Source: Candidatus Poribacteria bacterium
GTDB lineage: Bacteria > Poribacteria > WGA-4E > WGA-3G
Reading direction: 5' to 3'
NCBI GenBank assembly: GCA_026706025.1
Contig: JAPOZO010000002.1
Location: forward strand, 1-64,000
DNA: 64,000 nt
Part shown: positions 1 to 64,000 of the stretch, piece after piece
How the letters are laid out: each line of letters opens with the position of its first letter
How positions within the stretch are numbered: the stretch's first letter is position 1
The notes under the pieces: model-generated
Databases searched by the model: none
Told to the model about the DNA's origin: nothing
Seen by the model: only the letters and a program-made list of their open reading frames with translations
Position numbers and translations under genes: made by a program

Positions 1-159
1 GTTGTTTCCCATAGAATGTGCCTTTAGTTGTGCATCTTTTTTCCAGTCGGCATCGCCCCCTAATTCAGTGGCAATCCAAGACAGTTGTAATGTTATGTTT
101 TCTACTGCTTTTTCTAACTGAGTTAACCGCTGGGCAAGGGTTTCAACTGTTTCTACCAT
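1..159 (-). CDS. Hypothetical protein, N-terminal part (runs off window)
   Basis: Only the first 53 codons are in the window; the gene continues past the left edge. The ATG (complement of 157-159) is preceded by an AGGAGG-type ribosome binding site about 9 nt upstream, which fixes the start well. The peptide begins MVETVETLAQRLTQLEKA and has a heptad-like pattern of Leu, Val and Ile, so a short coiled coil is likely at the N-terminus. A Trp- and Lys-rich stretch follows. No family recognised and no signal peptide. Function unknown. Confidence 0.6.
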   Translation of the reverse strand, partial: MVETVETLAQRLTQLEKAVENITLQLSWIATELGGDADWKKDAQLKAHSMGNN

Positions 160-397
160 GGCCAAAATCCTCCTTTCACTTCATAACCTCGTGACTTACC
201 TAAAAGTTCGGTGTAGAAAAGTGGGCGAACTACGTAAGTCCTAAAAGATTAACAACATTACCTTGAAGTGACGCATCTGTATGCTACACAATTTATTTTA
301 CCTTATCAAACACATCTTTTTCAAAGAATAGAGGCACAATTCGCTGGTAGCGAGACTTCATTGGAAACTGATAACCATCTCTCATCCTTCAGTAGGG

Positions 398-1207
398 TTA
401 CAGTGCCATATCAAACGCTGTGCCGGTTACGTTGCCTTTCACATAAGCATCACGGAAGAGGGTCTGGCGTTTCGGAGGCATCTCCTCAAGTAACGCTTGC
501 GGCGGTCTCGACAGGGTCCACCGCTTATCTACTGAGTTATAAGCATTGAAAATAGCGACCCGATCAACATCAGGGTTTTGCCATGCTTGTCCACTATGCG
601 TAATTGCTTCTGTGAAGATAATAACAGACCCAGCAGGACATGAATAGGTATCCCAAAATTCCCAGTCTTGCGTATGGGCATCCTCCGGTGCGGTATAAGC
701 CGCTTTGTGACTGCCCGTAATGAACATCGTGCCGCCGTCGCCCTTTTCCACAGGGTTAAGCTCCCAGACAACGCGCGTCAAACCGCTATACGCTTGTCCG
801 GGTAGACATTGATATTGGTGGCAATCACCCGGCATCCGAAACATACCGTTACCGTTATGTGGACTAAATGTGAAGGGCGGATCGTCCGTTGTAGAACGCA
901 ACGCCATAAAACTCATCTCCATGCGGAAACCGTAGCAGGTCTCTGAGGCGAGATAAGCGGATGCGAGAAACTCGTTCCCGAACGCCACAACCACAGGATG
1001 ATCCGTCAACTTCTCCAGAGGTCCTCCGTAAGTTGAGCGGTGGTGTTGTGGTACAATTGTTTCAGGGTCATCTTTTAAACGGTAACAGAAATCGCGCATC
1101 TCTTCAACCTCTGATTCTGACAACACACCCGGCACTAGGAGCCATCCGTTTTTGTCAAAGAGATACTTCTGTTCTTGCGTTAAAGGGAACAAGTTCACCA
1201 TCGGCAT
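398..1207 (-). CDS. Phytanoyl-CoA dioxygenase (PhyH) family protein
   Basis: A 269-residue PhyH-like Fe(II)/2-oxoglutarate dioxygenase, expected to hydroxylate a small organic substrate in the cytoplasm. The N-terminus (LTQEQKYLFDKNGWLLVPGV) is the classic PhyH opening. The distal iron His is in ITHSGQAW near residue 208, followed by the 2-oxoglutarate-binding Arg region (RVAIFNAYN). The first metal motif, normally H-x-D, appears as PHNGNG, so the Asp ligand seems to be missing or displaced; the iron site may be modified. The ATG at 1207 lacks a clear Shine-Dalgarno, whereas a strong one lies upstream in another frame (see 1155-1289). Stand-alone minus-strand gene next to an aldo/keto reductase. 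Substrate unknown. Confidence 0.8.
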   Translation of the reverse strand: MPMVNLFPLTQEQKYLFDKNGWLLVPGVLSESEVEEMRDFCYRLKDDPETIVPQHHRSTYGGPLEKLTDHPVVVAFGNEFLASAYLASETCYGFRMEMSFMALRSTTDDPPFTFSPHNGNGMFRMPGDCHQYQCLPGQAYSGLTRVVWELNPVEKGDGGTMFITGSHKAAYTAPEDAHTQDWEFWDTYSCPAGSVIIFTEAITHSGQAWQNPDVDRVAIFNAYNSVDKRWTLSRPPQALLEEMPPKRQTLFRDAYVKGNVTGTAFDMAL

Positions 1208-1289
1208 TCGTTTGTGTAATATCAGCAGCTGCCGTTGCCAATGGATTCCCGAAGTCTTTATTGAATCTAATGCCTAACTGTTCTGCCAT
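1155..1289 (-). CDS. Small ORF with strong RBS overlapping the start of the PhyH gene
   Basis: A 44-codon frame (MAEQLGIRFNKDFGNPL...) starts at 1289 with an AGGAGAAGG ribosome binding site at ideal spacing. It ends with TGA inside the first codons of the downstream PhyH gene, in a different frame. Either it is a short leader ORF whose translation is coupled to the PhyH gene, or the PhyH protein really begins here and a frameshift (biological or sequencing) separates the two. No homology recognised. Confidence 0.35.
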   Translation of the reverse strand: MAEQLGIRFNKDFGNPLATAAADITQTNADGELVPFNARTEVSL

Positions 1290-1348
1290 TATGTAAATCC
1301 TTCTCCTGTCGGAACACTTTGTACGGACAATGTACCCCTTGCATGAAA

Positions 1349-2332
1349 CTAATGAATACGCGCACCCGTAAAATAGTCTGGGTTTGCTCCCATCTTTTCT
1401 AAGAGCGGTGATGTGACTGTGTCAAGGTTCTCAATCACATCAGCAGACGGCGTGTATTCGACAACATGTAGGTTTTCCGTCAGTTCACTTACATTGCGGG
1501 TACCAACGAGCATGCATGTAATCCCCGGTCTCGCCATAGCCCATGCAATAGCAAGCCGAGCCATTGGGACATGCTCAGCCTCGGCGATTTCTCGGATAGC
1601 CTCCAGCGTCTCAAACAGCTCTTCTTCGGCACCCTCTTCACCGTGCGAAGCCTGTGCTCGGTCATCTCGGAAATGCCGAAATCGAGAATGCACTGGCGGT
1701 ATCTCCTCTGCGCTTTTGTACTGTCCAGTCAATATACCCTGTAACAGCGGCATATACCCCAAGATGCCGACGTTATGCTCTCGGCACAGCGGGAGTAGTT
1801 CAGGCTCTATCGCCCGTGACAAGAGGTTATAGCAGAGTTGATTCACCGCAATAGATGCTCCCGTCTCAAGTGCTGCCGTGAGCTGCTCCACCCCGAAGTT
1901 GCTTACACCGATAGCACGGATGAGTCCATCTTCCTGTAGGCGTGTAAGTTCAGCCATACTCTCTTCAATAGCGATTTCATCGTCGGGCCAATGGATCATA
2001 TAGATGTCTACATAATCCGTTTGCAAGCGTTCGAGACTCGCTTCGCAACGTTCGCGTATCGTAGCGGGATCGGGTTTGCTTACCTTCGTGCCGATGACCG
2101 CTTCGTGTCGTCTGTTTTTGAGTGCGACAGCAAGTGCCTCCTCGCTGCGTCCGTTATTATATCCCTCTGCCGTATCGAAAAAATTGATGCCTGCATCCAA
2201 CGCCGCGTTGGCAACAGCAGTAACATCCGACTGTGCCTGCGGTCCCCAATAATCACCACCACCGTACGACCAGCAACCGATCCCCATCACTGAGATCTCA
2301 ATCCCAGATTTTCCACATGTACGCATTTCCAT
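1349..2332 (-). CDS. Aldo/keto reductase
   Basis: A 327-residue NADP(H)-dependent TIM-barrel oxidoreductase of the aldo/keto reductase superfamily, full length for the family. The catalytic tetrad is visible: Asp and Tyr in NFFDTAEGYNNGRSEE (about 50-65), Lys in GTKVSK (about 82) and His in YMIHWPDDE (about 113). The cofactor-binding strands IAVNQLCYN and MLVGTRNVSELTENL follow. The ATG is preceded by GGAGG with good spacing. It lies 56 nt from the next minus-strand gene and probably shares its transcript. Sequence style resembles L-glyceraldehyde-3-phosphate or general sugar AKRs of Poribacteria/Planctomycetes; substrate cannot be assigned. Confidence 0.9.
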   Translation of the reverse strand: MEMRTCGKSGIEISVMGIGCWSYGGGDYWGPQAQSDVTAVANAALDAGINFFDTAEGYNNGRSEEALAVALKNRRHEAVIGTKVSKPDPATIRERCEASLERLQTDYVDIYMIHWPDDEIAIEESMAELTRLQEDGLIRAIGVSNFGVEQLTAALETGASIAVNQLCYNLLSRAIEPELLPLCREHNVGILGYMPLLQGILTGQYKSAEEIPPVHSRFRHFRDDRAQASHGEEGAEEELFETLEAIREIAEAEHVPMARLAIAWAMARPGITCMLVGTRNVSELTENLHVVEYTPSADVIENLDTVTSPLLEKMGANPDYFTGARIH

Positions 2333-2388
2333 TTTTCAGCCTCCATGATGTATAAGCGAGTCGAAAGACTTCGCACGAAGCTGGTAAA

Positions 2389-3228
2389 TTACGCCAATTC
2401 TGCACAGAGTTCCGTAATCAATTGGGCATTTTGACCGATCTGATCGCCGAACTGCTGATACATACCGAGCAACAACGGATCAATCGGCTTGGTGTTTTCT
2501 ATCGCGAACTTTATTTCTGTCCGAATCTGTTCTGGACTTCCAATGGTTCTACCCGCCGCAAGCACTTTGAAGAGAAGGCACGGCTTCTCCGTACGTTGGA
2601 TCGCCTTACACATCTCATCGCGGTCCTCCCGCGCGTAGATCTCACCCAACGGCGCGTAGCCAAATTTTTGGGTAAATTTTTCGCTACCACCGTGGAGATT
2701 ATAGAGGCCTGTCATATAATAGTCTATATCCCATGCTTCATCTTCAGCAATATGCAGAAGTCTCGGATCATGCACAGACAAACCGACAAGTACCCCGGTA
2801 TCACGAATCCGTTTGAGGATGTCTTGTAGGAAATCAAGTCTGTTTTCGCGCAAACATCTTTGCCCAACACCACCACCGTGTGGTGCCATACCGATCGGAT
2901 TGTGTTTCGCAGCTTCAAAAACATGGTCGGGATCCTCGTACCAGCGGGAACCTTGGCTAAGGCAGAACCAGTTTATCGTGCCACCCGCATCTCGGTAAAG
3001 TTGTAGATCAGACATCGAGCGTTCCGTCATACTATTCTGCCAAGAATTGATCCCGGCTTCCTCCGCCCGTTTGAGCGTTGCCACGACCCGCTCCGGTGTA
3101 TGATACGCCTGCTGATGTTGCGAAAGGAGTTGGTTAAAGTGAGAATAGCCGTAAATCGGGTTATCGCCTATTACCAACTTACTGATTTGATGCCCACAAA
3201 ACGAGATTTTCGGTAAGGTCGTTTCCAC
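2389..3228 (-). CDS. Conserved protein, probable TIM-barrel enzyme
   Basis: A 279-residue soluble protein with a GTG start and a GGAGG ribosome binding site. The opening (ISFCGHQISKLVIGDNPIYG) resembles the first strand of aldo/keto reductases, and alternating strand/helix segments (HNPIGMAPHGG, GVLVGLSVHDPRLL, LLFKVLAAGRTIG) are consistent with a (beta/alpha)8 barrel, but the AKR tetrad is not evident. It is situated between an aldo/keto reductase and an M42 peptidase on the same strand. I do not recognise a named family; a sugar- or keto-acid-metabolising role is only a guess from context. Confidence 0.6.
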   Translation of the reverse strand: METTLPKISFCGHQISKLVIGDNPIYGYSHFNQLLSQHQQAYHTPERVVATLKRAEEAGINSWQNSMTERSMSDLQLYRDAGGTINWFCLSQGSRWYEDPDHVFEAAKHNPIGMAPHGGGVGQRCLRENRLDFLQDILKRIRDTGVLVGLSVHDPRLLHIAEDEAWDIDYYMTGLYNLHGGSEKFTQKFGYAPLGEIYAREDRDEMCKAIQRTEKPCLLFKVLAAGRTIGSPEQIRTEIKFAIENTKPIDPLLLGMYQQFGDQIGQNAQLITELCAELA

Positions 3229-3269
3229 TGTTTATCCTCCAAGTCAGAGAGCACGCTTCAAATGTGTGA

Positions 3270-4340
3270 CTAATCGAACAGAAATCCTTCCAAAACAGAT
3301 GCGTCAATTGCACGCACAAGATGCATCGTCAAATCCAACGCTGCCATATAGTCATCAGTGTTAATGATTGAGACATGGCTATGGATATAACGGGACGGTA
3401 CACCGAGTACAACGGACGGCACACCTCTTCCGAATTGATGGATCGCACCACCATCTGTTCCACCGGATTGACGCACACCAAGTTGATACGGTATCTCATG
3501 TTGCTTTGCTGTCTCAACCACAAAATCCGCCAATTTTGGGTTGACAATCATTGATGAATCAATAATCCGAATTTGTACGCCGCCACCAAGTTTCCCTTGT
3601 GTATTTCCAACGCTTAACCCTGGGGTATCATCACCAGGGGGCCCCTCAAGCACAATCGCCAGATCGGGTTCCACACTTGCCGCCATCGTCCTGGCTCCCC
3701 GCAATCCTATTTCTTCTTGCACACTTCCTGCGCCAATAACGGTGTTCGGATGTTCGTCGAGCTGCAAAAGTGCATCAATCACGATCGCAACACCGACACG
3801 ATTATCAAACGCTTTAGCAGTGAGCAGTTTGTCATTTTTCAATCGCATAAAGGGACCATAAGGCGCGATCGGACACCCCGTGACCACACCATATTCTTCT
3901 ATTGCTTGTTCCTCGCTCTCGGCACCGATGTCAATAAAGAGGTCCTTTATGTCTAAGACCTTATCACGTGACCCTGAAAGCAGATGCGGTGGTGTGGAGC
4001 CGATAACACCCGGCACTTTCCCCAACTTCGTTGTGATATTGACGCGTTGTGCTAAAAGTGTATGCGCCCACCAGCCGCCGAGCGGCAGAAACTTGACGAA
4101 CCCTTTATCTGTAACATTTTGTACAACAAAACCGATTTCGTCTCAATGTGAATCGAGCACAATGCGTGGGTGTTCAGCACTTCCTGCGCGCGTGCAGAAG
4201 ATACTCCCCAATTTGTCCGTCCCAATTGGACCAACACCAGAGGCTCTCTCGCGAAAAACATCCCGCACTTCTCCTTCGTAACCCGGGATCCCGTCTGCTT
4301 GTGTTAATGATTCAAGTAACTCAATTGAAGTTTCGTTCAT
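3270..4340 (-). CDS. M42 family metallopeptidase with in-frame TGA (candidate selenoprotein)
   Basis: A co-catalytic metallo-aminopeptidase of family M42 (TET/glutamyl aminopeptidase-like), 356 residues if codon 66 (TGA, 4143-4145) is read through. The frame is intact on both sides of the TGA, and all expected residues are present at family spacing: His65, Asp67, Asp179 (KAFDNRVG), Glu209/Glu210 (VQEEIGLRG), Glu232 (often Asp) and His320 (YIHS). These match the known TET ligands offset by three. The TGA lies in the H-x-D motif; from memory some relatives carry Cys there (HCDxIG). A sigma-70 promoter and an AAGGA ribosome binding site precede the ATG. Read-through as selenocysteine is favoured; a nonsense pseudogene or a base-call error remain possible. 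Confidence 0.65.
4116..4132 (-). promoter_or_regulatory. Candidate SECIS-like hairpin after TGA of the M42 gene
   Basis: Immediately downstream of the in-frame TGA, the mRNA can form GTTTTGT-TGT-ACAAAAT (7 bp including one G-U closing pair). Its apical UGU sits 18-20 nt after the stop. The position matches bacterial SECIS elements, which lie inside the coding sequence, but the stem is AU-rich and weak. The least convincing of the three hairpins in this window. Confidence 0.35.
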
Positions 4341-4380
4341 TATTGTGTTCCTTTGGTAATTGTGCTATAATTTAAGAAAC

Positions 4381-4409
4381 ATTATAGCATGCTTGATATT
4401 TTATTCCAA
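4381..4409 (-). promoter_or_regulatory. Sigma-70-type promoter of the M42 peptidase gene
   Basis: On the minus strand a TTGGAA -35 (4404-4409) and a perfect TATAAT -10 (4381-4386) are separated by 17 nt. The predicted start near 4374 leaves a leader of about 34 nt containing the AAGGA ribosome binding site. An intact promoter argues that the gene with the in-frame TGA is expressed. Confidence 0.6.
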
Positions 4410-4680
4410 CTTTTAAGTAGTAGCGTTGACTGTAGGAACACCTTCAAACGGAAACTCCTTGCGTAAAGTAAGAGGAACCTAATCCACGGTATCAAAACCC
4501 AAACCGAATAATGCCAAACCCCTAAATTCAGTCCTTTTCAATTTTTTAATTTGTCCTTATCCTACTTGATATGCTATACTGAATTTAATAGTTAACGTGA
4601 GTTAGAAAAAAAGTATTAGAAGTCAGGGCGGACGCAAATTGTGCGAAAAAGGGCAGATTTTAGGAATTTAACCCCCTAAA

Positions 4681-4698
4681 TCCCCCTTATCAGGGGGA
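4681..4698. repeat. GC-rich palindromic intergenic element
   Basis: Seven-base-pair perfect stem TCCCCCT/AGGGGGA around TATC, preceded by a second run of C (ACCCCCTAAA). Looks like a dispersed palindromic repeat rather than a terminator, because no gene ends nearby and no T-run follows. Confidence 0.45.
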
Positions 4699-4831
4699 CT
4701 TTAAGAGGAAATGCGTCTCCTTAAGTATTTATCAAACTCAGGTTAGTTACGGTTGTCTAATACATAGCCAAATGACCAAGACGCTGAACACATCATCGCT
4801 TGTTTGAATCTATACGCAAGGAGGGAACCCT

Positions 4832-5140
4832 GTGGCACAAACCAACTCGCAAGGTCCTAAACACAGCACTGATAAGGAAGTTTTCTTACTAACAATTATT
4901 CAAGAGAACTCGCAATTGCCGGAAAAAGAACAGCAGCGGTATCAGCAACTATGGCGCAAGTGCGAAGATGAAACTCTAAGTGAAGATGAACTGATAGAAT
5001 ATCAGGCATTGTTGAGCCAATTAGAAGCCCAGAACCTGAAGCGCATTAAAGCACTCACCGCCCTAGCTAAAAGCAGGGGAAAAACCTTAGGTGAGATTAC
5101 TGCCGAACTGGGATTAAAAGAGGGAAGTAATGCCTTCTGA
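4832..5140 (+). CDS. Small helical protein preceding HNH endonuclease
   Basis: A 102-residue, strongly charged, mostly helical protein, GTG start with an AAGGAGGG ribosome binding site. Residues 25-70 (PEKEQQRYQQLWRKCEDE, then LSEDELIEYQALLSQLE) look like a helical hairpin, followed by KRIKALTALAKSRGKTLGEI, which resembles a DNA- or protein-binding helix pair. The 3' end overlaps the HNH gene by 11 nt, so the two are translationally coupled. I recall the same two-gene arrangement in cyanobacteria. The function is unknown; a partner or antitoxin-like regulator of the nuclease is possible. Confidence 0.65.
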   Translation: MAQTNSQGPKHSTDKEVFLLTIIQENSQLPEKEQQRYQQLWRKCEDETLSEDELIEYQALLSQLEAQNLKRIKALTALAKSRGKTLGEITAELGLKEGSNAF

Positions 5141-5555
5141 ATCCGTCCCTGCTGCTTTACGTCGCCGTGTCCGAGAGCGGGCGAACGGGCTTTGCGAGTA
5201 CTGCCGATCTTCTGATAATGTCAGTAATGCTTCCTTCCATTGTGATCACATCCTCCCACGAAATGCTGGCGGAAAAACCGAATTAGCCAATTTGGCATGG
5301 GCGTGCCCATGGTGCAACACACATAAACACACTAAAATATATGCCCCCGATCCACAAACAGGTCAACGGAGTCCACTCTTTAACCCGCGGACTAAACGAT
5401 GGAAACGGCGCTTTATGTGGAGTGAAAATCTCCTTTATATTATCGGACGCACGCGGACAGGTAGAGCCACAGTTGATGCTTTAAATATGAATCGTATTGA
5501 ACATGTTAACCGGAGAAAGTTGTTAATGTTCGCGGGAGAACATCCACTCATATAA
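5130..5555 (+). CDS. HNH endonuclease
   Basis: A 141-residue stand-alone HNH nuclease. The zinc-binding pairs CEYC (about 23) and CPWC (about 57) bracket the active-site motif HCDHILPRNAGG, and the expected Asn and His follow in WCNTHKH. The C-terminal half (DPQTGQRSPLFNPR, then GRTRTGRATVDALNMNR) is the conserved tail seen with cyanobacterial HNH proteins. It overlaps the upstream small gene by 11 nt. Cytoplasmic, predicted to nick or cut DNA. Whether the pair is a selfish cassette, a toxin-antitoxin module or a defence gene is not decided by the sequence. Confidence 0.85.
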   Translation: MPSESVPAALRRRVRERANGLCEYCRSSDNVSNASFHCDHILPRNAGGKTELANLAWACPWCNTHKHTKIYAPDPQTGQRSPLFNPRTKRWKRRFMWSENLLYIIGRTRTGRATVDALNMNRIEHVNRRKLLMFAGEHPLI

Positions 5556-5613
5556 GACATTTGAAGAAAAATAATATTATCATACTCCTATGGAGAAAAA
5601 CAGGGAAAAGATC

Positions 5614-6834
5614 ATGAAAAACTACACACTCATTCTTATACTCCTACTTGCCACCATCTCCTGCGCAAGTGCCGAAGATCAGGCAGATTACAGCGACGAC
5701 AAAATCCGTACTCTACTGCCCTTTGATGCGATTCCCGCGATTACTGAACCCCAATTCGTTTCTGCTGGTGCCGCAAAATTAGACCCGGATGCCCCCGTCA
5801 TCGGCGTAACCTTCAACGACGAAAGCCACGCTTACTCGCTCTATCTGCTCAACGGACACGAAATTGTCAACGATGTTGTGGGCGGATTGAACATCGCCAC
5901 GACGTGGTGACCGCTCTGCAAAACGGCTATCGTGTATAGTCGCGATCTTGACGGTAAGACGTATACCTTCGGTGTGAGTGGTAAATTGTGGCGGGACGCG
6001 CTATTGATGTACGACCATCAGACCCGTTCCCTCTGGTCGCATATCACTGGGGAAGCGATACAAGGGCCCCTTACCGGTAAGCGGTTGAAGATGCTCGCCT
6101 CCATGCCGCAGATTGCATGGAAAACATGGCAGCTAAACTATCCGAAGACCCAGGTGTTGTCTGTACCTACGGGAGGTGGCATGCGCGAGAGCAGAAGCCA
6201 AGATGCCTACGCAGACTACCATGCCAGCCGACGTGCCGGTGTCAGCGGCATGGAATATACCGATAATAGGTTACCCAATAAATCCCTCGTGATCGGTGTT
6301 CAACTGCAGACTAAAGATGGTGCTCCTGGGCGTGATGGTGCTGATGGACAGGACGGTGCCGACGGCGGACGTGGTGGAGATGGTGGAGACGGAGGTGCCG
6401 GTGGACGCGGTGGAGATGGTGGGGACGGTGGAGATGGTGGACAGGACGGCACTGCTGGACAAGATGGTGCTCCTGGACGGAGTGGTAATTTCGATCCCTA
6501 TAACACACAGTTTCGCGCGTACCCGTTGACACACTTTGCCGAAACTACCGTAATCAACGATATGGTTGGCGAGGTGCCATTGCTAATTTTCCACGATAAG
6601 GTATCGTTCGCAACGGCTGTTTTTAAGCGGAATGTCGCGAAAGATGTGCGAAACTTTCGTTCTCAAGATGGGCATTTTGTAGAGGATAACACCGGAACAC
6701 GCTGGAATCTGGTCACAGGTGAGGCAACATCAGGTAAAGATAAGGGAAAACGTTTAGAACGCGTTCCCGCCGTTAATATCTACTGGTTCGCGTGGGCACG
6801 GTATTATCCGCAAACAACAATTTACCGTCAGTAG
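5614..6834 (+). CDS. DUF3179 protein with collagen-like insertion and in-frame TGA (candidate selenoprotein)
   Basis: A secreted DUF3179 protein of 406 residues if TGA at 5908-5910 (codon 99) is read. Residues 1-20 form a signal peptide (ILILLLATISCASA, cleavage before Glu). DUF3179 shows two repeats: the first has AYSLYLLNGHEIVNDVVGG, then ATTW-TGA-PLCKTAIVY, then TFGVSGKLWRDALLMYD; the second has FRAYPLTHFAETTVINDMVG and ends in WFAWARYYPQTT. The family normally reads TYCPLC, so the TGA replaces the first Cys and gives a UxxC motif. Between the repeats is a 56-residue Gly-x-y tract. The start at 5614 is chosen for GGGAAAAG upstream; 5590 is possible. Function of DUF3179 is unknown. A nonsense mutation is the alternative. 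Confidence 0.7.
5924..5942 (+). promoter_or_regulatory. Candidate SECIS-like hairpin after TGA of the DUF3179 gene
   Basis: CGGCTATCGTGTATAGTCG folds into a 7-bp stem (one G-U pair) with loop CGUGU, 21-25 nt after the in-frame TGA. Distance, loop size and a G within the first two loop bases fit published descriptions of bacterial SECIS elements. It lies inside the coding frame, as expected for bacteria. Confidence 0.5.
6319..6486 (+). repeat. Collagen-like Gly-x-y coding repeat
   Basis: In-frame run of GGN-led triplets encoding 56 residues of Gly-x-y (GAPGRDGADGQDG, then many GGDGGDGG units, then GAPGRSG). It sits in a loop between the two DUF3179 repeats and is acidic and glycine-rich. Slippage-prone, so its length probably varies between strains. 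The repeat also creates long open frames on the other strand, which are artefacts. Confidence 0.85.
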
Positions 6835-6838
6835 TCTG

Positions 6839-7600
6839 TTAATCGTCCAATTCGACGACTTCGCCTGTCATATTCCGATGCATCGTCGGACGGATGACTA
6901 ATTCGGGGATGTTGCTCCGCTGCGGCAGCGTCGCGATGAGTAGAATCGCCGCTGAGGTTTCGTCTACACCTACCATCGTCGCGCGCGCATCCGCATCTGG
7001 CGGGATTGGGCGATTGTCCAGAATCGGTGTTGCCACTTCACCGGGGATGATGACACTTGCTCGGATACCTGTGTTCCTCAAATCCGAATTAAGAAATTCG
7101 GTGAAGTTGATAACACCCGCCTTCGCCGCGCCGTAAGCGAAACCGCTAAAGGGACCCGGTGTGACCGCCGCAAGCGACGAGATATTAATAATCGTTCCCG
7201 ATTTCGCCTTTAACATCGCCGGTACAACTGCTTGTGTACAGAAAAAGGTGCCGATCAGATTAGAATCAATCACCGATCGCGCCTCTTCAGGTGTCGTGTT
7301 CAGGAGCCGCCGATTGTGTGAGCTGTGTCCAGCATTGTTCACCAGCACATCAATTCGCCCATGTTTATCAAGCACATCGGCAGCCATCTGCGCAACAGCA
7401 TCATAGTCCGCCACATCGAGCGCGTAAGTCGTCGCTGTGCCACCTGCTGTTTCAACTTCGGCTTTAACAGAGGTCAATTTTGATTCAGTTCTGCCGATAA
7501 TAACAACCGTTGCCCCTTCTTCTGCCATTGTGAGCGCGGCACCGCGACCGATACCACTGCCGCCACCCGTAATGATACAGACTTGTCCTTTTAAACGCAT
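6839..7600 (-). CDS. SDR family NAD(P)-dependent oxidoreductase
   Basis: A 253-residue classical short-chain dehydrogenase. The Rossmann motif TGGGSGIG is at residues 11-18, NNAG near 88, catalytic Ser in ISSLAAV (about 143) and YGAAKAG (Tyr/Lys about 156/160), followed by IIPGEVATPI. Length and motif order are typical. The gene lies 2 nt downstream of a PhyH dioxygenase gene on the same strand, so the two are an operon, consistent with hydroxylation followed by oxidation of the new alcohol. Substrate unknown. Confidence 0.93.
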   Translation of the reverse strand: MRLKGQVCIITGGGSGIGRGAALTMAEEGATVVIIGRTESKLTSVKAEVETAGGTATTYALDVADYDAVAQMAADVLDKHGRIDVLVNNAGHSSHNRRLLNTTPEEARSVIDSNLIGTFFCTQAVVPAMLKAKSGTIINISSLAAVTPGPFSGFAYGAAKAGVINFTEFLNSDLRNTGIRASVIIPGEVATPILDNRPIPPDADARATMVGVDETSAAILLIATLPQRSNIPELVIRPTMHRNMTGEVVELDD

Positions 7601-7602
7601 TC

Positions 7603-8433
7603 TTATCCTCCATTCGGTAAAATAGGCTTCACTGCCGCTTTCACCTCTTTTGATAGCGATTCCAGTTCATATTGTGCATCCGAGATTTTATCGCGATGCT
7701 CGTCAAGTGGGTAACCACCCTTCCCAGTCTCATTGAAATAGGCACTCAATTGGTAGCGTTGAAAGATGTTCATCCGCGGATAATCCTCTGTCCATGGGCT
7801 TGCATCGTGGAGTAGATTTGTTGAAAAGATCACCACGTCACCAGCTGTCATCGGAAGCGTAATTGAGGTGGGCGGATCGTGCTGCACGGGCAAATTCTCT
7901 GGTGTCTGAAACAGCGATTTATGACTGCCGGGAACGAGGCAAAAACCTGTGCCGGGCGGAACGTCTACCAAAGCCACCCACGTCGCAATGTGGCTACAAT
8001 AGATATGTCCAGCAGCGGCTTGATAATCGTTGTGCGGATTGCGGAACCCCGGTGGAAATCTAAACCCACTATCATCACGGTGAAAATGTTGTGGCGCATC
8101 ATGCTTCGTCATCATCGTGAAATTACAGTGGAACAGGCGCGGGGCGTTCATTGTTAACCCCGCAACAACCCGCATAACCTCTGGATTCATCGCAAGGTCT
8201 TGAAAGAGATGGTGTCCATATTGGATATGTCCGATGTGTGTTTTACAAGGTTCTTGCCGTCCACGGTCAAGCGGTGGTGGAATGTCGGCTTCATCAATTG
8301 TTAGCCAGTGCTGAAGGAGATCCAGCATCTCCGTAATCTCGTCCTTCGGGATAATATTTCTTAAAACGAGAAACCCATGTAAGTCAAAATACCACTTTTC
8401 TTCTTCCGTCAAAGTAGAATGGATGGTATACAT
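7603..8433 (-). CDS. Phytanoyl-CoA dioxygenase (PhyH) family protein
   Basis: A 276-residue PhyH-type Fe(II)/2-oxoglutarate dioxygenase. The N-terminus has EEKWYFDLHGFLVLRNII; the iron motif H-x-D is intact in QHFHRDDSGF (about 117), and the distal His is in NLLHDASPW with the Arg in PRMNIFQRY. GSHKSLF is the usual strand before it. Start ATG preceded by GAGAGGG. Cotranscribed with the SDR gene 2 nt downstream. Unlike the PhyH protein at 398-1207, this copy keeps the complete metal triad. Substrate not predictable. Confidence 0.9.
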   Translation of the reverse strand: MYTIHSTLTEEEKWYFDLHGFLVLRNIIPKDEITEMLDLLQHWLTIDEADIPPPLDRGRQEPCKTHIGHIQYGHHLFQDLAMNPEVMRVVAGLTMNAPRLFHCNFTMMTKHDAPQHFHRDDSGFRFPPGFRNPHNDYQAAAGHIYCSHIATWVALVDVPPGTGFCLVPGSHKSLFQTPENLPVQHDPPTSITLPMTAGDVVIFSTNLLHDASPWTEDYPRMNIFQRYQLSAYFNETGKGGYPLDEHRDKISDAQYELESLSKEVKAAVKPILPNGG

Positions 8434-8533
8434 TAAATCCCTCTCTGCTGTTCAAGATGTGTTAAGGATACAGATTAGCAGAATCTGGTAAAATTTTCAA
8501 GATTTCAGAGGGAAAAATAAAAATGCAGAACGC

Positions 8534-8561
8534 TTGACAAAAATCAAGAAACACTTATAAT
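8534..8561 (+). promoter_or_regulatory. Sigma-70-type promoter for the aldolase operon
   Basis: Consensus TTGACA (8534-8539) and TATAAT (8556-8561) with 16-nt spacing, about 40 nt before the AAGGAGG ribosome binding site and GTG start at 8608. It drives the aldolase gene and probably the Gfo/Idh/MocA gene behind it. Confidence 0.75.
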
Positions 8562-8607
8562 AGAGACAGACTTCACAATTCGACCAAACCCCAAGGAGGT
8601 TATCCCT

Positions 8608-9273
8608 GTGTCCTTAAAACAACGCATTCACAATAAAGAGCCGATTAAGATCGCCGGTGGTGTCCCGTTCGGCTGCACCCGCGACGAGATGGAAACCGTC
8701 CTAAGCGGAGATGACTACGATTTAATCGGGACTGATCACCAGCATGCAGCCGCGAACGAAGACAAACTCGTTGAATTCTGTAAGATGGCAAACGAATTCA
8801 GTATCGGTGTACAACTCCGTATCAAACACACCCGAAACGCTTACTTGATAGGCAACCTGTTAGATTTAGGTCCGCTTGCTATTGTCGTGCCACAGGTTGA
8901 GAAAATTGAAACCGTGGATGAGGCGATTGATGCCTTCTATTATCCTCAGCAGGGAAAACGGAGTTGGGGTCCCAGTAGTGGGTACGGCATCGACCGCGGC
9001 ATGGATCGCCTTGAATATGCCGAGTGGTGGAACAACAACGGTATCCTTATCATACAGATTGAATCCGTTGATGCCGTGATTAACGTCCACAAATTGGCAA
9101 AACCGGGCGTGGATATGGTAACCTTCGGCGAAAACGACCTCAATTTCAGCATAGAATCATATCCGAGTGCTCCGTTTAAGAACCTCCAAGAGTGTATTGC
9201 CCATGTAGAAGTCCAGTTGGCAGATACACACGTCAAAGTAGGTGCCGGACGCTCGCCATCGGGTTCACTGTAA
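8608..9273 (+). CDS. HpcH/HpaI aldolase family protein
   Basis: A 221-residue TIM-barrel class II aldolase/lyase domain (2,4-dihydroxyhept-2-enedioate aldolase family), slightly shorter than the usual 250. The motif TDHQHAA (about 44) matches the D-x-E/Q-H active-site region, VPQVEKIETVDEAIDAF the conserved VP-x-V segment, YYPQQGKRSWGPSSG the Gly-Arg-Ser loop, IQIES the metal Glu and FGENDLNFS the metal Asp. GTG start with AAGGAGG. It is followed 86 nt later by a Gfo/Idh/MocA gene, so a sugar-acid or keto-acid degradation pathway is likely. It would cleave a 2-keto-3-hydroxy acid to pyruvate and an aldehyde. Confidence 0.88.
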   Translation: MSLKQRIHNKEPIKIAGGVPFGCTRDEMETVLSGDDYDLIGTDHQHAAANEDKLVEFCKMANEFSIGVQLRIKHTRNAYLIGNLLDLGPLAIVVPQVEKIETVDEAIDAFYYPQQGKRSWGPSSGYGIDRGMDRLEYAEWWNNNGILIIQIESVDAVINVHKLAKPGVDMVTFGENDLNFSIESYPSAPFKNLQECIAHVEVQLADTHVKVGAGRSPSGSL

Positions 9274-9359
9274 GAACAATTTCTGGATGGCGGCAATCTT
9301 AAGCGAAGAATATCTCTCACAAACTTGGTGTGATTAGAATATCAGTAAGGAGTATCATA

Positions 9360-10604
9360 ATGTCAAAACGGATTAAAATCGGAATTATCGGGTGTGGTAT
9401 GATATCCGGCTCACACGTCAACGGATACCTCGCGCATCCGCAGCACGCTGAAATCGTTGCTGTCTGCGATACAGTGGAAGCGAACGTAAAGCGGCGACAC
9501 GCGGAAGTCTTGTCGGGCGCAGCGGCACGCGCCGAAACCGCAAAAGCCGACGCAGAAAAGGCGGATACCGCAGAGGCACGCGAACAACTGAAAGCCAATG
9601 CTGCGCTCTGGGCAGAATATGCCGACAACGGAGTCAAAATCTTCAGCGACTACAATGAGATGATCAAGGCATGCGATTTAGATGCCGTCAGTCTTGCGAC
9701 ACCCCCGTTTGTCCATGAAGGTCCCACCGTTGCAGCTGCACAGGCTGGAAAACATGTTTTCTGCGAAAAGCCTATGGCGCGGACAGCAACAGAGGCGAGA
9801 AATATGCGTGATGCCTGCGACGCGGCCGGCGTTAAACTCGCGTACCAGAGTGGTGGCACATGCCTTGATCCAACGAGTTACGCCATCCGGGACTACATCA
9901 CCTCTGGGCAACTTGGCGATGTCTACTACGGTAGACTCACCAGTTATCGCGTCCGCGGCAGACCTAATGTCGATATGTTTGGTTTCGGCAAATGGTTCCT
10001 TAATTCCGCCTATAGTGGTGGTGGCACAGTATACGATACAGGGGTCTACGACATCAACCGTTCTATCTATCTGCTTGGTTCTCCACAACCTGCCACAATC
10101 AGTGGTATCGCCTACCGTGGAATGCTCCCTGAGTACACAGGTGAGGAGATTAACGACGTTGAGGAACACGTGTCTATCTTTGTCCGGTTCACCAATGGCA
10201 TGTCCTTTACTTATGAACACGGTTGGGCAGGTAATTTGGCGGAACACCCGCAAGGCATTTTCATTTTCGGTTCCAAAGGTTCGTTCAGCGGCAATAAACT
10301 CTTCCTTGAAAAGGGGAAGTGGGATACCGACGATCAAGGCAACCGTAGGCGTTATCAAAGCGATCTCGTCGAAACGCCATTGGAACTGCCAGAGAAGTCT
10401 TTCCCTGATAAGTTCCGCGATTTTCTCAACGCCTGTAACAGCGACGCGCAGCCCGTCAGCAATGCTGATGTCGGTTTGAAGGTTACAGAGATTATGAGCG
10501 GTTCGCTCTTATCAGCGAAACTCGGACGCGAAATCAGTGTAGAAGAACTTTATGAGATAGAAGCACTCCGCACCGAGCCGACACCGGGTTGGCCGATTCC
10601 ATAA
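9360..10604 (+). CDS. Gfo/Idh/MocA family oxidoreductase
   Basis: A 414-residue NAD(P)-dependent sugar or inositol dehydrogenase. The Rossmann motif GIIGCGMISGSHVNG is at residues 8-22, and EKPMARTATEA (about 131) is the family's EKP motif; the C-terminal alpha/beta domain includes GGGTVYDTGVYD with the catalytic Asp region. Start ATG chosen for AAGGAG upstream. Odd feature: residues about 42-90 contain an Ala/Glu/Lys-rich helical insertion (ARAETAKADAEKADTAEA) between the second and third strands. Downstream of the aldolase gene and likely cotranscribed. Confidence 0.92.
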   Translation: MSKRIKIGIIGCGMISGSHVNGYLAHPQHAEIVAVCDTVEANVKRRHAEVLSGAAARAETAKADAEKADTAEAREQLKANAALWAEYADNGVKIFSDYNEMIKACDLDAVSLATPPFVHEGPTVAAAQAGKHVFCEKPMARTATEARNMRDACDAAGVKLAYQSGGTCLDPTSYAIRDYITSGQLGDVYYGRLTSYRVRGRPNVDMFGFGKWFLNSAYSGGGTVYDTGVYDINRSIYLLGSPQPATISGIAYRGMLPEYTGEEINDVEEHVSIFVRFTNGMSFTYEHGWAGNLAEHPQGIFIFGSKGSFSGNKLFLEKGKWDTDDQGNRRRYQSDLVETPLELPEKSFPDKFRDFLNACNSDAQPVSNADVGLKVTEIMSGSLLSAKLGREISVEELYEIEALRTEPTPGWPIP

Positions 10605-10627
10605 AGCGACACGCTTCGGATTTAAGG

Positions 10628-10657
10628 TTGACAAATACCCTTTTAATCGGGTATCCT
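10628..10657 (+). promoter_or_regulatory. Promoter with internal palindrome before the molybdenum hydroxylase operon
   Basis: TTGACA at 10628-10633 and a weak TATCCT at 10652-10657 (18-nt spacing). The spacer contains the inverted repeat ATACCC/GGGTAT (10635-10640 and 10649-10654), which would suit a repressor binding between the two promoter boxes. The leader to the TTG start at 10738 is about 75 nt. Confidence 0.5.
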
Positions 10658-10737
10658 TTAATGTGTTGTTGGGCGTGCAAAAATAGGCAGCAAATAGAAG
10701 ATACTACCTTGAAGGAACAGGATATGGAGGATTAAAT

Positions 10738-11592
10738 TTGAAAAGTTTTGAGTTTCATGAACCTACTACCCTCGCGGAGGCATCTCGCCTGTTCGCGGAG
10801 GAACACGCGCAGCTTCTCGCAGGCGGGACAGACCTCGTTATCGGTATGAAGGCACTTACTGAAACACCGGAGTCTGTGATTAGCCTACAGAAAATTCCAG
10901 GACTGGCGGGTATCACCACGGAAGCCGATAATAGTATTAGCATCGGTGCGACGACAAAAGTGCGCGAAGTTGAGTTGTCTGGAGACATTCAGCAACACCA
11001 TACCGCGTTGGCGGAAGGGGCATCGGAAATCGGCTCTATCCAAATCCGAAATCTCGCAACTATTGGTGGTAATATCGCACATGCTTCGCCAGCGGCAGAT
11101 ACGGTTGCAGGGTTGCTTGTCGCCGATGCACAGGTTGACATCGCAAGTGCCGATAGTGAACGGAGCGTGCCAATTGATGAGCTCTTCACGGGACCCGGGC
11201 AGACGGTTCTAACACCCGGTGAGATTATCACACGTTTCCGGCTCCCGAGTCCTGCGTCTGGTTCGCACTACATCAAGCACAAGATCCGTGAAGTAATGGA
11301 TTTGGCGTTTATCGGTGTTGCTGCTGCTGTCAATTTGGACAACGGAACGATTATAGATGCCCGGATCGGACTCGCCGCAGTCGCACCGACACCGATTCGC
11401 GCGGTGGAAGCAGAGAACCTCCTAAATGGGAACGCACCTACGGCAGAACTTTTGGAACAAGCCGGTGAAGCAGCGGCAGCCGGATGCAGCCCGATATCCG
11501 ATTTACGATGCTCCGCTGAACATCGCAGAGAGATGGTCGATGTCCTTACAAGAAGAACCCTCCAATACGCTTTGGAGAGAGCAAGCGCGTAG
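10738..11592 (+). CDS. Molybdenum hydroxylase FAD-binding (medium) subunit
   Basis: A 284-residue CoxM/XdhB-type FAD subunit. AGGTDLVIGMKA (about 30-42) and ATIGGNIAHASPAADT (about 106-121) are the FAD pyrophosphate-binding loops; the C-terminal CO-dehydrogenase flavoprotein domain ends in the usual helical segment. TTG start, 8 nt after a GGAGG ribosome binding site. First gene of the operon with the 2Fe-2S and Mo subunits, forming a cytoplasmic three-subunit hydroxylase that passes electrons from the Mo site through two Fe-S clusters to FAD. Confidence 0.93.
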   Translation: MKSFEFHEPTTLAEASRLFAEEHAQLLAGGTDLVIGMKALTETPESVISLQKIPGLAGITTEADNSISIGATTKVREVELSGDIQQHHTALAEGASEIGSIQIRNLATIGGNIAHASPAADTVAGLLVADAQVDIASADSERSVPIDELFTGPGQTVLTPGEIITRFRLPSPASGSHYIKHKIREVMDLAFIGVAAAVNLDNGTIIDARIGLAAVAPTPIRAVEAENLLNGNAPTAELLEQAGEAAAAGCSPISDLRCSAEHRREMVDVLTRRTLQYALERASA

Positions 11593-11663
11593 AAAGCATT
11601 TATATCTAACGCGAGGACTGATCGTCATACCTCGCATCGTCCGATAAATCAAGGAGAAAAAAT

Positions 11664-12143
11664 ATGGCAAAACTCCCTGTCAATTTAACAGTCAACGGAG
11701 ACGAACACGATTTACTCATTGAACCCCGAAAAACCTTACTCGCCGTGCTTCGCGATACGGTCGGTTTGACAGGCACCAAAGAGGGATGCAGCACTGGGGA
11801 CTGCGGTGCATGCACCGTCATCGTTGATGGCAAAGCCGTCACGTCCTGCATGGTACTCGGTGTCACAGCCTCTGGAAAAGAGATTACCACAATCGAAGGC
11901 TTAGCCAGTGACGGTGAACTTCATCCTGTCCAACAGGCGTTTATTGAAACAGGTGGCTATCAGTGTGGTTTCTGTACCCCCGGTTTTATCATGGCATCAA
12001 AGGCACTCATAGACGAAAATCCCGATAGGACCGAAGAAGAATTCAGACATGCGCTCGGCGGGAATATCTGCCGCTGTACCGGATACACAAAAATTCTTGA
12101 AGCAGTTCTGAAAGCCGCGGAAGAGATCCGCACAACCGCATAA
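11664..12143 (+). CDS. Molybdenum hydroxylase 2Fe-2S (small) subunit
   Basis: A 159-residue CoxS/XdhC-type iron-sulfur protein. The plant-ferredoxin-like cluster uses GCSTGDCGAC and a later Cys (TSCMV); the second cluster in the helical domain uses QCGFCTPGF and NICRCTGY. Length, order and spacing are textbook. ATG preceded by AAGGAG. It lies 71 nt after the FAD subunit. Substrate of the complex (purine, aldehyde, aromatic or CO) cannot be read from this subunit. Confidence 0.95.
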   Translation: MAKLPVNLTVNGDEHDLLIEPRKTLLAVLRDTVGLTGTKEGCSTGDCGACTVIVDGKAVTSCMVLGVTASGKEITTIEGLASDGELHPVQQAFIETGGYQCGFCTPGFIMASKALIDENPDRTEEEFRHALGGNICRCTGYTKILEAVLKAAEEIRTTA

Positions 12144-12162
12144 AGAACACCAGAAAAATAGT

Positions 12163-12252
12163 TTTCAGTCATCAGTTTTCAGTCGTCAGTCAAAGAAAGT
12201 TTTGACTTACCCAAGCCCTCTTAACTGATAACCGATAACTGATAACTGATGA
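12163..12252. repeat. Heptameric short tandem repeat array (STRR-like)
   Basis: Left part contains TTTTCAGTCATCAGTTTTCA and its right part is its rough complement built from exact 7-mers AACTGAT, AACCGAT, AACTGAT, AACTGAT. The two halves form an imperfect inverted repeat around an AT-rich centre. Sits inside the Mo-hydroxylase operon, just before the zinc-ribbon gene. Confidence 0.75.
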
Positions 12253-12272
12253 CTCTGAAAAAAGGAGAAAAC

Positions 12273-12503
12273 ATGGCAAAGACACATCGGGGATCAGGCA
12301 TAAGACACCTTTATGTTGATCCAAATGGGAACGTCCACCAAGGCGAATATAACAATGGTCGTGGAACCTGCCCAGTTTGTGAACGCACAGGCGTGAAAGT
12401 GCTTTTTGAACGAGAAGTTGGCGAAGATACCGTGAAAGTCTGTAAAAGATGTAATACTGCTATCGGACGCGGTAAACTCCACAATCTCGTTGCCAGTGCA
12501 TAA
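12273..12503 (+). CDS. Small zinc-ribbon protein
   Basis: A 76-residue basic protein with two Cys pairs, CPVC (about 33-36) and CKRC (about 58-61), spaced like a zinc ribbon. The N-terminus MAKTHRGSGIRHLYVD is positively charged. Start at 12273 is chosen because AAAAGGAG lies just upstream; an in-frame ATG at 12249 is less likely as it lies within a repeat. It is placed between the small and large subunits of the Mo hydroxylase and flanked on both sides by heptameric repeat arrays. Family not recognised; nucleic-acid binding is plausible but unproven. Confidence 0.65.
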   Translation: MAKTHRGSGIRHLYVDPNGNVHQGEYNNGRGTCPVCERTGVKVLFEREVGEDTVKVCKRCNTAIGRGKLHNLVASA

Positions 12504-12627
12504 TAGTTATCAGTTATCGGTTAAGAGGTCTTTCTAACAAATCACCCGCCCATGGAAGGCTTCAACTACACGTGAATTGTAAAAATATATCTCTTAACTG
12601 AAAACCGAGAACCGAGAACTGACAATC
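12504..12627. repeat. Heptameric short tandem repeat array (STRR-like)
   Basis: Begins AGTTATCAGTTATCGGTTAA right after the zinc-ribbon stop codon and ends with AACTGAAAACCGAGAACCG before the ribosome binding site of the Mo subunit gene. Same inverted architecture as 12163-12252 with an unrelated centre. Confidence 0.75.
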
Positions 12628-12646
12628 ACTCAGAAAGGAGCATTAG

Positions 12647-14950
12647 ATGTCAGAATATACTGTTGTCGGACAAACGGTCGCACGGGTTGATGCCGTCGAA
12701 AAAGTGACCGGTGCCGCCCAATACGGTGCAGATGTCCATCCCCCGGGCATGCTCTACGGCAAAATTGTCCGTAGTCAACACGCGCATGCCAATATACGCA
12801 GCATTGATACCAGCGAAGCCGAAAAACTGCCGGGTGTCAGGGCAATCATCACACAAGATGATGTGCCAAGTGGGCGTAGAGTTTTTGCAACCGATAAAGT
12901 GCTTTACTTAGGTGAACCGCTCGCTGCTGTTGCCGCAACCGATCCTGATATTGCTGAAGAAGCCGCTGAACTCATTAAGATTGATTACGAAGTACTACCG
13001 GTTGTGCAAGACGTTATGGAAGCCATCAAACCTTCAGCACCGCGCTTGCAGGGTGATGACACAAAAGATGGTCCCAGTCGGCGACAAATCAGTGGACAAA
13101 TCCGAACATTGTCTCGTGATAAAGAGAACGACCACAGCGACGAAATCAGCAAACTTGAAGCAGAATTAGAGAACTATCCAGACGAAGTTTATTATAACAT
13201 TTCCGCTGAAAGCCATACCGAAGCAGGCGACGTTGAAAAAGGATTCGCAGAATCTGATATCGTTGTTGAGGACACCTATGTGATCCCGCGAGTCCACCAG
13301 ACTTACATGGAACCGCACGTCTCTGTTGCCAGTGCAGATTCGTCCGGCAAGGTTACTGTCTGGGCATCTACACAGGGTCCGTTTGCGATCCGATCCGGTA
13401 TCGCTGGAACACTCGGTATCCCGTTGACGCAAATCAATGTCATCGGAACAACGATGGGTGGCGGCTTTGGCGGACGTTTCGGGGTTATCATCACGCACGT
13501 CCCCGCCGTGCTACTCTCGCAGAAAACAGGGCGTCCGGTGCGCGTGCAGATGACGCGTGAAGAGGAATTCACTGACGGTAGACCCGCACCTGGGTGCGTT
13601 ATCAAACTGAAAACAGGTGCGACGAATGACGGGCGCATCCTCGCACGCGAGGCACTCGCCTTCTGGGATTCTGGCTCCGTCTCCGGCGCATCGATTGGAA
13701 GCACAATTCGGGTCCGTGGTGTCTACAAGATTCCGAATCTCAAGGTAGACGCTTACGGCGTTCATACTAACAAATCCGGCACAGCTGCTTATAGGGCACC
13801 AGGAGCCCCGCAAGCCATTTTCGCAGGTGAATCTCAACTTGATGAGATAGCAGAACGTATCGGTATGGATCCCGTTAAATTCCGTCTCATGAACATGCGC
13901 GAAGAAGGCGATGAAGTCCCAGCGGGTGGCAGTGAACCTAAAGTCGGTTATAAAGAGACCTTGGAGGCTGTCGCTGATGCTGCTGGATGGTGGGATCGGG
14001 AAGCCGATGAAAACCAAGGATGGGGGGTCGCTGTCGGTGATTGGACAAACGGTTGTGGCCCGGGTGGTGTTTATGTCTCTGTTCACGAGGATGGAAGTGT
14101 TCGTATCTTCCACGGGTCTATGGACATCACAGGTACGGATACTGCGATTTCGCAGATTATCGCCGAAATCCTGACTGTGCCTTATGAAAGTGTCACAATA
14201 CGACGCGGCGATACGGATTCCGCACCGTATTCTACAGGGTCAGGTGGAAGCGTTGTAACGTTCACAATGGGGAACACCGCAAAATTGGCGGCTGAGGACG
14301 CGCACCGACGGATTCTCGAACTCGCTTCAGAACGGCTGAATACCAATGTGGAGAATCTTGAGCTCAAAGATGGAGCCGTCCACGTTATCAGCGCAGAACC
14401 ACCGAAGTCTATCTCATTGGGCGAACTTGCGGCGTATAGCCTCTCCACGACTGGCGGTCCGATCGTCGGAAAAGGTTCCTTCGCACGGCAAGCCAGCACA
14501 CCCGCACTCGCAGCACAGATTGCTAAAGTTGAAGTTGATCCCGGCACCGGTAGAACCAGAGTCCTCAAACTTGTTGCTTCGCAAGATGTCGGCTTCGCTA
14601 TCAACCCAATGGCGGTTGAGGGTCAGATTGAAGGTGGAACAGTGCAAGGTTACGCATGGGCAATGATGGAAGAGATGCAGTACGGCGAAGAAGGGAACAT
14701 CAATCCCGGCTTCGTCGATTACCGCGTCCCTACCTCTGCGGATCTCCCAACGGTGGAGTCTGTTATTGTTGAAGTGCCTGCACCGAACGGTCCGTATGGT
14801 GCCAAAGGGGTCGGCGAACCGCCTATCACGCCAACATTGGCAACGATGGCAAATGCTGTCAAAGATGCTATCGGCATACGGATTACCGAGCTGCCGATCA
14901 AACCTGAAAGAGTTGTTGATGCTTTGAAGAGCAACGGACACGGTGCGTAG
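12647..14950 (+). CDS. Molybdenum hydroxylase catalytic (large) subunit
   Basis: A 767-residue CoxL/XdhA-type molybdopterin-cytosine (or guanine) dinucleotide-binding subunit. The N-terminal hammerhead domain starts VARVDAVEKVTGAAQYGADV; the cofactor loop GGGFGGRFG is near 275; AYRAPGAPQA (about 385) and GTDTAISQIIAEIL (about 493) follow; the catalytic Glu is in GAKGVGEPPITPT (about 725). A charged segment at about 125-180 (rich in Asp, Glu, Lys, Arg) is longer than in CoxL and looks like a helical insertion. Catalyses hydroxylation with water as oxygen donor; the AYRxPG loop lacks the Cys of CO dehydrogenase, so CO is unlikely as substrate. Confidence 0.94.
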   Translation: MSEYTVVGQTVARVDAVEKVTGAAQYGADVHPPGMLYGKIVRSQHAHANIRSIDTSEAEKLPGVRAIITQDDVPSGRRVFATDKVLYLGEPLAAVAATDPDIAEEAAELIKIDYEVLPVVQDVMEAIKPSAPRLQGDDTKDGPSRRQISGQIRTLSRDKENDHSDEISKLEAELENYPDEVYYNISAESHTEAGDVEKGFAESDIVVEDTYVIPRVHQTYMEPHVSVASADSSGKVTVWASTQGPFAIRSGIAGTLGIPLTQINVIGTTMGGGFGGRFGVIITHVPAVLLSQKTGRPVRVQMTREEEFTDGRPAPGCVIKLKTGATNDGRILAREALAFWDSGSVSGASIGSTIRVRGVYKIPNLKVDAYGVHTNKSGTAAYRAPGAPQAIFAGESQLDEIAERIGMDPVKFRLMNMREEGDEVPAGGSEPKVGYKETLEAVADAAGWWDREADENQGWGVAVGDWTNGCGPGGVYVSVHEDGSVRIFHGSMDITGTDTAISQIIAEILTVPYESVTIRRGDTDSAPYSTGSGGSVVTFTMGNTAKLAAEDAHRRILELASERLNTNVENLELKDGAVHVISAEPPKSISLGELAAYSLSTTGGPIVGKGSFARQASTPALAAQIAKVEVDPGTGRTRVLKLVASQDVGFAINPMAVEGQIEGGTVQGYAWAMMEEMQYGEEGNINPGFVDYRVPTSADLPTVESVIVEVPAPNGPYGAKGVGEPPITPTLATMANAVKDAIGIRITELPIKPERVVDALKSNGHGA

Positions 14951-15000
14951 TTCGCTACGCAAGAATATTTGCGAGGCATTCGTACCGCACACATTTGAAT

Positions 15001-15035
15001 ATAGGTAGGTGCACAGCAGAGGTACGCCTACCTAT
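15001..15035. terminator. Possible terminator hairpin after the Mo hydroxylase operon
   Basis: Nine-base perfect inverted repeat ATAGGTAGG/CCTACCTAT separated by 17 nt, 50 nt after the stop of the large subunit gene. No T-run follows, so it may be a repeat or a factor-assisted terminator. Confidence 0.35.
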
Positions 15036-15061
15036 CAACAAGTTTGTGAAAAAGAGGAGAA

Positions 15062-15095
15062 GGTGTTTCCAAGTTTGACTAAAGTTGGAAACACC
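15062..15095. promoter_or_regulatory. Inverted repeat upstream of toxin-antitoxin genes
   Basis: Perfect 11-bp inverted repeat GGTGTTTCCAA/TTGGAAACACC with a 12-nt spacer, ending 10 nt before the antitoxin ATG. The position suits an operator for autoregulation by the antitoxin or a structured mRNA leader. Confidence 0.5.
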
Positions 15096-15105
15096 CAAAA
15101 CATTG

Positions 15106-15324
15106 ATGACACCGCTTCTTGAAAAAGCTCTCAGCGAAGTTTATAAACTGTCCCCTGAAGAACAGGATGCCATTGCTGCTGTGATTCTTGAAGAGCTGGA
15201 AGATGAACAGAAATGGAGTAAGGCTTTTGCCGAATCACAGGATCAGCTCGCCCAACTTGCACACAGAGTCCGTGCTGATATTAAAGCAGGGCATAGTGAA
15301 AAAATGGACATTGATGAGTTGTGA
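15106..15324 (+). CDS. Antitoxin-like protein of a type II TA pair
   Basis: A 72-residue acidic protein (MTPLLEKALSEVYKLSPEEQ...) with the common antitoxin form: helical N-terminus with KLSPEEQDAIAAVILEELED and a charged C-terminus. The ATG at 15106 is preferred over a TTG at 15085, which lies inside the inverted repeat. The stop codon overlaps the start of the RelE/ParE-like gene by 4 nt. Predicted to bind and neutralise the toxin and to repress the operon. Confidence 0.7.
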   Translation: MTPLLEKALSEVYKLSPEEQDAIAAVILEELEDEQKWSKAFAESQDQLAQLAHRVRADIKAGHSEKMDIDEL

Positions 15325-15590
15325 ACTCGTATTTAACAAGAGATTTTCTTGCTTGTTTTCGGCAGTTGCCGCAAGATGTCAAGGAAAAAACACGTAAAAG
15401 TTACCGTCTCTGGCAACAAAACCCTAATCATCCAAGTTTGCGATTCAAGCGAGTGCATACCATAGAACCGATTTACTCAGTCCGAGTCGGAATTGAGTGG
15501 CGTGCTTTAGGTTTACGGGAAGGTAATGCAATCCACTGGTTTTGGATCGGTCCTCATGACGAATATGACAGATTACTGCGTCAATTTTGA
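15321..15590 (+). CDS. RelE/ParE-family toxin
   Basis: An 89-residue toxin of the RelE/ParE superfamily with a GTG start overlapping the antitoxin stop. It has the typical opening (FLACFRQLPQDVKEK), the strand pair YSVRVGIEWRALGL and the terminal motif IGPHDEYDRLL, close to YxRHD/E-Y endings of mRNA interferases of the HigB/RelE type. It probably cleaves mRNA on the ribosome; the ParE (gyrase) role cannot be excluded. Confidence 0.82.
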   Translation: MNSYLTRDFLACFRQLPQDVKEKTRKSYRLWQQNPNHPSLRFKRVHTIEPIYSVRVGIEWRALGLREGNAIHWFWIGPHDEYDRLLRQF

Positions 15591-15627
15591 CTGTAAATAA
15601 GCCATTACTTTTGGAAACTAAAAATTT

Positions 15628-16344
15628 ATGTTTAATGAAATTAAAAACGAACACGGTGAACGCCTTGATTACACCTTCCATGAAGGCGAGGGCAACAGAA
15701 TTGTGGTGATCGGACACGGCGTTACGGGCAACAAAGACAGACCTGCGCTCGTCGCTTTAGCAGAAGGACTCGCTGCTGCGGGGATCTCTGCGCTGCGCTT
15801 CTCCTTCTCCGGTAACGGTGAATCGGAAGGCGCGTTTACAGATTCCACTATCACCAAAGAGGTCGCCGACCTCGGTAAAGTCATTGACGCACTCAGTGAA
15901 TATAAAGTGTGCTATGTCGGACATAGTATGGGTGGTGCAGTCGGCGTGCTGCGTGCCGCCATGGATGAACGCATTGAAGCACTTGTTTCGCTTGCGGGAA
16001 TGGTGCATACAAAAGCATTTGCGGAACGTGAATTTAGCGATGCTACACCCGACGAGGGTTTCATGTGGGACGAACCGGATTGCCCACTCTCACAAGCCTA
16101 TATGGATGACATGGCAACGATCGACAGCGTCGCAAAGCAAGCAAGTAAATTTGCCGTACCGTGGCTACTCGTTCACGGCACAGAAGACGATATTGTTCCA
16201 CCTGAAGATAGCCACGATATCCTTCAGTTCGCAAACGAAGACACAGAACTCCTTGAGCTTCCGGGTGTAGACCACGTCTTTTCTGACGACGGTACCCCTG
16301 TTATGGTTAAAAAGGTTGTCGCGTGGATTGATCAAAAACTGTGA
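15628..16344 (+). CDS. Alpha/beta hydrolase
   Basis: A 238-residue serine hydrolase with the alpha/beta fold. The oxyanion strand is VVIGHGVTGNKDRP, the nucleophile elbow GHSMGG (about 91-96), the acid in LLVHGTEDDIVPPEDS and the His in GVDHVFSD near the C-terminus. No signal peptide. Length and motifs fit an esterase or acyl hydrolase. It is a stand-alone gene between a TA pair and a restriction-modification pair; its substrate is unknown. Confidence 0.9.
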   Translation: MFNEIKNEHGERLDYTFHEGEGNRIVVIGHGVTGNKDRPALVALAEGLAAAGISALRFSFSGNGESEGAFTDSTITKEVADLGKVIDALSEYKVCYVGHSMGGAVGVLRAAMDERIEALVSLAGMVHTKAFAEREFSDATPDEGFMWDEPDCPLSQAYMDDMATIDSVAKQASKFAVPWLLVHGTEDDIVPPEDSHDILQFANEDTELLELPGVDHVFSDDGTPVMVKKVVAWIDQKL

Positions 16345-16355
16345 TTCAATAAAAA

Positions 16356-17546
16356 ATGAGTCAGGCACACTTAGCGTATGAGAGTAGAGTGAATTTGGGC
16401 AGTTATTATACTCCCCCTGAAATTGTAGATGTAGCGTGGGAGATGATCGCGCCTTATGTGAACTCACAGACCACTATTATTGATAGCGCGTGTGGATACG
16501 GGGATTTTCTGAAAAATCGTGGGCAGGCTATCACAATCGGGTGTGATATAGACGAAACTGCAATCGATGTGGCAAAAAAGGGCAATGATAATAAAGTTCA
16601 GTTCTTTCAAACGAACGCTTTGTGCGATGTATCAAGAGCAAAATTCGGTATTCCCAACCAATCTGATTTGATAGTCGTCGGAAACCCACCCTATAACGAT
16701 AAAACATCTCTGATTCGCCAAAGCATCAAAAGTGTCGATTTTGATATTGATGATGACCTGGCATGTCGGGACTTAGGCATATCATTTCTCCGTTCTTACA
16801 ATAAACTCGAAGCAGACGTTATTTGTGTTTTACATCCATTATCCTATTTAATTAAGCCCACCAATTTCAAACTACTAAAGGAGTTCACCGCCAATTATAG
16901 ATTGATAGACGGTCTACTCATCAGCAGTTCGGAATTTCCTGAATCCGCAAAGCACACGCCTTTCCCAATTGTCCTCGCGCTTTACCAGAGAGACACACAA
17001 GGAATGACGTACAGTTTTATCCGTTCCTTCCGCTTCCGTGTAGAAGACGGTAAAGATAACAAAAAGCGCGCAGCACCGATAAAGCCCCAGCGGGGCGCAA
17101 TGTCTATAGGAAGCTTTTGTCTCGGTGATTTCGATTATATTGTCGGTTATATTGATAAATATCCGAAAAAGAAGAACCGACCTACATACGATGATCCTCT
17201 ATTTTTTTGGACAATGCGAGACATCAACGCACTAAAAAGAAACCGCACTTTTGTTGAAAGTTATAGCGCGAATACAATTGTAATTGACAAACGAAAACTG
17301 GATTACTATGCTTATGTGGATGTGTTCAAAAGAAACCTGCATAGACTCCCTTTCTATTTCGGAAATTGTGATGTGCTTATAGATGATAACCTGTTCAAAA
17401 AATATAAATCTGCTTTCATTAGCGATGCTATTAGACATCATCCTTCTCTGAAAAAGCATTTTCAGATCAAACCGATAGAGAAACAACAGGTTGAGTCTGA
17501 ATTAGATATGTATTTCAAATCGTTGTTAGGGGCGCATCATGTTTGA
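16356..17546 (+). CDS. Type II N6-adenine DNA methyltransferase
   Basis: A 396-residue class I SAM-dependent methyltransferase. YYTPPEIVD (about 17) is motif X, DSACGYGDFL (about 43) motif I, and NPPYND (about 110) motif IV, the catalytic signature of N6-adenine enzymes. The C-terminal half is a probable target recognition domain. It overlaps the following nuclease-like gene by 8 nt, so both form one restriction-modification unit. If the partner is PabI-like, the site may be GTAC, but that is inference. The pair is AT-richer than its neighbours, suggesting horizontal transfer. Confidence 0.9.
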   Translation: MSQAHLAYESRVNLGSYYTPPEIVDVAWEMIAPYVNSQTTIIDSACGYGDFLKNRGQAITIGCDIDETAIDVAKKGNDNKVQFFQTNALCDVSRAKFGIPNQSDLIVVGNPPYNDKTSLIRQSIKSVDFDIDDDLACRDLGISFLRSYNKLEADVICVLHPLSYLIKPTNFKLLKEFTANYRLIDGLLISSSEFPESAKHTPFPIVLALYQRDTQGMTYSFIRSFRFRVEDGKDNKKRAAPIKPQRGAMSIGSFCLGDFDYIVGYIDKYPKKKNRPTYDDPLFFWTMRDINALKRNRTFVESYSANTIVIDKRKLDYYAYVDVFKRNLHRLPFYFGNCDVLIDDNLFKKYKSAFISDAIRHHPSLKKHFQIKPIEKQQVESELDMYFKSLLGAHHV

Positions 17547-18279
17547 TAAAGAAAACAAGAAAATCCTTGCAGATATTCCTCTGACAAGACATAGTGGAAA
17601 AATAAGAATTAAGTCAAGAAGCATGTTTTATGAGTATGGCATACCACATGCTACGAGAAGTGTCCCTTTCACTCAAAACAATTATGTTGAGTGGCAAATA
17701 GGTTACGATTTAGAATACAAGGAAAGGGATGGTTCCTCCCTGCCTCATATATCGTTCATTGCATACAACGGTAAGAAAAAGGTCTTGTACGAGTTGTCCG
17801 AATATTTGTATTACTTCTATTTTTGGGGTGTGATTACTTCTTCAAAATTAAAGGAAACTCTTGAATTTTTATCTAATCTGGAGGAAGAAAACTTAATCTC
17901 TAATCACCCTGATTGCCAGATAACCAGAACACATCCTATTGAAAAACAAATCAATAACACAACATTTTTTGAAATGACCCTGAAGTATCCGCAACTTGTA
18001 TATAAATTTGGAACATATGAAATCATTGCGGAAATTACCATAAGCGAGAAGCAAAGAGCAATTGGTATCCAACCAATGCTCTACTTATGTTTTCCTATAA
18101 CAGAACTTCAAGCAAGTGAAAATCTAATTGGTCGTACCGCACAGGTAAAAGAAACAGCCCAATTTGTAATAGATGAAAGCAATTGCAGAATAGTTATTGA
18201 GATGGTGAAAGTGTTCGGAATGCTTAGCCCTTCACACCATAAGGATATTCTTGAGATACTAAAATCTATACTCATGTAA
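17539..18279 (+). CDS. Probable type II restriction enzyme, PabI-like
   Basis: A 246-residue protein encoded in an overlapping frame with the methyltransferase. N-terminal SGKIRIKSRSMFYEYGIPHA and NNYVEWQIGYDL are rich in Arg, Tyr and Trp; the C-terminus has SPSHHKDIL, an H-x-x-D motif matching the His/Asp pair of the PabI (HALFPIPE-fold) enzymes, which excise adenine from GTAC rather than cutting phosphodiester bonds directly. I assign PabI from remembered pattern and context, not a search. In any case it is the cognate restriction partner by position. AT-rich composition. Confidence 0.6.
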   Translation: MFDKENKKILADIPLTRHSGKIRIKSRSMFYEYGIPHATRSVPFTQNNYVEWQIGYDLEYKERDGSSLPHISFIAYNGKKKVLYELSEYLYYFYFWGVITSSKLKETLEFLSNLEEENLISNHPDCQITRTHPIEKQINNTTFFEMTLKYPQLVYKFGTYEIIAEITISEKQRAIGIQPMLYLCFPITELQASENLIGRTAQVKETAQFVIDESNCRIVIEMVKVFGMLSPSHHKDILEILKSILM

Positions 18280-18339
18280 GTCCGTGAGACCTATCCACAC
18301 ATCTAACGTTTGCGTCTACAACTTTGGAGAATTAAAACT

Positions 18340-19164
18340 ATGTCAACACCACGCCTTTCAGTCTCAACATGGAGTTTGCATCGGCAACTCGGGAAACCCG
18401 GATTCACCGGACCCGCGCACGGCATGCAGATTCCTACCGAAACCCATAACAATGGTCCTATTCCACTCTTGGAATTACCCGCACACATTGCCGAATTCGG
18501 CATTCGGACCTTGGAGATTTGCCATTTCCATCTGCCCTCTGTTGAGCAGTCTTATCTCTCAGAACTCCGCGCAGCACTCGCAGATGCCGATGTCGAACTC
18601 TTCTCCTTACTCATTGACGACGGCGACATCACGCACCCGTCTGAAGCAGCGCGCGACATCGCTTGGATAGAAAAGTGGATTGACATTGCTGGTGAACTCG
18701 GTGCGAAGTGTGCACGGGTCATCGGTGGCAAGGCAGATCCATCAGCGGAGACCGTAGCACAGAGCCGAGATGTCCTTTCCCAACTCACCGAACGCGCAGA
18801 TACCGCAGGCATCCGTTTAATGAGCGAAAACTGGTTCTCTATCTTCTCTACCCCCGAAAACGTCATCACCATCTTAGACGGATTAGACGGTAAGGTAGGA
18901 CTCTGTCTCGACTTCGGCAACTGGCGCGGCGATACAAAATACGAGGACCTCGCTGCGATTGCTTCACGGGCAGAATCGTGTCACACCAAAGCGCATTTCG
19001 CTGCCCCGCGCGAGATGGACAAGGCAGATTACGTGCAATGCCTTGAACTCACCCAAAAAGCCGGTTTTGCCGGACCGCATACGCTCATCTACGACGGACC
19101 CGGCGATGACGAATGGGAAGGCTTAGCACTGGAACGCGAAGTCGTGAACCTATACCTCAATTAG
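18340..19164 (+). CDS. Sugar phosphate isomerase/epimerase (xylose isomerase-like TIM barrel)
   Basis: A 274-residue AP-endonuclease-2/xylose-isomerase-like barrel. Start MSTPRLSVSTWSLHR is chosen because TTTGGAGA precedes the ATG. Metal ligands expected in GIRLMSENWFS (Glu), GLCLDFGNW (Asp), SCHTKAHF (His) and LIYDGPGDDEWEG (Asp/Glu). Likely isomerises or epimerises a sugar, keto-sugar or inositol derivative. One of three such proteins in the window. Stand-alone. Confidence 0.88.
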   Translation: MSTPRLSVSTWSLHRQLGKPGFTGPAHGMQIPTETHNNGPIPLLELPAHIAEFGIRTLEICHFHLPSVEQSYLSELRAALADADVELFSLLIDDGDITHPSEAARDIAWIEKWIDIAGELGAKCARVIGGKADPSAETVAQSRDVLSQLTERADTAGIRLMSENWFSIFSTPENVITILDGLDGKVGLCLDFGNWRGDTKYEDLAAIASRAESCHTKAHFAAPREMDKADYVQCLELTQKAGFAGPHTLIYDGPGDDEWEGLALEREVVNLYLN

Positions 19165-19270
19165 AAACGACGTTCTCGCTTGAGCATGATGGAAGTTGCA
19201 ATCCTATAACCTCGGCGAATTACTTGCTCGTAGGAAACACCGAGTTAGAAAATTAGAAGGTAAAGATAGG

Positions 19271-19585
19271 ATGAATAACGAATTTATCTCAATCATGACA
19301 GAGCGCATCGTGCGCGACTTTGACCCACTACAGATTATCCTCTTCGGTTCGCAGGCACGAGGGGACGCAGATCCGCATAGCGATATAGACCTCCTCGTGG
19401 TTTTCGCGGAACTCACAGATAAACGGAAAACTGCCATTGACATCCGAGTTGCTTTGGCGGATTTGCCTGTGGCGAAGGACATCCTTGTATCAACGACCGA
19501 AGAACTTGAACGGCACCGCAAGCGAGTCGGGTCGGTGCTGCGTTATGCCCAACAAGAAGGACACGTCCTTTATGCAAATAACTGA
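19271..19585 (+). CDS. MNT-type minimal nucleotidyltransferase (antitoxin)
   Basis: A 104-residue nucleotidyltransferase domain, with GSQARGDADPHSDIDLLVV carrying the G-S-x-x-R-G and D-x-D catalytic motifs. The ATG at 19271 is preferred over upstream in-frame codons because it gives the usual MNT length and follows an AAGG-type site. It overlaps the HEPN gene by 14 nt. In known HEPN/MNT modules the MNT protein inactivates the HEPN ribonuclease by AMPylation or by binding. Confidence 0.87.
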   Translation: MNNEFISIMTERIVRDFDPLQIILFGSQARGDADPHSDIDLLVVFAELTDKRKTAIDIRVALADLPVAKDILVSTTEELERHRKRVGSVLRYAQQEGHVLYANN

Positions 19586-19994
19586 CCGACTCGCAGATAC
19601 CGCTCGCTGGCTGCGTTATGCCGAAGAAGACTTGATAACGGCTGAAACCCTTTTAGAGCAACGACACTTGCCGCCTCGTCAATCTTGTTGGTACGCACAA
19701 CAATCTGCTGAGAAGGCACTCAAGGCGGTATTAATCTTCTTAGAGATTGATTTTCCGAGAACGCATGACTTGAATGTTCTGCGGAGTTTGGTCCCTGAGA
19801 GTTGGCAACTCAAAGCTGCGCATTCAGATTTGGCATCTCTAACAGAATGGGCAGCTGAAGCCCGATACCCGAGTGACATGCCGGAAGCCACGAACGCGGA
19901 CGCATCCAAGGCACTTGAACAAGCACGAGCCATCTGGACAGCTGTATCTACTACGCTCGCAGAACATGGTTATCATGTAGAGCAAGACCTCTAA
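19572..19994 (+). CDS. HEPN domain protein (toxin of a MNT/HEPN pair)
   Basis: A 140-residue all-helical HEPN domain. WLRYAEEDLITAETLLEQ opens the domain, then WYAQQSAEKALKAVLIFLEIDFPRTHDLNVL, the standard HEPN core. The catalytic R-x4-6-H ribonuclease motif is not clearly seen at its usual place; RTHDL is the closest Arg/His group, so catalytic status is uncertain. The start overlaps the MNT stop. Together they are a type VII-like toxin-antitoxin pair. Confidence 0.85.
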   Translation: MQITDRLADTARWLRYAEEDLITAETLLEQRHLPPRQSCWYAQQSAEKALKAVLIFLEIDFPRTHDLNVLRSLVPESWQLKAAHSDLASLTEWAAEARYPSDMPEATNADASKALEQARAIWTAVSTTLAEHGYHVEQDL

Positions 19995-20036
19995 TTCGTT
20001 GGCAAATATGAAACCAGTAACATTACGGATAAAAAT

Positions 20037-20879
20037 ATGTTTTCACTCTCACAAACACAAAATAGTTTAACCGTCGCTTGGAACAATCAACAGGTCTTAG
20101 GTTATCATTTTCCCGAAGATGGCAACCGGCCCTTCTGTCATCCATTGAACCTGCCCGGTGCGCCGCCGCTCACGATGAACGAACCCGGTGATCATGTGCA
20201 TCACCAAGGTCTCTGGGTCGCATGGAAAAAGGTCAACGATGTCAATTTTTGGGAACAACCGGCACCCGGTAGCGATCCGACAGGCTTCGGCAGGATCGTC
20301 CACCAGCAGATTGTTGCCCAAAATGCAGATGCCGACAGCGCAAGTTTAACAACAGAAAACGCGTGGATAGATTGGCAAGGCACAACGCATCTCACGGAAC
20401 AACGAGAGATAACCGTCCATCCACCGACAGCCGATACGATGCAGATTTCTGTGTCGCTGACGCTTCAGCCGAACGCGCGTGAGGTCGTTTTGGATTTACG
20501 ACGCGGTGAACCCGGTGCAGACGGCAGATTCTACAGCGGTATGGCAATCCGATTTGACAATAGCATCACGCCGGGCAACCTGTTAGATGCCGACGGACGT
20601 ACTGAACCGATGGACATCTTCGGTCAACAGAGTCGGTGGTGCAGCTTCACTTCACAACACCCGACTGACAGCGAAACCTACGGTGTCGCTATCGTTGACC
20701 ATCCCGATAACCCCCGCTACCCGACAACGTGGTGGGTCCGCAACCGTGAGAACTACTGCTTAATCCATCCATCTCCGGTCTATTATGAACCGTTCCATAT
20801 CGCACCCGATGAGGCTCTGAAGTTGCAGTATAGTGTTGTTCTCTATCGTGGGCGGCCTAATGCAGAAGTATTTGAATAG
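20037..20879 (+). CDS. DUF6807 (PmoA) family protein
   Basis: A 280-residue protein of the PmoA/DUF6807 group common in Planctomycetes and Bacteroidetes. Conserved features include FCHPLNLPG, DHVHHQGLWVAWKKVND (about 53-70) with the His-rich motif, and the C-terminal VRNRENYCLIHPSPVYYEPF. Beta-rich, no signal peptide. The family often accompanies Gfo/Idh/MocA oxidoreductases and sugar isomerases, which are abundant here, suggesting a role in sugar catabolism; the reaction is not known. Confidence 0.82.
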   Translation: MFSLSQTQNSLTVAWNNQQVLGYHFPEDGNRPFCHPLNLPGAPPLTMNEPGDHVHHQGLWVAWKKVNDVNFWEQPAPGSDPTGFGRIVHQQIVAQNADADSASLTTENAWIDWQGTTHLTEQREITVHPPTADTMQISVSLTLQPNAREVVLDLRRGEPGADGRFYSGMAIRFDNSITPGNLLDADGRTEPMDIFGQQSRWCSFTSQHPTDSETYGVAIVDHPDNPRYPTTWWVRNRENYCLIHPSPVYYEPFHIAPDEALKLQYSVVLYRGRPNAEVFE

Positions 20880-20968
20880 ATTTTCCGATCTTTTGGTAGG
20901 CATGCTTGGTAAGTGCTCCATAAGTGTCAATCTAAAAAAATAATGACTGCATTCTCCATATCCAGTAG

Positions 20969-21102
20969 GCGCGGTTTGACGAAGTTTAAGAAAATATTTC
21001 GGTGACTTTATATTTTCCGCAGGTCCGGTAGATGCGGTTTCCTAACCGCCCCGGGTTTCTAAGGAATTACCGAATTAAAAAATTTATCTTCATTAACCGC
21101 GC
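20969..21102. mobile_element. Palindromic MITE-like element, copy 1
   Basis: About 134 bp with inverted ends GCGCGGTT/AACCGCGC, internal inverted segments (GAAGTTTAAGAAAATATTTC against AATTAAAAAATTTATCTTC) and a central GCGGTTTCCTAACCGC hairpin. A closely similar copy lies at 50710-50844. No transposase within; it is a non-autonomous palindromic element. Confidence 0.75.
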
Positions 21103-21145
21103 TGTACCTTAGACACAAACTTGGTATACTCCAAAACTCTCTTGA

Positions 21146-21215
21146 GTCCCGGAGGGACGGCATCTGTGTAGAACATGCAGCAACCAGAGACCCAAGCCCC
21201 AGAGGGGCGGCATTT
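21146..21215. repeat. Two GC-rich palindromic repeat units
   Basis: Two related units: GTCCCGGAGGGACGGCAT (from 21146) and GCCCCAGAGGGGCGGCAT (from 21196), each a 5-bp stem with a 3-nt loop followed by GGCAT. Interspersed palindromic repeats of this kind are widespread in several phyla. Confidence 0.6.
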
Positions 21216-21406
21216 AAGGTATTACAGTAAGATTCCTTTCGTTAGGAACAAAGATTGAGCCGCAACGATCGGAAAACAGAGGACAAATTTATTGTTGTAG
21301 ATAGGTTCAAAATTGTCCCTGATTTAAGGTGGGATTTCTTGTCGGGGAATTGGCAGGGTTGCTTCCGCCACGAAACTGTTAGATAGACAATAACCTCTCT
21401 TTTTTC

Positions 21407-21435
21407 TTTACATTTTTTGGAAAGTGGCATATACT
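21407..21435 (+). promoter_or_regulatory. Sigma-70-type promoter for the Rieske gene
   Basis: TTTACA (21407-21412), 17-nt spacer, TATACT (21430-21435). The predicted start is about 65 nt before the GTG at 21509, which has AGGAGG upstream. Confidence 0.6.
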
Positions 21436-21508
21436 ATTGGATAGTACACGTGAAATGCTTGTTATCCAAAAATGAAGGACAAAAAATCTTCAATAGGAGG
21501 AAAAGACT

Positions 21509-23350
21509 GTGCAAACGCCAACTTCTGCGCTTGAGGAAACCGGCATCGGTTCTATCCACGTTGAAGCACCACCAATAGAAATAGACGAAACCGAACTTGT
21601 CTACCATCAACTCTGCCCCGCTGAAGATTTTGAAGAATTAGAAGGTAAACCCTTTCATGTTAACGGCACGCATCTCGCTGTTTTCAAGTCCGACGACAAA
21701 TTTTACGCCGTTGACAACCGTTGCCCGCACATGGGGTATCCGATGTCCAAAGGGAGTATCCGGGACGGTGTCCTGATCTGCCATTGGCACCATTGGGAAT
21801 TTGACCTCAAATCGGGTGCATGCTTCTTGGCATTCGGTGATGACCTGAAAGCCTTTCCTGTTGAAGCCCGAGAGGACGGTTATTTGTACGTCGGGTTAGG
21901 AAAAGGCGAGCGAGAGGCAGCAAAACAGCGTGTCATCGCAAACGGCAAGCGGGCACTTGAGCGGGGTCTTAAAGACCGCAGCACCTTCTTTATCGCTAAG
22001 GCTGTCACCGCACTGCGTGATGCAGGCGCGACACCCGCGGAGATTATTCAACAAGGCCTCCACTACGGTGCACATAAAAGTAGTGATGGCTGGTCGTCAG
22101 GTGTTGCGATCCTCACACTCGCAGCGAACTTGTGGGATGACGTTGACCCAGATGACCACAACCTGTTTCTCGTACACGGATTAAGCCAGATCAGCCGTAG
22201 AACAACGGGAAGCGCACGCCCCTATCGCGCACCCTTCCCGCGAGTAATTGAGGAACACGACCTCGAAACACTAATGCGATGGTTCCGTTATTTTATTGAT
22301 AAACGCCACGGCGGCGCAGCAGAACGCATCTTGCTAACGCTGAATGACCGAACCTACGATAAATCCGTCCTCGCAGATTTCGTGTACACGGCAGCAACTG
22401 ACTATTACTTCACTGGCGATGGACACGCCCTCGATTTTGCGAATAAAATGTTTGAGGCGTTGGATTACGTCAACTGGGAAGGATCACACGAGATTTTACG
22501 CCCGATTGTCGTTGATCTTGTCGGTAGAACACGGCATGAGGAAACCTCTCGGTGGGCTGACGCTGTACCTGTCTTAGAACCCGTCTTTGAGAGACTTGAC
22601 AGTATATGGGAAGACAATCAAGCGAACGAATCAGATCTTGATATTTCAGCATTTACACAGACGCTACTCGGTGATGAGTTTGAACCTACTGTTGCCGCGG
22701 TTGAAGAGAAAATTCGCGCAGGGGTCGAGTTGACTGACATCTGCCGCGCGATGACCTATGCCTCGGCGGTTCGCACTGCCCGGTTCCATCTCAAAAACGA
22801 AGGCGACTGGCACGATGTCGCGAACATTTACTCATACTCGCACGCCCTTTATCACGCTTTCCAGTATGCACCGAGTGCTAATCTCCTACGCGGCATTTTT
22901 CACGGAGTCGTTTACTTGGCATACTTGCGCTGGTTGAATATGCCCGCCGCCCGTATTCCGAGACCTGGGCAACGGATACCTGATGAAACTTACGACGCTC
23001 CTGACAAGATGTTAGATCGACTCCAAGAGTTCGCTGACTTCCAAAAGGTCTACGAAGCAGAAATTCTGGTGAACCAGTATCTTGAAGAAGGGCATGATGT
23101 TGACGCGCTGAAACGAACGCTCGCACACATCCTGCTACGTGAAGACGCGGAACTCCACATGTTCCAGGTCCTCGAAGTCGCCTTCCGGCATTACGACTTG
23201 TCAGTTGACTTTGAAGAACAAAGGATGCATCTGTTGGCAGCGACGCGTTACATCACCGCTCAGAAGCTCATGAAGAACATTTTGTGGTCCACTGAGAACG
23301 CAGAACGTCTCGCACGGGGTGAGTTACTCAGCGAACGCGACGATGATTAG
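21509..23350 (+). CDS. Rieske [2Fe-2S] protein with large C-terminal helical domain
   Basis: A 613-residue protein. Residues about 35-130 are a Rieske ferredoxin domain with CPHMGYPMSKG (C-x-H) and ICHWHHWEFDLKSG (C-x2-H) binding the cluster. The remaining 480 residues form a mainly helical domain of no family I recognise, with His-rich spots (QGLHYGAHKSS, YSYSHALYHAF) that could hold metals or substrate. GTG start with AGGAGG. No signal peptide. It lies 100 nt before a Tat-exported sulfite-oxidase-like gene, so a redox role is likely; whether the C-terminal part is an oxygenase is unknown. Confidence 0.8.
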   Translation: MQTPTSALEETGIGSIHVEAPPIEIDETELVYHQLCPAEDFEELEGKPFHVNGTHLAVFKSDDKFYAVDNRCPHMGYPMSKGSIRDGVLICHWHHWEFDLKSGACFLAFGDDLKAFPVEAREDGYLYVGLGKGEREAAKQRVIANGKRALERGLKDRSTFFIAKAVTALRDAGATPAEIIQQGLHYGAHKSSDGWSSGVAILTLAANLWDDVDPDDHNLFLVHGLSQISRRTTGSARPYRAPFPRVIEEHDLETLMRWFRYFIDKRHGGAAERILLTLNDRTYDKSVLADFVYTAATDYYFTGDGHALDFANKMFEALDYVNWEGSHEILRPIVVDLVGRTRHEETSRWADAVPVLEPVFERLDSIWEDNQANESDLDISAFTQTLLGDEFEPTVAAVEEKIRAGVELTDICRAMTYASAVRTARFHLKNEGDWHDVANIYSYSHALYHAFQYAPSANLLRGIFHGVVYLAYLRWLNMPAARIPRPGQRIPDETYDAPDKMLDRLQEFADFQKVYEAEILVNQYLEEGHDVDALKRTLAHILLREDAELHMFQVLEVAFRHYDLSVDFEEQRMHLLAATRYITAQKLMKNILWSTENAERLARGELLSERDDD

Positions 23351-23352
23351 TT

Positions 23353-23380
23353 GTAGAGGGCGAGGTCACCTCGCCCCTAC
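23353..23380. repeat. GC-rich palindrome after the Rieske gene
   Basis: GGGCGAGGTCACCTCGCCC is a near-perfect 19-nt palindrome flanked by GTAGA/CTAC. It begins three bases after the stop codon and could terminate transcription, but it also has the look of a dispersed repeat. Confidence 0.5.
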
Positions 23381-23450
23381 CTTTCGGGCTGGATTCCGAC
23401 TGCTTTCGCGGTAGGAGGAAAGCCCGTCTCTTTTTTCAAATAGAATTCCA

Positions 23451-24734
23451 ATGATGCCAAAAAGCACGCACAAACCCAGCTTTACAGATTGGCATAAAAC
23501 TGTTCCTGACACAACAAGACGGGACTTTCTTACTACGGTAGGTAAAACGGCACTACTCGCGAGTCTGGGCATGTTTGGTGCTGGCTGCGAAGCCGTTGAT
23601 CGAGGGTTGTTGGACAGAGGACTCACGCCCGTTGTCTTGGAAGACCCACAAGCAGCAGGACTCCCGAAACCGGACATGCTTGTCCATTCGGAGATCCCTT
23701 TTAACGGCGAGTTTGCCCCGCACCTCCTCAACGACGATGTTACCCCCACAGAACGACATTTCGTTCGTAACAACAGCGGCATTCCAGAACGAGCGGTAAA
23801 CAAGGATATCCGTGGATGGAAATTGGTCATAGACGGTGAAGTCCATAAAGAACTGGCACTGTCTATGGATGACTTGACACGTTTCCCGCAGGTTACTATG
23901 GAAGTCGTATTGGAATGTGCCGGAAACGGGAGAAGCCTATTTGTACCGGAAGTTAGCGGAACACCGTGGCAACGTGGTGCCGTTGCCTGTAGTGAATGGA
24001 CAGGCGTACGCATGCGTGATGTCTTGCAAGCCGCAGGTGTAAAACCGAGTGCTGTCTATACCGGAAACTACGGCGAGGATCTACCCAACGATGGCAGCGA
24101 ACCTTTTTCACGAGGAATCCCGATTGAAAAGGCAATGGATGAGCACACGCTCATCGCTCTTAAGATGAACGGAGAAGTGTTGCCAGCCGCCCACGGGTTC
24201 CCCGCGAGATTGATTGTCCCCGGATGGATCGGTAGTGCAATGCAGAAATGGCTCAATCGTATCTGGGTGCGGCATACGGTTCACGACTCCGAAAAAATGA
24301 GCGGCTATTCTTATCGCATCCCCGCTTATCCGATAGCACCCGGAGATAAACCGCCAGTCGAGGATATGCGCATCGCGACTGCATGGCAGGTTAAGTCCTT
24401 GATTACCCAGCCACAATCATCTCTGGAATTCGGCGCGAGCACTCCTATAAAGGTTAGAGGACACGCATGGGCAGGCGAAAATCAGATTGATAAAGTTATG
24501 GTCTCTACAGATTTCGGTCTGCAGTGGCAAGAAACCCAGTTGCTCCAGCCATCAAACAGATATGCTTGGTCCCATTGGGAAACCGAACTCACCCTTGCAA
24601 ACAAGGGGTACTATGAAATATGGGCACGTGCCTATGACGATACAGGTGCCGCGCAGCCTTTCACGCAACCGTGGAATCCGAAAGGGTACCTTGGCAATGT
24701 CATTCATAGAGTGCCTATTTCAGTAGTTGCCTAA
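23451..24734 (+). CDS. Tat-exported sulfite-oxidase-like molybdoenzyme
   Basis: A 427-residue molybdenum-cofactor oxidoreductase. Twin-arginine signal TTRRDFLTTVGKTALLASLG at residues 20-40 sends it folded to the periplasm, possibly with a lipid at Cys (FGAGC). The sulfite-oxidase Mo domain includes ECAGNGRS, with the Mo-ligating Cys at about 145, and GTPWQRGAVACSEWTGV. The C-terminal dimerisation domain (about 305-420) is Ig-like (VMVSTDFGLQWQETQL). Natural electron acceptor unknown; the Rieske fusion protein just upstream is a candidate redox neighbour, though predicted cytoplasmic. Confidence 0.9.
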   Translation: MMPKSTHKPSFTDWHKTVPDTTRRDFLTTVGKTALLASLGMFGAGCEAVDRGLLDRGLTPVVLEDPQAAGLPKPDMLVHSEIPFNGEFAPHLLNDDVTPTERHFVRNNSGIPERAVNKDIRGWKLVIDGEVHKELALSMDDLTRFPQVTMEVVLECAGNGRSLFVPEVSGTPWQRGAVACSEWTGVRMRDVLQAAGVKPSAVYTGNYGEDLPNDGSEPFSRGIPIEKAMDEHTLIALKMNGEVLPAAHGFPARLIVPGWIGSAMQKWLNRIWVRHTVHDSEKMSGYSYRIPAYPIAPGDKPPVEDMRIATAWQVKSLITQPQSSLEFGASTPIKVRGHAWAGENQIDKVMVSTDFGLQWQETQLLQPSNRYAWSHWETELTLANKGYYEIWARAYDDTGAAQPFTQPWNPKGYLGNVIHRVPISVVA

Positions 24735-24778
24735 ACCCATTTCGCGAGACCTAAGCCCGTAATGTAAACGGTTGGTGG

Positions 24779-24866
24779 TGGTCAGTTGTCAGTCCCTAAC
24801 TTTAGAACACTTTACGGATTCGACGAACTTCTTTAACTGAAAACCGAAAACCGATAACTGATAACG
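24779..24866. repeat. Heptameric short tandem repeat array (STRR-like)
   Basis: GGTCAGTTGTCAGTCCCTAA on the left and AACTGAAAACCGAAAACCG followed by ATAACTGATAACG on the right, inverted around a variable centre. Ends about 20 nt before the phosphoesterase start, next to its ribosome binding site. Confidence 0.7.
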
Positions 24867-24888
24867 ATAAAAAAGGAAAATTAAAAAT

Positions 24889-25374
24889 ATGAAACTTGGT
24901 GTTATGTCCGATAGCCACGACAACATCCCGAACGTCAAACGCGCTGTCGCGCTTTTTAATGAGATCGGTGTAGATTTGGTCGTCCACGCAGGTGATTTTA
25001 TCGCGCCGTTTGCTATTGATCCGTTAGGAGACTTGAACTGCCGCGTTGTCGGCGTATTCGGAAATAATGACGGTGAACGCATTGTCGTTGCCAAACGATT
25101 TGAAGCCATCGGTGGTGAAGTACACCCTAACCTCGCAAGCGCATCCCTCGGTGAGAAAAACATCGCTGTGATGCACTACCCTGAACTCGCCATCCCTATC
25201 GCCAAAAGCGGCGATTTTGACATCGTGATCTATGGACACACCCACCAGATAGACATCCAGAAAGGTGAATCTCTATTGCTCAATCCGGGTGAAACAGGGG
25301 GGTGGACAACAGGGAAAGCAACGGTTGCCGTTGTGGATATAGAAACGCTTGAGGCAACAATTCATGAGTTGTAG
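24889..25374 (+). CDS. Metallophosphoesterase, YfcE/MJ0936 type
   Basis: A 161-residue calcineurin-like phosphoesterase with all motifs: SDSHDN (D-x-H), HAGDF (GD), FGNNDGE (GNxD), MHYPE and YGHTHQ (GHTH), then LLNPGE. Complete for the small YfcE family, which hydrolyses phosphodiesters using two metal ions. Start preceded by AAAAAGGA. The next small gene follows 6 nt later, probably in the same transcript. Confidence 0.94.
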   Translation: MKLGVMSDSHDNIPNVKRAVALFNEIGVDLVVHAGDFIAPFAIDPLGDLNCRVVGVFGNNDGERIVVAKRFEAIGGEVHPNLASASLGEKNIAVMHYPELAIPIAKSGDFDIVIYGHTHQIDIQKGESLLLNPGETGGWTTGKATVAVVDIETLEATIHEL

Positions 25375-25380
25375 GGGTGG

Positions 25381-25683
25381 GTGGTGCAATACAAAGACCT
25401 ATTCACATCACCAGACGCAGAAGCAGGAGAACCCAAACAGCAATGCCTGATCTGGTCTGCAAATCATGAACACGCTGTCGCCTCCATAGACGACGAGATT
25501 CACCCACAAGCGAAATGTGTCTGGCTGGAATTTGAAGATATTAATGTTATCTATGCCTACGAAAAACACTGGAAAACAGGCAATTGGGAACTCGTTGAAC
25601 GAAAAAAGGGAAATATCCCGTTAGTAAATAACAACCCTTTCAAACCTAACAGTGAAAGCGTCTTTCCCGTCAATAGATATTGA
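25381..25683 (+). CDS. Hypothetical protein
   Basis: A 100-residue protein with GTG start, 6 nt after the phosphoesterase gene. Aromatic-rich (AKCVWLEFEDINVIYAYEKHW), no membrane segment, no family recognised. Its last 25 codons (VNNNPFKPNSESVFPVN) are duplicated at 26467-26540, downstream of the higBA module, which suggests the module was inserted by an event that duplicated the end of this gene. Confidence 0.6.
   Translation: MVQYKDLFTSPDAEAGEPKQQCLIWSANHEHAVASIDDEIHPQAKCVWLEFEDINVIYAYEKHWKTGNWELVERKKGNIPLVNNNPFKPNSESVFPVNRY
25602..25675 (+). repeat. Direct repeat, left copy (flanks higBA)
   Basis: About 74 bp forming the 3' end of the hypothetical gene, nearly identical to 26467-26540 at a constant offset of 865 nt. 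The best stretch runs from CGTTAGTAAA to GAAAGCGTCTTTCC in both copies. Confidence 0.75.
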
Positions 25684-25747
25684 GAGATATACAGTAAAGG
25701 ATTCTTTGTATAACACTTTTACTTTCTGGTCCGTTTACTATTCAGCA

Positions 25748-25775
25748 GGACAAATTTTCATCTCAATGGTATAAT
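25748..25775 (+). promoter_or_regulatory. Promoter of higBA, possibly leaderless
   Basis: GGACAA (25748-25753), 16 nt, perfect TATAAT (25770-25775). The ATG of higB begins only 7 nt after the -10 and has no ribosome binding site, so transcription would start at or next to the first codon. Confidence 0.5.
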
Positions 25776-25781
25776 ACTTAT

Positions 25782-26075
25782 ATGAGAGTTATCTCGCGTA
25801 GAGCTTTGAAAGAATTTTGGGAAAAACACTCTGATGCGGAAGCGACACTTAAAACGTGGTATACGCGTGTGAAACGTGCTGAATGGAAAACGCCGTCCGA
25901 TGTAAAAGTTGATTATCGAAATGCCAGTTTTATCAAAGGCAACCGGGTAGTCTTTAATATCAAAGGGAATTATTATCGTTTAGTAACCGCTATCCATTAT
26001 CAATCTGGCATCGTTTATATTCGATTCATTGGAACACACAGTGCCTATGATAGAATTGATGCCTCAACGATTTAA
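25782..26075 (+). CDS. higB: HigB-type mRNA interferase toxin
   Basis: A 97-residue HigB toxin of the RelE superfamily (MRVISRRALKEFWEKH, DVKVDYRNASFIKGNRVVFN, GNYYRLVTAIHY, VYIRFIGTHSAYDRID). The ending GTHSAYDRID is the usual HigB catalytic tail. The toxin gene comes first, as is typical for higBA. There is no Shine-Dalgarno before the ATG. It acts in the cytoplasm by cutting translated mRNA until neutralised by HigA. Confidence 0.9.
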   Translation: MRVISRRALKEFWEKHSDAEATLKTWYTRVKRAEWKTPSDVKVDYRNASFIKGNRVVFNIKGNYYRLVTAIHYQSGIVYIRFIGTHSAYDRIDASTI

Positions 26076-26084
26076 GGAATAACT

Positions 26085-26468
26085 ATGGATATTAAACCGA
26101 TCCGATCCGAAGCAGATTATGAAACTGCACTGAAGACCATTGATCAGCTTTGGGATGCAGCACAGGGTTCACCAGAAGCAGATCAACTTGATGTGCTTGT
26201 CACGTTAGTGGAGGCTTATGAAGATAAGCACTACCCAATTCCTCTGCCAGATCCCATTGAAGCAATTCTTCACTATATGGAGAGCCAAGGGCTATCCGAA
26301 ATTGACCTCGAAACCTATCTCGGATCGCATGCCTGTGTGTCAGAAGTCTTGAATCGGAAGCGTGCTTTATCACTTGAGATGATTCAGAAATTGCATAAAG
26401 GACTCGGAATTCCGGCGGATATTTTGGTACAACCCTATGCAGCACAGATTGATGAAGTTGCCGACTAA
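26085..26468 (+). CDS. higA: HigA-type antitoxin
   Basis: A 127-residue antitoxin 9 nt after higB, with an AAGGA ribosome binding site. The N-terminal part (ALKTIDQLWDAA, LVTLVEAYEDKHYPIPLPDP) is the HigA linker and the C-terminal XRE-like helix-turn-helix runs from DLETYLGSHACVSEVLNRKR to LHKGLGIPADIL. Expected to bind HigB and repress the operon. Confidence 0.9.
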   Translation: MDIKPIRSEADYETALKTIDQLWDAAQGSPEADQLDVLVTLVEAYEDKHYPIPLPDPIEAILHYMESQGLSEIDLETYLGSHACVSEVLNRKRALSLEMIQKLHKGLGIPADILVQPYAAQIDEVAD

Positions 26469-26545
26469 AAAGAAGGAATAGCGCGTTAGTAAACAACAAC
26501 CCTTTCAAACCTGACAGTGAAAGCGTCTTTCCTGTAAATAAGCGT
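26467..26545 (+). pseudogene. Remnant of the 3' end of the hypothetical gene (direct repeat, right copy)
   Basis: About 75 nt repeating the last codons of the gene at 25381-25683 (translates to LVNNNPFKPDSESVFPVN). It begins at the higA stop codon and has no start of its own, so it is a scar of duplication flanking the higBA module. Confidence 0.7.
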
Positions 26546-26549
26546 TGCA

Positions 26550-27398
26550 TTAATCGTCGGCAATGCCCGTGGTAATCTCGACTTGTCCTTTATCTCTCAC
26601 GATCCTTTCAATGTAGAGTGTAAACGTATATGTCTGATGATTCTTATATTTTTCGAGGTTTGAAGGAAAGAAACCACCCGCTGCAACATCGTCTATAATC
26701 CAAAATGTCACATCCTTATTATTGGTGGCAAGCGTCATCGCACCTGAATAATTTTTTACCAATTCCGGGTCAATATCATCTTGAATCTTCAGCAGTTCGT
26801 TTAGCCTATCAAGTGAAACAGTCGCTTGAAGACGTACTGTTTTCCCAACATAATTCTGATCACCCGTCACAATCTGTTCAAGCGTCGTGTCGATAACTTC
26901 AATATCCGCTTTCGCGGTGTGTTCAGGGACATCAGACCGGATGGTGAAGAAACGATTTCCGCCTGTAGTTATGTTTTCGGAAATGTCTTTTATAAGAAGT
27001 GTGAAGGTGTAAGTCGTATGACCTCGAATATGTGCCAGATCGCTTTCCATGTAGTTTAAATAATAGTGATCGTGCACAGACTTAGCGTCTGAGTCCGTGA
27101 TAAAAAAATGGACTTTATTGTGATGCGTAAACAGTTCTAACGTTGGAGGATCCCCATCAGCACTCGGATAAATTCTGCCAGCAGCGGTGATCGTAACCTT
27201 CTGTCCCTTGTATTTTGAGTTGACCCCGTGTGCTTCAACATTGTTGACAATGTCGGCAAGGGAGATCACTTCTGCCTGATGAAGTTTTGCAGCGCATCCG
27301 CTAAAGATAATGATAGCAAAGCACGTACATAAAGATGTAATAAATTTCAGTGGGGATTCTCTCAGAAGGTTATAGCGAGCGTTGCGTCTACTCAACAT
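26550..27398 (-). CDS. Lipoprotein with two similar domains
   Basis: A 282-residue predicted lipoprotein: hydrophobic segment FITSLCTCFAIIIFSGC with the lipobox Cys near residue 35. The mature part has two similar halves: each has a Y-x-G-K/Q-x-V strand (SKYKGQKVTITA, QNYVGKTVRLQA), a middle region mentioning FFITD/FWIID, and H-x-T-Y-T-F-T-L-x-I (about 135 and 260). This is an internal duplication of a beta-rich, possibly OB-fold, domain. The start overlaps the sulfatase-superfamily gene by 11 nt, so both form an operon. Function unknown. Confidence 0.7.
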   Translation of the reverse strand: MLSRRNARYNLLRESPLKFITSLCTCFAIIIFSGCAAKLHQAEVISLADIVNNVEAHGVNSKYKGQKVTITAAGRIYPSADGDPPTLELFTHHNKVHFFITDSDAKSVHDHYYLNYMESDLAHIRGHTTYTFTLLIKDISENITTGGNRFFTIRSDVPEHTAKADIEVIDTTLEQIVTGDQNYVGKTVRLQATVSLDRLNELLKIQDDIDPELVKNYSGAMTLATNNKDVTFWIIDDVAAGGFFPSNLEKYKNHQTYTFTLYIERIVRDKGQVEITTGIADD

Positions 27399-28653
27399 AG
27401 CCCAAATCCCGCAACTTGCCCTCTAAAATTTCTGTTTCCTCTGCCGTGGATTCTTGCACCTGCAGGTGCTGATAATTGGAGTTCACCAAAATATCATCAT
27501 AAGCATCACGGAAACGATCCGGGTCCTCACAGGCGGTATCTTCGCTGCTCAGGACATGTCGGTACACAAACTCACCCGTCTGTTCATCTTCACGGTAGAG
27601 ATACTCACCGTCCGTCAGTGACCAGAGCCGCACACCTTCCGAATATCTATTAATCTCCACATTGTCAACCGTCGTCCGAGAAGTCACGCGATGATGCGGC
27701 ATCTCCAAGTTGTCCCGACTGAGAAACCCGATACCATAAAGGCTATCCAACTCCGACAACACCAACCGGTTTTCATCAAATTTTGATGGAGATAGCAGGT
27801 CCTGTCCATACCCGTGATAATCCACATCAATACCGGCAAGGTTCAGAACCGTTGGGAACAGATCTATCGCTGAAATCGGAGGTTTCGGAAATGCTAAGTC
27901 CGTCACACCGGGAATATGCGCCAATAGTGGCACGTGCAGGACGTTCTGGTTGAGCGTACTGCCATGATCAATAAGCTCATCACAGATACCTTCACCGTGG
28001 TCCCCGAAAATGAAGACTGCCCACTCTGGGAGCTGAAGTTGCTTCAGGATTTCGACCAATTTAAACTCAAGTATGTGCGTCGCTGCAGCGTAGTAAAACT
28101 GTAACGCCTCATCTGTTTTACCGCGACTCACAAGCGAACCGAGGCTTGGTGCGCCCGGAATCCCACTCATGCCATAACCACCGTGTGTGTACCAAAAATG
28201 CAGAAAACAGAACTGCGGTGTATCCGAGGGTTGCTTTAGGTGCTCTATCAGGTCTTCAAGCGAACCGAGATGTTGCGCTTTCGCATCCGGATCAACCGAT
28301 GTGATGAACGGCTCAAAATCAAGGAAACGGAACACCTCCGGACGCTCGGAGCGCCCCGTGATATGATACCCCGCATCACTAAATAACTGAAACAGGTTTG
28401 GGATACCCTCAAACATCTTGAGATAGGTCTGACCGTAGACACCGTGTTCAAACGGGTAGAGTCCCGTGAAATAGGAGGTATGGGAGGGGCGGGTCGCAGG
28501 TGCCGCCACGAAAAACTTTTCAGCCAGCGAAAAATCCTGCGTCAGCAGATCGAACTTCGGCGTATTGAAAAGCGGATTCGTCCGGCTGAGCGCGTCATAC
28601 CGCCAACAATCAATTGAGATAAGCAGAAATTTATTAACCACATTAATTCCCAT
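27388..28653 (-). CDS. Sulfatase/alkaline-phosphatase superfamily hydrolase with Thr nucleophile
   Basis: A 421-residue hydrolase. Metal site starts with LISIDCWRYDALSR (Asp9-type) and continues with FIFGDHGEGICDELIDHGS. The nucleophile region is APATRPSHTSYFTGLYP, where true sulfatases have C/S-x-P-x-R that matures to formylglycine; here Thr stands at the nucleophile position and P-S-H replaces P-S-R. That pattern belongs to phosphodiesterase or phosphoethanolamine-transferase-like members, so a phosphoester substrate is more likely than sulfate. No signal peptide. Cotranscribed with the downstream lipoprotein. Confidence 0.85.
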   Translation of the reverse strand: MGINVVNKFLLISIDCWRYDALSRTNPLFNTPKFDLLTQDFSLAEKFFVAAPATRPSHTSYFTGLYPFEHGVYGQTYLKMFEGIPNLFQLFSDAGYHITGRSERPEVFRFLDFEPFITSVDPDAKAQHLGSLEDLIEHLKQPSDTPQFCFLHFWYTHGGYGMSGIPGAPSLGSLVSRGKTDEALQFYYAAATHILEFKLVEILKQLQLPEWAVFIFGDHGEGICDELIDHGSTLNQNVLHVPLLAHIPGVTDLAFPKPPISAIDLFPTVLNLAGIDVDYHGYGQDLLSPSKFDENRLVLSELDSLYGIGFLSRDNLEMPHHRVTSRTTVDNVEINRYSEGVRLWSLTDGEYLYREDEQTGEFVYRHVLSSEDTACEDPDRFRDAYDDILVNSNYQHLQVQESTAEETEILEGKLRDLGYVE

Positions 28654-28660
28654 TCTCTAT

Positions 28661-28801
28661 AGTTATCGGTTATCAGTTAACAGTTTTCAGTTAAGAGAGT
28701 TATTGTGGCAGTTGAGGTTACTGTTCAAGCAACAGCAAACCTCTTTAACTGTTAACTGAAAGGTTTTTCGTAGAAAAACCGTACTGAAAACCGACAACTC
28801 C
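28661..28801. repeat. Heptameric repeat array with inverted halves
   Basis: TAGTTATCGGTTATCAGTTA then CAGTTTTCAGTTAAGAG on the left; TTTAACTGTTAACTGAAAGG, an embedded 10-bp hairpin GGTTTTTCGTAGAAAAACC, then CTGAAAACCGACAACTCC on the right. The element fills the gap between two minus-strand genes. Confidence 0.75.
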
Positions 28802-28804
28802 TTA

Positions 28805-30172
28805 CTAATCTATTAACCGCGTATTATATTGTCTTTCGGTATGCTGATATCCACCGAACAGGTCGGGTTGAAACGGCGGCGGTGTGTAGATATAGACCAC
28901 ATCACTATAAGGATCGTAAAGGATAACCTCTTCACGGGCATCACCACAGACATCCGCAGGAAAGCAGTGATACCACCCCATTTTTCCACCCGTCGGAGGT
29001 GGAAGTTCAGGGAACGTTACCACTCTATTTCCGGCACCATCGTAAAGTGCAACCGGACTATAAATCAATTCGGGATCCCCGACCGCGTGCCAACGGATAA
29101 CCTCCAGCCCCGTGTTGTTCGGGGTCTCATCAACGCGAAATCGACTTCTGATTTCCCCACGGTTGTCCACCACCATCAGATCCGGATGATGTCCATTATA
29201 ACGAATAACCAAGGCATCTTCGGACGCATCGGAGAGTAATTTACCACACCGAATTTCCTGTCCATGCGGTACAACATCAAAACCGAGCGAGAGAATTGGA
29301 TTCCCTTCTGCATCAACTACCTGTCCACCACCGGAGAGAATCGCCCGTTTGGCTCCATTCCACTCGGAAACTAAAACCGAATCCATGTTATCCCCGAAGA
29401 AGCGATTCCAAAGTGCTGTACCATCCGCTGCGAGTCCGAAATTACCGCCGTTGACCTCATCAAGTCCGTCACCATTAAAATCGCCGACTGCCGGAATATA
29501 GGCAGAATGCTTCGGATAACGGAACCATTCGTCGGTATATTGCCAAAGTAATTCCAACCTGTGGTTAAAGGCGAGCAGATTCACGCCTATCTTGACAACG
29601 AGATCCTGCGGTTGTGAATTTCCAGAGAAATTCGCAATCATCAACCGCTGATGGACATAGTTAGATATCTGGAGTTCACCGTCAGCGTACGCATTGCACT
29701 GACGCAATGCATTCGGTGCGGCTGTGTGTTTAAGAGCACCCGTCGCACCGTCTAAGATCATTATGCAAACGGTAGACAAATCCCACTTACTCGCCTCTGC
29801 TGCATCTTCATCTATCCAGAAGCAGATAACCTCTGCCTGTCCATCGGCATCAATGTCATAAATAGCAACGGGACCGGGACGGTCGGGTGAGAGGGTTGTT
29901 AGGTACGTATTTGTGGCATCTGCGTCTCTGATTTCAAGATGTTTGTCACCGAGGGACCAGAGCGGTTCACCTTCAAGCGTAAACGCGCCGAGGAAACACG
30001 GATGAATGCCTCCGAGCGATTTATATACCAGAAGATCGACAGTACCATCGCCCGTCAGATCGCCGATGCGGATATCGCCGCCCCACGCCTTTCCCGCTGT
30101 TTCATTCAGAAATGCATTGGGGATTGCCACCCGTTTATAAAGATGTGCTAATTGTGGAGTGTCCATTTTCAA
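28805..30172 (-). CDS. FG-GAP/VCBS-type beta-propeller protein
   Basis: A 455-residue protein with repeated calcium-binding loops DLTGDGTVDLL, DIDADGQAEVI and DFNGDGLDEVNGG, spaced as in FG-GAP propellers and related to the rhamnogalacturonan lyase (PL11) fold. No signal peptide, which is unusual for a propeller of this kind, so it may be cytoplasmic or the start may be misplaced. It overlaps the isomerase gene upstream by 4 nt and is cotranscribed. Could be a polysaccharide lyase or a structural propeller; catalytic residues not assigned. Confidence 0.75.
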   Translation of the reverse strand: MKMDTPQLAHLYKRVAIPNAFLNETAGKAWGGDIRIGDLTGDGTVDLLVYKSLGGIHPCFLGAFTLEGEPLWSLGDKHLEIRDADATNTYLTTLSPDRPGPVAIYDIDADGQAEVICFWIDEDAAEASKWDLSTVCIMILDGATGALKHTAAPNALRQCNAYADGELQISNYVHQRLMIANFSGNSQPQDLVVKIGVNLLAFNHRLELLWQYTDEWFRYPKHSAYIPAVGDFNGDGLDEVNGGNFGLAADGTALWNRFFGDNMDSVLVSEWNGAKRAILSGGGQVVDAEGNPILSLGFDVVPHGQEIRCGKLLSDASEDALVIRYNGHHPDLMVVDNRGEIRSRFRVDETPNNTGLEVIRWHAVGDPELIYSPVALYDGAGNRVVTFPELPPPTGGKMGWYHCFPADVCGDAREEVILYDPYSDVVYIYTPPPFQPDLFGGYQHTERQYNTRLID

Positions 30173-30933
30173 ACAAACGCTTTGAAAAGTCCTACATAAA
30201 GTGCGAGGACCTTCTCTGGATCAGGGCCCGTATAGGCACACTCGTTGGAGATGTAGCCTGAGAAACCGGTGCGATCCAACCATTGGAACATCTGTCGGTA
30301 GAGATCAAACGTCGCGGGTTCCTCTACCCTGTGCGTGTGTACCGCCGTAATGTGAGGGGCTACGCGCGAAAAGAGCGGTTCAATACTACCAGCATCACAC
30401 CCGACAAATTGTGAATTGAAAACAAAACCGACGTTTGAAAGGTTTACACCTTCAATCACTTCCATCGCTGAGTCCGGATCTGTAAAAGAACCGTGCATCT
30501 CGATAGAGACCGTAATATTTTTCTCACCGGCATAGGTGCCGAGAGCTTTCAATCCATCGGTGACATACCCCACGACTGCTTCACGATTCTCTTCCGAATA
30601 CCGGTCACCGAGCACACGAACATGATCGCAGCCCATAAATTCCGCCATGTCGATAACGCGTGTAACACGACGGACGGTCTCCTCGCGATCGGCAGCGTTT
30701 TCGGAGTGGAAAGTCTGACAACTCGTCAGCGAGGAGATAACAACCCCACTCGCGTCAACCTGCGCCTTCAAGCCGTCCCAAGTCTCTCTTGGGGTATCCC
30801 ACTCAAATCCGTGTTTCTGTTTATAGTCCATTAATAACTCGACACCGTGATAGCCAGTAGCTTCAGCAGTGTCAAGTATCCGCCCTAATTCCCACTCTTG
30901 GCAGGTTTGATAGGTATTCAATGCCCATTTCAT
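30169..30933 (-). CDS. Sugar phosphate isomerase/epimerase (xylose isomerase-like TIM barrel)
   Basis: A 254-residue TIM-barrel protein. MKWALNTYQTCQEWELGRI opens the barrel; metal ligands expected at VSIEMHG (Glu), NVGFVFNSQFVG (Asn replaces the usual Asp), VHTHRVEE (His) and YISNECAY (Glu). It overlaps the following propeller gene by 4 nt. The pair suggests catabolism of a plant- or algal-type polysaccharide, by inference only. Confidence 0.85.
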   Translation of the reverse strand: MKWALNTYQTCQEWELGRILDTAEATGYHGVELLMDYKQKHGFEWDTPRETWDGLKAQVDASGVVISSLTSCQTFHSENAADREETVRRVTRVIDMAEFMGCDHVRVLGDRYSEENREAVVGYVTDGLKALGTYAGEKNITVSIEMHGSFTDPDSAMEVIEGVNLSNVGFVFNSQFVGCDAGSIEPLFSRVAPHITAVHTHRVEEPATFDLYRQMFQWLDRTGFSGYISNECAYTGPDPEKVLALYVGLFKAFV

Positions 30934-31084
30934 TTTTTTGATTTTCCTTGCGGTTCGTTGAGGTGGTTTGGAAATTTGAAACGCCTTTCCGTAAGCCCGC
31001 CCTCCACTTCGTTACGGGCTAAGTTTTCGTTAAAAGCAGATCACTTAACTGAAAGTTATTCTTCTGACCGCTGATTGCTGACCG

Positions 31085-32179
31085 CTATTCTTGTATTGGG
31101 ATGGGAAACCAGAGTCCCCCAGTTTTCGTTGTTAGTGCCCTATGTGTCATATCATTAATGCCAATGACATCCACTGTGATGTTATTCTTATAGCACTGCT
31201 TCAAGACCTCCGATAGCGTGTAAGACCCTTTAGTAAACTCATCGGTAACAAGCACAAATCGACGGTTTACACCCTCACGGAAATCGACGCGGCGAATCGT
31301 TTTTATCATGGCGTTGTGTGCCCGCTCATCGCCCATACCAGCAACGACATGCGTCGTTAACAACCGTTTGAATTTCTCGCTATCTCGCGTCTGTGGATGG
31401 ATGATCGTATCACGCTCAAGATACCTGAAAATAACGATGCCGAGTGTAAAGTCAATTCCTTTCTCTTCAAATACCGTTACCATTCGACGCAACTGCCTGC
31501 CGACTGCGCGGATATTATCTATCATACTCCCACTAATGTCAAGTAAAAAAACGAGGTCAACAGCAGTTTCGGATTCGCCATCGGCGATGCTCTCCGCGAT
31601 GCCTTCGAGTGCCTCGCCCATCCGAGCGTCTCTGTCAATAGGTTGGGCATGACTTTTACGACCTTCGGTTTCGTTTGCCTCGGTTTGTCCTTGAGATGTT
31701 TTGGGCTTGGGTGCAATTGTAGGTGTCTTTGCATGTGCGGCTGCGATTGTTTTCCATGCTGGCGTTTCTGTCGTGTGTTCGCGTAGCGAAGTCTCTGCCA
31801 TCGGTAGCCGGGCATCTGTTTTTAACACAGGGATTGAGGCATTAGATAGCGTCGGGGGTGCTGAATGCGTCAGCTTTGCAGTGTTTTGATTGGCAGCAGA
31901 TGAACGCTTCGCATGCCCAGGCGTGGAACCCCGCGCTGGCATCGAACGTTTCTGAGTGCTACTGACATGAAAACGTCGAAATTCTGTCACCGCAATGGCT
32001 TCAGACACCAATGGTTCTGACGGAAGCATCGGGCGATACCACCGAATGTAACCGATACTCATAATTCCTATCGCGACGGCGTGTAAAACCAATGACATGA
32101 GTAACGCCCTGCGAATTTTCCGACGTTTTTGTTGTCGTTTATCCCAATAGGCATCAAATAGCATGTTCCTCTTCTCCAC
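31085..32179 (-). CDS. VWA-domain protein with TonB-like N-terminus
   Basis: A 364-residue inner-membrane protein. Residues about 20-45 form one membrane helix (LLMSLVLHAVAIGIMSIGYI) resembling the N-terminus of TonB/energy-transducing proteins, then a long Pro/Ser/Thr/Lys linker in the periplasm (about 50-200). The C-terminal von Willebrand A domain has an intact MIDAS start (VFLLDISGSMIDN) and later FVLVTDEFTKGS. It overlaps the PEP-synthase-like gene by one base. Its N-terminus resembles the DUF4159 protein at 37891-39369. Partner unknown. Confidence 0.85.
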   Translation of the reverse strand: MEKRNMLFDAYWDKRQQKRRKIRRALLMSLVLHAVAIGIMSIGYIRWYRPMLPSEPLVSEAIAVTEFRRFHVSSTQKRSMPARGSTPGHAKRSSAANQNTAKLTHSAPPTLSNASIPVLKTDARLPMAETSLREHTTETPAWKTIAAAHAKTPTIAPKPKTSQGQTEANETEGRKSHAQPIDRDARMGEALEGIAESIADGESETAVDLVFLLDISGSMIDNIRAVGRQLRRMVTVFEEKGIDFTLGIVIFRYLERDTIIHPQTRDSEKFKRLLTTHVVAGMGDERAHNAMIKTIRRVDFREGVNRRFVLVTDEFTKGSYTLSEVLKQCYKNNITVDVIGINDMTHRALTTKTGGLWFPIPIQE

Positions 32180-34737
32180 TATGAAGTTTCATGGTAAATT
32201 GAGACTGTTCCCTGATTTCCATCAATCTGCAGCATCTGTCCATCAGCGATACGTTGCGTTGCGTTCGGAACATTAGCAACCGCAGGGACACCGTACTCTC
32301 TCGCGACAACCGCGCCGTGTGACAAAATTCCACCGCGCTCCATCACCAAACCCACCGCATGCAGAAAAAGCGGTGTCCACGCAGGGTCAGTTGATGGACA
32401 CACCAAAATGTAATCGCGGTCAGATGGATTCACGTCCGAGGGGGTCAAAAGCACACGTGCTTTTCCCATTGAGATGCCCGCGGAAACACCTACGCCAGTA
32501 TACATTTCCGCTGGGTCAATTGACACCGGCGCGCCGATCTGTTCCAGGGCATCACTGAAAATGACATCCGGCATCTCAATCTGTAACATAAGTTTCCGCT
32601 CAGTTCTTCGGGTGGCGATAATATCACCGAAATCATCATTGTCAATTAGTCGTTCTAATTCCTCTGGCACTAAATAAAAAATACCGTCATTGAGTTCATA
32701 ACGATTATCCAATTCAAGTAAGGCGCGCCGAACCTGTTCATAGCCGAGCATCAGGTAAAATTTCGCTGTTTCCCTTAAAGGCATATAACGCCTTGTGAAA
32801 TCCAGTTCACTCTCAATCTGTTTCCGCAAATTCGCCTTATCTCCAAGGATCGCACCGAGTTCTGTCTCCGCAGCATCACGTTGTTCCGCTTGCCGCGCAA
32901 GATGTGAAGCACCTTCTTGTTGCGCGTCTGTGTCTGAAGCTTCTCGCTGAAAAGATGCGATTATCTGTTCAAGATAGGTCGTATCTTCACGCCACCTCGG
33001 TTGTGCAAGTTCAAACTCGTCAACAGCACGATGCCCATAGTCTTTGAGGAAATCGGTAAGTGCCAAGTCCTCATCTGCCACCTGCCATAACTTCTCGTTC
33101 GTTTCAACGGTAAGATTCCCAGAAACGCGGCTAATGAGCCTACTCACGAGTGTCTTTGCCGCTGTCTCATTTAGGTGCTTTTGGAGTGCTGCCTCCAACC
33201 GTTGGAGTGAAAACCCGGCGAGCAATGTAGCCGTAAGAGCCTTTGGCGCGAAATCGTCCAATGTTTTGGCGCGCCATGTCTGGAATTTCGTCACTAATTC
33301 CGCATCTGATAAGTCAGCGTATGTAAGTTCTCGTTCTGCCTCAACTTCCTTCTGAAATGCTGGGAATACCTCTTCTGCTAACAGTTGATCAAAATCCGAG
33401 CGAATGCGACGGAGCTGCATCTCTGCTTTGCTCATACGAATAATATGGAGCGGTAGTTTCAACCAAAACGCTGTAGTACTTCGGGTAATATCAGTTTGTA
33501 CTTGCGCATACATCGCCTGTTGAGGGTTCTGCTTCAAGGCATCGAAATCGTGTGCAAACGGAAAACCCTCGAAGTGGAGTTCCGCCTCACGGTTCAAATT
33601 AACGTAAATCCGTCCACAGATTAAGTCAAGAATACCGTTGCTATTCACCCGTTTGCTCGGATGGAACCCTAAACTGCGATACGCTTTACCTAACCCACCA
33701 GTACCCGACATAAATTCCTTGACAATCGCCCAAGTCATCGGCAACGGGGCAGGCAACACTTCAGCGATGTTGTGATGACACCAGACCGTACCGTGTGTTT
33801 CGGTATGTGCTTCCAGTCTTTGTATTTCCTTTTCACGGAGTTTTTCAACGGATCTCTCATCGGCTCTCGGAGTTGGGTATGTAGGTTCGGAGGATGTGGT
33901 AATATAGCGTGCTTGTAACAACACGAACTGCGTATCGGTGAGTGCCCACTCAATATCCATCGGCTTTCCGTAGAAGGTTTCAATTTGCATACCGAGTTGT
34001 GTGAGTTCTTTCAGTTGTGCATCCGTTAGGCTCGGAACGTCCTGTTGGTCAGTCAATACCTCACCTACACCGGCAGCAGTTACCATTTCACGTTTTGTAG
34101 CAACGTTTTTTTCCAAAACCTCGCGTGTCTCCCGCGATACGTGGAAACTATCAGGCGTAATCGCACCAGAAACGACCGATTCCCCTAACCCCCAATTCGA
34201 CTCAATGATAGACACATCCGCCCTAAAAGGACTGACTGTGAAAAGCACGCCAGAAACATCTGCCTCACACATCTCTTGGACGACAACCGCCATCGCCAAC
34301 CCTTCATCGGAGATTCCTTGTGTTTGCCGGTAGGCGATTGCCCGTTCCGACCAGAGCGATGCCCAGCACGCTTTGAGCGCATCTAAGAGGTCATCGGACG
34401 CTACATTCAAAAAGGTGTCCTGTTGCCCAGCGAAACTCGCTTCTGCCAAATCCTCCGCCGTCGCACTCGAACGTACGGCGACTGCGCCGGTTTGCAATTG
34501 CTCGCGTGCTGTGTGGATTTCCGCGACAAGTTCCGGGGACAACACAACCTCTTTAATCGCGCTCGCATTCTGTTCTGATAGATGCTGAACAGAAGACCGA
34601 TAGGCATCTGTAGTGATACAAAAACCTTGTGGCACTCGAAACCCTGCGCTCGTTAGTTTTCCGAGATTTAGCCCTTTTCCACCGACATGGGGGAGGTCTG
34701 TCTCGTCAATCTCTGAGAAGTGTTTGATAAATTGCAT
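32179..34737 (-). CDS. PEP synthase-like / rifampicin phosphotransferase-like dikinase
   Basis: An 852-residue protein with the ATP-grasp PEP/pyruvate-binding domain (VGGKGLNLGKLTSAGF at about 19, ending near 310 with IEWALTDTQFVLLQARY), a long central helical domain, and a C-terminal phosphohistidine domain with ILSHGAVVAREYGVPAV (His near 815). The S-H-G-A form and length match rifampicin phosphotransferase-type dikinases more than classical PpsA (T-C-H-A-A). Start at 34737 is chosen because the promoter's -10 lies at 34779-34784, excluding the longer frame. Substrate undefined. Confidence 0.85.
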   Translation of the reverse strand: MQFIKHFSEIDETDLPHVGGKGLNLGKLTSAGFRVPQGFCITTDAYRSSVQHLSEQNASAIKEVVLSPELVAEIHTAREQLQTGAVAVRSSATAEDLAEASFAGQQDTFLNVASDDLLDALKACWASLWSERAIAYRQTQGISDEGLAMAVVVQEMCEADVSGVLFTVSPFRADVSIIESNWGLGESVVSGAITPDSFHVSRETREVLEKNVATKREMVTAAGVGEVLTDQQDVPSLTDAQLKELTQLGMQIETFYGKPMDIEWALTDTQFVLLQARYITTSSEPTYPTPRADERSVEKLREKEIQRLEAHTETHGTVWCHHNIAEVLPAPLPMTWAIVKEFMSGTGGLGKAYRSLGFHPSKRVNSNGILDLICGRIYVNLNREAELHFEGFPFAHDFDALKQNPQQAMYAQVQTDITRSTTAFWLKLPLHIIRMSKAEMQLRRIRSDFDQLLAEEVFPAFQKEVEAERELTYADLSDAELVTKFQTWRAKTLDDFAPKALTATLLAGFSLQRLEAALQKHLNETAAKTLVSRLISRVSGNLTVETNEKLWQVADEDLALTDFLKDYGHRAVDEFELAQPRWREDTTYLEQIIASFQREASDTDAQQEGASHLARQAEQRDAAETELGAILGDKANLRKQIESELDFTRRYMPLRETAKFYLMLGYEQVRRALLELDNRYELNDGIFYLVPEELERLIDNDDFGDIIATRRTERKLMLQIEMPDVIFSDALEQIGAPVSIDPAEMYTGVGVSAGISMGKARVLLTPSDVNPSDRDYILVCPSTDPAWTPLFLHAVGLVMERGGILSHGAVVAREYGVPAVANVPNATQRIADGQMLQIDGNQGTVSIYHETS

Positions 34738-34778
34738 AAGCCAAGATTCGTCTGCAAAGGGTGGAAACCATTGAAAAT

Positions 34779-34808
34779 AGTATAGCAGCACCTAACCGCG
34801 TAATGCAA
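34779..34808 (-). promoter_or_regulatory. Promoter of the PEP-synthase-like/VWA operon
   Basis: Minus strand TTGCAT (34803-34808), 18 nt, TATACT (34779-34784). It gives a leader of about 30 nt before the ATG at 34737. Confidence 0.5.
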
Positions 34809-34854
34809 GTGAGTTTAGAGTTTATCTTGACAAAGAAGCAGGCAGGTTAAACAC

Positions 34855-34879
34855 AGAGGCTGGTATAAAACCAGCCTCT
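34855..34879. terminator. Hairpin terminator
   Basis: Perfect 10-bp stem AGAGGCTGGT/ACCAGCCTCT with a 5-nt loop, 50 nt past the end of the minus-strand haem lipoprotein gene. No strong T-run, so termination may be partial. Confidence 0.55.
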
Positions 34880-34931
34880 AAAGCAAATCTATATCGTCGT
34901 CGTCATCACCAGTATGGTCGTCGTCTGTGTC

Positions 34932-35357
34932 CTATTCATGGCTATGTTCGTCATGTTCGTGTTGGACAACATGATCTTGGGCTTCTTGTTGATTAATCCA
35001 ATCAACAAAAAGTTGAATCTCGGCAGCGGTTAGCGGATCATGAGGCGGAGGCGGCATTTTGCCTTCAACGATTTCTTCGACAATCTCACTCGCTTCAGCA
35101 TTTCCCGGAATGAACGCCGGTCCGTGCTCACCTCCGGCTATAAAAGATGCGTAGGTTCTGAAATCCAAACCGTGGGGACCATCAGCAACATGACAGCCAG
35201 AGAGCGCACACTTCGCCGTGAGGATAGGCAAAATATTTTGTTCAAAAGCAGCCTCAACGTCAACAGGTTCATGAGTTTCCACATGATCGCGAGTGCAACC
35301 CAGTACAGAAAATAATAATCCAATAATGAAAAAAAAATCTTGTATACTTATAGTCAT
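34932..35357 (-). CDS. Cytochrome-c-like lipoprotein with His-rich tail
   Basis: A 141-residue lipoprotein (IIGLLFSVLGC lipobox near 21). The domain resembles Planctomycete PSCyt-type cytochromes: ILPILTAKCALSGCHVADGP carries a CX4CH haem-binding motif instead of CX2CH, then LDFRTYASFIAGG and the axial Met in GKMPPPPHDPLT, ending with IQLFVDWINQQ. The C-terminus is His/Asp/Glu rich (HEHDEHSHE), a likely metal-binding tail. Periplasmic, possibly electron-transfer. Stand-alone minus-strand gene. Confidence 0.78.
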   Translation of the reverse strand: MTISIQDFFFIIGLLFSVLGCTRDHVETHEPVDVEAAFEQNILPILTAKCALSGCHVADGPHGLDFRTYASFIAGGEHGPAFIPGNAEASEIVEEIVEGKMPPPPHDPLTAAEIQLFVDWINQQEAQDHVVQHEHDEHSHE

Positions 35358-35611
35358 AATATTTACCTCCCTAAGTTAAGGAAAGGATAACATTTAATGA
35401 CAAAATAGTCAATCAAACTCTTAACGTATACAGTCGCTTAGTTTCCTTCTCAGAGCCATTCAGTTCTGCTTAGCAGGACTTACGCAAAATTGCGTCTCCG
35501 CAACGACTATCTTCGGACCGAGATGTGAATTTGACCTGAGTGAGTGGTTTGGTATATCATATCACCAATCTTCTTTTTTATCAAATTTTTGATGTCGGAA
35601 TTCTATATCTC

Positions 35612-35640
35612 TTGACAAATCTCCACGAATTGGCTAAACT
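35612..35640 (+). promoter_or_regulatory. Promoter of the glycosyltransferase gene, possibly leaderless
   Basis: TTGACA (35612-35617), 17 nt, TAAACT (35635-35640). The ATG at 35649 follows after only 8 nt, implying a leaderless transcript unless a later start is used. Confidence 0.5.
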
Positions 35641-35648
35641 GAAAAAAG

Positions 35649-36767
35649 ATGTTTCAGAATCTCTCCGAAACCCTCACTTTAATCACTTCCGCTGCCGGGC
35701 AGTGGCTCTTTTATTGGAAACGTTGGTTTCCGAAGACCTTCGCACCAAAACGCATTCTCGTTGTCAAACTTGATCATCTCGGAGATGTCCTGTTAGCGAC
35801 ACCGGTGTTTTCCAATCTGAGCCAAGCGTATCCAGATGCTGAACTGCACGCATTGGTCGGTGTGTGGAGCCGCGTTGTTTTGGAGAAACATCCTGATGTT
35901 AATAAGGTCCTGGAATACAATTCTCCCGCTTTTTGTCGCACAGGACCACCGACTTCACTAAAACAAACATTCCAACTTTACCGAGCGTTACGCCGTCAAA
36001 AATACGACCTGATAGTGGAACTCCGAAATGATTGGCGTATTGTCTGTTTTTCTCTGCTGCGAGTTGCACCGAAACGTCTTGACCGAGCAACGCTGCAATT
36101 TGAGAACAAATTGGGATTCGCACGGTTCACCGGAATACACGAAACAACGCGCAACCTTGATGTCTTAGACAAAGCAGGCATTCCAACACCCATAAAGACC
36201 ACGACCTTCCCGGTAACAGCAGAAAACAAGAAGTGGGCATCCAATTTCCTAACAGCGCATCAAATTGGCGAAGAACGACCGTTAATTGCTATCCATCCAG
36301 GTTCCCCGATTCCCTTAAAAAGGTGGGCACCTGAGCGGTATGCAAAACTCGCTGATTGGCTAATTGCACAAAAATGTGCAGAAATTCTGTTTGTCGGTGT
36401 GGCAGACGAAATGCCGATAATCACTGAAATCCAACGGCTGATGCAGGCGGAGTCTATCAATATCGCCGGCAAAACAACCCTGACACAGTTGGCATCAATC
36501 TTGCACACATGTAATGTGTTTATCGGCAACGATAGCGGTCCGATGCATCTCGCTGCAGCGGTAGGCATCCAGACAATAGGACTCTATGGACCCGGCGATC
36601 CAACCCGCTTTGGGCCCGTGGGAGTAAAGTGTCAAACAATTCAACGCAAAACGGATTGCCCACCATGCAAGGGGGCGATCTGCCGATTCGGTGAAGACGG
36701 ATGTATGGCCAAAATTCAAGTTGCCGACGTAATTCAGACGCTTGAAAATGTCGAGTATTTGTTATGA
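35649..36767 (+). CDS. Glycosyltransferase family 9 (heptosyltransferase-like)
   Basis: A 372-residue GT-B transferase. ILVVKLDHLGDVLLATPVF (about 37-55) is the family's opening, PLIAIHPGSPIPLKRWAPERYA the central motif, and NDSGPMHLAAAVG plus GLYGPGDPTRFGPVG the donor site. Probably adds heptose or another sugar to lipopolysaccharide core from the inner leaflet. The protein has an N-terminal extension (about 35 residues) with a short hydrophobic stretch. Stand-alone. Confidence 0.92.
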   Translation: MFQNLSETLTLITSAAGQWLFYWKRWFPKTFAPKRILVVKLDHLGDVLLATPVFSNLSQAYPDAELHALVGVWSRVVLEKHPDVNKVLEYNSPAFCRTGPPTSLKQTFQLYRALRRQKYDLIVELRNDWRIVCFSLLRVAPKRLDRATLQFENKLGFARFTGIHETTRNLDVLDKAGIPTPIKTTTFPVTAENKKWASNFLTAHQIGEERPLIAIHPGSPIPLKRWAPERYAKLADWLIAQKCAEILFVGVADEMPIITEIQRLMQAESINIAGKTTLTQLASILHTCNVFIGNDSGPMHLAAAVGIQTIGLYGPGDPTRFGPVGVKCQTIQRKTDCPPCKGAICRFGEDGCMAKIQVADVIQTLENVEYLL

Positions 36768-36823
36768 GAAAATAGCAAGATTTGACAAAAAACAAAAACA
36801 TCTATCGGCACCGACAAATTAAC

Positions 36824-36852
36824 TTGACATAGTTGTGAAAAAAAGGTATAAT
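36824..36852 (+). promoter_or_regulatory. Consensus sigma-70 promoter for the SnoaL-like lipoprotein
   Basis: Perfect TTGACA (36824-36829) and TATAAT (36847-36852) with the ideal 17-nt spacer. The leader of about 165 nt before the AGGAGG at 37010 is unusually long and could hold a regulatory structure. Confidence 0.85.
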
Positions 36853-37023
36853 GTCTTTAAAGTGTGAACACAGCATGTATAGTGCCTTAGTCATCCGACA
36901 GTCAATTTTCCCCTGCGCGCGTAAAGTCCACAGTTTGGTAGGAAAATACGATTTTTGGATGCGATCAGTTTGCAACATCGGTTTGCAGGCTACGCGATGA
37001 ACCTATAGGAGGAATTTAAAGAA

Positions 37024-37677
37024 ATGCAATTGAGATTAACGTGGCTCGTGCTTGTCCTTTTCGCAGTCGGCATCATGAGCATCGGCATTGTAGGGTGTGG
37101 TACTGACGAAGAAGAAGCCCCCGAAAAGCCGACAGAGAGCACCTCAAGTACTGCGGAAGAACCCGTTGTTGCTTCAAGACCCCCCATCGACTTTGAAGCC
37201 GAAAAACAGGCGATTCAAGACCTCTACACTGAATTCTATAACGCCTTTAACGATTTCGATATCAAAGCTGTCGGCGAAACCTTTGATACCAGTACCATTG
37301 CCTTTGGGACTATCTTTGCCGGAAACGAACCCGTCCCTGTAGCCACAGGTTGGAACGATGTCAAAACCAATATCTTAGGCTTGTGGAACGGGATCGGGAC
37401 AAAAGGTAACAAATGGGGACAGAACGATAGGTTGACAGATTTTTGGATTCGCTACAAAGGCAGTAAACTGGAAGCCGCCGCAATAGGCTACAACTGTTAC
37501 AAAGGTTCGTTTCCCGGGGAAACACACCTCTATTTGAGAAAAGATGATAAGGGGTGGAAGATTTATGAGCTTGACAGCAGCACCGAAAACAACCTTGGTA
37601 TCTTTGGCTTTCACAAAGGCAAACCGCGAATCGAAAAGTTCATCAAGGTTACCAGAGAAGCGGAAAAAGCCGAATAA
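37024..37677 (+). CDS. Lipoprotein with SnoaL/NTF2-like domain
   Basis: A 217-residue lipoprotein: WLVLVLFAVGIMSIGIVGC with the lipobox Cys near residue 25, followed by an acidic linker (DEEEAPEKPTESTSS). Residues about 60-200 look like an NTF2-like (SnoaL/DUF4440) fold: AIQDLYTEFYNAFNDFDIKA, then THLYLRKDDKGWKIYELD. Possibly a periplasmic binding or stress protein. Start has AGGAGG. Strong consensus promoter upstream, so probably highly expressed. Confidence 0.75.
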   Translation: MQLRLTWLVLVLFAVGIMSIGIVGCGTDEEEAPEKPTESTSSTAEEPVVASRPPIDFEAEKQAIQDLYTEFYNAFNDFDIKAVGETFDTSTIAFGTIFAGNEPVPVATGWNDVKTNILGLWNGIGTKGNKWGQNDRLTDFWIRYKGSKLEAAAIGYNCYKGSFPGETHLYLRKDDKGWKIYELDSSTENNLGIFGFHKGKPRIEKFIKVTREAEKAE

Positions 37678-37701
37678 CGTTCCGTACACCTTGTTAAAAA
37701 C

Positions 37702-37758
37702 TGCCCCGTTTTGTGCAGCTTAGAGAGTTCACTGCCCGTTTTTGTGCAGCTTAGCCCG
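37702..37758 (+). repeat. Short tandem duplication
   Basis: Two imperfect copies of CTGCCCGTTTTGTGCAGCTTAG about 31 nt apart between the SnoaL-like and DUF4159 genes. No obvious function. Confidence 0.4.
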
Positions 37759-37890
37759 TTGGATGCAGAGATTACCCGTAAATTCGGCGTTTTCGGCATT
37801 GGCATAGAAATTGCATGTATCTTCTGCATCAACAACTTTTATTTTTTTGTTTAGGATACGCAAACAATATCCCTTGGAGGTAATAACGTA

Positions 37891-39369
37891 ATGAGTGTAA
37901 AAAGAACCTCTGGTGCCTTCATGACTTCATTGGTACTCCACGTGGTCATCGCTGTCGTTGCTGGCATTTACCTTGTCACACAAACCGAACAGTTTAAAGA
38001 TCTCGTCGGTGCCGAAGTGCTCCAACCCAAGGAGCCACCGAAGCCTAAAGTCCGGAAGCCTGTCGTGAAACCGGTTATTAAGCCGACTGTTCCGACGCAA
38101 AACACTGTCGTTGTCGAACAGGTTCAGGTACAACCGCGTGTAACGACTGCGTTTGTCGCAAAGTCAAGCTTCCAACCGCAGACGGTACTCGAATTCTCAA
38201 ACCAGACCGTCAAAGTTGACGCACCAATCAACCCGAATGTCCCGAAAGTGGTTACACCGAACGCGCCAGTACCAACGGTTGTAACACATACAGATCTCCC
38301 GGTATCGGACGCACCCGGTGCCTTGGCGTTCTCCGCACCTGTCGCAAGTGCACCCTCCGCCGGACCGGCTAACATCGGTCGTGGTGTCGCAGGTACCGCA
38401 GTACAGGTCAAAGTCGCTTTTGAACGTCCACCCGGCCTCGCAATGGTCGAAAACGTCGGTGCCGCACGTGATGCCCTCGGCGATGTCGTCGAAAACATCA
38501 CCCTTGGTAACGTCGAAGTACCACCCCTGCCGAGAGGCGAACCCGGTGGTCGCGTTATCGGTAAAGGTAAAGACATCCGCGGTGTATTCCGTTTCACACG
38601 GATCCGTCACAGTCTCTCTGACTGGTGGGCTGATGCCTCTTCCTTGAACGCATTGACGAAGTGGCTCAACGAACGTACCAAAATCAAAACCGACATGAAC
38701 GTTGAAGGCGGCGCATTGAAACTTACCGATGCGAACCTCTTCAAAACACCCTTCGTTTTCATGACAGGACACGACCCCTCACTCGTCCGTTCGCGTAACT
38801 TACTCGGACGGCAGTATGGTGGTGGTAAAATGGATAGCCGTCTCACTGAGACTGAAGCTGCCGGTATGCGCCGCTACCTCGTCGAAAAAGGTGGATTCCT
38901 TGTCTTTGACGACTGCGGTGTGAACGCGCCTGCGCAGGCGATGATTCGTCTCTTCCTCGCACAGATGCGTTACGTTATGCCTGAGTATCAGATTGAACGG
39001 ATTGCCAACGATCACGAAGTCTATGACAACTTCTATGAAATGGGCGGACCCCCAGTCGGATTCGACATCTTCTGGTGGGGCACACGTCCACCGAAACGGA
39101 ACTACCTCGAAGGTATCTCCGTCGGTGAAAAGTTGTCCGTTATCGTTGTCCGTCGTGACTACATGTGCGCAATGGAGTCTGTCAGTCTCCCGACACGGAG
39201 TGTCCACTATTCACCCGGCGTCTATCGTTTCATGACGAACGTTGTGGTGTATGCGTTGACGCACGGTCAGATTTCTGACTACTCCGGTTATGTGCCTGAA
39301 GACACGTTAGCCAAGAAAGAACTCCCGACACGCGCACCTGAAGCAGCGAAGGTCGGCGGTTTTGAATAG
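37891..39369 (+). CDS. DUF4159 protein with TonB-like N-terminus
   Basis: A 492-residue inner-membrane protein. One N-terminal membrane helix (SLVLHVVIAVVAGIYLV, about 12-30) is followed by a Pro/Lys/Val-rich periplasmic stalk (PKVRKPVVKPVIKPTVP) like TonB. The C-terminal DUF4159 domain (about 230-465) includes PFVFMTGHDPSLV, RRYLVEKGGFLVFDDCG and GFDIFWWGTRPP. DUF4159 proteins often occur with gliding or MoxR/VWA gene clusters. ATG preceded by TTGGAGG. Its codons are strongly biased (many GTC, CGT, ACC), suggesting high expression. Confidence 0.88.
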   Translation: MSVKRTSGAFMTSLVLHVVIAVVAGIYLVTQTEQFKDLVGAEVLQPKEPPKPKVRKPVVKPVIKPTVPTQNTVVVEQVQVQPRVTTAFVAKSSFQPQTVLEFSNQTVKVDAPINPNVPKVVTPNAPVPTVVTHTDLPVSDAPGALAFSAPVASAPSAGPANIGRGVAGTAVQVKVAFERPPGLAMVENVGAARDALGDVVENITLGNVEVPPLPRGEPGGRVIGKGKDIRGVFRFTRIRHSLSDWWADASSLNALTKWLNERTKIKTDMNVEGGALKLTDANLFKTPFVFMTGHDPSLVRSRNLLGRQYGGGKMDSRLTETEAAGMRRYLVEKGGFLVFDDCGVNAPAQAMIRLFLAQMRYVMPEYQIERIANDHEVYDNFYEMGGPPVGFDIFWWGTRPPKRNYLEGISVGEKLSVIVVRRDYMCAMESVSLPTRSVHYSPGVYRFMTNVVVYALTHGQISDYSGYVPEDTLAKKELPTRAPEAAKVGGFE

Positions 39370-39716
39370 TGCTTTTGTCTCTGAGTGCAGTTTCTAACTG
39401 CACATCGTAGCTAAAGCTGTTTAGTTATCCACCTCGGACGACTGGACAGCTTTAGTCTTTTAAACTGACTTGAGCAGGAGATAATCGGACCCCTCTCAAG
39501 CAATTTGAATACAACGCTCAATCCTCTCCAACAATAACCCCTTATTATCGGATTCCGTCGGTCTTTTAGTAAAGACGTAATCAATGACGATTCAGAAACC
39601 GAATACTGAGCAGCCCTCTTACGTAAGATTTTAACTGGAACTTTTTTTGTTTATCGGTGTGAATGATCAGAAAAGGGAATGTTCATTCACATATTCAGAC
39701 AGGAGGGTTTTATAAA
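39370..39716. other. Intergenic region
   Basis: No gene. Holds a hairpin (39411-39455) and otherwise unstructured AT-rich sequence, then AGGAGGG before the next GTG start. Confidence 0.5.
39411..39455 (+). terminator. Possible terminator after the DUF4159 gene
   Basis: Ten-base perfect inverted repeat CTAAAGCTGT/ACAGCTTTAG with a 25-nt loop, followed by TCTTTT. The long loop makes it weak. Confidence 0.45.
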
Positions 39717-40889
39717 GTGAAAAAAAATATCGTAAGAGTTGTCTTTTCTTTCCTTCTTTTAACGCCGTTGCTAACTTTGTTAGGGTGCTCGGGTTGCAAG
39801 AAGGAGGTGGCGAAAGTAGATCCAAATGTTCATACACACCCAGGAGGCACCCCGCATAGTCACGGACCAGAAGATACAATACAATCTCCTGAGAGTGAAA
39901 CGACTAAGGGAACAGAAAGCGTCATGGAAGCGGAAGGTAAAAATAGTGCTCCGCCCGCAGTGCTTAGTGACAAGGACATTTTAGCTGCTTTTGCGCCGGC
40001 GGTGGAACTAAAGGATACGTCCCCGGAACTGGCCATTGAGAAAATGCATGCCATCGCAAGAGAACTTGGGGAGGGTGATCCGGACATGACCGAATATTAT
40101 CACCTCATTGGACACAGCTTGATACCGCAGGTTCCCGAAGGCGTAAAGGTCCAACTAAATAGAACACCCCTACCACCAATAGAGGCACAACGGTTTTTTG
40201 AACTGAAGGAGAAACTCTTCGGGTTAACCGAAGAAGAGCAGACAAGACTTGAAACGGCCCGTCTGGGAAACAGGTGGAATCAGGAGGGCTCTGAGGTGAT
40301 TCGTCAGACTGAACCGATAAGATACCTTCGAAAGTGGATGAAAGAAAATACCCCTGATGAATTGGCAATTGTTGAGGAATACTATCACGAAAAGATGAAA
40401 ATCGGGGGATTCCCAAGGGACGCGCCACTTTCAGAACAAAATTTCCGAGATATCAACACGCGTGTAGATTTTCAATACAAAACTTTCTTTGAAGCACTTG
40501 AACTTCTACCCGACGACTCAGTGACTTTAAACGCCCTGCTAAATGAAAGTAATTACCCTACTATCCAGGGAAAACTGCGCGATGAGAGGGCAACAATTCA
40601 AGCAGAACCGCCGCCACCGAATCCAATTCCACCCCCTCACACAATAGATATGGAACATGAGGCTGCTGGCATGCATGAACACGCTGGAATGACGCCACGC
40701 CCAAATGAAATTATTGAGGGTGAGGTTGTAGAACCGCGGAAGAGTTTCCAAGAACGCGCGAATCGTGCCCAACAACTTTTGCAGCAATATGGTCGCGAAG
40801 AAGGTTTGCGCAGGCTCAAAGTGGAGGACCCCGATATTGCGGCGCAAATTGAAAAAGGGACCCCAAACCGTCAGCCCGCGCCGAAGTAA
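39717..40889 (+). CDS. His-rich lipoprotein of unknown function
   Basis: A 390-residue lipoprotein. GTG start at 39717 is preferred because of AGGAGG upstream; an earlier in-frame ATG has none. VVFSFLLLTPLLTLLGC gives the lipobox near residue 22; a second Cys pair (CSGCKK) follows. His/Pro-rich stretches (HTHPGGTPHSHGPED near 40 and MEHEAAGMHEHAGM near 315) may bind metals. The middle is helical and charged, without a recognised domain. The C-terminus has QERANRAQQLLQQYG. Confidence 0.65.
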   Translation: MKKNIVRVVFSFLLLTPLLTLLGCSGCKKEVAKVDPNVHTHPGGTPHSHGPEDTIQSPESETTKGTESVMEAEGKNSAPPAVLSDKDILAAFAPAVELKDTSPELAIEKMHAIARELGEGDPDMTEYYHLIGHSLIPQVPEGVKVQLNRTPLPPIEAQRFFELKEKLFGLTEEEQTRLETARLGNRWNQEGSEVIRQTEPIRYLRKWMKENTPDELAIVEEYYHEKMKIGGFPRDAPLSEQNFRDINTRVDFQYKTFFEALELLPDDSVTLNALLNESNYPTIQGKLRDERATIQAEPPPPNPIPPPHTIDMEHEAAGMHEHAGMTPRPNEIIEGEVVEPRKSFQERANRAQQLLQQYGREEGLRRLKVEDPDIAAQIEKGTPNRQPAPK

Positions 40890-40944
40890 GGATGTACCCA
40901 TACAGAAACCCCAGATGGAGGGAAGGTTTGAAACTTCCCTCTTA

Positions 40945-41174
40945 AATATTTCATTGAGAAAGGACTGGAAGCCCTGTTGCTCGGGGGACTTCTTCTCTTG
41001 TCTTTTTTGCTAAAATTGAACTATCTCGGACACCAGCGTCTCAGTGGTGTTGATGAATGTTGCCATGCCCTCGTCGCCCGAAATCTGCTTAAACATCCCC
41101 TGAAACCGACCCTCATTGAAACTCCTTACCTTTCACAGTTATCCGAAACCGGACATCAGCGAAACAACTCCTAA
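40945..41174 (+). pseudogene. Remnant of an ArnT/PMT-like (GT39) membrane glycosyltransferase
   Basis: Translates to a hydrophobic segment (LEALLLGGLLLLSFLLKLN) followed by SGVDECCHALVARNLLKHPL and KPTLIETPYL, the N-terminal signature of ArnT-type enzymes including the catalytic Asp-Glu. It stops at TAA after about 70 codons, with more than 400 residues missing. The missing remainder and lack of a good start indicate a truncated remnant. Confidence 0.7.
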
Positions 41175-41274
41175 AAAATCCAGATTTTTCCATTTTTTTC
41201 AGATTATGCAATATCTTCTGCCCGAAATCGCGTCTTTAATAAGCAATAGAATAGTTATCGGAGTCAGAGTCTTC

Positions 41275-41347
41275 AATTGTCAGTTAATCTCTTGTAGCAG
41301 TTTAATGGACTATTACTACCACAACTGACAATCGATAACTGGCGACT
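41275..41347. repeat. Heptamer-type inverted repeat
   Basis: CAATTGTCAGTTAATCTCTT on the left and CAACTGACAATCGATAACTG on the right, separated by a short centre. It lies just before the ribosome binding site of the ECF sigma factor. Confidence 0.6.
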
Positions 41348-41367
41348 CTTTGTTAGGAGAAAACCGC

Positions 41368-43548
41368 GTGGAAAGAGACGACGATGTTCAGTTAATTCGC
41401 GAAATTTTGTCAGGCGACGACGAGGCGTTTAACGCTTTAGTCCAAAAGTATGAAAAAAGTGTTCATGCCCTTGTGTGGCGAAAGATAGGCGATTTTCACT
41501 ATGCCGAAGAGATTACGCAAGATGCTTTTCTCCAAGCATACGAAAAACTTTCGACGCTCAAGGACCCCAGCCAATTTGCGGGGTGGCTCTATGTGATTGC
41601 GAATCGGCTTTGCATTGCTTGGATGCGAAAGCAAAGACCTGCGATGCAACCGCTGGATGACACGTCTCTAAAAGCAATAGATAACTTAACTTACGAGCGT
41701 TATATATTGGAGCAGCGCGAATTAGAAGCAACCGAGCGTCGTCATGAAATCGTTGACGGGCTTCTGACAAAACTGCCGGAGAGTGAACGTACGGTAATGA
41801 CCCTCTACTATCTGGGTGAAATGACAACAAAGGAGATAGGCGATTTCTTGAGTGTGTCGGTGAATACGATTGTGAGTCGGCTCCACCGGGCACGAAAGCG
41901 TTTACAAGAGACAGGAGAATTCCTTCAAATGCTAAATAATAATCAGCAACAGAATCTGGCAACGCAGATTACAAACCACCATAGATCGGGCGAATTTGAT
42001 AGGGCTTTAGAGATTAGTGCACGTGCGTTGGAATCCAATCCAGCGGACTTAGAGGCTTATGGTTCTCGATGGAGACTGATAGCCGAAATGTTTCCAGAGG
42101 GAGAGGCGAAAAAAAGGATTTGCCCTGAAATCGAATATATTCTGCAAACACACTCAGAAACTCCGGAAGTATTAAGCACAGCATATTGGGGATATATGCG
42201 CCTTCCTAACCGCACAAAGAATGTCCCAAACAGTTTGTTTGACAAGATACTGCAACACCCTCGAACCGAAATTTATCTCGCTGCATTGTTCGGATTAGTC
42301 GAACGGAGCGAAGAGACAAGTCAGAAATGGCATTATTACCAGCGCGTCATTGATGAGTTCACAGTCTCAGATGTTCCAGTACTATCATGGTATCTGTTAG
42401 CTTATGAAGAAATGCTGAGGTTAGTTGAGCAAGATCGTTCTCTGGCAAGCGAAGGCTTCCTTGATGAACTGATTGACAGCTGCCTTGCAGCACATCTTGC
42501 CTATTGCAAGGAAACACAGCAATATTTCGGTTGGGCTTATACGGAAGCGGTTAAATATCGGTTGAAGTTTAACAACCGATTAGACAAAGCTTATGAAATT
42601 TTAGAGCGTGCTGAAATCCGGTTAGCGGAAGCAGAAGAACGAAAGTGGCTTGTTGAACATAACAAAGGATCCGTAGAAAAAGCGTCCAAGAAAATATCGC
42701 GCCTGCGCGCTGAAATCTACCTCCGGCAGGAGCAATGGAGAGAAGCATACGATGGACTTGTTGCAAACGCTCCGGATTATTTGGAATCTCTCTGGGCAAG
42801 GTTCAACGAGAGCACTATAAATTACTTTTGGATGTTAGGACAGTCAGCAGAAGGTATGAGGGAATGGGAAAAAGCAAGGCGTTACTACGCCGATGCGCAC
42901 TTTGCACCGACGCCTCACTGTGAAAAAGTAAGACGTGACCATGATCCTATCCACTTTGCGCCTACACCTCGTGTGGAAAGTCGGACAGGCTTGGAACGCG
43001 TCTACCATCAAATAAGGCGAGAGGGAACCACTGATACGTTTGAGGCGTTCCTCAAAGACACTGAAGCGGAATATCGGATTCGAGAAGGTGCTGACTGCAA
43101 AAGGATTCGTCAGAAACTTATCACGAACAGACTGAATCAGAAAGCGACGGATTTTCAGTTAGAAACATTGGAAGGAGAGGTCTACACGCTATCAGCGATG
43201 GCTGGAAAGGTTGTTTTGCTTGAGGTTGGGACTTCGTCAAACATCATGCTCCCAGAAGTCAAGATCGTCTATGAGCGATTCAGCAAAATCAACGATGTGG
43301 TTGTCTGGAGCATTAATGATGGTGAAACGCTGCATCAAGTGCAGCAATTTTTAGATGAACATCAGCCCCCTTGGCCCGTTTTACTTGATCCGCATAGGGA
43401 AGTAAAAAAGGCTTATCAAATTAGAGTGATCCCACGTTTTATCTTGATTGATAAAGCGGGCAATTGGCAATACAGTTGTGCAGGTCTGGACTCCATAAAC
43501 GGCCAGCCCTTAATTTGCATGATTGAAGCACTCCTATCAGATGCGTGA
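41368..43548 (+). CDS. ECF sigma factor fused to helical repeats and a degenerate thioredoxin-like domain
   Basis: A 726-residue protein. Residues about 1-180 are an ECF sigma factor: region 2 (FNALVQKYEKSVHALVWR, then EEITQDAFLQAYEKL) and region 4 (LPESERTVMTLYYLGEMTTK, then VSVNTIVSRLHRARKRL). Residues 195-560 are helical, TPR-like. Residues about 590-725 resemble a TlpA/AhpC fold (ATDFQLETLEGEVYTLSAM, GKVVLLEVGTSSNIMLPEV, IRVIPRFILIDKAGN), but the CxxC is replaced by S-S-N-I, so it is not a redox active site. GTG start with TTAGGAG. The stop overlaps the permease region, indicating an operon. The fusion suggests a sensory or scaffold role. Confidence 0.87.
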   Translation: MERDDDVQLIREILSGDDEAFNALVQKYEKSVHALVWRKIGDFHYAEEITQDAFLQAYEKLSTLKDPSQFAGWLYVIANRLCIAWMRKQRPAMQPLDDTSLKAIDNLTYERYILEQRELEATERRHEIVDGLLTKLPESERTVMTLYYLGEMTTKEIGDFLSVSVNTIVSRLHRARKRLQETGEFLQMLNNNQQQNLATQITNHHRSGEFDRALEISARALESNPADLEAYGSRWRLIAEMFPEGEAKKRICPEIEYILQTHSETPEVLSTAYWGYMRLPNRTKNVPNSLFDKILQHPRTEIYLAALFGLVERSEETSQKWHYYQRVIDEFTVSDVPVLSWYLLAYEEMLRLVEQDRSLASEGFLDELIDSCLAAHLAYCKETQQYFGWAYTEAVKYRLKFNNRLDKAYEILERAEIRLAEAEERKWLVEHNKGSVEKASKKISRLRAEIYLRQEQWREAYDGLVANAPDYLESLWARFNESTINYFWMLGQSAEGMREWEKARRYYADAHFAPTPHCEKVRRDHDPIHFAPTPRVESRTGLERVYHQIRREGTTDTFEAFLKDTEAEYRIREGADCKRIRQKLITNRLNQKATDFQLETLEGEVYTLSAMAGKVVLLEVGTSSNIMLPEVKIVYERFSKINDVVVWSINDGETLHQVQQFLDEHQPPWPVLLDPHREVKKAYQIRVIPRFILIDKAGNWQYSCAGLDSINGQPLICMIEALLSDA

Positions 43549-43555
43549 TAATGTG

Positions 43556-45070
43556 ATGTTCCTAACACTCATTCGGCGGGAATTACTCGCCAATCTCATG
43601 ACATTTCGGTTTCTCGTTGCAATGGTTGTCACGCTGCTGCTGGTTGTTGCGAATACCGTTGTACTGATTGCTGATTACGAACGTCGCCTGATAAACTACG
43701 ATACCGCAGTCAAGCAACACCATCAGAAGTTTTTAAAAAGGGCAAGAACCTATTCGGAAATGGAAGGAGCAATCCTCGTAGACCGACCGCCCAACCCACT
43801 GAGTATTTTCAATGCAGGTCTGGATCGACGGCTCGGTAACTCCATCACCGTCAGCCATACCTGCGTGCCAACCCTTTGGGATACCAAATCACACAGTGCA
43901 GATAATCCTTTTCTCAACCTATTTTCCAGTGTCGATCTGGTTTTAATCTTTCAGGTAATTCTCAGTCTACTGGCACTGCTTTTCGCCCATGATGCAATCG
44001 CTGGTGAACGGGAAGCAGGCACGCTCCGCTTGACGATGGCAAACCCCGTCAGTCGTCCTATTATTCTGTTAGCAAAGTACATCAGTGCGATGGTTTGTCT
44101 GATCCTTCCGGTAGTCATGAGTTTGCTGTTTGCATTGATCCTATTTTCTGTGTCGGGGTCAATTTCGTTGAGTGGGGATGATTGGCTCGGGATTGGTGGT
44201 CTTTTGCTCACCTCTATCATCTATCTCTCCGTTTTCTATCTAATAGGTTTGTTAATCTCTGTGGTCACTCGCCGAACTGCGACTGCCTTGATGCTTTCAA
44301 TGGTGATATGGAGTACCCTTGTCCTCATCTATCCAAGTCTTAGCGTATTCGCGGTCAATCGGCTTTGGCAGCCTTCTTCTCAATTGGAAACCGCCTATCG
44401 TGAAATTGAGCAGATTTGGGAAGCGTTTGAAAGAGAACAAACAGATTTCTTGAGGAACGATAGCGTTGAGGGGGAAGATCCGAATTTTAATGTACCGCCT
44501 TCAGGAAGTTACGGGGCTTATCAGATCTCCGACCCGACAACACTCAAGTACTTTAAAGTAGAAAAACGTCATTGGACGCGTATCAAGCCAGACTCAGAAC
44601 CACAGATTCCTCATGTCAAAGCTTACTTTCAATTCTCAGAACCGCGACGGATCCGCGCAGCGGAGAGAACATGGCAGGTTCGACAAAAAGCTTTAGATCA
44701 CGTCTACGTTCGCAAAGCAAACATGGCGAAAAATCTGATGCGACTTTCACCAGCAGCGATGTATGATTTCGCAACTGAAGTGTGGGCTGGAACAGATTTT
44801 CACGGTATCAAGGATTTTATCACAACAACCCAACAGTACCGGCAAACGATTATCGATTATTTCTATGATAAGGAAGCCTTTTCTGCCCGAAAATGGTTCT
44901 CCATTGACCAAGGAAAGGTTGATTGGAGCGATTTACCCCAGTTTTCTTATCATCGAAGAGAGATATGGACCGGCATGCAGCACGCCAGCGGCGATATTGC
45001 CTGTCTGCTACTCATCAATATTGTGCTATTTATGACGACGTTTTTAATCTTTGTGCGACAAGAAGTGTAG
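43556..45070 (+). CDS. ABC-2 type permease
   Basis: A 505-residue membrane protein. First helix FRFLVAMVVTLLLVVANTVVL, then a large extracytoplasmic domain, then five helices with LIFQVILSLLALLFAHDAIAG and the conserved EREAGTLRLTMANPVSRPII loop that contacts the ATPase; a second soluble stretch and a final helix at the C-terminus. ATG at 43556 is chosen because it aligns with the second permease; 43541 is also possible. No ATP-binding subunit is encoded nearby, so it must be elsewhere. Paralogue of the next gene. Confidence 0.85.
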   Translation: MFLTLIRRELLANLMTFRFLVAMVVTLLLVVANTVVLIADYERRLINYDTAVKQHHQKFLKRARTYSEMEGAILVDRPPNPLSIFNAGLDRRLGNSITVSHTCVPTLWDTKSHSADNPFLNLFSSVDLVLIFQVILSLLALLFAHDAIAGEREAGTLRLTMANPVSRPIILLAKYISAMVCLILPVVMSLLFALILFSVSGSISLSGDDWLGIGGLLLTSIIYLSVFYLIGLLISVVTRRTATALMLSMVIWSTLVLIYPSLSVFAVNRLWQPSSQLETAYREIEQIWEAFEREQTDFLRNDSVEGEDPNFNVPPSGSYGAYQISDPTTLKYFKVEKRHWTRIKPDSEPQIPHVKAYFQFSEPRRIRAAERTWQVRQKALDHVYVRKANMAKNLMRLSPAAMYDFATEVWAGTDFHGIKDFITTTQQYRQTIIDYFYDKEAFSARKWFSIDQGKVDWSDLPQFSYHRREIWTGMQHASGDIACLLLINIVLFMTTFLIFVRQEV

Positions 45071-45073
45071 AGT

Positions 45074-45248
45074 AGTTTTCAGTAATCAGTTATCGGTTTG
45101 CCTCGCAGTGAGAGTTAAGAGGATACCTCGCAACAATTGCTCGCTTGGAGTTCTTTAACTAATAATTATTCCACTGGTAACTGCAATCCAAACCACAATT
45201 TCTTAACTGAAAACTGATAACTCTCACTGCGAGGCAAACCGAAAACCA
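45074..45248. repeat. Long imperfect inverted repeat of heptamer type
   Basis: Left arm TTTTCAGTAATCAGTTATCG then GGTTTGCCTCGCAGTGAGAG; right arm CTCTCACTGCGAGGCAAACC. The 20-nt arms GGTTTGCCTCGCAGTGAGAG are perfect reverse complements. This fills the gap between the two permease genes and would fold into a strong hairpin in the mRNA. Confidence 0.8.
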
Positions 45249-46676
45249 ATGTGGCATATCACAAAACGTGAACTCTATGACCATCTGAGCAGTCTGCGGT
45301 TTGCCTTCACAACGGTATTGCTGATTGCACTGATGATCGTCAACGCAATCGGATATTTTGGCGAATACACAGCGCAATCGACGGCATATCAACAAAAGGT
45401 CTCAGCGTCTTTAGATAAAATGAGATCCAATGCAGACAGTCTGTATAATCTGCTTATAGAAGGCCCCGGGACGCTCTACAAAAAACCTTGTACACTCTCC
45501 TTTTGTGCAAACAGCGGTGAAACATTTATACCCGAATCCGCTGATGGCATTGGCGAAGGGGTGTTCATGACATCAAGTCGTTTTTCAATCAGTACGACAT
45601 GGCGAATGAAATACCCACAATCCAATCCAAGCCTACGGGACATTACGCCGGATTATACGAATGTTGATTGGGGAGATATAATCTCCATAGCGTTGAGTTT
45701 GGTTGCAATCCTGTTCACTTTCGACGCGATCTCCTCGGAGCAAGAACGCGGCACATTACGGCTGACGCTGTCCAACAGCATTTCACGCTGCACTGTATTG
45801 GTAAGCAAATTTCTTGCAGCATTAATAACTATCAGTATCCCTTTTTTAATTGCCGCATTAATTAACCTTTTTCTCCTTTACACTTCAGGAAACATTCCAT
45901 TGGCAGCGAGCGAGTGGGGACGATTAGGAGTTATCATTCTTATCGCTTTTGTTTATGTGTCAATCTTCCTGGGATTGGGACTGCTCATATCCTCTCGTGT
46001 GAACAGTTCGTCGATAAGTCTCACGATTCTCTTACTGGTTTGGGTTGTTTGGGTTGTCCTGTTACCCTCCACAATCGGCGCGCTTACCAGTGGCTTACAG
46101 CCGACAATGACGCATAACGAACTTGCCGCCCGTCAACAGTCTCTGGCCTCTCGTTTTTTTGAGCAGTACGATGAGCTTTGGCGTAAAACACCCTCGCGAG
46201 AGATTCCAGCAACAGAGGAAACATTATTATGGTCGAAATACCTCACCGAAGATGCAAGAGACAACCAGAGATTGAATGAAGAACACTTGGATGCTCAGAT
46301 TGCTCAGATTCAACTCGCGAGATCCATAACCCGCATATCGCCTGCGTCAAGCGTCCGTTATGCTGTCGAATCCCTTGCTGGAACCGGTTTCACACGGCAC
46401 GTCCAATTTTTAAAGCAGGTGCGCCGATACGCCGGTGAATTCAGAACGTTTCTCATTGAAACTGATCGTGCCGACCCAGAGAGTCCACATGCACTCGGAC
46501 CCAAAGAAGGGACATCACAAAAGCCGGTGCGCTTTGAATCAATTCCTAAATTTGAAGATCGCATCAGTTTCAGTGGTGCCTACACCGCTGCAGCTACGGA
46601 TCTTTTGTTATTATTGTTGTTTTTTGTAGTGTTATTCGTAGGTACGTTTCTTTCCTTCCTCTATGTTGACATCTAA
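45249..46676 (+). CDS. ABC-2 type permease
   Basis: A 475-residue permease paralogous to the previous gene: TM1 FAFTTVLLIALMIVNAIGY, extracytoplasmic domain, then ISIALSLVAILFTFDAISS, SSEQERGTLRLTLSNSISRC, and several more helices. The C-terminal helix LLLLLLFFVVLFVGTFLSF ends the protein. Together the two permeases could form a heterodimeric exporter. No ATPase is adjacent. It precedes the BlaI operator region by about 25 nt. Confidence 0.85.
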   Translation: MWHITKRELYDHLSSLRFAFTTVLLIALMIVNAIGYFGEYTAQSTAYQQKVSASLDKMRSNADSLYNLLIEGPGTLYKKPCTLSFCANSGETFIPESADGIGEGVFMTSSRFSISTTWRMKYPQSNPSLRDITPDYTNVDWGDIISIALSLVAILFTFDAISSEQERGTLRLTLSNSISRCTVLVSKFLAALITISIPFLIAALINLFLLYTSGNIPLAASEWGRLGVIILIAFVYVSIFLGLGLLISSRVNSSSISLTILLLVWVVWVVLLPSTIGALTSGLQPTMTHNELAARQQSLASRFFEQYDELWRKTPSREIPATEETLLWSKYLTEDARDNQRLNEEHLDAQIAQIQLARSITRISPASSVRYAVESLAGTGFTRHVQFLKQVRRYAGEFRTFLIETDRADPESPHALGPKEGTSQKPVRFESIPKFEDRISFSGAYTAAATDLLLLLLFFVVLFVGTFLSFLYVDI

Positions 46677-46700
46677 GGAGCCCTCTGTTGGGTTAATTCA

Positions 46701-46831
46701 TGTTAAATTTTTTAGCATTTTCATTTGACATAATTTTCTGTAAATGCTAAAATATTAGCATATTCCCTTATTTGTGCTAAATTTTTAGCATATTTTCATT
46801 TATCGCCTTCATAAGTGCTGAAATATTAGCA
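46701..46831. promoter_or_regulatory. Array of four BlaI/MecI-type operators
   Basis: Four near-palindromes: 46701-46717 (TGTTAAATTTTTTAGCA), 46745-46760 (TGCTAAAATATTAGCA, perfect dyad), 46775-46790 (TGCTAAATTTTTAGCA) and 46816-46831 (TGCTGAAATATTAGCA). Spacing is 44, 30 and 41 nt. They fill the region just before the BlaI gene, so BlaI most likely represses its own operon by multi-dimer binding. Confidence 0.85.
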
Positions 46832-46853
46832 CATTACCGAAAGAGGTAAAAAA

Positions 46854-47243
46854 ATGGAAGACTATGGTACTCTCAAACTGAGTCGTCGAGAACGGCAAAT
46901 CATGGATATCGTCTATCAACGCGGCCACGTTTCCGTTGCTGATGTTCTTAAAGACCTTCCGGATCCACCGAGCTACTCTACAGTTCGGGCACTGTTGCGG
47001 ATCTTGGAGGAGAAGGGGTATCTCACCCACAAAAAAGATGGCAAACGTTACATCTATCGTCCGACGCAACCACGCCATCTCGCAGGACGTTCCGCGCTCA
47101 AACAGATTTTCCAGACATTTTTTGATAAATCCATTGAGAAAACGGTCATTGCACTGGTTTCCGAGGCGGACCTCTCGGATGAGGAACTTGACCGTTTAAG
47201 CCGACTTATTGAGCAAGCGAAAAAGGGAGACACTTCATCATGA
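46854..47243 (+). CDS. BlaI/MecI/CopY family transcriptional repressor
   Basis: A 129-residue winged-helix repressor. LSRRERQIMDIVYQRGHVSV, DVLKDLPDPPSYSTVRALLR and ILEEKGYLTHKKDGKRYIYR are the family signature; the Pro-rich turn DPPSYSTV precedes the recognition helix. Cleavage by the adjacent M56 protease would usually occur between the two domains. SD AGAGGT, overlap of 4 nt with the protease gene. Binds the operator array upstream. Confidence 0.95.
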   Translation: MEDYGTLKLSRRERQIMDIVYQRGHVSVADVLKDLPDPPSYSTVRALLRILEEKGYLTHKKDGKRYIYRPTQPRHLAGRSALKQIFQTFFDKSIEKTVIALVSEADLSDEELDRLSRLIEQAKKGDTSS

Positions 47244-48481
47244 TGCGATTTATTGAAACACTCTACGCAGACCCATTGCTGAAATTTCTCGTTGACACCA
47301 CGATGAAAAGCTTGGTTATTTTCGCCGTTGCAGGTTTATTCGCATTCTGCCTCCGCCACAAGTCGGCGGCGGTGCGCGGTTTCGTTTGGAGCATGGCAAT
47401 TGTCGGATGCATTATCGTTCCACTGTTTTCTCTCATACTTCCGAAGTGGGAACTCGGTATTTTACCGGTGGAAGCACCAGTCTCAATTGCTCAGAACCAA
47501 TTGTCACCAAAGCCGGTATCGTCAACACCAATCACACCGACACCGCCGCAACCTGATCCGGTGACCAATCAGAGTAGTCCCTTTATTGCACTGCAGTGGA
47601 CAGACTGGATGGCGGTAGCCTGGGCGGGTGTTGGACTGTTTCTTCTCATCCGTTTGATTGTCGGAATCGGTGCTGTCTGGCATATTTCTGCTCGTAGTAA
47701 CAACTTTAGCCGCGCTGTCGAGCAGTTCCAATCCAATGGGAATCAACGAGTAAATGTCCGTCTCAGCAATGGGGTTACAGTACCAATGGTTTGGGGTTTC
47801 TTACGTCCTGTGATTTTGCTGCCAGTTGATGCGGAGCAGTGGCAAACCGAGCGGCTCCGCGCTGTTCTCCTACACGAATTGGCACATATCAAACGATGGG
47901 ATTGGACGCTGCAGATGGTCGCACAGATAACCTGTGCAGTCTACTGGTTTAATCCGTTCGTATGGTTTGCAGTGCGTCGGATGCGAATCGAAGCAGAGCA
48001 AGCCTGCGACGACCAAGTGCTAAACGCCGGATATCAATCAACCAACTATGCCCAACTTCTGCTTGATATTACACGCAACGTAAAAATAGCAAAGGCGACT
48101 TCGCGTGTAACTGTTGCGATAGCACACTCCTCAAAGATTGAAAGACGACTCCGAACCGTCCTCGCTGAAAATCTGAATCGGCATCCGGTGAGGAAAGCAG
48201 CTGTCGCGGTAGGACTACTCGTCCTCATCGGATTTGCTGTCCCGATCGGAACGATGCGTTTAACACAAGCAGCTAACACAGAAGAGGTACCGCACCAACA
48301 AATTCAGGAGACATCCAAATCGCAACCAACACCAGAGGAATTGTTGCCAAAACCCAGTGCGCATGGACAAGACGCAGCTTTAAAGCAGGACAAAAAAGAT
48401 ATTGAAATCTGCACTCAAAATTTGCTCGCGATTGCCAAAGCAATCCAAACCTACCAGAAGGAACACAACGATTTTCCATAG
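47240..48481 (+). CDS. BlaR1-like M56 membrane metallopeptidase
   Basis: A 413-residue M56 family sensor protease. Membrane helices at about 15-40, 45-70, and 105-130, and the zinc site in LLHELAHIKRWDW (HExxH) at about 209-221 with a later Glu in RMRIEAEQACDDQVL. The C-terminal part after about 320 has a helix and an extracytoplasmic stretch ending NLLAIAKAIQTYQKEHNDFP, the start of a domain seen in Planctomycete/Poribacterial proteins, but it stops early (TAG). A frameshifted continuation seems to lie in another frame up to 48656. Senses a signal and inactivates BlaI. Confidence 0.88.
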   Translation: MMRFIETLYADPLLKFLVDTTMKSLVIFAVAGLFAFCLRHKSAAVRGFVWSMAIVGCIIVPLFSLILPKWELGILPVEAPVSIAQNQLSPKPVSSTPITPTPPQPDPVTNQSSPFIALQWTDWMAVAWAGVGLFLLIRLIVGIGAVWHISARSNNFSRAVEQFQSNGNQRVNVRLSNGVTVPMVWGFLRPVILLPVDAEQWQTERLRAVLLHELAHIKRWDWTLQMVAQITCAVYWFNPFVWFAVRRMRIEAEQACDDQVLNAGYQSTNYAQLLLDITRNVKIAKATSRVTVAIAHSSKIERRLRTVLAENLNRHPVRKAAVAVGLLVLIGFAVPIGTMRLTQAANTEEVPHQQIQETSKSQPTPEELLPKPSAHGQDAALKQDKKDIEICTQNLLAIAKAIQTYQKEHNDFP

Positions 48482-48656
48482 TATTCTCAAACCAGATGTG
48501 GCTGTGTCAAATTGGGAACGCGTTAGTGATCTCACAGTAAACCTGATTGAACATTCGCAAACAGGTTTGTACCTAATTGCTAAAAACGATTTAGAAAACA
48601 TGACAAATGGTGTCTTTGCTAAATTCCAGAAACTATTTTTGCAAAGTGAAAAATAA
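48482..48656 (+). pseudogene. Frameshifted remnant after the BlaR1-like gene
   Basis: In a shifted frame the sequence reads ILKPDVAVSNWERVSDLTVN then LIEHSQTGLYLIAKNDLENM and ends LFLQSEK before TAA. It has coding character but no start, so it may be the lost end of the BlaR1-like gene or of another protein. Confidence 0.4.
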
Positions 48657-48702
48657 ATCAATAGGATGTGTCCTAATCGTCCTAACAGCAGGAGTCAAAA
48701 CA

Positions 48703-50691
48703 GTGATAGACCTTCGTAACGTGCTAAGCACTTCAGCGAATGTCCCAGTGCAAGCACATTGGGATCCGATTGAAAATACAACACATAATTTGCCTTGGGC
48801 AACAGAAGAAAAGTTTAATCGATCCAAAACACAGTGGCAAGAACCGGTGGACATGGCGTGGGAAGAGTGGTTGAGGTTATTCAACCCCGGACCTGCACAT
48901 CCACTGAAGAACTACAGTACAACCGATTTTCAAGTCTTTCTCCCGCCATCAACCGCTAAGGTCGGGGATGTCTGGGACTTGAATCCGGAGGGGATTCTCC
49001 CCTTTCTTCAACAGTTTCATCCAGGCGCAACTCAGAAGGAGGCGAAAGCGTGCTTACGGGCAATTTCGTCCGAATATGCTGACATCGTTTTCCGAATCCA
49101 TGCGCGCTTTACGCTGAACGCGTCTATTGATGCCTACTTGAGACCAGCGCAATTTACCGGACATCTAATAATCAATCACGACACTGGAACGATTTGTCAA
49201 TGGACGTTATCGCTTCCGAACCGCAATAGTAATGTTGATATGGGTGCTTTTAGAAGTTTCGATATAGGGTTTGTGCCTCGTATGGAACTCTGTAGTTTAT
49301 CGGAGACACAGCCAGAATCGATTGCTTGGGAAACCGTTATCACTGAGGAAGAGGTGGCGAAGAAGTTTGAGAGTTCGCTCTATAAATTCACTGAAATTGA
49401 GTGGACCCCGATTGAGGATGCCGTTAAACGCTCGAAAGCACTGAATCGCCCGATTCATGCGGTGCTTTTATTCGGTGTACTTGACGATGAATCCTGCTGA
49501 GGGACGGGCAAAAGTTTGAGAGCGGGTCCGCTCTCCTCACCGAAAATTATCAATTTACTCAACACGCACTTCGTAAACGTTTGGGTTCTGCTGAGAGATG
49601 TACCTGAGCTGCAAGCCGGTGCCAAAGGAGCAAACGCAGCTGCCTTGGCAACGAAACTCCGACAACATTACGCCAGTGCTGTGGACATTCTGACACTCAC
49701 CCCTGACTTGGAAGTGATTGAGCATCTGTGCAGCTGGAACTTATACCATCCCTATTATTCGCATCGTAGTGAGGGAATGCCTCGATATTTAGAATTGTTA
49801 AGGTCATCTGCGGGCGTGGAAGTTGCGGCACAAGAACTGAGCGAAGATCTCAACGAGACAACCACCGAAAAATCTATCGCCGATTTGGAAACGAAACTTC
49901 AGCGACAGCCGGATCATGAAAGTCTTTTGGATATCTACCCAATGCTTGCCCGCCTCTATGTTGAAAGTGGACGGGAAAAAGATTTGGATCAACTTATCGG
50001 CCGTTTCAAAGTTGTTATGAATCCTGAAAACCTTCAAGATCATTTGACCCTCAGTTATCTGCTTAAGAAGGCAAATCGGGACGAGGATGTGCTTCAGCTT
50101 TTTAAGGAACTTGAAGCGCAGTACCCGGAAAAACTTAGTCTGTCCCAGAGAATTGCAGATATCCATGAAGCGTCAGGCAACACTGAACTCGCGATAGAAT
50201 ACCTCAGCAAGATCAAGCCTCCGTTGATGTTGCTTGGAAAACCTGTTCCGGATTTTTCTGCAACCGACCTTGATGGCAAACCGATCTCGCTCCAACAATA
50301 TCGCGGGAAAGTCGTTCTGCTTGATTTCTGGGCGGTCTGGCACAGTTTCTGCATCGGGGATGTACTGAATGTCAAAAAGATTTACAATACCTATAAAGAT
50401 CAGGGATTTGAGGTCATTGGTGTCAGCCTTGATACTGATGAAACGAAGCTGCGAAACTACCTCAAGGAAAATGACATCCCTTGGCAGCAAATTTATAGTG
50501 GTCTGGAAAAACAGTGTCCGCTTGTGAAACAGTATGACGTTAAATCTATTCCAGCACGGTGGCTTATTGATAGAGATGGCACGTTAATCGCCCATGAAGC
50601 CAACCATAAGTTAATCTCCAGCAAAGGTAGACAGACAGATTTAGAGAAGTTGGTGGCAGCGGCGGTGTCGGCTAAATCTAAGAACCAATAG
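48703..50691 (+). CDS. Thioredoxin-like protein with in-frame TGA (candidate selenoprotein)
   Basis: Reads through TGA at 49498-49500 to give 662 residues with Sec at 266. GTG at 48703 follows an AGGAG site; a longer frame from 48607 adds a hydrophobic segment. Residues 1-240 are beta-rich and unrecognised. Then HAVLLFGVLDDESC-TGA-GTGKSL resembles a thioredoxin-like (DUF255-type) strand and CxxC turn, with Cys265 next to Sec266; SPKIINLLNTHFVNVWV continues it. A TPR-like section follows, then a TlpA domain (PDFSATDLDGKPISLQQYRG, LLDFWAVWHSFC, DVKSIPARWLIDRDG) whose first Cys is His. Located after BlaI/BlaR1. A stop mutation is the alternative but both halves are clean. Confidence 0.78.
49518..49535 (+). 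promoter_or_regulatory. Candidate SECIS-like hairpin after TGA of the thioredoxin-like gene
   Basis: GAGAGCGGGTCCGCTCTC forms a 7-bp perfect GC-rich stem with loop GGUC, 25-28 nt after the TGA. The E. coli fdhF SECIS loop contains the same GGUC tetranucleotide. The best of the three hairpins in this window. Confidence 0.6.
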
Positions 50692-50709
50692 CCGCGTCCC
50701 ACCGAAAAG

Positions 50710-50844
50710 GCGCGGTTCAATGAAGTTTAAGAAAATATTTCGGTAATTCTATATTTCCTCCAGGCCCGGTAGGTTCGGTTTCCTAACCGAACCGGGCATC
50801 GCCAAAAATTACCGAATTAAAAAATTAATCTTCAAAAAACCGCG
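50710..50844. mobile_element. Palindromic MITE-like element, copy 2
   Basis: About 135 bp, same layout as 20969-21102: ends GCGCGGTT/AACCGCG, segments GAAGTTTAAGAAAATATTTC and AATTAAAAAATTAATCTTC, and a central CGGTTTCCTAACCG hairpin. It lies between the thioredoxin-like gene and the next isomerase. Confidence 0.75.
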
Positions 50845-50930
50845 TCTACATATTTATAGTATAAAGAGTGGATTTGTATTCCGAGTTATGCTATCATAAA
50901 GATCACAAGAATTCTAAATTGAGGTGATAG

Positions 50931-51755
50931 ATGAAACTCGGTGTATCCACTTATTCTTATTGGCATTTCAAACCCGAGCGTGTCCCCATTGAACACGTTA
51001 TCGAAGAAGCCGCACGACTCGAACTCGACGGCGTTGAAATCTTACATCAACAGATGGCATCTGAGGCGAACCCATATCTTCAGAAACTCAAACGGCACGC
51101 CTTCATCCACGGACTCGATCTCTACGCGCTCTCCATCCATCAAGGCTTTGTTTCGCCGGACGCGGCGACGCGGCAAAAAAACATCAATCACACCATCCAC
51201 TGTATCCGGTTAGCACACGAACTCGGTATCCCTTCAATCCGTCTCAACTCAGGACGATGGGGTACTGTTCCGTCCTTCAACGAATTGATGAAAACCGAAG
51301 GACAAGAACCGACGCTTCCTGGACACACAGAAGACGAAGCGTTTGCGTGGGTCATCGCAGCCATTGAAAAATGCCTCCCAGACGCTGAAAAATACGGTGT
51401 TATCCTCGGACTCGAAAACCATTGGGGGTTAACCTGCACACCTGAAGGCGTCAACCGCATCGTCTCCGCTATTGACTCCGAATGGTTGAAGGTGACGATG
51501 GATTGTGGGAATTTCCTCTCAGACCCATATCAAAAACTGGAACAGATTGCCGGTGAGGCGGTGCTTGTCCACGCCAAAACCTATTACGGTGAAGGTGAAT
51601 GGTATACGTTAGATCTGGATTACGCTAAAATCGGCAAAATTTTAAAAGATGTCGGATTTCGGGGATACGTATCCATTGAATTTGAAGGGAAAGCGGATGC
51701 ACACGTCGGTGTTCCACAGAGTGTGGAAATGCTCCGCGACGCGCTCCCAAAATAG
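50931..51755 (+). CDS. Sugar phosphate isomerase/epimerase (xylose isomerase-like TIM barrel)
   Basis: A 274-residue TIM barrel. MKLGVSTYSYWHFKPERVPI opens it; metal ligands in VILGLENHWG (Glu), VTMDCGNF (Asp), LVHAKTYYG (His/Lys) and YVSIEFEGKADA (Glu). Start has GAGGTGATAG. Complete for the AP-endonuclease-2-like family. Stand-alone; third such enzyme in the window. Substrate unknown. Confidence 0.9.
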   Translation: MKLGVSTYSYWHFKPERVPIEHVIEEAARLELDGVEILHQQMASEANPYLQKLKRHAFIHGLDLYALSIHQGFVSPDAATRQKNINHTIHCIRLAHELGIPSIRLNSGRWGTVPSFNELMKTEGQEPTLPGHTEDEAFAWVIAAIEKCLPDAEKYGVILGLENHWGLTCTPEGVNRIVSAIDSEWLKVTMDCGNFLSDPYQKLEQIAGEAVLVHAKTYYGEGEWYTLDLDYAKIGKILKDVGFRGYVSIEFEGKADAHVGVPQSVEMLRDALPK

Positions 51756-51821
51756 CAAGAGGTATAAATCTTCCTGTACAACGGATAACGGCAGGCGCAC
51801 TTTCCTTGGGAGGATCTTCTA

Positions 51822-54512
51822 ATGCTCAGAAAAATCGTAATACCAATTTTGACTTTTGCACTGCTCGGGACAATAGGAGGAACCACTACTATGGCAGACA
51901 CAGGAGGAATGGCAGGCGCAACGAACGCTTCGGAAGTTTGGCGTGCCTTGCAACGCCTACAGACCACTGCGACTGTTCTCCACACCGTCGCACACCCGGA
52001 CGACGAAAATGGTGCCCTGTTGACGTGGCTCAGTCGTGGACAGGGAGTCAGAACGGCATTATACTCGACCACGCGTGGCGAGGGTGGCGCGAACCTCATC
52101 GGTCCCGAATTATTCGATGCACTCGGAATCGTCCGGACAGAGGAGCACCTCGCTGCCATACGTTACTACGGCATTGACCTCTTTTTCAGTAGTGCTGTCG
52201 ATTTCGGCTATTCCAAACGACTCGACGAAACCTTGGAAAAATGGGATTACCAGATGCTCTTGGAGGATATGGTGCGTCTCATTCGATACTACCGGCCGGA
52301 TATCATTATCTCTCGATTTCAAGGCAATCGCCGAGATGGCCATGGTCACCATCAAGTTTCTGGTGTTGTAACGTTAGAAGCGTTCAATGCTGCAGGCGAC
52401 GCGACCCGTTTCCCAGAACACCTCACCGAAGGTCTACAGCCGTGGCAACCCAAGAAACTCTATATCACCCGTTCCCGATGGCGACGCAGTAACACTGGTG
52501 CCGACGATACCCCTGTGTTAAAAATTGATACAGGCAAATATAACGCCTTATTAGGACTCTCCTACGCGCAAATTGCACGCCAGGGACTCAGTTACCAGCG
52601 TTCGCAAGGCGTTGGACAGACGCGTGCATCCAAAGGTTCTTCGCTCACCGAACTGCAGCTAATCAATACAACACTTTCCGAGCATCCGAAATCTGAAGAT
52701 AGCCTATTTGATGGACTTGACACAACAATAATGGGCATGGCAAGATTCGCTAACGCATCTAAGTTGAATGCAGAATTCACACAACTTCAAGAAAGTGTGA
52801 ATGCCGTAATACGCGACTATGATGCTCGCCAGCCTTGGATAGTTGTCCCGCACCTTGCGGGTGGACTCAAAACGACTCGCAGCTTAATGGAAAAAATACA
52901 AGAGATAGACCTTGATGATAGTACCCGATCACATCTCCTTTTCCTGCTTCGTAACAAAGAGCAGGAATTTATAACCGCAACAAATGCTGCACTCGGACTG
53001 TCTCTGGAAGTGCTTGTTCAACCTGCAGGCACGCGTTCGTCTGAGACTTTCACTGTTGCGATTCCCGGGCAAAAGTTCTCAATCGGAATGCGATTCGTGA
53101 ACCCCGCTCCAGTTGTAGCTGAGCTTGTCAATACTTCACTCGATACACCTGAAGGTTGGAATGTACAACAAACGCGAGCGGATTCGGACACAAAGGAGAT
53201 AGGGGCTATACAGACGAACGAACCGATCTCCATTACTTATGAGGTGGAGGTGCCGCAGGATGCAGCGTACACGCAACCTTACTGGACACGCGCATCTGAG
53301 TATCATGATGCTGTCTACACGCTCAAGCATCCAGAATTCCGCTTTCTACCCGCCACACCACCTGATGTTCACGGTGTTGTAACCTATCGTGTGGAAGATG
53401 TGGACTTTACACTGAAGCGACCAGCACAAACAGTTTCTATCAACCGACCTTGGGGAGAGAGGCGGCGTTTGTTAACGGTGGCTCCTGCCATTAGTCTATC
53501 TATGGCACCGCGTATCGGCGTTATCCCCATATCCGAATCCGCCACGGCAACTACATTTACCGCCACAGTGGAGATGCTAAATAACGTAAAGGGTGAAGCG
53601 GAGGGTAAACTTGCACTTGCGTTCCCGGAGGACTGGTCCGTGTCTCCTGAGTGGGCAGCTTTCGCTTTTACACACGAAGGAGCAAGCAAGACGTTTACTT
53701 TTCAGGTGTCTGCTGAAGGTGTAGAAGCGGGCAGAGGTTATACAATTCAGGCGGTTGCTCTGTCCAATGGCGCGGAGTACACCACCGGTTATCAAGTGAT
53801 TGATCATTCTGATCTTGAGCCGCGCCATCTCTATCGTCCTGCCACAATGACGCTTCACAGCATCTCGCTTGAACTTCCACAGAATTTGAGCGTCGGCTAC
53901 ATCATGGGGGTAGGCGATAAAATCCCTGAAGCTCTGGAACAGATTGGGATTGATGTAGAGATGTTAGGCACAGAAGAACTCCGCACCGGCGATTTGAACC
54001 GATTCGATACTATTCTTATCGGCATCCGAGCGTACGCTGTGCGACGAGACCTCATCGCCTATAACAGCAGACTCCTCGATTATGTGCATAAGGGCGGCAA
54101 CCTCATCGCCCAGTACCAGACCCCAGAATTCGACGCAGCCCCCTTCGGTCCGTACCCGTATATTATGGGCAGACGACCAGAAGAGGTTTCCGAAGAGGAT
54201 GCACAGGTAACGATTTTGATGCCAGACAACCCAATCTTCCAGTATCCAAATCGAATTACGGCGGCGGATTTCGATGGATGGGTTGAGGAGCGCGGTTCTA
54301 AATTCCTGACGGAATGGGACGGAAATTATCAGGCACTCCTCACCTGCAACGACCGCGAACAGGAACCGCAGCACGGTGGATTACTCTACGCACAATATGG
54401 GGAAGGCACCTATACCTACGCTGCGTATGCCTTTTATAGGCAACTTCCCGCAGGCATCGCAGGCGCATATCGCCTTTTCATTAACATGCTAACGCTTGGT
54501 AAGCAACCGTAG
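51822..54512 (+). CDS. PIG-L family deacetylase with C-terminal beta and glutamine-amidotransferase-like domains
   Basis: An 896-residue secreted protein. Signal peptide IVIPILTFALLGTIGGTTTM (about 4-25). The PIG-L domain has AHPDDE (about 49) and RDGHGHHQ (about 170), the zinc-binding signature, so it is a deacetylase of an N-acetyl sugar or mycothiol-type substrate. The middle (about 400-650) is beta-rich (Ig-like); the C-terminal part (about 680-890) has NLSVGYIMGVGDKIPEAL and NRFDTILIGIRAYAV, a ThuA/GATase-like fold. ATG at 51822 with GGGAGG upstream. Typical of Planctomycete/Poribacterial carbohydrate clusters. Confidence 0.9.
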   Translation: MLRKIVIPILTFALLGTIGGTTTMADTGGMAGATNASEVWRALQRLQTTATVLHTVAHPDDENGALLTWLSRGQGVRTALYSTTRGEGGANLIGPELFDALGIVRTEEHLAAIRYYGIDLFFSSAVDFGYSKRLDETLEKWDYQMLLEDMVRLIRYYRPDIIISRFQGNRRDGHGHHQVSGVVTLEAFNAAGDATRFPEHLTEGLQPWQPKKLYITRSRWRRSNTGADDTPVLKIDTGKYNALLGLSYAQIARQGLSYQRSQGVGQTRASKGSSLTELQLINTTLSEHPKSEDSLFDGLDTTIMGMARFANASKLNAEFTQLQESVNAVIRDYDARQPWIVVPHLAGGLKTTRSLMEKIQEIDLDDSTRSHLLFLLRNKEQEFITATNAALGLSLEVLVQPAGTRSSETFTVAIPGQKFSIGMRFVNPAPVVAELVNTSLDTPEGWNVQQTRADSDTKEIGAIQTNEPISITYEVEVPQDAAYTQPYWTRASEYHDAVYTLKHPEFRFLPATPPDVHGVVTYRVEDVDFTLKRPAQTVSINRPWGERRRLLTVAPAISLSMAPRIGVIPISESATATTFTATVEMLNNVKGEAEGKLALAFPEDWSVSPEWAAFAFTHEGASKTFTFQVSAEGVEAGRGYTIQAVALSNGAEYTTGYQVIDHSDLEPRHLYRPATMTLHSISLELPQNLSVGYIMGVGDKIPEALEQIGIDVEMLGTEELRTGDLNRFDTILIGIRAYAVRRDLIAYNSRLLDYVHKGGNLIAQYQTPEFDAAPFGPYPYIMGRRPEEVSEEDAQVTILMPDNPIFQYPNRITAADFDGWVEERGSKFLTEWDGNYQALLTCNDREQEPQHGGLLYAQYGEGTYTYAAYAFYRQLPAGIAGAYRLFINMLTLGKQP

Positions 54513-54514
54513 CA

Positions 54515-55615
54515 TTATACATCCTCCCACGGTGCCACATCGCCCACAGGCGATGGTGCTGGAAAACGGCTCACAACATTAATAGGTCTACCAGCATCAG
54601 ACGATTCGATGATCCGTTCACATATCTCCAGCGCGTGTCGTGCCTGCGCGCCATTACACCGCGGATTCCGATCAGATCTGATCGCATCTGCGAAATCGGC
54701 AACCCCTTTACCCCAGTCTAATCCAGTAAAGGCTTTCGGCGGCGAGGGTTCATCTTGCCATCCATCTGACGGAGTAAATTTCTTGATACCGCGCCCATCA
54801 TCATGTGCTTGAAGGGAAAACCCACCTGCAGTACCGTGAATTTCATAAGGCGGGATTCCAGAAGCAACAGTAAAACTGTGATAGATGAATCCGTGTGCAC
54901 CGTTCTCGAATTCAAGCACGGCGAACCCGTGGTCTTTCTCATTGACCTCAAATTCAGTGCCTTGACGCGGACCTTGGGTTAACACCCGTTTTGGAACAGC
55001 GACCCGCGCAAACCCGTGCACTGTTTTAACGGGCGCAATCATGGTCGTCATCGTTGTTAGCGGATAAGGCGCAACATCCCGAAATGGACCGGCATGCATC
55101 AGAAACGCGTCCGCACTCGGATGCCAGTGTTCTAACGGACCACCGAAATTCCCGATTGCAGAGATAATATTGCCAATTTCACCCTCGCGAATTCGCTGCC
55201 AGACGTTCTGCTGCACATACCCGAGAATCGCTGACGGGGCACACGCCAGTTTGAGACCGTTCGCTTCCGCCGTTTCTACGAGTTCGTTCGCTTCATCGGT
55301 ACGGATAGAGATCGGTTTTTCAGAATAAACATGTTTCCCTGCTTTTAGTGCCGCCAACGAAACCGGGTAATGAGAGATGTGAAGTGTCAAATTCACAATC
55401 GCTTCTACATTCGGATCATTCAGCACTTCCTCAAGCGATTTGTAAACGCGTCCGCCGTTACGTTCTGCTAATGCAGAGGCACGCGCCTCGTCTTGGTCAT
55501 AGAAGCCGACCAATTCAATGCGATGCGGATACGCTTGGCAACGCGGTTGATAACCGCCCGCAGAAATCATGCCACACCCAACAATCACCGTGCGGACTGG
55601 CGTTGTATTAGACAT
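54515..55615 (-). CDS. Gfo/Idh/MocA family oxidoreductase
   Basis: A 366-residue dehydrogenase of the Gfo/Idh/MocA family. VIVGCGMISAGGYQPRCQAY (about 10-29) is the nucleotide-binding motif, YSEKPISIRTDEANEL (about 95) the EKP motif, and HWHPSADAFLMHAGPF in the C-terminal domain holds substrate His. Convergent with the PIG-L gene, separated by 2 nt. Substrate not predictable. Confidence 0.92.
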   Translation of the reverse strand: MSNTTPVRTVIVGCGMISAGGYQPRCQAYPHRIELVGFYDQDEARASALAERNGGRVYKSLEEVLNDPNVEAIVNLTLHISHYPVSLAALKAGKHVYSEKPISIRTDEANELVETAEANGLKLACAPSAILGYVQQNVWQRIREGEIGNIISAIGNFGGPLEHWHPSADAFLMHAGPFRDVAPYPLTTMTTMIAPVKTVHGFARVAVPKRVLTQGPRQGTEFEVNEKDHGFAVLEFENGAHGFIYHSFTVASGIPPYEIHGTAGGFSLQAHDDGRGIKKFTPSDGWQDEPSPPKAFTGLDWGKGVADFADAIRSDRNPRCNGAQARHALEICERIIESSDAGRPINVVSRFPAPSPVGDVAPWEDV

Positions 55616-55780
55616 TCAATTTGCTCCTTGTTACGTTTTAAAGTGAATTCCATAATTATCGATATACTGTCATAGGATATGCAGTGGCGAGGTTAGGAAA
55701 CCGGGGTCCCATCTGTTACTGAGAATGGATCAGAGATACAATGACGGTTTGGTTGACTTTGGTAAGTTTTATATCAGTTG

Positions 55781-56563
55781 TTATCCTGCACCTGACATAT
55801 AATTTTGCAGATATTGTCCGATTTCTTCGCCATTTTCGATTAGGTCGGTGAAATATGTATCGCAAACATCTCTGAAACGTAAGAACACATCACGAGTCGT
55901 CGCATTCTCTTTCTCAAAAATACCTACGGGTTGGCAGTCAACTTTCCATGCTTTGAATTGGTGTAATGTGAGCGCGGCTGCTTGCGTCTTAGTATCACTA
56001 TTTAAGGCAAACACAAATAGTGGGGGGACCTTTCCGTTTATTCTACAGTCTACTTTGTAAATTCCATCGGGATCATTTGTTGGATGTTGCCAATTGAATG
56101 TCATACGCCTTGATTCGACCTTCTGATACAAAAAGGCTTGAAAATCGTCGATAAATGTTGATCTAACCGTTTCTCGTGACAGGTACGTAACGTCAATTAT
56201 TTTAAGTAAAGCTTGGACCAAGTCATAAAGTGCTTGCCCATAACATCCATCAGAAACATCAATAATTAATTCCCCGTTATAGTCTTCAACTTGAAACATA
56301 GATAGAGCTTTTAAGATTAACTTCTGGCGGTTTCCACTATGAAGTTTTTGTTCATCCATATAGTATGAGAGGTGCATATAAGTGTGCGCCTCATCTGAGA
56401 GGACCCACCTACCCCCCATCTTTTTCAGCACAATAACCAACTGATCCCCATCATTGAAATGGAAGGGCGTAAAAACGAGGAAACGGTCTTTGCCATCTGC
56501 TGAAAGCTGTATTTCTGCGGAAACCTTATCAATAAAGTCTTTTTCTATTGTTTTAACTGACAT
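55781..56563 (-). CDS. DUF1828/DUF1829-type protein
   Basis: A 260-residue protein. The N-terminal half (FLVFTPFHFNDGDQLVIVLK, GGRWVLSDEAHTYMHLS) matches my memory of DUF1828; the C-terminal half (FIDDFQAFLYQKV, then NGKVPPLFVFALNSDTKTQA) resembles DUF1829. Start chosen at 56563 with GGGGGTGAG upstream. It lies 12 nt downstream of the next minus-strand gene and is probably cotranscribed. DUF1828 proteins are often found in phage or defence regions; the function is unknown. Confidence 0.65.
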   Translation of the reverse strand: MSVKTIEKDFIDKVSAEIQLSADGKDRFLVFTPFHFNDGDQLVIVLKKMGGRWVLSDEAHTYMHLSYYMDEQKLHSGNRQKLILKALSMFQVEDYNGELIIDVSDGCYGQALYDLVQALLKIIDVTYLSRETVRSTFIDDFQAFLYQKVESRRMTFNWQHPTNDPDGIYKVDCRINGKVPPLFVFALNSDTKTQAAALTLHQFKAWKVDCQPVGIFEKENATTRDVFLRFRDVCDTYFTDLIENGEEIGQYLQNYMSGAG

Positions 56564-56575
56564 TGTTCTCACCCC

Positions 56576-57031
56576 CTAAAAAATTTTTAATTCCATCTGT
56601 GCCGGTAATTCAAAGTTCGCATCTTGTATAAGACCCTGTAACGCACCTTCAAGATTATTATAGCGATCTGTCTCTTCTGCATAGGTTTCCTCATCATAGC
56701 CTCTTTCTTGATATCGCTCTGTAGCAAAATGAATGTGGTAACCGTAAATTTTCTGTTTTTCAATTTTGTTATTGTGCGGACGTTTAGGCAGACCATTATA
56801 GCGACAGATCCGAAAGGTCGCGCCAGTTTTAGGATTTATAACCGCTAAGATTACCGAAAAATCTGATGGATATTTTTCATTCTGGTTGGTTATGAGGCGG
56901 AAACGGTTACCGTTTTCCCCAATGATATACAAACTACTGTCCTTATTTAGTTGGATACGCCAGTCATCTGGTAAAACTTTACGTTCATTAATTAACACTG
57001 CTATTTGTTGATCGGTGTATTTTATATCCAT
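56576..57031 (-). CDS. Hypothetical protein paired with DUF1828
   Basis: A 151-residue soluble protein. YHIHFATERYQERGYDEE then YAEETDRYNNLEGALQGLIQ form a conserved-looking C-terminal motif (reminiscent of a DUF6978-like family, from memory only). The start is TATCC-rich and lacks a clear ribosome binding site, but a promoter is placed well upstream. Pair with the DUF1828 gene suggests a two-component toxin-antitoxin or defence module; unproven. Confidence 0.55.
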   Translation of the reverse strand: MDIKYTDQQIAVLINERKVLPDDWRIQLNKDSSLYIIGENGNRFRLITNQNEKYPSDFSVILAVINPKTGATFRICRYNGLPKRPHNNKIEKQKIYGYHIHFATERYQERGYDEETYAEETDRYNNLEGALQGLIQDANFELPAQMELKIF

Positions 57032-57134
57032 TAATGCTATCCACTGACAAACTTTGACGCTGGCAGATTCATCGGTGTAGATAATCAGACGTTCTTCTTA
57101 TTGAAGTCTAAAAATATAATAAGTAGCATAGTGA

Positions 57135-57164
57135 AGTATATCACACCATCCGAAAAATTGACAA
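57135..57164 (-). promoter_or_regulatory. Promoter of the DUF1828 pair
   Basis: Minus strand TTGTCA (57159-57164), 18 nt, TATACT (57135-57140). Leader of about 95 nt. Confidence 0.5.
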
Positions 57165-57374
57165 TATTTTATGTTCTGGGTTCAGGGTCATTCAATTGTC
57201 CGTTTTGGGTGTTGTCCTTTTCGTAGGTGTTTATACTTAACATGTGTTATGTTTTTTAAAATTCGCAGAAATTTTCGCTGGATTTCGCTAGATTTCGCAC
57301 CGGATTCTGGAAAAGGACATCCAATCCAATAATTTCTTAAAATTGAATGGCTCTGCTGCAACCCCAATTTTCTC

Positions 57375-57404
57375 TTGACGCAAAAGGTTGATGCAATGTA
57401 AAAT
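57375..57404 (+). promoter_or_regulatory. Promoter of the envelope lipoprotein operon
   Basis: TTGACG (57375-57380), 18 nt, TAAAAT (57399-57404), about 45 nt before the GTG start of the TPR lipoprotein. Confidence 0.5.
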
Positions 57405-57453
57405 ATATGATGCAATAGGCGAAACAAGTTCACTAAATATTAAGGTGATAAAT

Positions 57454-57855
57454 GTGTTAAAATATAATCGGCTTGCATTCACTGCTATTTTAGTCTGCGT
57501 AATTCTACCCGGATGTGCAGCGTTCCGTGACACATCGCAAACCGAAGCTTACAATCGGTTCGCGATACGTGCCGCGCAAGCGCAGCTCTGGAATGAAGCC
57601 ATCTTCCGATGGAAGCAGGTCATCAATGTCGATCCAGATGATGCCAAAGCACATAACAACCTTGGTGTCGCATACGAGGCGGTCGGAAACATAGACGAGG
57701 CTATTGCCGCTTACCAGCGCGCGGCGGAGTTAGACCCCGGCAACAAATACTATCGACTCAACTATCGACGGTGCCGTATACACCTCCGACGCAGCGGACT
57801 TGACGACGAAGACGCACCGCAACCAGATGAGGGACGCCCAACCACGGAACAGTGA
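57454..57855 (+). CDS. TPR-repeat lipoprotein
   Basis: A 133-residue lipoprotein: LAFTAILVCVILPGC gives the lipobox near residue 20. Two TPR units follow: ALWNEAIFRWKQVINVDPDD-type and KAHNNLGVAYEAVGNIDEAI plus AAYQRAAELDPGN. GTG start with AAGGTG upstream; the longer in-frame start at 57388 overlaps the promoter and is rejected. The next lipoprotein gene follows after 10 nt. Probably an envelope adaptor. Confidence 0.8.
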   Translation: MLKYNRLAFTAILVCVILPGCAAFRDTSQTEAYNRFAIRAAQAQLWNEAIFRWKQVINVDPDDAKAHNNLGVAYEAVGNIDEAIAAYQRAAELDPGNKYYRLNYRRCRIHLRRSGLDDEDAPQPDEGRPTTEQ

Positions 57856-57865
57856 GGATGCCAAT

Positions 57866-58621
57866 ATGCAAATGACGAAACTTCTAACAGCAATTTTCCG
57901 GTTTACAAGCGGTGCCGGGAAACTTGGAATCCTACTGGCTGGCCTAATGCTTTGTGGATGTGGCAGTGCCGTGACGCGCGTCTCTATTCCGGTGAAAGTC
58001 CAATCTGAAATTGACATCAACCGGTATTCCAACTTCGCCGTTTTGCCGTTTGTGGCTGAAAAACAGACAGAACGTAACGAAAAACTGCCCGAAGAAATCG
58101 GGGCGGAAATTGCCGCAATACTCCGTAGAGGTTTAGCACGCCAAAAACACTTTGAAGTCGTCAGCACACAGGAGACAGCGAGACTGCTTACAGGTGAAAC
58201 CGTCGGAGAGGATTGGCTCTCTGATACGAAACACTTGAGTCAACTCGGAGAGTATTTTGAGGTGAAAGGGATTATCATCGGCAGCTTTCGTTTCTATTCA
58301 GATAGCCGACCGAGACGATATTATGGCGAACGCTATTCCGTACAAAGGCAACGCTACGTAATGGATTATCAGGACTACATGCAGAAAACCTATCTCCTTT
58401 CATTGAGAGTGATGATTATTGATATCGAGACCGAACAGATTATCTGGGATGAAACTTACCGACGGAGCACCGCAGAAGCACATACAATTGGCTCTTTCAT
58501 TTTCTCTCAGGCGGGTCCACAGGCAAATACTATCAGGGAACTCGGCAAGCGTGCTGTATCAGAATTTACGCGTCAAATCTCTCCACACTATGAGCGTGAA
58601 GATAGATATTTAGTCAATTGA
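57866..58621 (+). CDS. LpoB/CsgG-like lipoprotein
   Basis: A 251-residue lipoprotein (LGILLAGLMLCGC lipobox near 33). The domain has NFAVLPFVAEK, EIAAILRRGLARQKHFEVVS, LGEYFEVKGIIIGSFRFYSD and LSLRVMIIDIETEQIIWDET, matching the CsgG/LpoB-type fold used by outer-membrane cofactors of cell-wall synthases and secretion channels. Coupled to the TPR lipoprotein upstream and followed by the peptidase-Omp85 gene. Cell-wall or export role inferred. Confidence 0.75.
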   Translation: MQMTKLLTAIFRFTSGAGKLGILLAGLMLCGCGSAVTRVSIPVKVQSEIDINRYSNFAVLPFVAEKQTERNEKLPEEIGAEIAAILRRGLARQKHFEVVSTQETARLLTGETVGEDWLSDTKHLSQLGEYFEVKGIIIGSFRFYSDSRPRRYYGERYSVQRQRYVMDYQDYMQKTYLLSLRVMIIDIETEQIIWDETYRRSTAEAHTIGSFIFSQAGPQANTIRELGKRAVSEFTRQISPHYEREDRYLVN

Positions 58622-58661
58622 GAGGAATTGATACAAATTGTGAAATATTCGCCACAGAAGT

Positions 58662-58708
58662 TGCCAGTCGCCAGTTAAAGACTGGAAAACTAAAAACTGG
58701 AAACTAAG
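58662..58708. repeat. Degenerate heptamer-type repeat
   Basis: TTGCCAGTCGCCAGTTAAAG followed by GAAAACTAAAAACTGGAAAC; a short, divergent member of the repeat family, just before a GTG start. Confidence 0.5.
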
Positions 58709-58723
58709 AATGAGGTTAAAGGT

Positions 58724-61700
58724 GTGAAAAAAAATAAATACGGAATCCTAATAGCAAGACAAATATCTGAGAAGCACACCAGTGATACACAGCAATTATT
58801 GGTTAAATACGTCCTCCATAGCCTCTTACTCCTGAGTTTACTGGCACCTTGTGTTGGATGGGCGCAGGCTTTTGGGAAAAATAAAATTACTGCACAACGC
58901 TTCGATTGGCACATCCATCGGACAGAGCATTTCGATATACATTACTATCCGAGTGAAGCGAAACTGGTGCCTATCATGGCCGCTATTGCTGAAGAGGCTT
59001 ACGAACAGCACAGCGAGGATTTTGAGCATGAACTGCGGGATAGAACACCGCTTATCCTTTACAAATCCCATAAAGATTTTCAGGAGACCAACATAATCCT
59101 CCAAGAACTCCATGAGGGTATCGGAGGCTTCGCAGAACTCTTTAAGCATCGTATTGTTATTCCGTTCACCGGTTCCCTTGAAGCGTTTCGAGAGGTGATC
59201 TTTCATGAACTCATTCATATTTTTCAGTACGATATTATCTATCAGAAGCCGCATGCGCGTATCTACAGCGGTGAGTTTCTCTACTCACCCCCTATCTGGT
59301 TTATAGAGGGCATGGCAGATTATTTCGCTGAAGATAATGATGCAATCGGCGAGATGGTCGTCCGAGATGCCAGCATGAACAACAACATCGTTCCCTTACC
59401 GCAACTCCAAAATTTTAACCGGCTCAGTTCACCTTTCGTCGGATATAAGTTGGGGCAATTGGCGGTGGCATATCTCACAGAAACCTATGGGCGTGAAAAA
59501 GTCGCCGAGATTTTACAGGGGTTACGACAGAGCCGAACGAAAGACATTGATCGGGTTTTCAGAGAGGTACTCGGTGTAGAACTCGAAGAATTTGATAAGG
59601 CGTGGCGGCAGACAATGCGGAAGCGTTACTGGCCCCTCGTTGAAGACCGAGAATTGCCCGACCTCGTCGCAAAGAATCTTACCGAAGAATCAAAATACTC
59701 TCATAATATTAAACCCGCCTGGTCGCCGAGTGGTGATATTATCGCTTACGTTACTGGAAACGATGGATTTCTTGAGATTGTCCTTATGTCCGCAAAAACC
59801 GGTGAACGCATTGAGCGAGTTACCAAGCGATTTTTCCGAGAGAAATATGAGGAAATCCGAACCGATTTCGGTGGATTTGGTAGAAGTCTCGCATGGGCAC
59901 CCGATGGTGATAAGATTGCATTCGTCGCCAAGCATCATGACGCTAACTACCTCCTTGAAGTCAATATTCTGACGGAGGAACTCACGCAGTACTTTGAACT
60001 CGATTTTGATAGCGTTACTTCCCCGGATTACGATGGCAGCGGTGAGCGGATCATTTTTTCCGCACTCAAAGAGGGGCAGACAGATCTCTATATTATCGAG
60101 CTCCTGACAGGTGACATTGATAGACTAACTTTCGATCCATTTAACGATACGCACCCCTCATGGCACCCAACAACCGGCAAAATTGTCTATACCTCTGAAC
60201 GAGGCGGTAAAAATAGGCTTGTACTGATAGATCTCGACCGTGGAACGGAACGTCTGTTAACCGACGGAATCCATAATTCTATCAGTCCAGTGTGGACACC
60301 AGACGGGAAATCAATTCTCTTCTGCTCGGATGGACAAAGCATTTACGATATCTACAAACTAAAAATTATAGAAAAAGCACGCGCCCAAACGCACGCGGTT
60401 ACGGAAGAAGAAACAGAACCTGAACAGCAAACCGACGACATAACCAAGGAAGGCTTGTTGTTCACTGAGGATGATGGAACAGAATTTGCAAACCAAACGC
60501 TAAAGGTTGAGTTGACACGTCTGACCAACATGATGACGGGTTGCTTCAATCCGAGTTTATCCCCGAACGGGAAGCATCTGTTATTTAGTGCCTATCAGAA
60601 CGGAAAATACGATGTCTGTGTTATGGACGTTTCCAAAACTATTGAAGAAAAATCTGAGGCTACCGACTTAGCAGAACCTTCCGTTATTCTAACCGCAGAA
60701 GAACCACAGAATTATAGGATAGCCAAACGGAAGTATAGTACAAAATCCTCTTTCGCTTTAGATGCGATCTTCCCAGATTTCAGCCTCGGTGCTGATGGTA
60801 TCTTGAGAAGCACGGTCCAGATCGTCGGCAGTGATATGTTGGGCAACCATCGTATCGGGGTCAGTGTGATGAACCAATCCAGCTACCTCGCACCCGATTT
60901 TATCGCACAATACGGGTTTTTAACCCACCGGACAGATATGGGCGCGGTGATTTACAATTATCACGAATACCATATTTTGGGCGGCATCCAGCAAAGACGG
61001 GGTATCCTACAACGGATTACTGGACTCGGTTTGTATCTCAATTATCCGTTTGATAGATACCATCGACTTGATCTTGACTTCTCAATGTACTCACAACCGT
61101 TTTCCTACAACTTCCAGACCAACCGAACATTTGATCCGTATGACGATAGAGGCTTACTCACAATGGGGTCCATCGCTTTCGTCGGTGATACAACGATGTG
61201 GCGGGAGTGGGCACCCTATACAGGTTCACGCTATCGCATTGAACTTGAACAATCTTTCCCGACACTCGGCAGTGAGCTTGCACTCACAAACGCTATTTTT
61301 GACGCACGACGCTATTTTGGTCTCGGTAGACGTTCAACCCTCGCGGTCCGCTTGCTACTCGGCGGCAGTTTTGGTGCCGACAAATCCTACTTCTACCTCG
61401 GCGGGATTGATACCTTACGCGGCTACAATTATGAAGATTTAGTCGGCACCCGCATTGGACTCCTCAACTTGGAAGTTCGTATCCCTTTGATAGATGTGCT
61501 TCATTTTGGATGGCCCGTCAGGTGGTCACTCGGTGGTATCCGCGGTATTGTTTTTGCTGATTTCGGAGGCACGTGGTCAGATTGGCAGTACGGATCAGAG
61601 AACCCATTTAATATCATCGTCCGAGAAGAAAATCGCATTCGACTTGACGATGTTAAAGCCGCTATTGGAATCGGGATGCGGCTAAGACTTGGACTGTTTT

Positions 61701-61789
61701 CAGTAGACTTCGCCGCAGCACGAAATACAGACCTTACCCGATTGGAACCCGGTTTCAAATATCACTTCGGGCTTGGGCAAGCTTTTTAA
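58724..61789 (+). CDS. Peptidase MA-like / TolB propeller / Omp85-type barrel fusion
   Basis: A 1021-residue outer-membrane protein. Signal segment LLLLSLLAPCVGWAQAF (about 33-50), then a gluzincin domain with VIFHELIHIFQYD (HExxH near 159) and WFIEGMADYFAED (second zinc Glu near 197). Residues about 310-640 have TolB/PD40 propeller repeats (KPAWSPSGDIIAYV, HPSWHPTTGKIVY, SPVWTPDGKSILFCS). The C-terminal 300 residues are a BamA/TamA-like barrel ending in FKYHFGLGQAF. GTG start. Three domains in one chain suggest surface protease or assembly function. Downstream of two lipoproteins; likely an envelope complex. Confidence 0.85.
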   Translation: MKKNKYGILIARQISEKHTSDTQQLLVKYVLHSLLLLSLLAPCVGWAQAFGKNKITAQRFDWHIHRTEHFDIHYYPSEAKLVPIMAAIAEEAYEQHSEDFEHELRDRTPLILYKSHKDFQETNIILQELHEGIGGFAELFKHRIVIPFTGSLEAFREVIFHELIHIFQYDIIYQKPHARIYSGEFLYSPPIWFIEGMADYFAEDNDAIGEMVVRDASMNNNIVPLPQLQNFNRLSSPFVGYKLGQLAVAYLTETYGREKVAEILQGLRQSRTKDIDRVFREVLGVELEEFDKAWRQTMRKRYWPLVEDRELPDLVAKNLTEESKYSHNIKPAWSPSGDIIAYVTGNDGFLEIVLMSAKTGERIERVTKRFFREKYEEIRTDFGGFGRSLAWAPDGDKIAFVAKHHDANYLLEVNILTEELTQYFELDFDSVTSPDYDGSGERIIFSALKEGQTDLYIIELLTGDIDRLTFDPFNDTHPSWHPTTGKIVYTSERGGKNRLVLIDLDRGTERLLTDGIHNSISPVWTPDGKSILFCSDGQSIYDIYKLKIIEKARAQTHAVTEEETEPEQQTDDITKEGLLFTEDDGTEFANQTLKVELTRLTNMMTGCFNPSLSPNGKHLLFSAYQNGKYDVCVMDVSKTIEEKSEATDLAEPSVILTAEEPQNYRIAKRKYSTKSSFALDAIFPDFSLGADGILRSTVQIVGSDMLGNHRIGVSVMNQSSYLAPDFIAQYGFLTHRTDMGAVIYNYHEYHILGGIQQRRGILQRITGLGLYLNYPFDRYHRLDLDFSMYSQPFSYNFQTNRTFDPYDDRGLLTMGSIAFVGDTTMWREWAPYTGSRYRIELEQSFPTLGSELALTNAIFDARRYFGLGRRSTLAVRLLLGGSFGADKSYFYLGGIDTLRGYNYEDLVGTRIGLLNLEVRIPLIDVLHFGWPVRWSLGGIRGIVFADFGGTWSDWQYGSENPFNIIVREENRIRLDDVKAAIGIGMRLRLGLFSVDFAAARNTDLTRLEPGFKYHFGLGQAF

Positions 61790-61796
61790 ATTAGTT

Positions 61797-61960
61797 ATCA
61801 GTTCGGTTTTTCTGAGAAAAACCTTTCAGTTGTCAGAGGAGGTAGTTATCCGTTATCGGTTATCAGTTATAAGTTAAGAAACCTTTTGTAGTAAACTCAG
61901 TTCATTGTGGCTGTCATAGAAACCTTCTTAACTGACGACTGACGACTGATAACTGAAGGC
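61797..61960. repeat. Heptameric repeat array
   Basis: TCAGTTCGGTTTTTCTGAG, then GTTATCCGTTATCGGTTATC and AGTTATAAGTTAAGAAACC on the left; TTAACTGACGACTGACGACT and GATAACTGAAGG on the right. Longest array in the window, directly before the UPF0182 gene. Confidence 0.8.
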
Positions 61961-61969
61961 TTTAAAAAT

Positions 61970-64000
61970 ATGGATTCACGAACCAAACGTTTTGTTATCA
62001 CTATCGTCATTCTTGCTGTTGTGGGTGGGCTCGGCGCGCTCTGGGTGAACCTTTACCCTGATTTCCTATGGTTTAAGATGGTGAACTATTTCGGAGTTTT
62101 CTATAAAATCCTTGAAACGAAAATCTTCGTCGGTGTAATTGTTGGGGTCTGTTACTTAGTTATTCTTTTAGCAAACCTTGCCTTGATCTATCGATTTACG
62201 CCAGCACACCTGAGTCCCGCTTTTATGGGCGGTGCTGAATTCGCAGGCGAATCCACAAGCGATCCCGGTGCCACGCGAAGAATGATTTACGGTGGACTTA
62301 CACTCCTCGCTATACTTTTCAGTATCTTGATGGGCTATACTGCAAGCGATCGATGGGAAATTTATCTACGTTTCTTCAACTCTGACGAACTCGTTTTCCC
62401 GGCTGCCACCCCTATTAGCGTGGAAGGAACTATTGACACAAACGAAATACCTGTCTCGCAATTGGAACTCCAAGCAAAACATATAAAAGTTGGAGACCCA
62501 GTCAACGTTCAGATAGACGGCATAAATCAGGAGGCACGCGTTGAAGCCGTACTGGAAAACGCGATCCGATTGAACACCAGTGTCCAAATAGAACCCGGAC
62601 AAAAAGCGTTTTTTATCTCCCCCGCACGCGATCCAATTTTCAAAAAGGATGTCGCCTTCTACGTTTTCAAAATGCCGTTAGAACGCTACATCTGTGGGAC
62701 GCTTTTCGGTATCTTTATGCTGGTGACAATATTTGCGACCGTCATCTATTTCTTCCACGGGCTTATCACAGGCGATACCAGTCAGTTCCGGTTCCGTCCA
62801 CCTTTCAGCGTTAAAGCCCATCTGTTTACGCTTGTCGGTGTGACACTGCTTTGCAGAGCATGGAACTACCAATTCGCTATGTACGACCTACTGTATGCTT
62901 CAAACGAGGTTGTCCGCGGCGGTGGCGGATACGCCGCCATACAAGCACGCCTTCCTATATTGAATATTATGCTCTGGCTTACTGTCCTCTGCGCCTTGGT
63001 CTTCATCGTTAGCATCTTCTTGAAACGCAATTCCTTCGCTTTTGGTGGATTTGTTGTATTTCTAATCGCTGGCTTCCTCGGACAAGTCTACCCGGCTGCT
63101 ATACAAAGTTGGCGGGTTGAACCCAATAAACAGGTTTTAGAAGCAGACTACATCAACTATAACATCAAAGCGACACTCGAAGCTTACGGTTTAGCCGAGA
63201 ACACGGTAACCGAAGAAGAGTATCCACTGACCGAGCAGCTCAGTTACGAGGACATAACCAGCCAGGAAAACAAACCTGTTTTCAACAGTATCCGCCTCTG
63301 GGACTGGAGGCCTTTGCGTAGGACCTTTCGACAACTCCAAGAATTGCGCTCGCAGTACGATTTCAACGATGTCGATATTGATCGCTATGTGGTTGATGGT
63401 GAAATTCGACAAGTGATGCTCTCAGGACGCGAACTCAATATTAACGAACTGCCCGTAGAAATCAGAAACGATTGGTATAAGCAGACCTATACCTACACTC
63501 ACGGATACGGGGCTGTCGTTAGTCCTGTTAACGAAATTGATAACGGCAAACCCAATATGTATATCCAAGGGTTGCCACCCATTGACTATAAGGAGCAGTG
63601 GCAACACCGGTTTAGCGAAACGCCAGGACCCCGTATCTATTATGGTGAACGCACAAATCGCTATGTCATCGTGCACCCGGACCGGACCCAAGGACTTGAG
63701 TTTGACTATCCACAAGAAGGACAACAATACGCCGAATACGCATATCAGGGAGAAGGCGGTGTCCGCCTGAACTCTTTCTGGCGGAAAATGGTGTACATGC
63801 TCAAGTTTGATAACGAAATTAACTTCGTTCTACCCGGTGAAATTTCATCAACGAGCCGAATCCTTTACAATCGGAATATCAAAGAACGCATTCAGAAAAT
63901 CGCACCTTTTTTGCGATACGATGGAGATCCCTACATCGTTATCCATAACAGTAGACTCGTCTGGATGATTGATGCTTATACGATCACACATCGCTACCCT
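61970..64000 (+). CDS. UPF0182 family membrane protein (runs off window)
   Basis: At least 677 codons, 3' end beyond the window. Family UPF0182 (COG1615): seven predicted helices in the N-terminal part (FVITIVILAVVGGLGALWV, IFVGVIVGVCYLVILLANL, LTLLAILFSILMGYT, LFGIFMLVTIFATVIYFF, LFTLVGVTLLCRAW, IMLWLTVLCALVFIVSIFL, GGFVVFLIAGFLGQVY), then a large extracellular region with SIRLWDWRPLRRTFRQLQEL, YDFNDVDIDRYVVDG and LSGRELNINELP. The start is inferred from the first ATG after the repeat array; there is only a weak GAAGG upstream. Function of the family unknown. Confidence 0.88.
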   Translation, partial: MDSRTKRFVITIVILAVVGGLGALWVNLYPDFLWFKMVNYFGVFYKILETKIFVGVIVGVCYLVILLANLALIYRFTPAHLSPAFMGGAEFAGESTSDPGATRRMIYGGLTLLAILFSILMGYTASDRWEIYLRFFNSDELVFPAATPISVEGTIDTNEIPVSQLELQAKHIKVGDPVNVQIDGINQEARVEAVLENAIRLNTSVQIEPGQKAFFISPARDPIFKKDVAFYVFKMPLERYICGTLFGIFMLVTIFATVIYFFHGLITGDTSQFRFRPPFSVKAHLFTLVGVTLLCRAWNYQFAMYDLLYASNEVVRGGGGYAAIQARLPILNIMLWLTVLCALVFIVSIFLKRNSFAFGGFVVFLIAGFLGQVYPAAIQSWRVEPNKQVLEADYINYNIKATLEAYGLAENTVTEEEYPLTEQLSYEDITSQENKPVFNSIRLWDWRPLRRTFRQLQELRSQYDFNDVDIDRYVVDGEIRQVMLSGRELNINELPVEIRNDWYKQTYTYTHGYGAVVSPVNEIDNGKPNMYIQGLPPIDYKEQWQHRFSETPGPRIYYGERTNRYVIVHPDRTQGLEFDYPQEGQQYAEYAYQGEGGVRLNSFWRKMVYMLKFDNEINFVLPGEISSTSRILYNRNIKERIQKIAPFLRYDGDPYIVIHNSRLVWMIDAYTITHRYP

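Follow-up and report, generated by a model that had tools for sequence, protein, structure and literature searches.

The gene at positions 5614–6834 of the 64,000-nucleotide Candidatus Poribacteria stretch analysed here (hereafter the window) almost certainly encodes a genuine selenoprotein in which selenocysteine (Sec) takes the place of a cysteine. This reading draws on comparative sequence evidence, namely the conservation of an in-frame TGA, the frozen codons that follow it, a covarying bSECIS hairpin and the presence of tRNA-Sec, selA, selB and selD. Since the exchange of Sec and Cys marks a reactive residue, DUF3179, a family without assigned function, gains an active site that can be tested. 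Far from being a stray case, the Sec form occurs throughout a phylum associated with sponges and the ocean and is found again in some 15 phyla, and such genes would be split in two by ordinary annotation.

Gene structure and the internal TGA

With TGA read as Sec, the gene and its parts are laid out as follows.

5614..6834, + strand: DUF3179 gene, probable selenoprotein; 406 amino acids, one internal TGA, stop codon TAG
5602–5605: AGGG, plausible ribosome-binding site serving the ATG at 5614
5614..5676, + strand: hydrophobic N-terminus MKNYTLILILLLATISCASAE, likely export signal as judged by eye
5725..6177, + strand: N-terminal DUF3179 repeat, residues 38–188, with H82-E83 and U99-P-L-C102
5908..5910, + strand: UGA, probable Sec codon (U99), position 1 of the CPLC motif
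5917..5919, + strand: TGC, second Cys of the motif (C102)
5924..5942, + strand: putative bSECIS hairpin within the coding sequence; stem 5924–5930/5936–5942, loop CGUGU 5931–5935
6319..6486, + strand: Gly-rich collagen-like insert between the repeats, residues 236–291, predicted disordered
6502..6828, + strand: C-terminal repeat of the same domain, residues 297–405, with FHDKVS at the equivalent site and without Cys or Sec

The window protein matches Pfam DUF3179 (PF11376) at 1.1e-75 (255 bits against a cut-off of 27), and the match spans the TGA, whose surroundings read IATTW-U-PLC-KTAIVYSR. A preliminary description of this DNA had placed the TGA at 5908–5910 exactly at the first Cys of the family's motif. 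The 406-residue reading (TTW-U99-PLC-K) bears this out, and when DUF3179 homologues are aligned at the motif the relatives indeed carry Cys at the U99 position. A Pfam scan of 65 full-length members gave no credible domain besides DUF3179, and a search for a relative of solved structure returned Gly-rich chance matches only.

The gene contains an internal duplication, with 26% identity between its two halves over 112 columns (E = 4e-10). At the site equivalent to U99 the second repeat has mostly Asp, Asn, Ser or other residues, with Cys in just three of the listed copies; this repeat has lost the Cys/Sec centre and probably has a structural role. The collagen-like insert is found in the window gene and a few relatives (e.g. 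G073, G045), and most poribacterial orthologues are without it, their matches stopping at residue 237 and restarting at 297. At the N-terminus, AlphaFold2 predicts a helix at residues 5–13 and disorder after it.

Conservation of the UGA codon in Poribacteria

An orthologue with exactly one in-frame TGA is present in 65 of 85 genomes of the phylum, the window's own genome included, and the TGA is therefore neither a frameshift nor an error. Throughout these 85 genomes every full-domain match of at least 60% identity carries the in-frame TGA, and the stop-free full-domain matches are paralogues of at most 47% identity. The UGA thus lies at the Cys position of the homologues and is conserved among orthologues. 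Three further Poribacteria genomes (G002, G007 and G008) carry a TWUHLC form. The recurrence of TGA at this codon in other genomes, a point raised in the preliminary description, extends from these 65 genomes to about 15 phyla; neither of the observations it had named as contrary, an unrelated residue at this position in relatives or absence of the TGA from independent sequence, was found.

Fifty-one distinct poribacterial orthologues were compared codon by codon, as nucleotides. Codons +5 to +9 past the UGA are near-fixed as ACG GCT ATC GTG TAT, four of them never changing as long as the amino acid is unchanged, and GCT being found in 49 of the 51. Mean codon entropy from +5 to +11 is 0.42 bit; 62 other conserved codons average 1.34 bit, and not one of them is so low. 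As judged from these nucleotide sequences, the freezing of codons after the UGA is selection on RNA rather than on protein.

The candidate bSECIS hairpin

The hairpin (CGGCUAU-CGUGU-AUAGUCG) has a 7-bp stem and a 5-nt loop and lies 20 nt past the UGA, with its loop at +21 to +25 nt, just where the preliminary description had located a hairpin with loop CGUGU. The published bSECIS model describes a loop of 3–9 nt with a G in the first two positions and a stem of 4–16 bp, 16–37 nt from the UGA, and the window hairpin lies within it in loop, G, stem and spacing. Set against the model's folding-energy limit of −7.5 kcal/mol or lower, the 48 nt from the UGA fold at −11.5 kcal/mol (z −0.38) and the bare 21-nt hairpin at −6.3 kcal/mol (z −2.0). 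Local folding energy is unremarkable by itself, and the case for the hairpin is a comparative one. An Rfam scan over positions 5500–6200 gave no real match.

For the covariation test, 64 distinct sequences from many phyla, among the matches listed, were placed in an ungapped alignment. The seven stem pairs are formed in 85.9% of cells versus 71.5% after shuffling, and changes on both sides of a pair occur in 56 cells versus 16 in the shuffled alignments, with none of 500 shuffles reaching 56. The covariation score is 0.400, compared with 0.05–0.09 when the partner strand is slid by 1–3 columns. Pairs 18–34, 20–32, 21–31 and 22–30 alternate among standard pair types and, as read from the listed sequences, switches between AGY and TCC serine codons preserve the pairing. 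Across phyla, 94 of 114 sequences among the matches listed have CGUGU as their loop, and the G of the loop is invariant. Five to seven of the seven pairs are formed in 107 of 113 Sec sequences among the matches listed but only one to four in Cys homologues, a contrast that comes partly from amino acids (Tyr versus Phe, Ser/Ala versus Asp); these differences are what a SECIS element in a coding region would impose.

Selenocysteine machinery

In the window's own genome selA, selB, selD and tRNA-Sec all score above their cut-offs, and the tRNA-Sec gene (78 bits) directly adjoins selB on contig 84. The selD gene of this genome (contig 56:238667-239590, locus L022) itself has one in-frame TGA, and SelD is therefore probably a second selenoprotein of this genome. 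Among the matches listed, selA is above its curated cut-off in 26 of 31 genomes with Sec-DUF3179. A selA match in Zixibacteria (G086:C64:9741-11075) contains one in-frame TGA, which is either an error or a real feature. A scan of the window for other genes split by TGA gave one weak and unconvincing candidate, at 15076.

Distribution across phyla

A degenerate exact pattern (T-x-TGA-P/H-L-C-x-x-A/G-I/V-...) run over named genome contigs matched at least 115 stretches. Among the matches listed, all read as the Sec-DUF3179 motif in an open frame except L171 (Companilactobacillus), a chance match in a 46-residue frame that was left out, and all 65 of the 65 full-length proteins scanned match Pfam DUF3179. 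The listed matches represent about 15 phyla: Poribacteria, Acidobacteriota, Chloroflexota (SAR202, Anaerolineae, Dehalococcoidia), Planctomycetota, Verrucomicrobiota, Zixibacteria, Marinimicrobia, Methylomirabilota/NC10, Rokubacteria, Tectomicrobia, Nitrospinota, Calditrichota, Eisenbacteria and Myxococcota/'Deltaproteobacteria'. Because the pattern fixed the TGA, it was rerun with this codon left as TGN over 392 Planctomycetota and 400 Chloroflexota genomes (792 in total), and 12 of 12 matches had TGA. DUF3179 is also present in Haloferax volcanii, in a Cys-type form.

For a tree of domains, 87 of them Sec and 33 Cys, the motif was masked. On one side of a branch with 99% support are 81 Sec rows, drawn from many phyla, and most of the Sec forms found fall in one cross-phylum clade. 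At least two changes between Sec and Cys are forced by starred branches and three by parsimony; this count is a lower bound because the Cys rows come from Poribacteria and Chloroflexota only.

Motif variants and Cys-type relatives

Motifs of the Cys homologues are CPLC (42), CPEC (3) and CSEC, CPLT and CPRT (one each), and three DPRT paralogues lack the Cys. Position 1 is Cys or Sec in nearly all N-terminal repeats, and the window protein has the CPLC-type motif with U at its conserved first Cys. The wider family can do without the second thiol, since non-Sec CPLT and CPRT members exist; that the fourth residue can be Thr in Cys-type members agrees with the UxxC/T motif under which the family has been listed (see below). 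The aligned Sec sequences among the matches listed all have E83, T97, U99, L101, C102, L125, D134, W141 and G151; that C102, T97 and L101 never vary is set in part by the search pattern itself.

H82 pairs with UPLC and R82 with UHLC. This second Sec form, ATWUHLC, with His for the motif Pro and Arg for His82, was seen at L065, L066, L067 and L149 and also in Planctomycetota/Verrucomicrobiota loci such as L105, L111 and L145. At L113 a Cys-type DUF3179 gene (ITYCPLTGS) is directly upstream of the Sec-type gene, 441–1524 nt upstream of the Sec codon, and at L191 two Sec-type copies lie near each other. Three Chloroflexota loci (L231, L232 and L233) have second DUF3179 paralogues with DPRT for CPLC, in which the Cys of the N-terminal repeat has been lost too.

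Predicted fold

The AlphaFold2 predictions are of high confidence, with a mean pLDDT of 85 for the whole protein and 94 for the N-terminal domain. When both AlphaFold models were compared with the PDB by Foldseek, the top matches were mainly Rieske domains (5bok, 2qpz, 3c0d, 5cxm), the best having probability 1.00, E = 6e-3 and TM 0.61 by target and that of the other model probability 0.99 and E = 0.064; no thioredoxin-like protein was among the top 50 PDB matches of either model. The predicted fold weakly resembles Rieske domains, and not thioredoxin. We treat this likeness as a lead because the Foldseek E-values are not below 1e-3 and the profile comparison was negative: hhalign of Sec or Cys profiles against ten Rieske domains of the same genome gave no support, with probability below 1%.

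In Rieske domains the second cluster box is CPxH. It is possible, although we doubt it, that DUF3179 is a Rieske-fold derivative with a rebuilt [2Fe-2S] site, in which box I would have changed from C-x-H to x-x-H-E and box II from C-P-x-H to U/C-P-L-C/T, with Sec as a metal ligand or catalytic selenol at the place of a cluster Cys. Such a derivation concerns chemistry and not Sec insertion, and is compatible with the gene encoding a selenoprotein. In addition to the Foldseek ranking of both models, the matching strand-CPL-loop-strand pattern speaks for it, as does the H82–U99 spacing of 17 (counted by hand), which a typical Rieske ferredoxin also has between its box I His and box II Cys; the occurrence by clade of H82/P100 versus R82/H100 suggests that positions 82 and 100 touch. 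Against it are the E-values (6e-3 and 6e-2, both above 1e-3), the profile result and the ligand boxes themselves, since C-x-H plus C-x-x-H is not found: the box I Cys is absent, the box II His is replaced by Cys, and H82 is Arg in the UHLC clade.

A fuller picture that we rate as rather improbable would make DUF3179 a duplicated Rieske-fold domain whose iron–sulfur site was exchanged for a Cys/Sec centre (His/Arg-Glu, Sec, Cys) and which works after export as a selenol redox enzyme; Sec would be common to all sampled members of a single clade, either ancient or widely transferred, that covers at least 12 phyla. The literature searched held no paper joining 'Rieske-like' with DUF3179. To our knowledge no earlier selenoprotein class has a Rieske fold and selenium chemistry is not known there; if the likeness is true, this would be, as far as we know, a new fold for selenium chemistry.

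Gene neighbourhoods

Neighbours of the window gene, named by eye from their translations (HNH nuclease, SDR and PhyH-like), are uninformative on a redox role, and the neighbours conserved in Poribacteria (SDR, PhyH-like and peptidase genes) were judged likewise; antisense open frames in the poribacterial neighbour analysis were taken as artefacts. In three Chloroflexota loci a DsbD_TM/CcdA-like gene is directly upstream of Sec-DUF3179 (L133:1942-3630, L175:6019-7490 and L156:2130-2849), and in L133 and L175 a redoxin gene comes before it. The L156 protein itself matches no Pfam model and was assigned through its homology to the L133 and L175 genes. The DUF3179 copies at these three loci differ in their hairpin region, where the loop is UGCCU, and fall outside the main Sec clade. 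At four other loci (L096, L140, L164 and L183) Sec-DUF3179 is found near mutually related methyltransferases, with radical-SAM genes at L096, L140 and L183 and DUF3641 at L140 and L183; we read the methyltransferase and radical-SAM genes as a possible ArsM/ArsS-like arsenic cluster. The CcdA/redoxin and methyltransferase neighbourhoods both hint at chemistry of thiols or metalloids; neither is general.

Sec might bind or detoxify metals or metalloids (As, Hg) instead of serving thiol redox, as the four methyltransferase loci would suggest and as some other selenoproteins do in Hg/As resistance (PMC13188914). We consider this unlikely, as the loci are only four, none of them is poribacterial, and no metal-resistance gene was seen near the window copy.

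Proposed mechanism

The product is most likely, as far as comparison can tell, an exported selenol/thiol redox protein, and we lean with some reserve toward a redox role. Comparison of the sequences indicates that SelB and tRNA-Sec decode the UGA at 5908 as Sec under the direction of the hairpin 20 nt downstream; this hairpin lies within the coding sequence and dictates the codons there. In the predicted structure Sec, which belongs to the first tandem repeat, sits on a loop between two beta strands; a Cys follows three residues later, and the invariant Glu83, itself preceded by His82 (Arg in the UHLC clade), comes 16 residues earlier. The selenol of Sec would be the reactive centre in an oxidoreductase, periplasmic or anchored in the membrane and presumably exported by virtue of the signal judged by eye, that may cycle through a U99–C102 selenenylsulfide and in some lineages may receive electrons from a CcdA/DsbD-type thiol relay.

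Against a redox role, only the three Chloroflexota loci, which fall outside the main Sec clade, were seen to have the CcdA/redoxin gene order, and against a redox pair, some members of the wider DUF3179 family lack the second Cys. We found no biochemical demonstration of selenium or redox activity anywhere in DUF3179 in the literature. The preliminary description had taken the UxxC motif as a hint that DUF3179 proteins use their CxxC pair chemically; this is plausible, but the CPLT and CPRT members, the lack of thioredoxin matches and the weak likeness to Rieske domains instead keep it from being secured.

Other readings of the TGA

As an ordinary stop or an assembly error, the TGA would leave a broken or split gene, and a standard gene caller would indeed give two open reading frames, 5590–5910 and 5932–6834; this is vanishingly improbable in view of the same TGA in 65 independent genomes of the phylum and in about 15 phyla, the frozen hairpin codons and the full Sec machinery. 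TGA has been reassigned in some bacterial lineages, but genome-wide reading as Trp (or Cys) is equally hard to credit here: the gene at 4832–5140 in the window ends in TGA, the 406-codon frame has its sole TGA exactly at the conserved Cys, the tRNA-Sec scores 78 bits, and the adjoining codon uses TGG for Trp. Conservation and machinery rule out a pseudogene, a sequencing error and code reassignment.

Comparison with known systems

DUF3179 (PF11376) has been listed as a predicted selenoprotein family with the motif UxxC/T, credited to Zhang & Gladyshev 2007, in review tables that give one DUF3179 example each and no function (PMC9312934; PMC13188914). The selenoprotein part of the preliminary description stands and its novelty does not. 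In the literature searched, with the 2007 paper known through these reviews, we found no poribacterial clade, UPLC/UHLC sub-forms, SECIS covariation, cross-phylum clade, internal duplication or Rieske-like fold hint for DUF3179. New here are the breadth, the SECIS covariation and conservation of the RNA signal, the duplication and the fold hint; the family claim itself was already known.

The window protein shares with the listed family both the Pfam family and a Sec motif of the same UxxC kind. With Rieske ferredoxins and NirD the predicted structure would share a weak fold similarity, a CPL-C loop in place of CPL-H and the 17-residue spacing, whereas there is no recognisable sequence homology to DUF3179 and two of the four cluster ligands are replaced. 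Thioredoxin-fold UxxC selenoproteins have the UxxC motif in common with it, but in DUF3179 the motif is predicted to lie between beta strands and not at the start of a helix. Cys-type DUF3179 proteins (CPLC/CPLT/CPEC) have the same domain architecture and place of the CPLC motif, with same-phylum paralogues at about 40–47% identity; they differ in a TGY codon, in the absence of the hairpin (one to four of the seven pairs) and in having mostly Phe-Asp rather than Tyr-Ser/Ala past the motif. From known bSECIS elements, finally, the hairpins of the window family differ in having one near-fixed loop, CGUGU, across phyla.

Follow-up and report, generated by a model that had tools for sequence, protein, structure and literature searches.

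A length-variable, collagen-like Gly-X-Y insert at a β-hairpin of a DUF3179 protein with candidate selenocysteine in Poribacteria

A Gly-X-Y tract of 56 residues interrupts the DUF3179 protein of a Candidatus Poribacteria bacterium at the turn of a β-hairpin. Its glycine pattern is that of collagen, yet a collagen rod is probably not what it folds into. The reading preferred here, held at a probability of about 0.42, is that of a folded-back, acidic surface loop of polyproline-II (PPII) type, which may be an adjustable appendage with a putative function. What is new is the occurrence of a Gly-triplet tract as a hairpin insert; the available parts of the published descriptions of the DUF3179 family mention no insert (PMC9312934, PMC13188914).

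The tract was found in a window of 64,000 nucleotides (the whole stretch of DNA analysed), in a gene with the following parts:

5590–6834, plus strand: DUF3179 gene with one in-frame TGA, 414 residues with the TGA read as selenocysteine (Sec) (ORF translation, Pfam)
5614–5673, plus strand: Sec-type signal peptide MKNYTLILILLLATISCASA, then EDQ (sequence; AxA-[ED] conserved in orthologs)
5743–6168, plus strand: first DUF3179 repeat, which holds the UPLC motif and whose equivalent hairpin, VTFNDESHAYS, is without insert (AlphaFold2 model, hhalign)
5908–5910, plus strand: in-frame TGA, candidate selenocysteine of UPLC (sequence, orthologs, SelB, PMC9312934, PMC13188914)

The frame is open except for the single TGA, and a start at its second ATG, at 5614, yields the N-terminus MKNYT..., which is conserved. 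Because most orthologs have a signal peptide that closes with AxA and is followed by an acidic residue (ED or AD in the ortholog alignment), the protein is predicted to be exported, in agreement with the earlier note, which had called it secreted; export in turn would probably leave the Gly-X-Y loop exposed. A domain search, which that note had proposed, matched PF11376 (DUF3179) in the Pfam scan of the protein with an E of 1.2e-75 and 255 bits against a gathering score of 27, the match being split around the tract into two stretches (break at profile position 195–197), each above the cut-off by itself; tract-less orthologs match the profile as one unbroken stretch, 2–292. According to hhalign (probability 98.2, E 2.8e-14) the protein consists of two homologous repeats, and the insert indeed lies in the second of them. 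This is the one DUF3179 gene of the 6.27 Mb genome. Two phytanoyl-CoA dioxygenase-like proteins are predicted nearby on the minus strand (398–1207 and 7603–8433), and scans of the window with Rfam and for tRNAs gave no matches.

The TGA is codon 107 and takes the first Cys position of a CPLC motif. A TGA at the same codon is kept in the full-length orthologs of the family, one TGA each, and the genome encodes SelB (L087, 352.8 bits at a cut-off of 242). Since DUF3179 with UxxC/T is already listed as a selenoprotein family in the available parts of two sources (PMC9312934, PMC13188914), Sec in this protein is not new, and its earlier proposal as a candidate gains support. The sequence beyond the TGA is also conserved, which argues for its translation. 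A stem-loop after the TGA (5908–5962, loop CGUGU), considered as a possible SECIS element, was not more stable than shuffled sequence (z 0.12), and Rfam had no match in the window.

The tract and its surroundings comprise the following features:

6286–6309, plus strand: β-strand SLVIGVQL preceding the tract (AlphaFold2 strand 205–212; same strand in a tract-less ortholog)
6319–6486, plus strand: Gly-X-Y tract of 56 residues (sequence, Tandem Repeats Finder, genome pattern search, alleles)
6436–6438, plus strand: extra Gly codon, a +1 register slip, just before the bar in GAPGRDGADGQDGADGGRGGDGGDGGAGGRGGDGGDGGDG|GQDGTAGQDGAPGRSG (allele alignment)
6505–6525, plus strand: β-strand TQFRAYP following the tract (AlphaFold2 strand 278–284; strand 218–224 in a tract-less ortholog)

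In-frame translation of 6319–6486 gives GAPGRDGADGQDGADGGRGGDGGDGGAGGRGGDGGDGGDG|GQDGTAGQDGAPGRSG, with Gly at every third residue in 18 triplets plus the one extra Gly (GAP GRD GAD GQD GAD GGR GGD GGD GGA GGR GGD GGD GGD G GQD GTA GQD GAP GRS G(N)). The original description of 56 Gly-x-y residues rich in Asp and Gly therefore holds, with one slip of register; when the following Asn is counted, 28 of 57 residues are Gly and 11 are Asp. The extra Gly is shared with the two nearest tract-bearing alleles, three alleles having the slip in all. Tandem Repeats Finder resolves the DNA of the tract into repeat units of 9, 18 and 36 bases. It is the sole tract of at least nine triplets found by pattern search in the 6.27 Mb genome, and it is not a product of chance, because nine GGN codons at 9-base spacing occur nowhere else in that genome. 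An antisense ORF at 6271–6534 was rejected as a shadow of the repeat. A PDB sequence search with the protein returned low-complexity or chance matches only.

The tract occupies the β-turn that joins strand VIGVQL to strand RAYPL where the second repeat begins, a site that corresponds to the loop between a GV strand and AYPLT named in the earlier note; tract-less orthologs have there a turn of 5–10 residues, e.g. QTKDGNTQF. In the AlphaFold2 model of a tract-less ortholog, strand 205–212 is followed by a five-residue connection and strand 218–224, at a pLDDT of about 85–91. The model of the tract-bearing protein keeps both strands (205–212 and 278–284) in a body mostly at pLDDT about 80–95, with the tract at about 30. 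Secondary structure and connection length in these models suggest that the flanking strands pair. The flanks LVIGVQ and RAYP are conserved whether or not an allele has the tract (ortholog alignment), which indicates that the surrounding fold is kept. The low pLDDT of the tract hints at disorder, as in the disordered monomer that the earlier note had set against its own proposal, and settles neither order nor the monomeric state.

Directly after the tract, structure searches with the predicted model point to a further feature:

6499–6786, plus strand: second DUF3179 repeat as a Rieske-like domain, mature residues 276–371, without cluster ligands (structure searches with the predicted model)

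Compared with whole Rieske ferredoxins, the second repeat scored a VIA Z of 9.5 over 92 of 103 residues at 15% identity, and the best 50 rows of the VIA search were all Rieske-fold proteins. Foldseek gave E values of 0.01–0.04 only, so the likeness is one of fold only, on a predicted model. A sequence profile search found no Rieske entry, and the second repeat has no Cys in the ortholog alignment and hence no CxH or CxxH cluster ligands. Judged from the models, DUF3179 looks like two Rieske-like repeats, the second without iron-sulfur ligands, and the UPLC of the first repeat may lie near the expected place of the first ligand loop.

Every relative found with the DUF3179 protein bears the name Candidatus Poribacteria or uncultured Poribacteria bacterium. 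In a set of 58 family genomes, the tract is present in three of the 35 orthologs of the same genus (G000, G003, G006) and in 12 of the 17 of the sister genus; among the relatives it is limited to two genera, and in close orthologs from other families of the order the flanking parts abut without it. Some loci of the two collections used represent the same genome (L002/L031, L003/L055). A comparison of insert lengths, likewise proposed earlier, revealed that the tract is often absent in related species and measures roughly 20–75 residues, or about nine to 25 triplets, among alleles; the distance from GVQ[VL] to RAYP is typically 9 residues without the tract (5–10 overall) and, with it, increases in steps: 32, 38, 44, 54, 63, 69, 81 or 87. 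Alleles of relatives reach 20 unbroken triplets, and the register is unbroken over 9–20 triplets in all alleles except the three with the slip and the short allele L066, which has lost one Gly. On the tree of the flanks, presence of the tract changed at least four times, and a single gain, with all tract-bearers in one clade, is rejected (p-AU 0.016), a result to which gene-tree noise or recombination may have contributed. The motif GADGQDGAD was found in 14 of 56 family genomes, each time in this DUF3179 gene; as it occurs in no other gene of the 56, the tract does not belong to a module that several genes have in common, and a mobile module was rejected.

When alleles of equal length are compared, none of the 31 Gly columns contains an amino-acid change and nine contain a silent one, as against 20 of 62 X/Y columns with an amino-acid change (Fisher p = 1e-4), a p-value that is generous because the nine alleles, in three equal-length groups, share ancestry and the repeats may be homogenised. 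Residues are replaced at X/Y codons but at no Gly codon, and from these codon patterns the Gly register is read as being under selection. Such conservation is what packing of PPII chains, in which only Gly fits, would demand, and would be unlike that of a neutral loop.

According to the preferred reading, the tract would be a length-variable loop, in extended PPII-type conformation, at the tip of the β-hairpin that opens the second repeat of an exported DUF3179 selenoprotein. With both ends at one turn, such a loop would have to double back. Two or more of its segments, from a single chain or from adjacent molecules, may then lie against each other as in glycine-rich PPII bundles, unlike the chains of a straight parallel collagen rod. 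With Asp at most Y positions, the loop would present an acidic surface and might serve a redox protein of the periplasm or cell surface as an adjustable appendage for contact or spacing. The redox centre, UPLC in the first repeat, is independent of the loop, as most orthologs are without it. Against a PPII bundle, the short alleles (27 residues) are small for self-packing, a disulfide that could hold such a bundle is absent, segments rich in Asp would need bound cations to overcome their mutual repulsion, and the tract is modelled at the low pLDDT given above. Homogenisation by slippage could moreover mimic part of the Gly conservation, and the Gly lost from L066 also speaks against this reading.

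The main rival, unlikely on present evidence yet the closest in standing, is a neutral or nearly neutral expansion, in which slippage of GGN-rich DNA at an insert-tolerant site has produced a disordered, flexible loop. It would account for the tandem DNA units, the low pLDDT, the patchy presence with its repeated changes and rejected monophyly, and the lack of the tract in most orthologs of the same genus. It does not sit well with Gly codons that keep their residue while their X/Y neighbours change, nor with a register that is unbroken over so many triplets in all but the four exceptional alleles.

The earlier note had proposed a trimer, taken here as a parallel collagen triple helix built from the tracts of three DUF3179 molecules, which would make the exported protein trimeric. 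The conserved Gly at every third residue would fit this arrangement, as would the strain-variable triplet number, which is also a trait of prokaryotic collagens (PMC8968730), and the Pro-containing collagen-like proteins encoded by other Poribacteria. The composition, however, is against it: in the 177 triplets of 14 alleles, X is Ala in 53, Gly in 39, Gln in 34, Arg in 15, Glu in 3, Lys in 3 and Pro in none, and Y is Asp in 98, Ala in 21 and Pro in 20, Gly-Gly-Asp being the commonest kind of triplet in long alleles, whereas Pro is the commonest X residue of bacterial collagens (PMC8968730) and the poribacterial collagen-like proteins have Pro, Glu or Ala at X. The geometry is equally unfavourable. 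A triple helix rises 2.86 Å per residue, and one of 57 residues is calculated to be a rod about 16 nm long; because the tract begins and ends at one turn, where both its ends are pinned, the hairpin would have to open before a straight parallel trimer could form, and yet its two strands are conserved whether or not a tract is present. The +1 slip in three alleles adds to these objections, and SclA/SclB matches were weak (18 bits at a cut-off of 325). PF01391 (Collagen) matched neither in the genome nor in the Pfam scan of the protein at E 1; the genome search, which missed even the present tract, is uninformative, as low-complexity handling may remove such a tract. The trimer is thus unsupported, and a triple helix is considered improbable.

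The separate collagen-like proteins of other Poribacteria are L090, L091 and L092 (genomes G049, G046 and G009); in one frame of L092, a lipoprotein-like start is followed by a short GPQGPRGPQ tract, and the frame also holds a tract of 23 triplets rich in Gly and Asn. No relevant paper on Poribacteria with collagen-like proteins or selenoproteins was found in the literature searched. The occurrence of Pro at Y alone (20 of 177), never at X, is the reverse of other bacterial collagens. Y is the position of hydroxylated Pro in animal collagen, and prolyl hydroxylation at Y was considered here and rejected, the sole 2OG-Fe(II) oxygenase at threshold (27.2 against 27 bits) being too weak.

Quite improbable, too, is the more ambitious proposal of an ordered Gly-triplet module, whether PPII bundle or short triple helix, which would sit in the hairpin of a Rieske-like selenoprotein, would have been repeatedly gained and lost in Poribacteria, and would assemble or anchor an exported Sec redox enzyme. 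A very low probability is given to a dumbbell in which, with the hairpin opened, the tract would form a rod linking the first repeat to the Rieske-like second one. Its head-rod-head layout is that of many bacterial collagens, and the second repeat could fold alone, given that the Rieske-like match begins right after the tract (mature residue 276–278); both hairpin strands are nevertheless equally conserved in tract-bearing and tract-less alleles, AlphaFold2 keeps them as strands in either case, and the composition, with no Pro at X and much Gly-Gly-Asp, is against a collagen rod. Calcium-binding RTX-like repeats (GGxGxDxUx), not collagen-like and described in the available part of one source as Gly/Asp-rich nonapeptides (PMC3034196), resemble the GGRGGDGGA-type nonapeptides rich in Gly and Asp, and were rejected since the eighth position has no hydrophobic residue, no RTX family matched even at an E of 1, and the GGxG pattern is entirely absent from the short alleles (GADGQDGAD).

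The close relatives provide a natural allele series of one protein, from no tract to about 25 triplets, in which a Gly register is kept without the usual bacterial collagen chemistry of Pro at X. The series offers a clean test of how a Gly-every-third sequence behaves when a straight rod is impossible. With the tract, this selenoprotein family gains a surface module, and the Rieske-like fold, if confirmed, provides a structural lead for the family.

Among known systems, the host protein is a member of the DUF3179 (PF11376) UxxC/T selenoproteins by its Pfam match and by the TGA in UPLC. The bacterial collagens Scl1/Scl2 and BclA, as well as the poribacterial L090–L092, likewise have uninterrupted Gly-X-Y triplets in strain-variable number and are exported. 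In bacterial collagens, however, the collagen region lies between N- and C-terminal domains and Pro is commonest at X, whereas here the tract is an insert in the hairpin turn of one domain, Gly-Gly-Asp rich and without Pro at X (PMC8968730). Rieske ferredoxins have Cys/His cluster ligands, unlike the second repeat. PPII bundles, such as the snow flea antifreeze protein, phage S16 gp38 and the glycine-rich region of ALK/LTK, which in ALK is embedded in another folded domain, also contain GGX/GXX repeats; the present tract differs in being Asp rich and free of Cys. Repeats of the GGX kind characterise glycine-rich PPII bundles, those of the GXX kind collagen, and the bundles listed have six or more helices, as compared with 9 to about 25 triplets here (PMC13243192). 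In such bundles, fold-back of the PPII helices solves the end-to-end problem, and of the known folds they come nearest to a way in which a sequence like this one could double back (PMC13243192).
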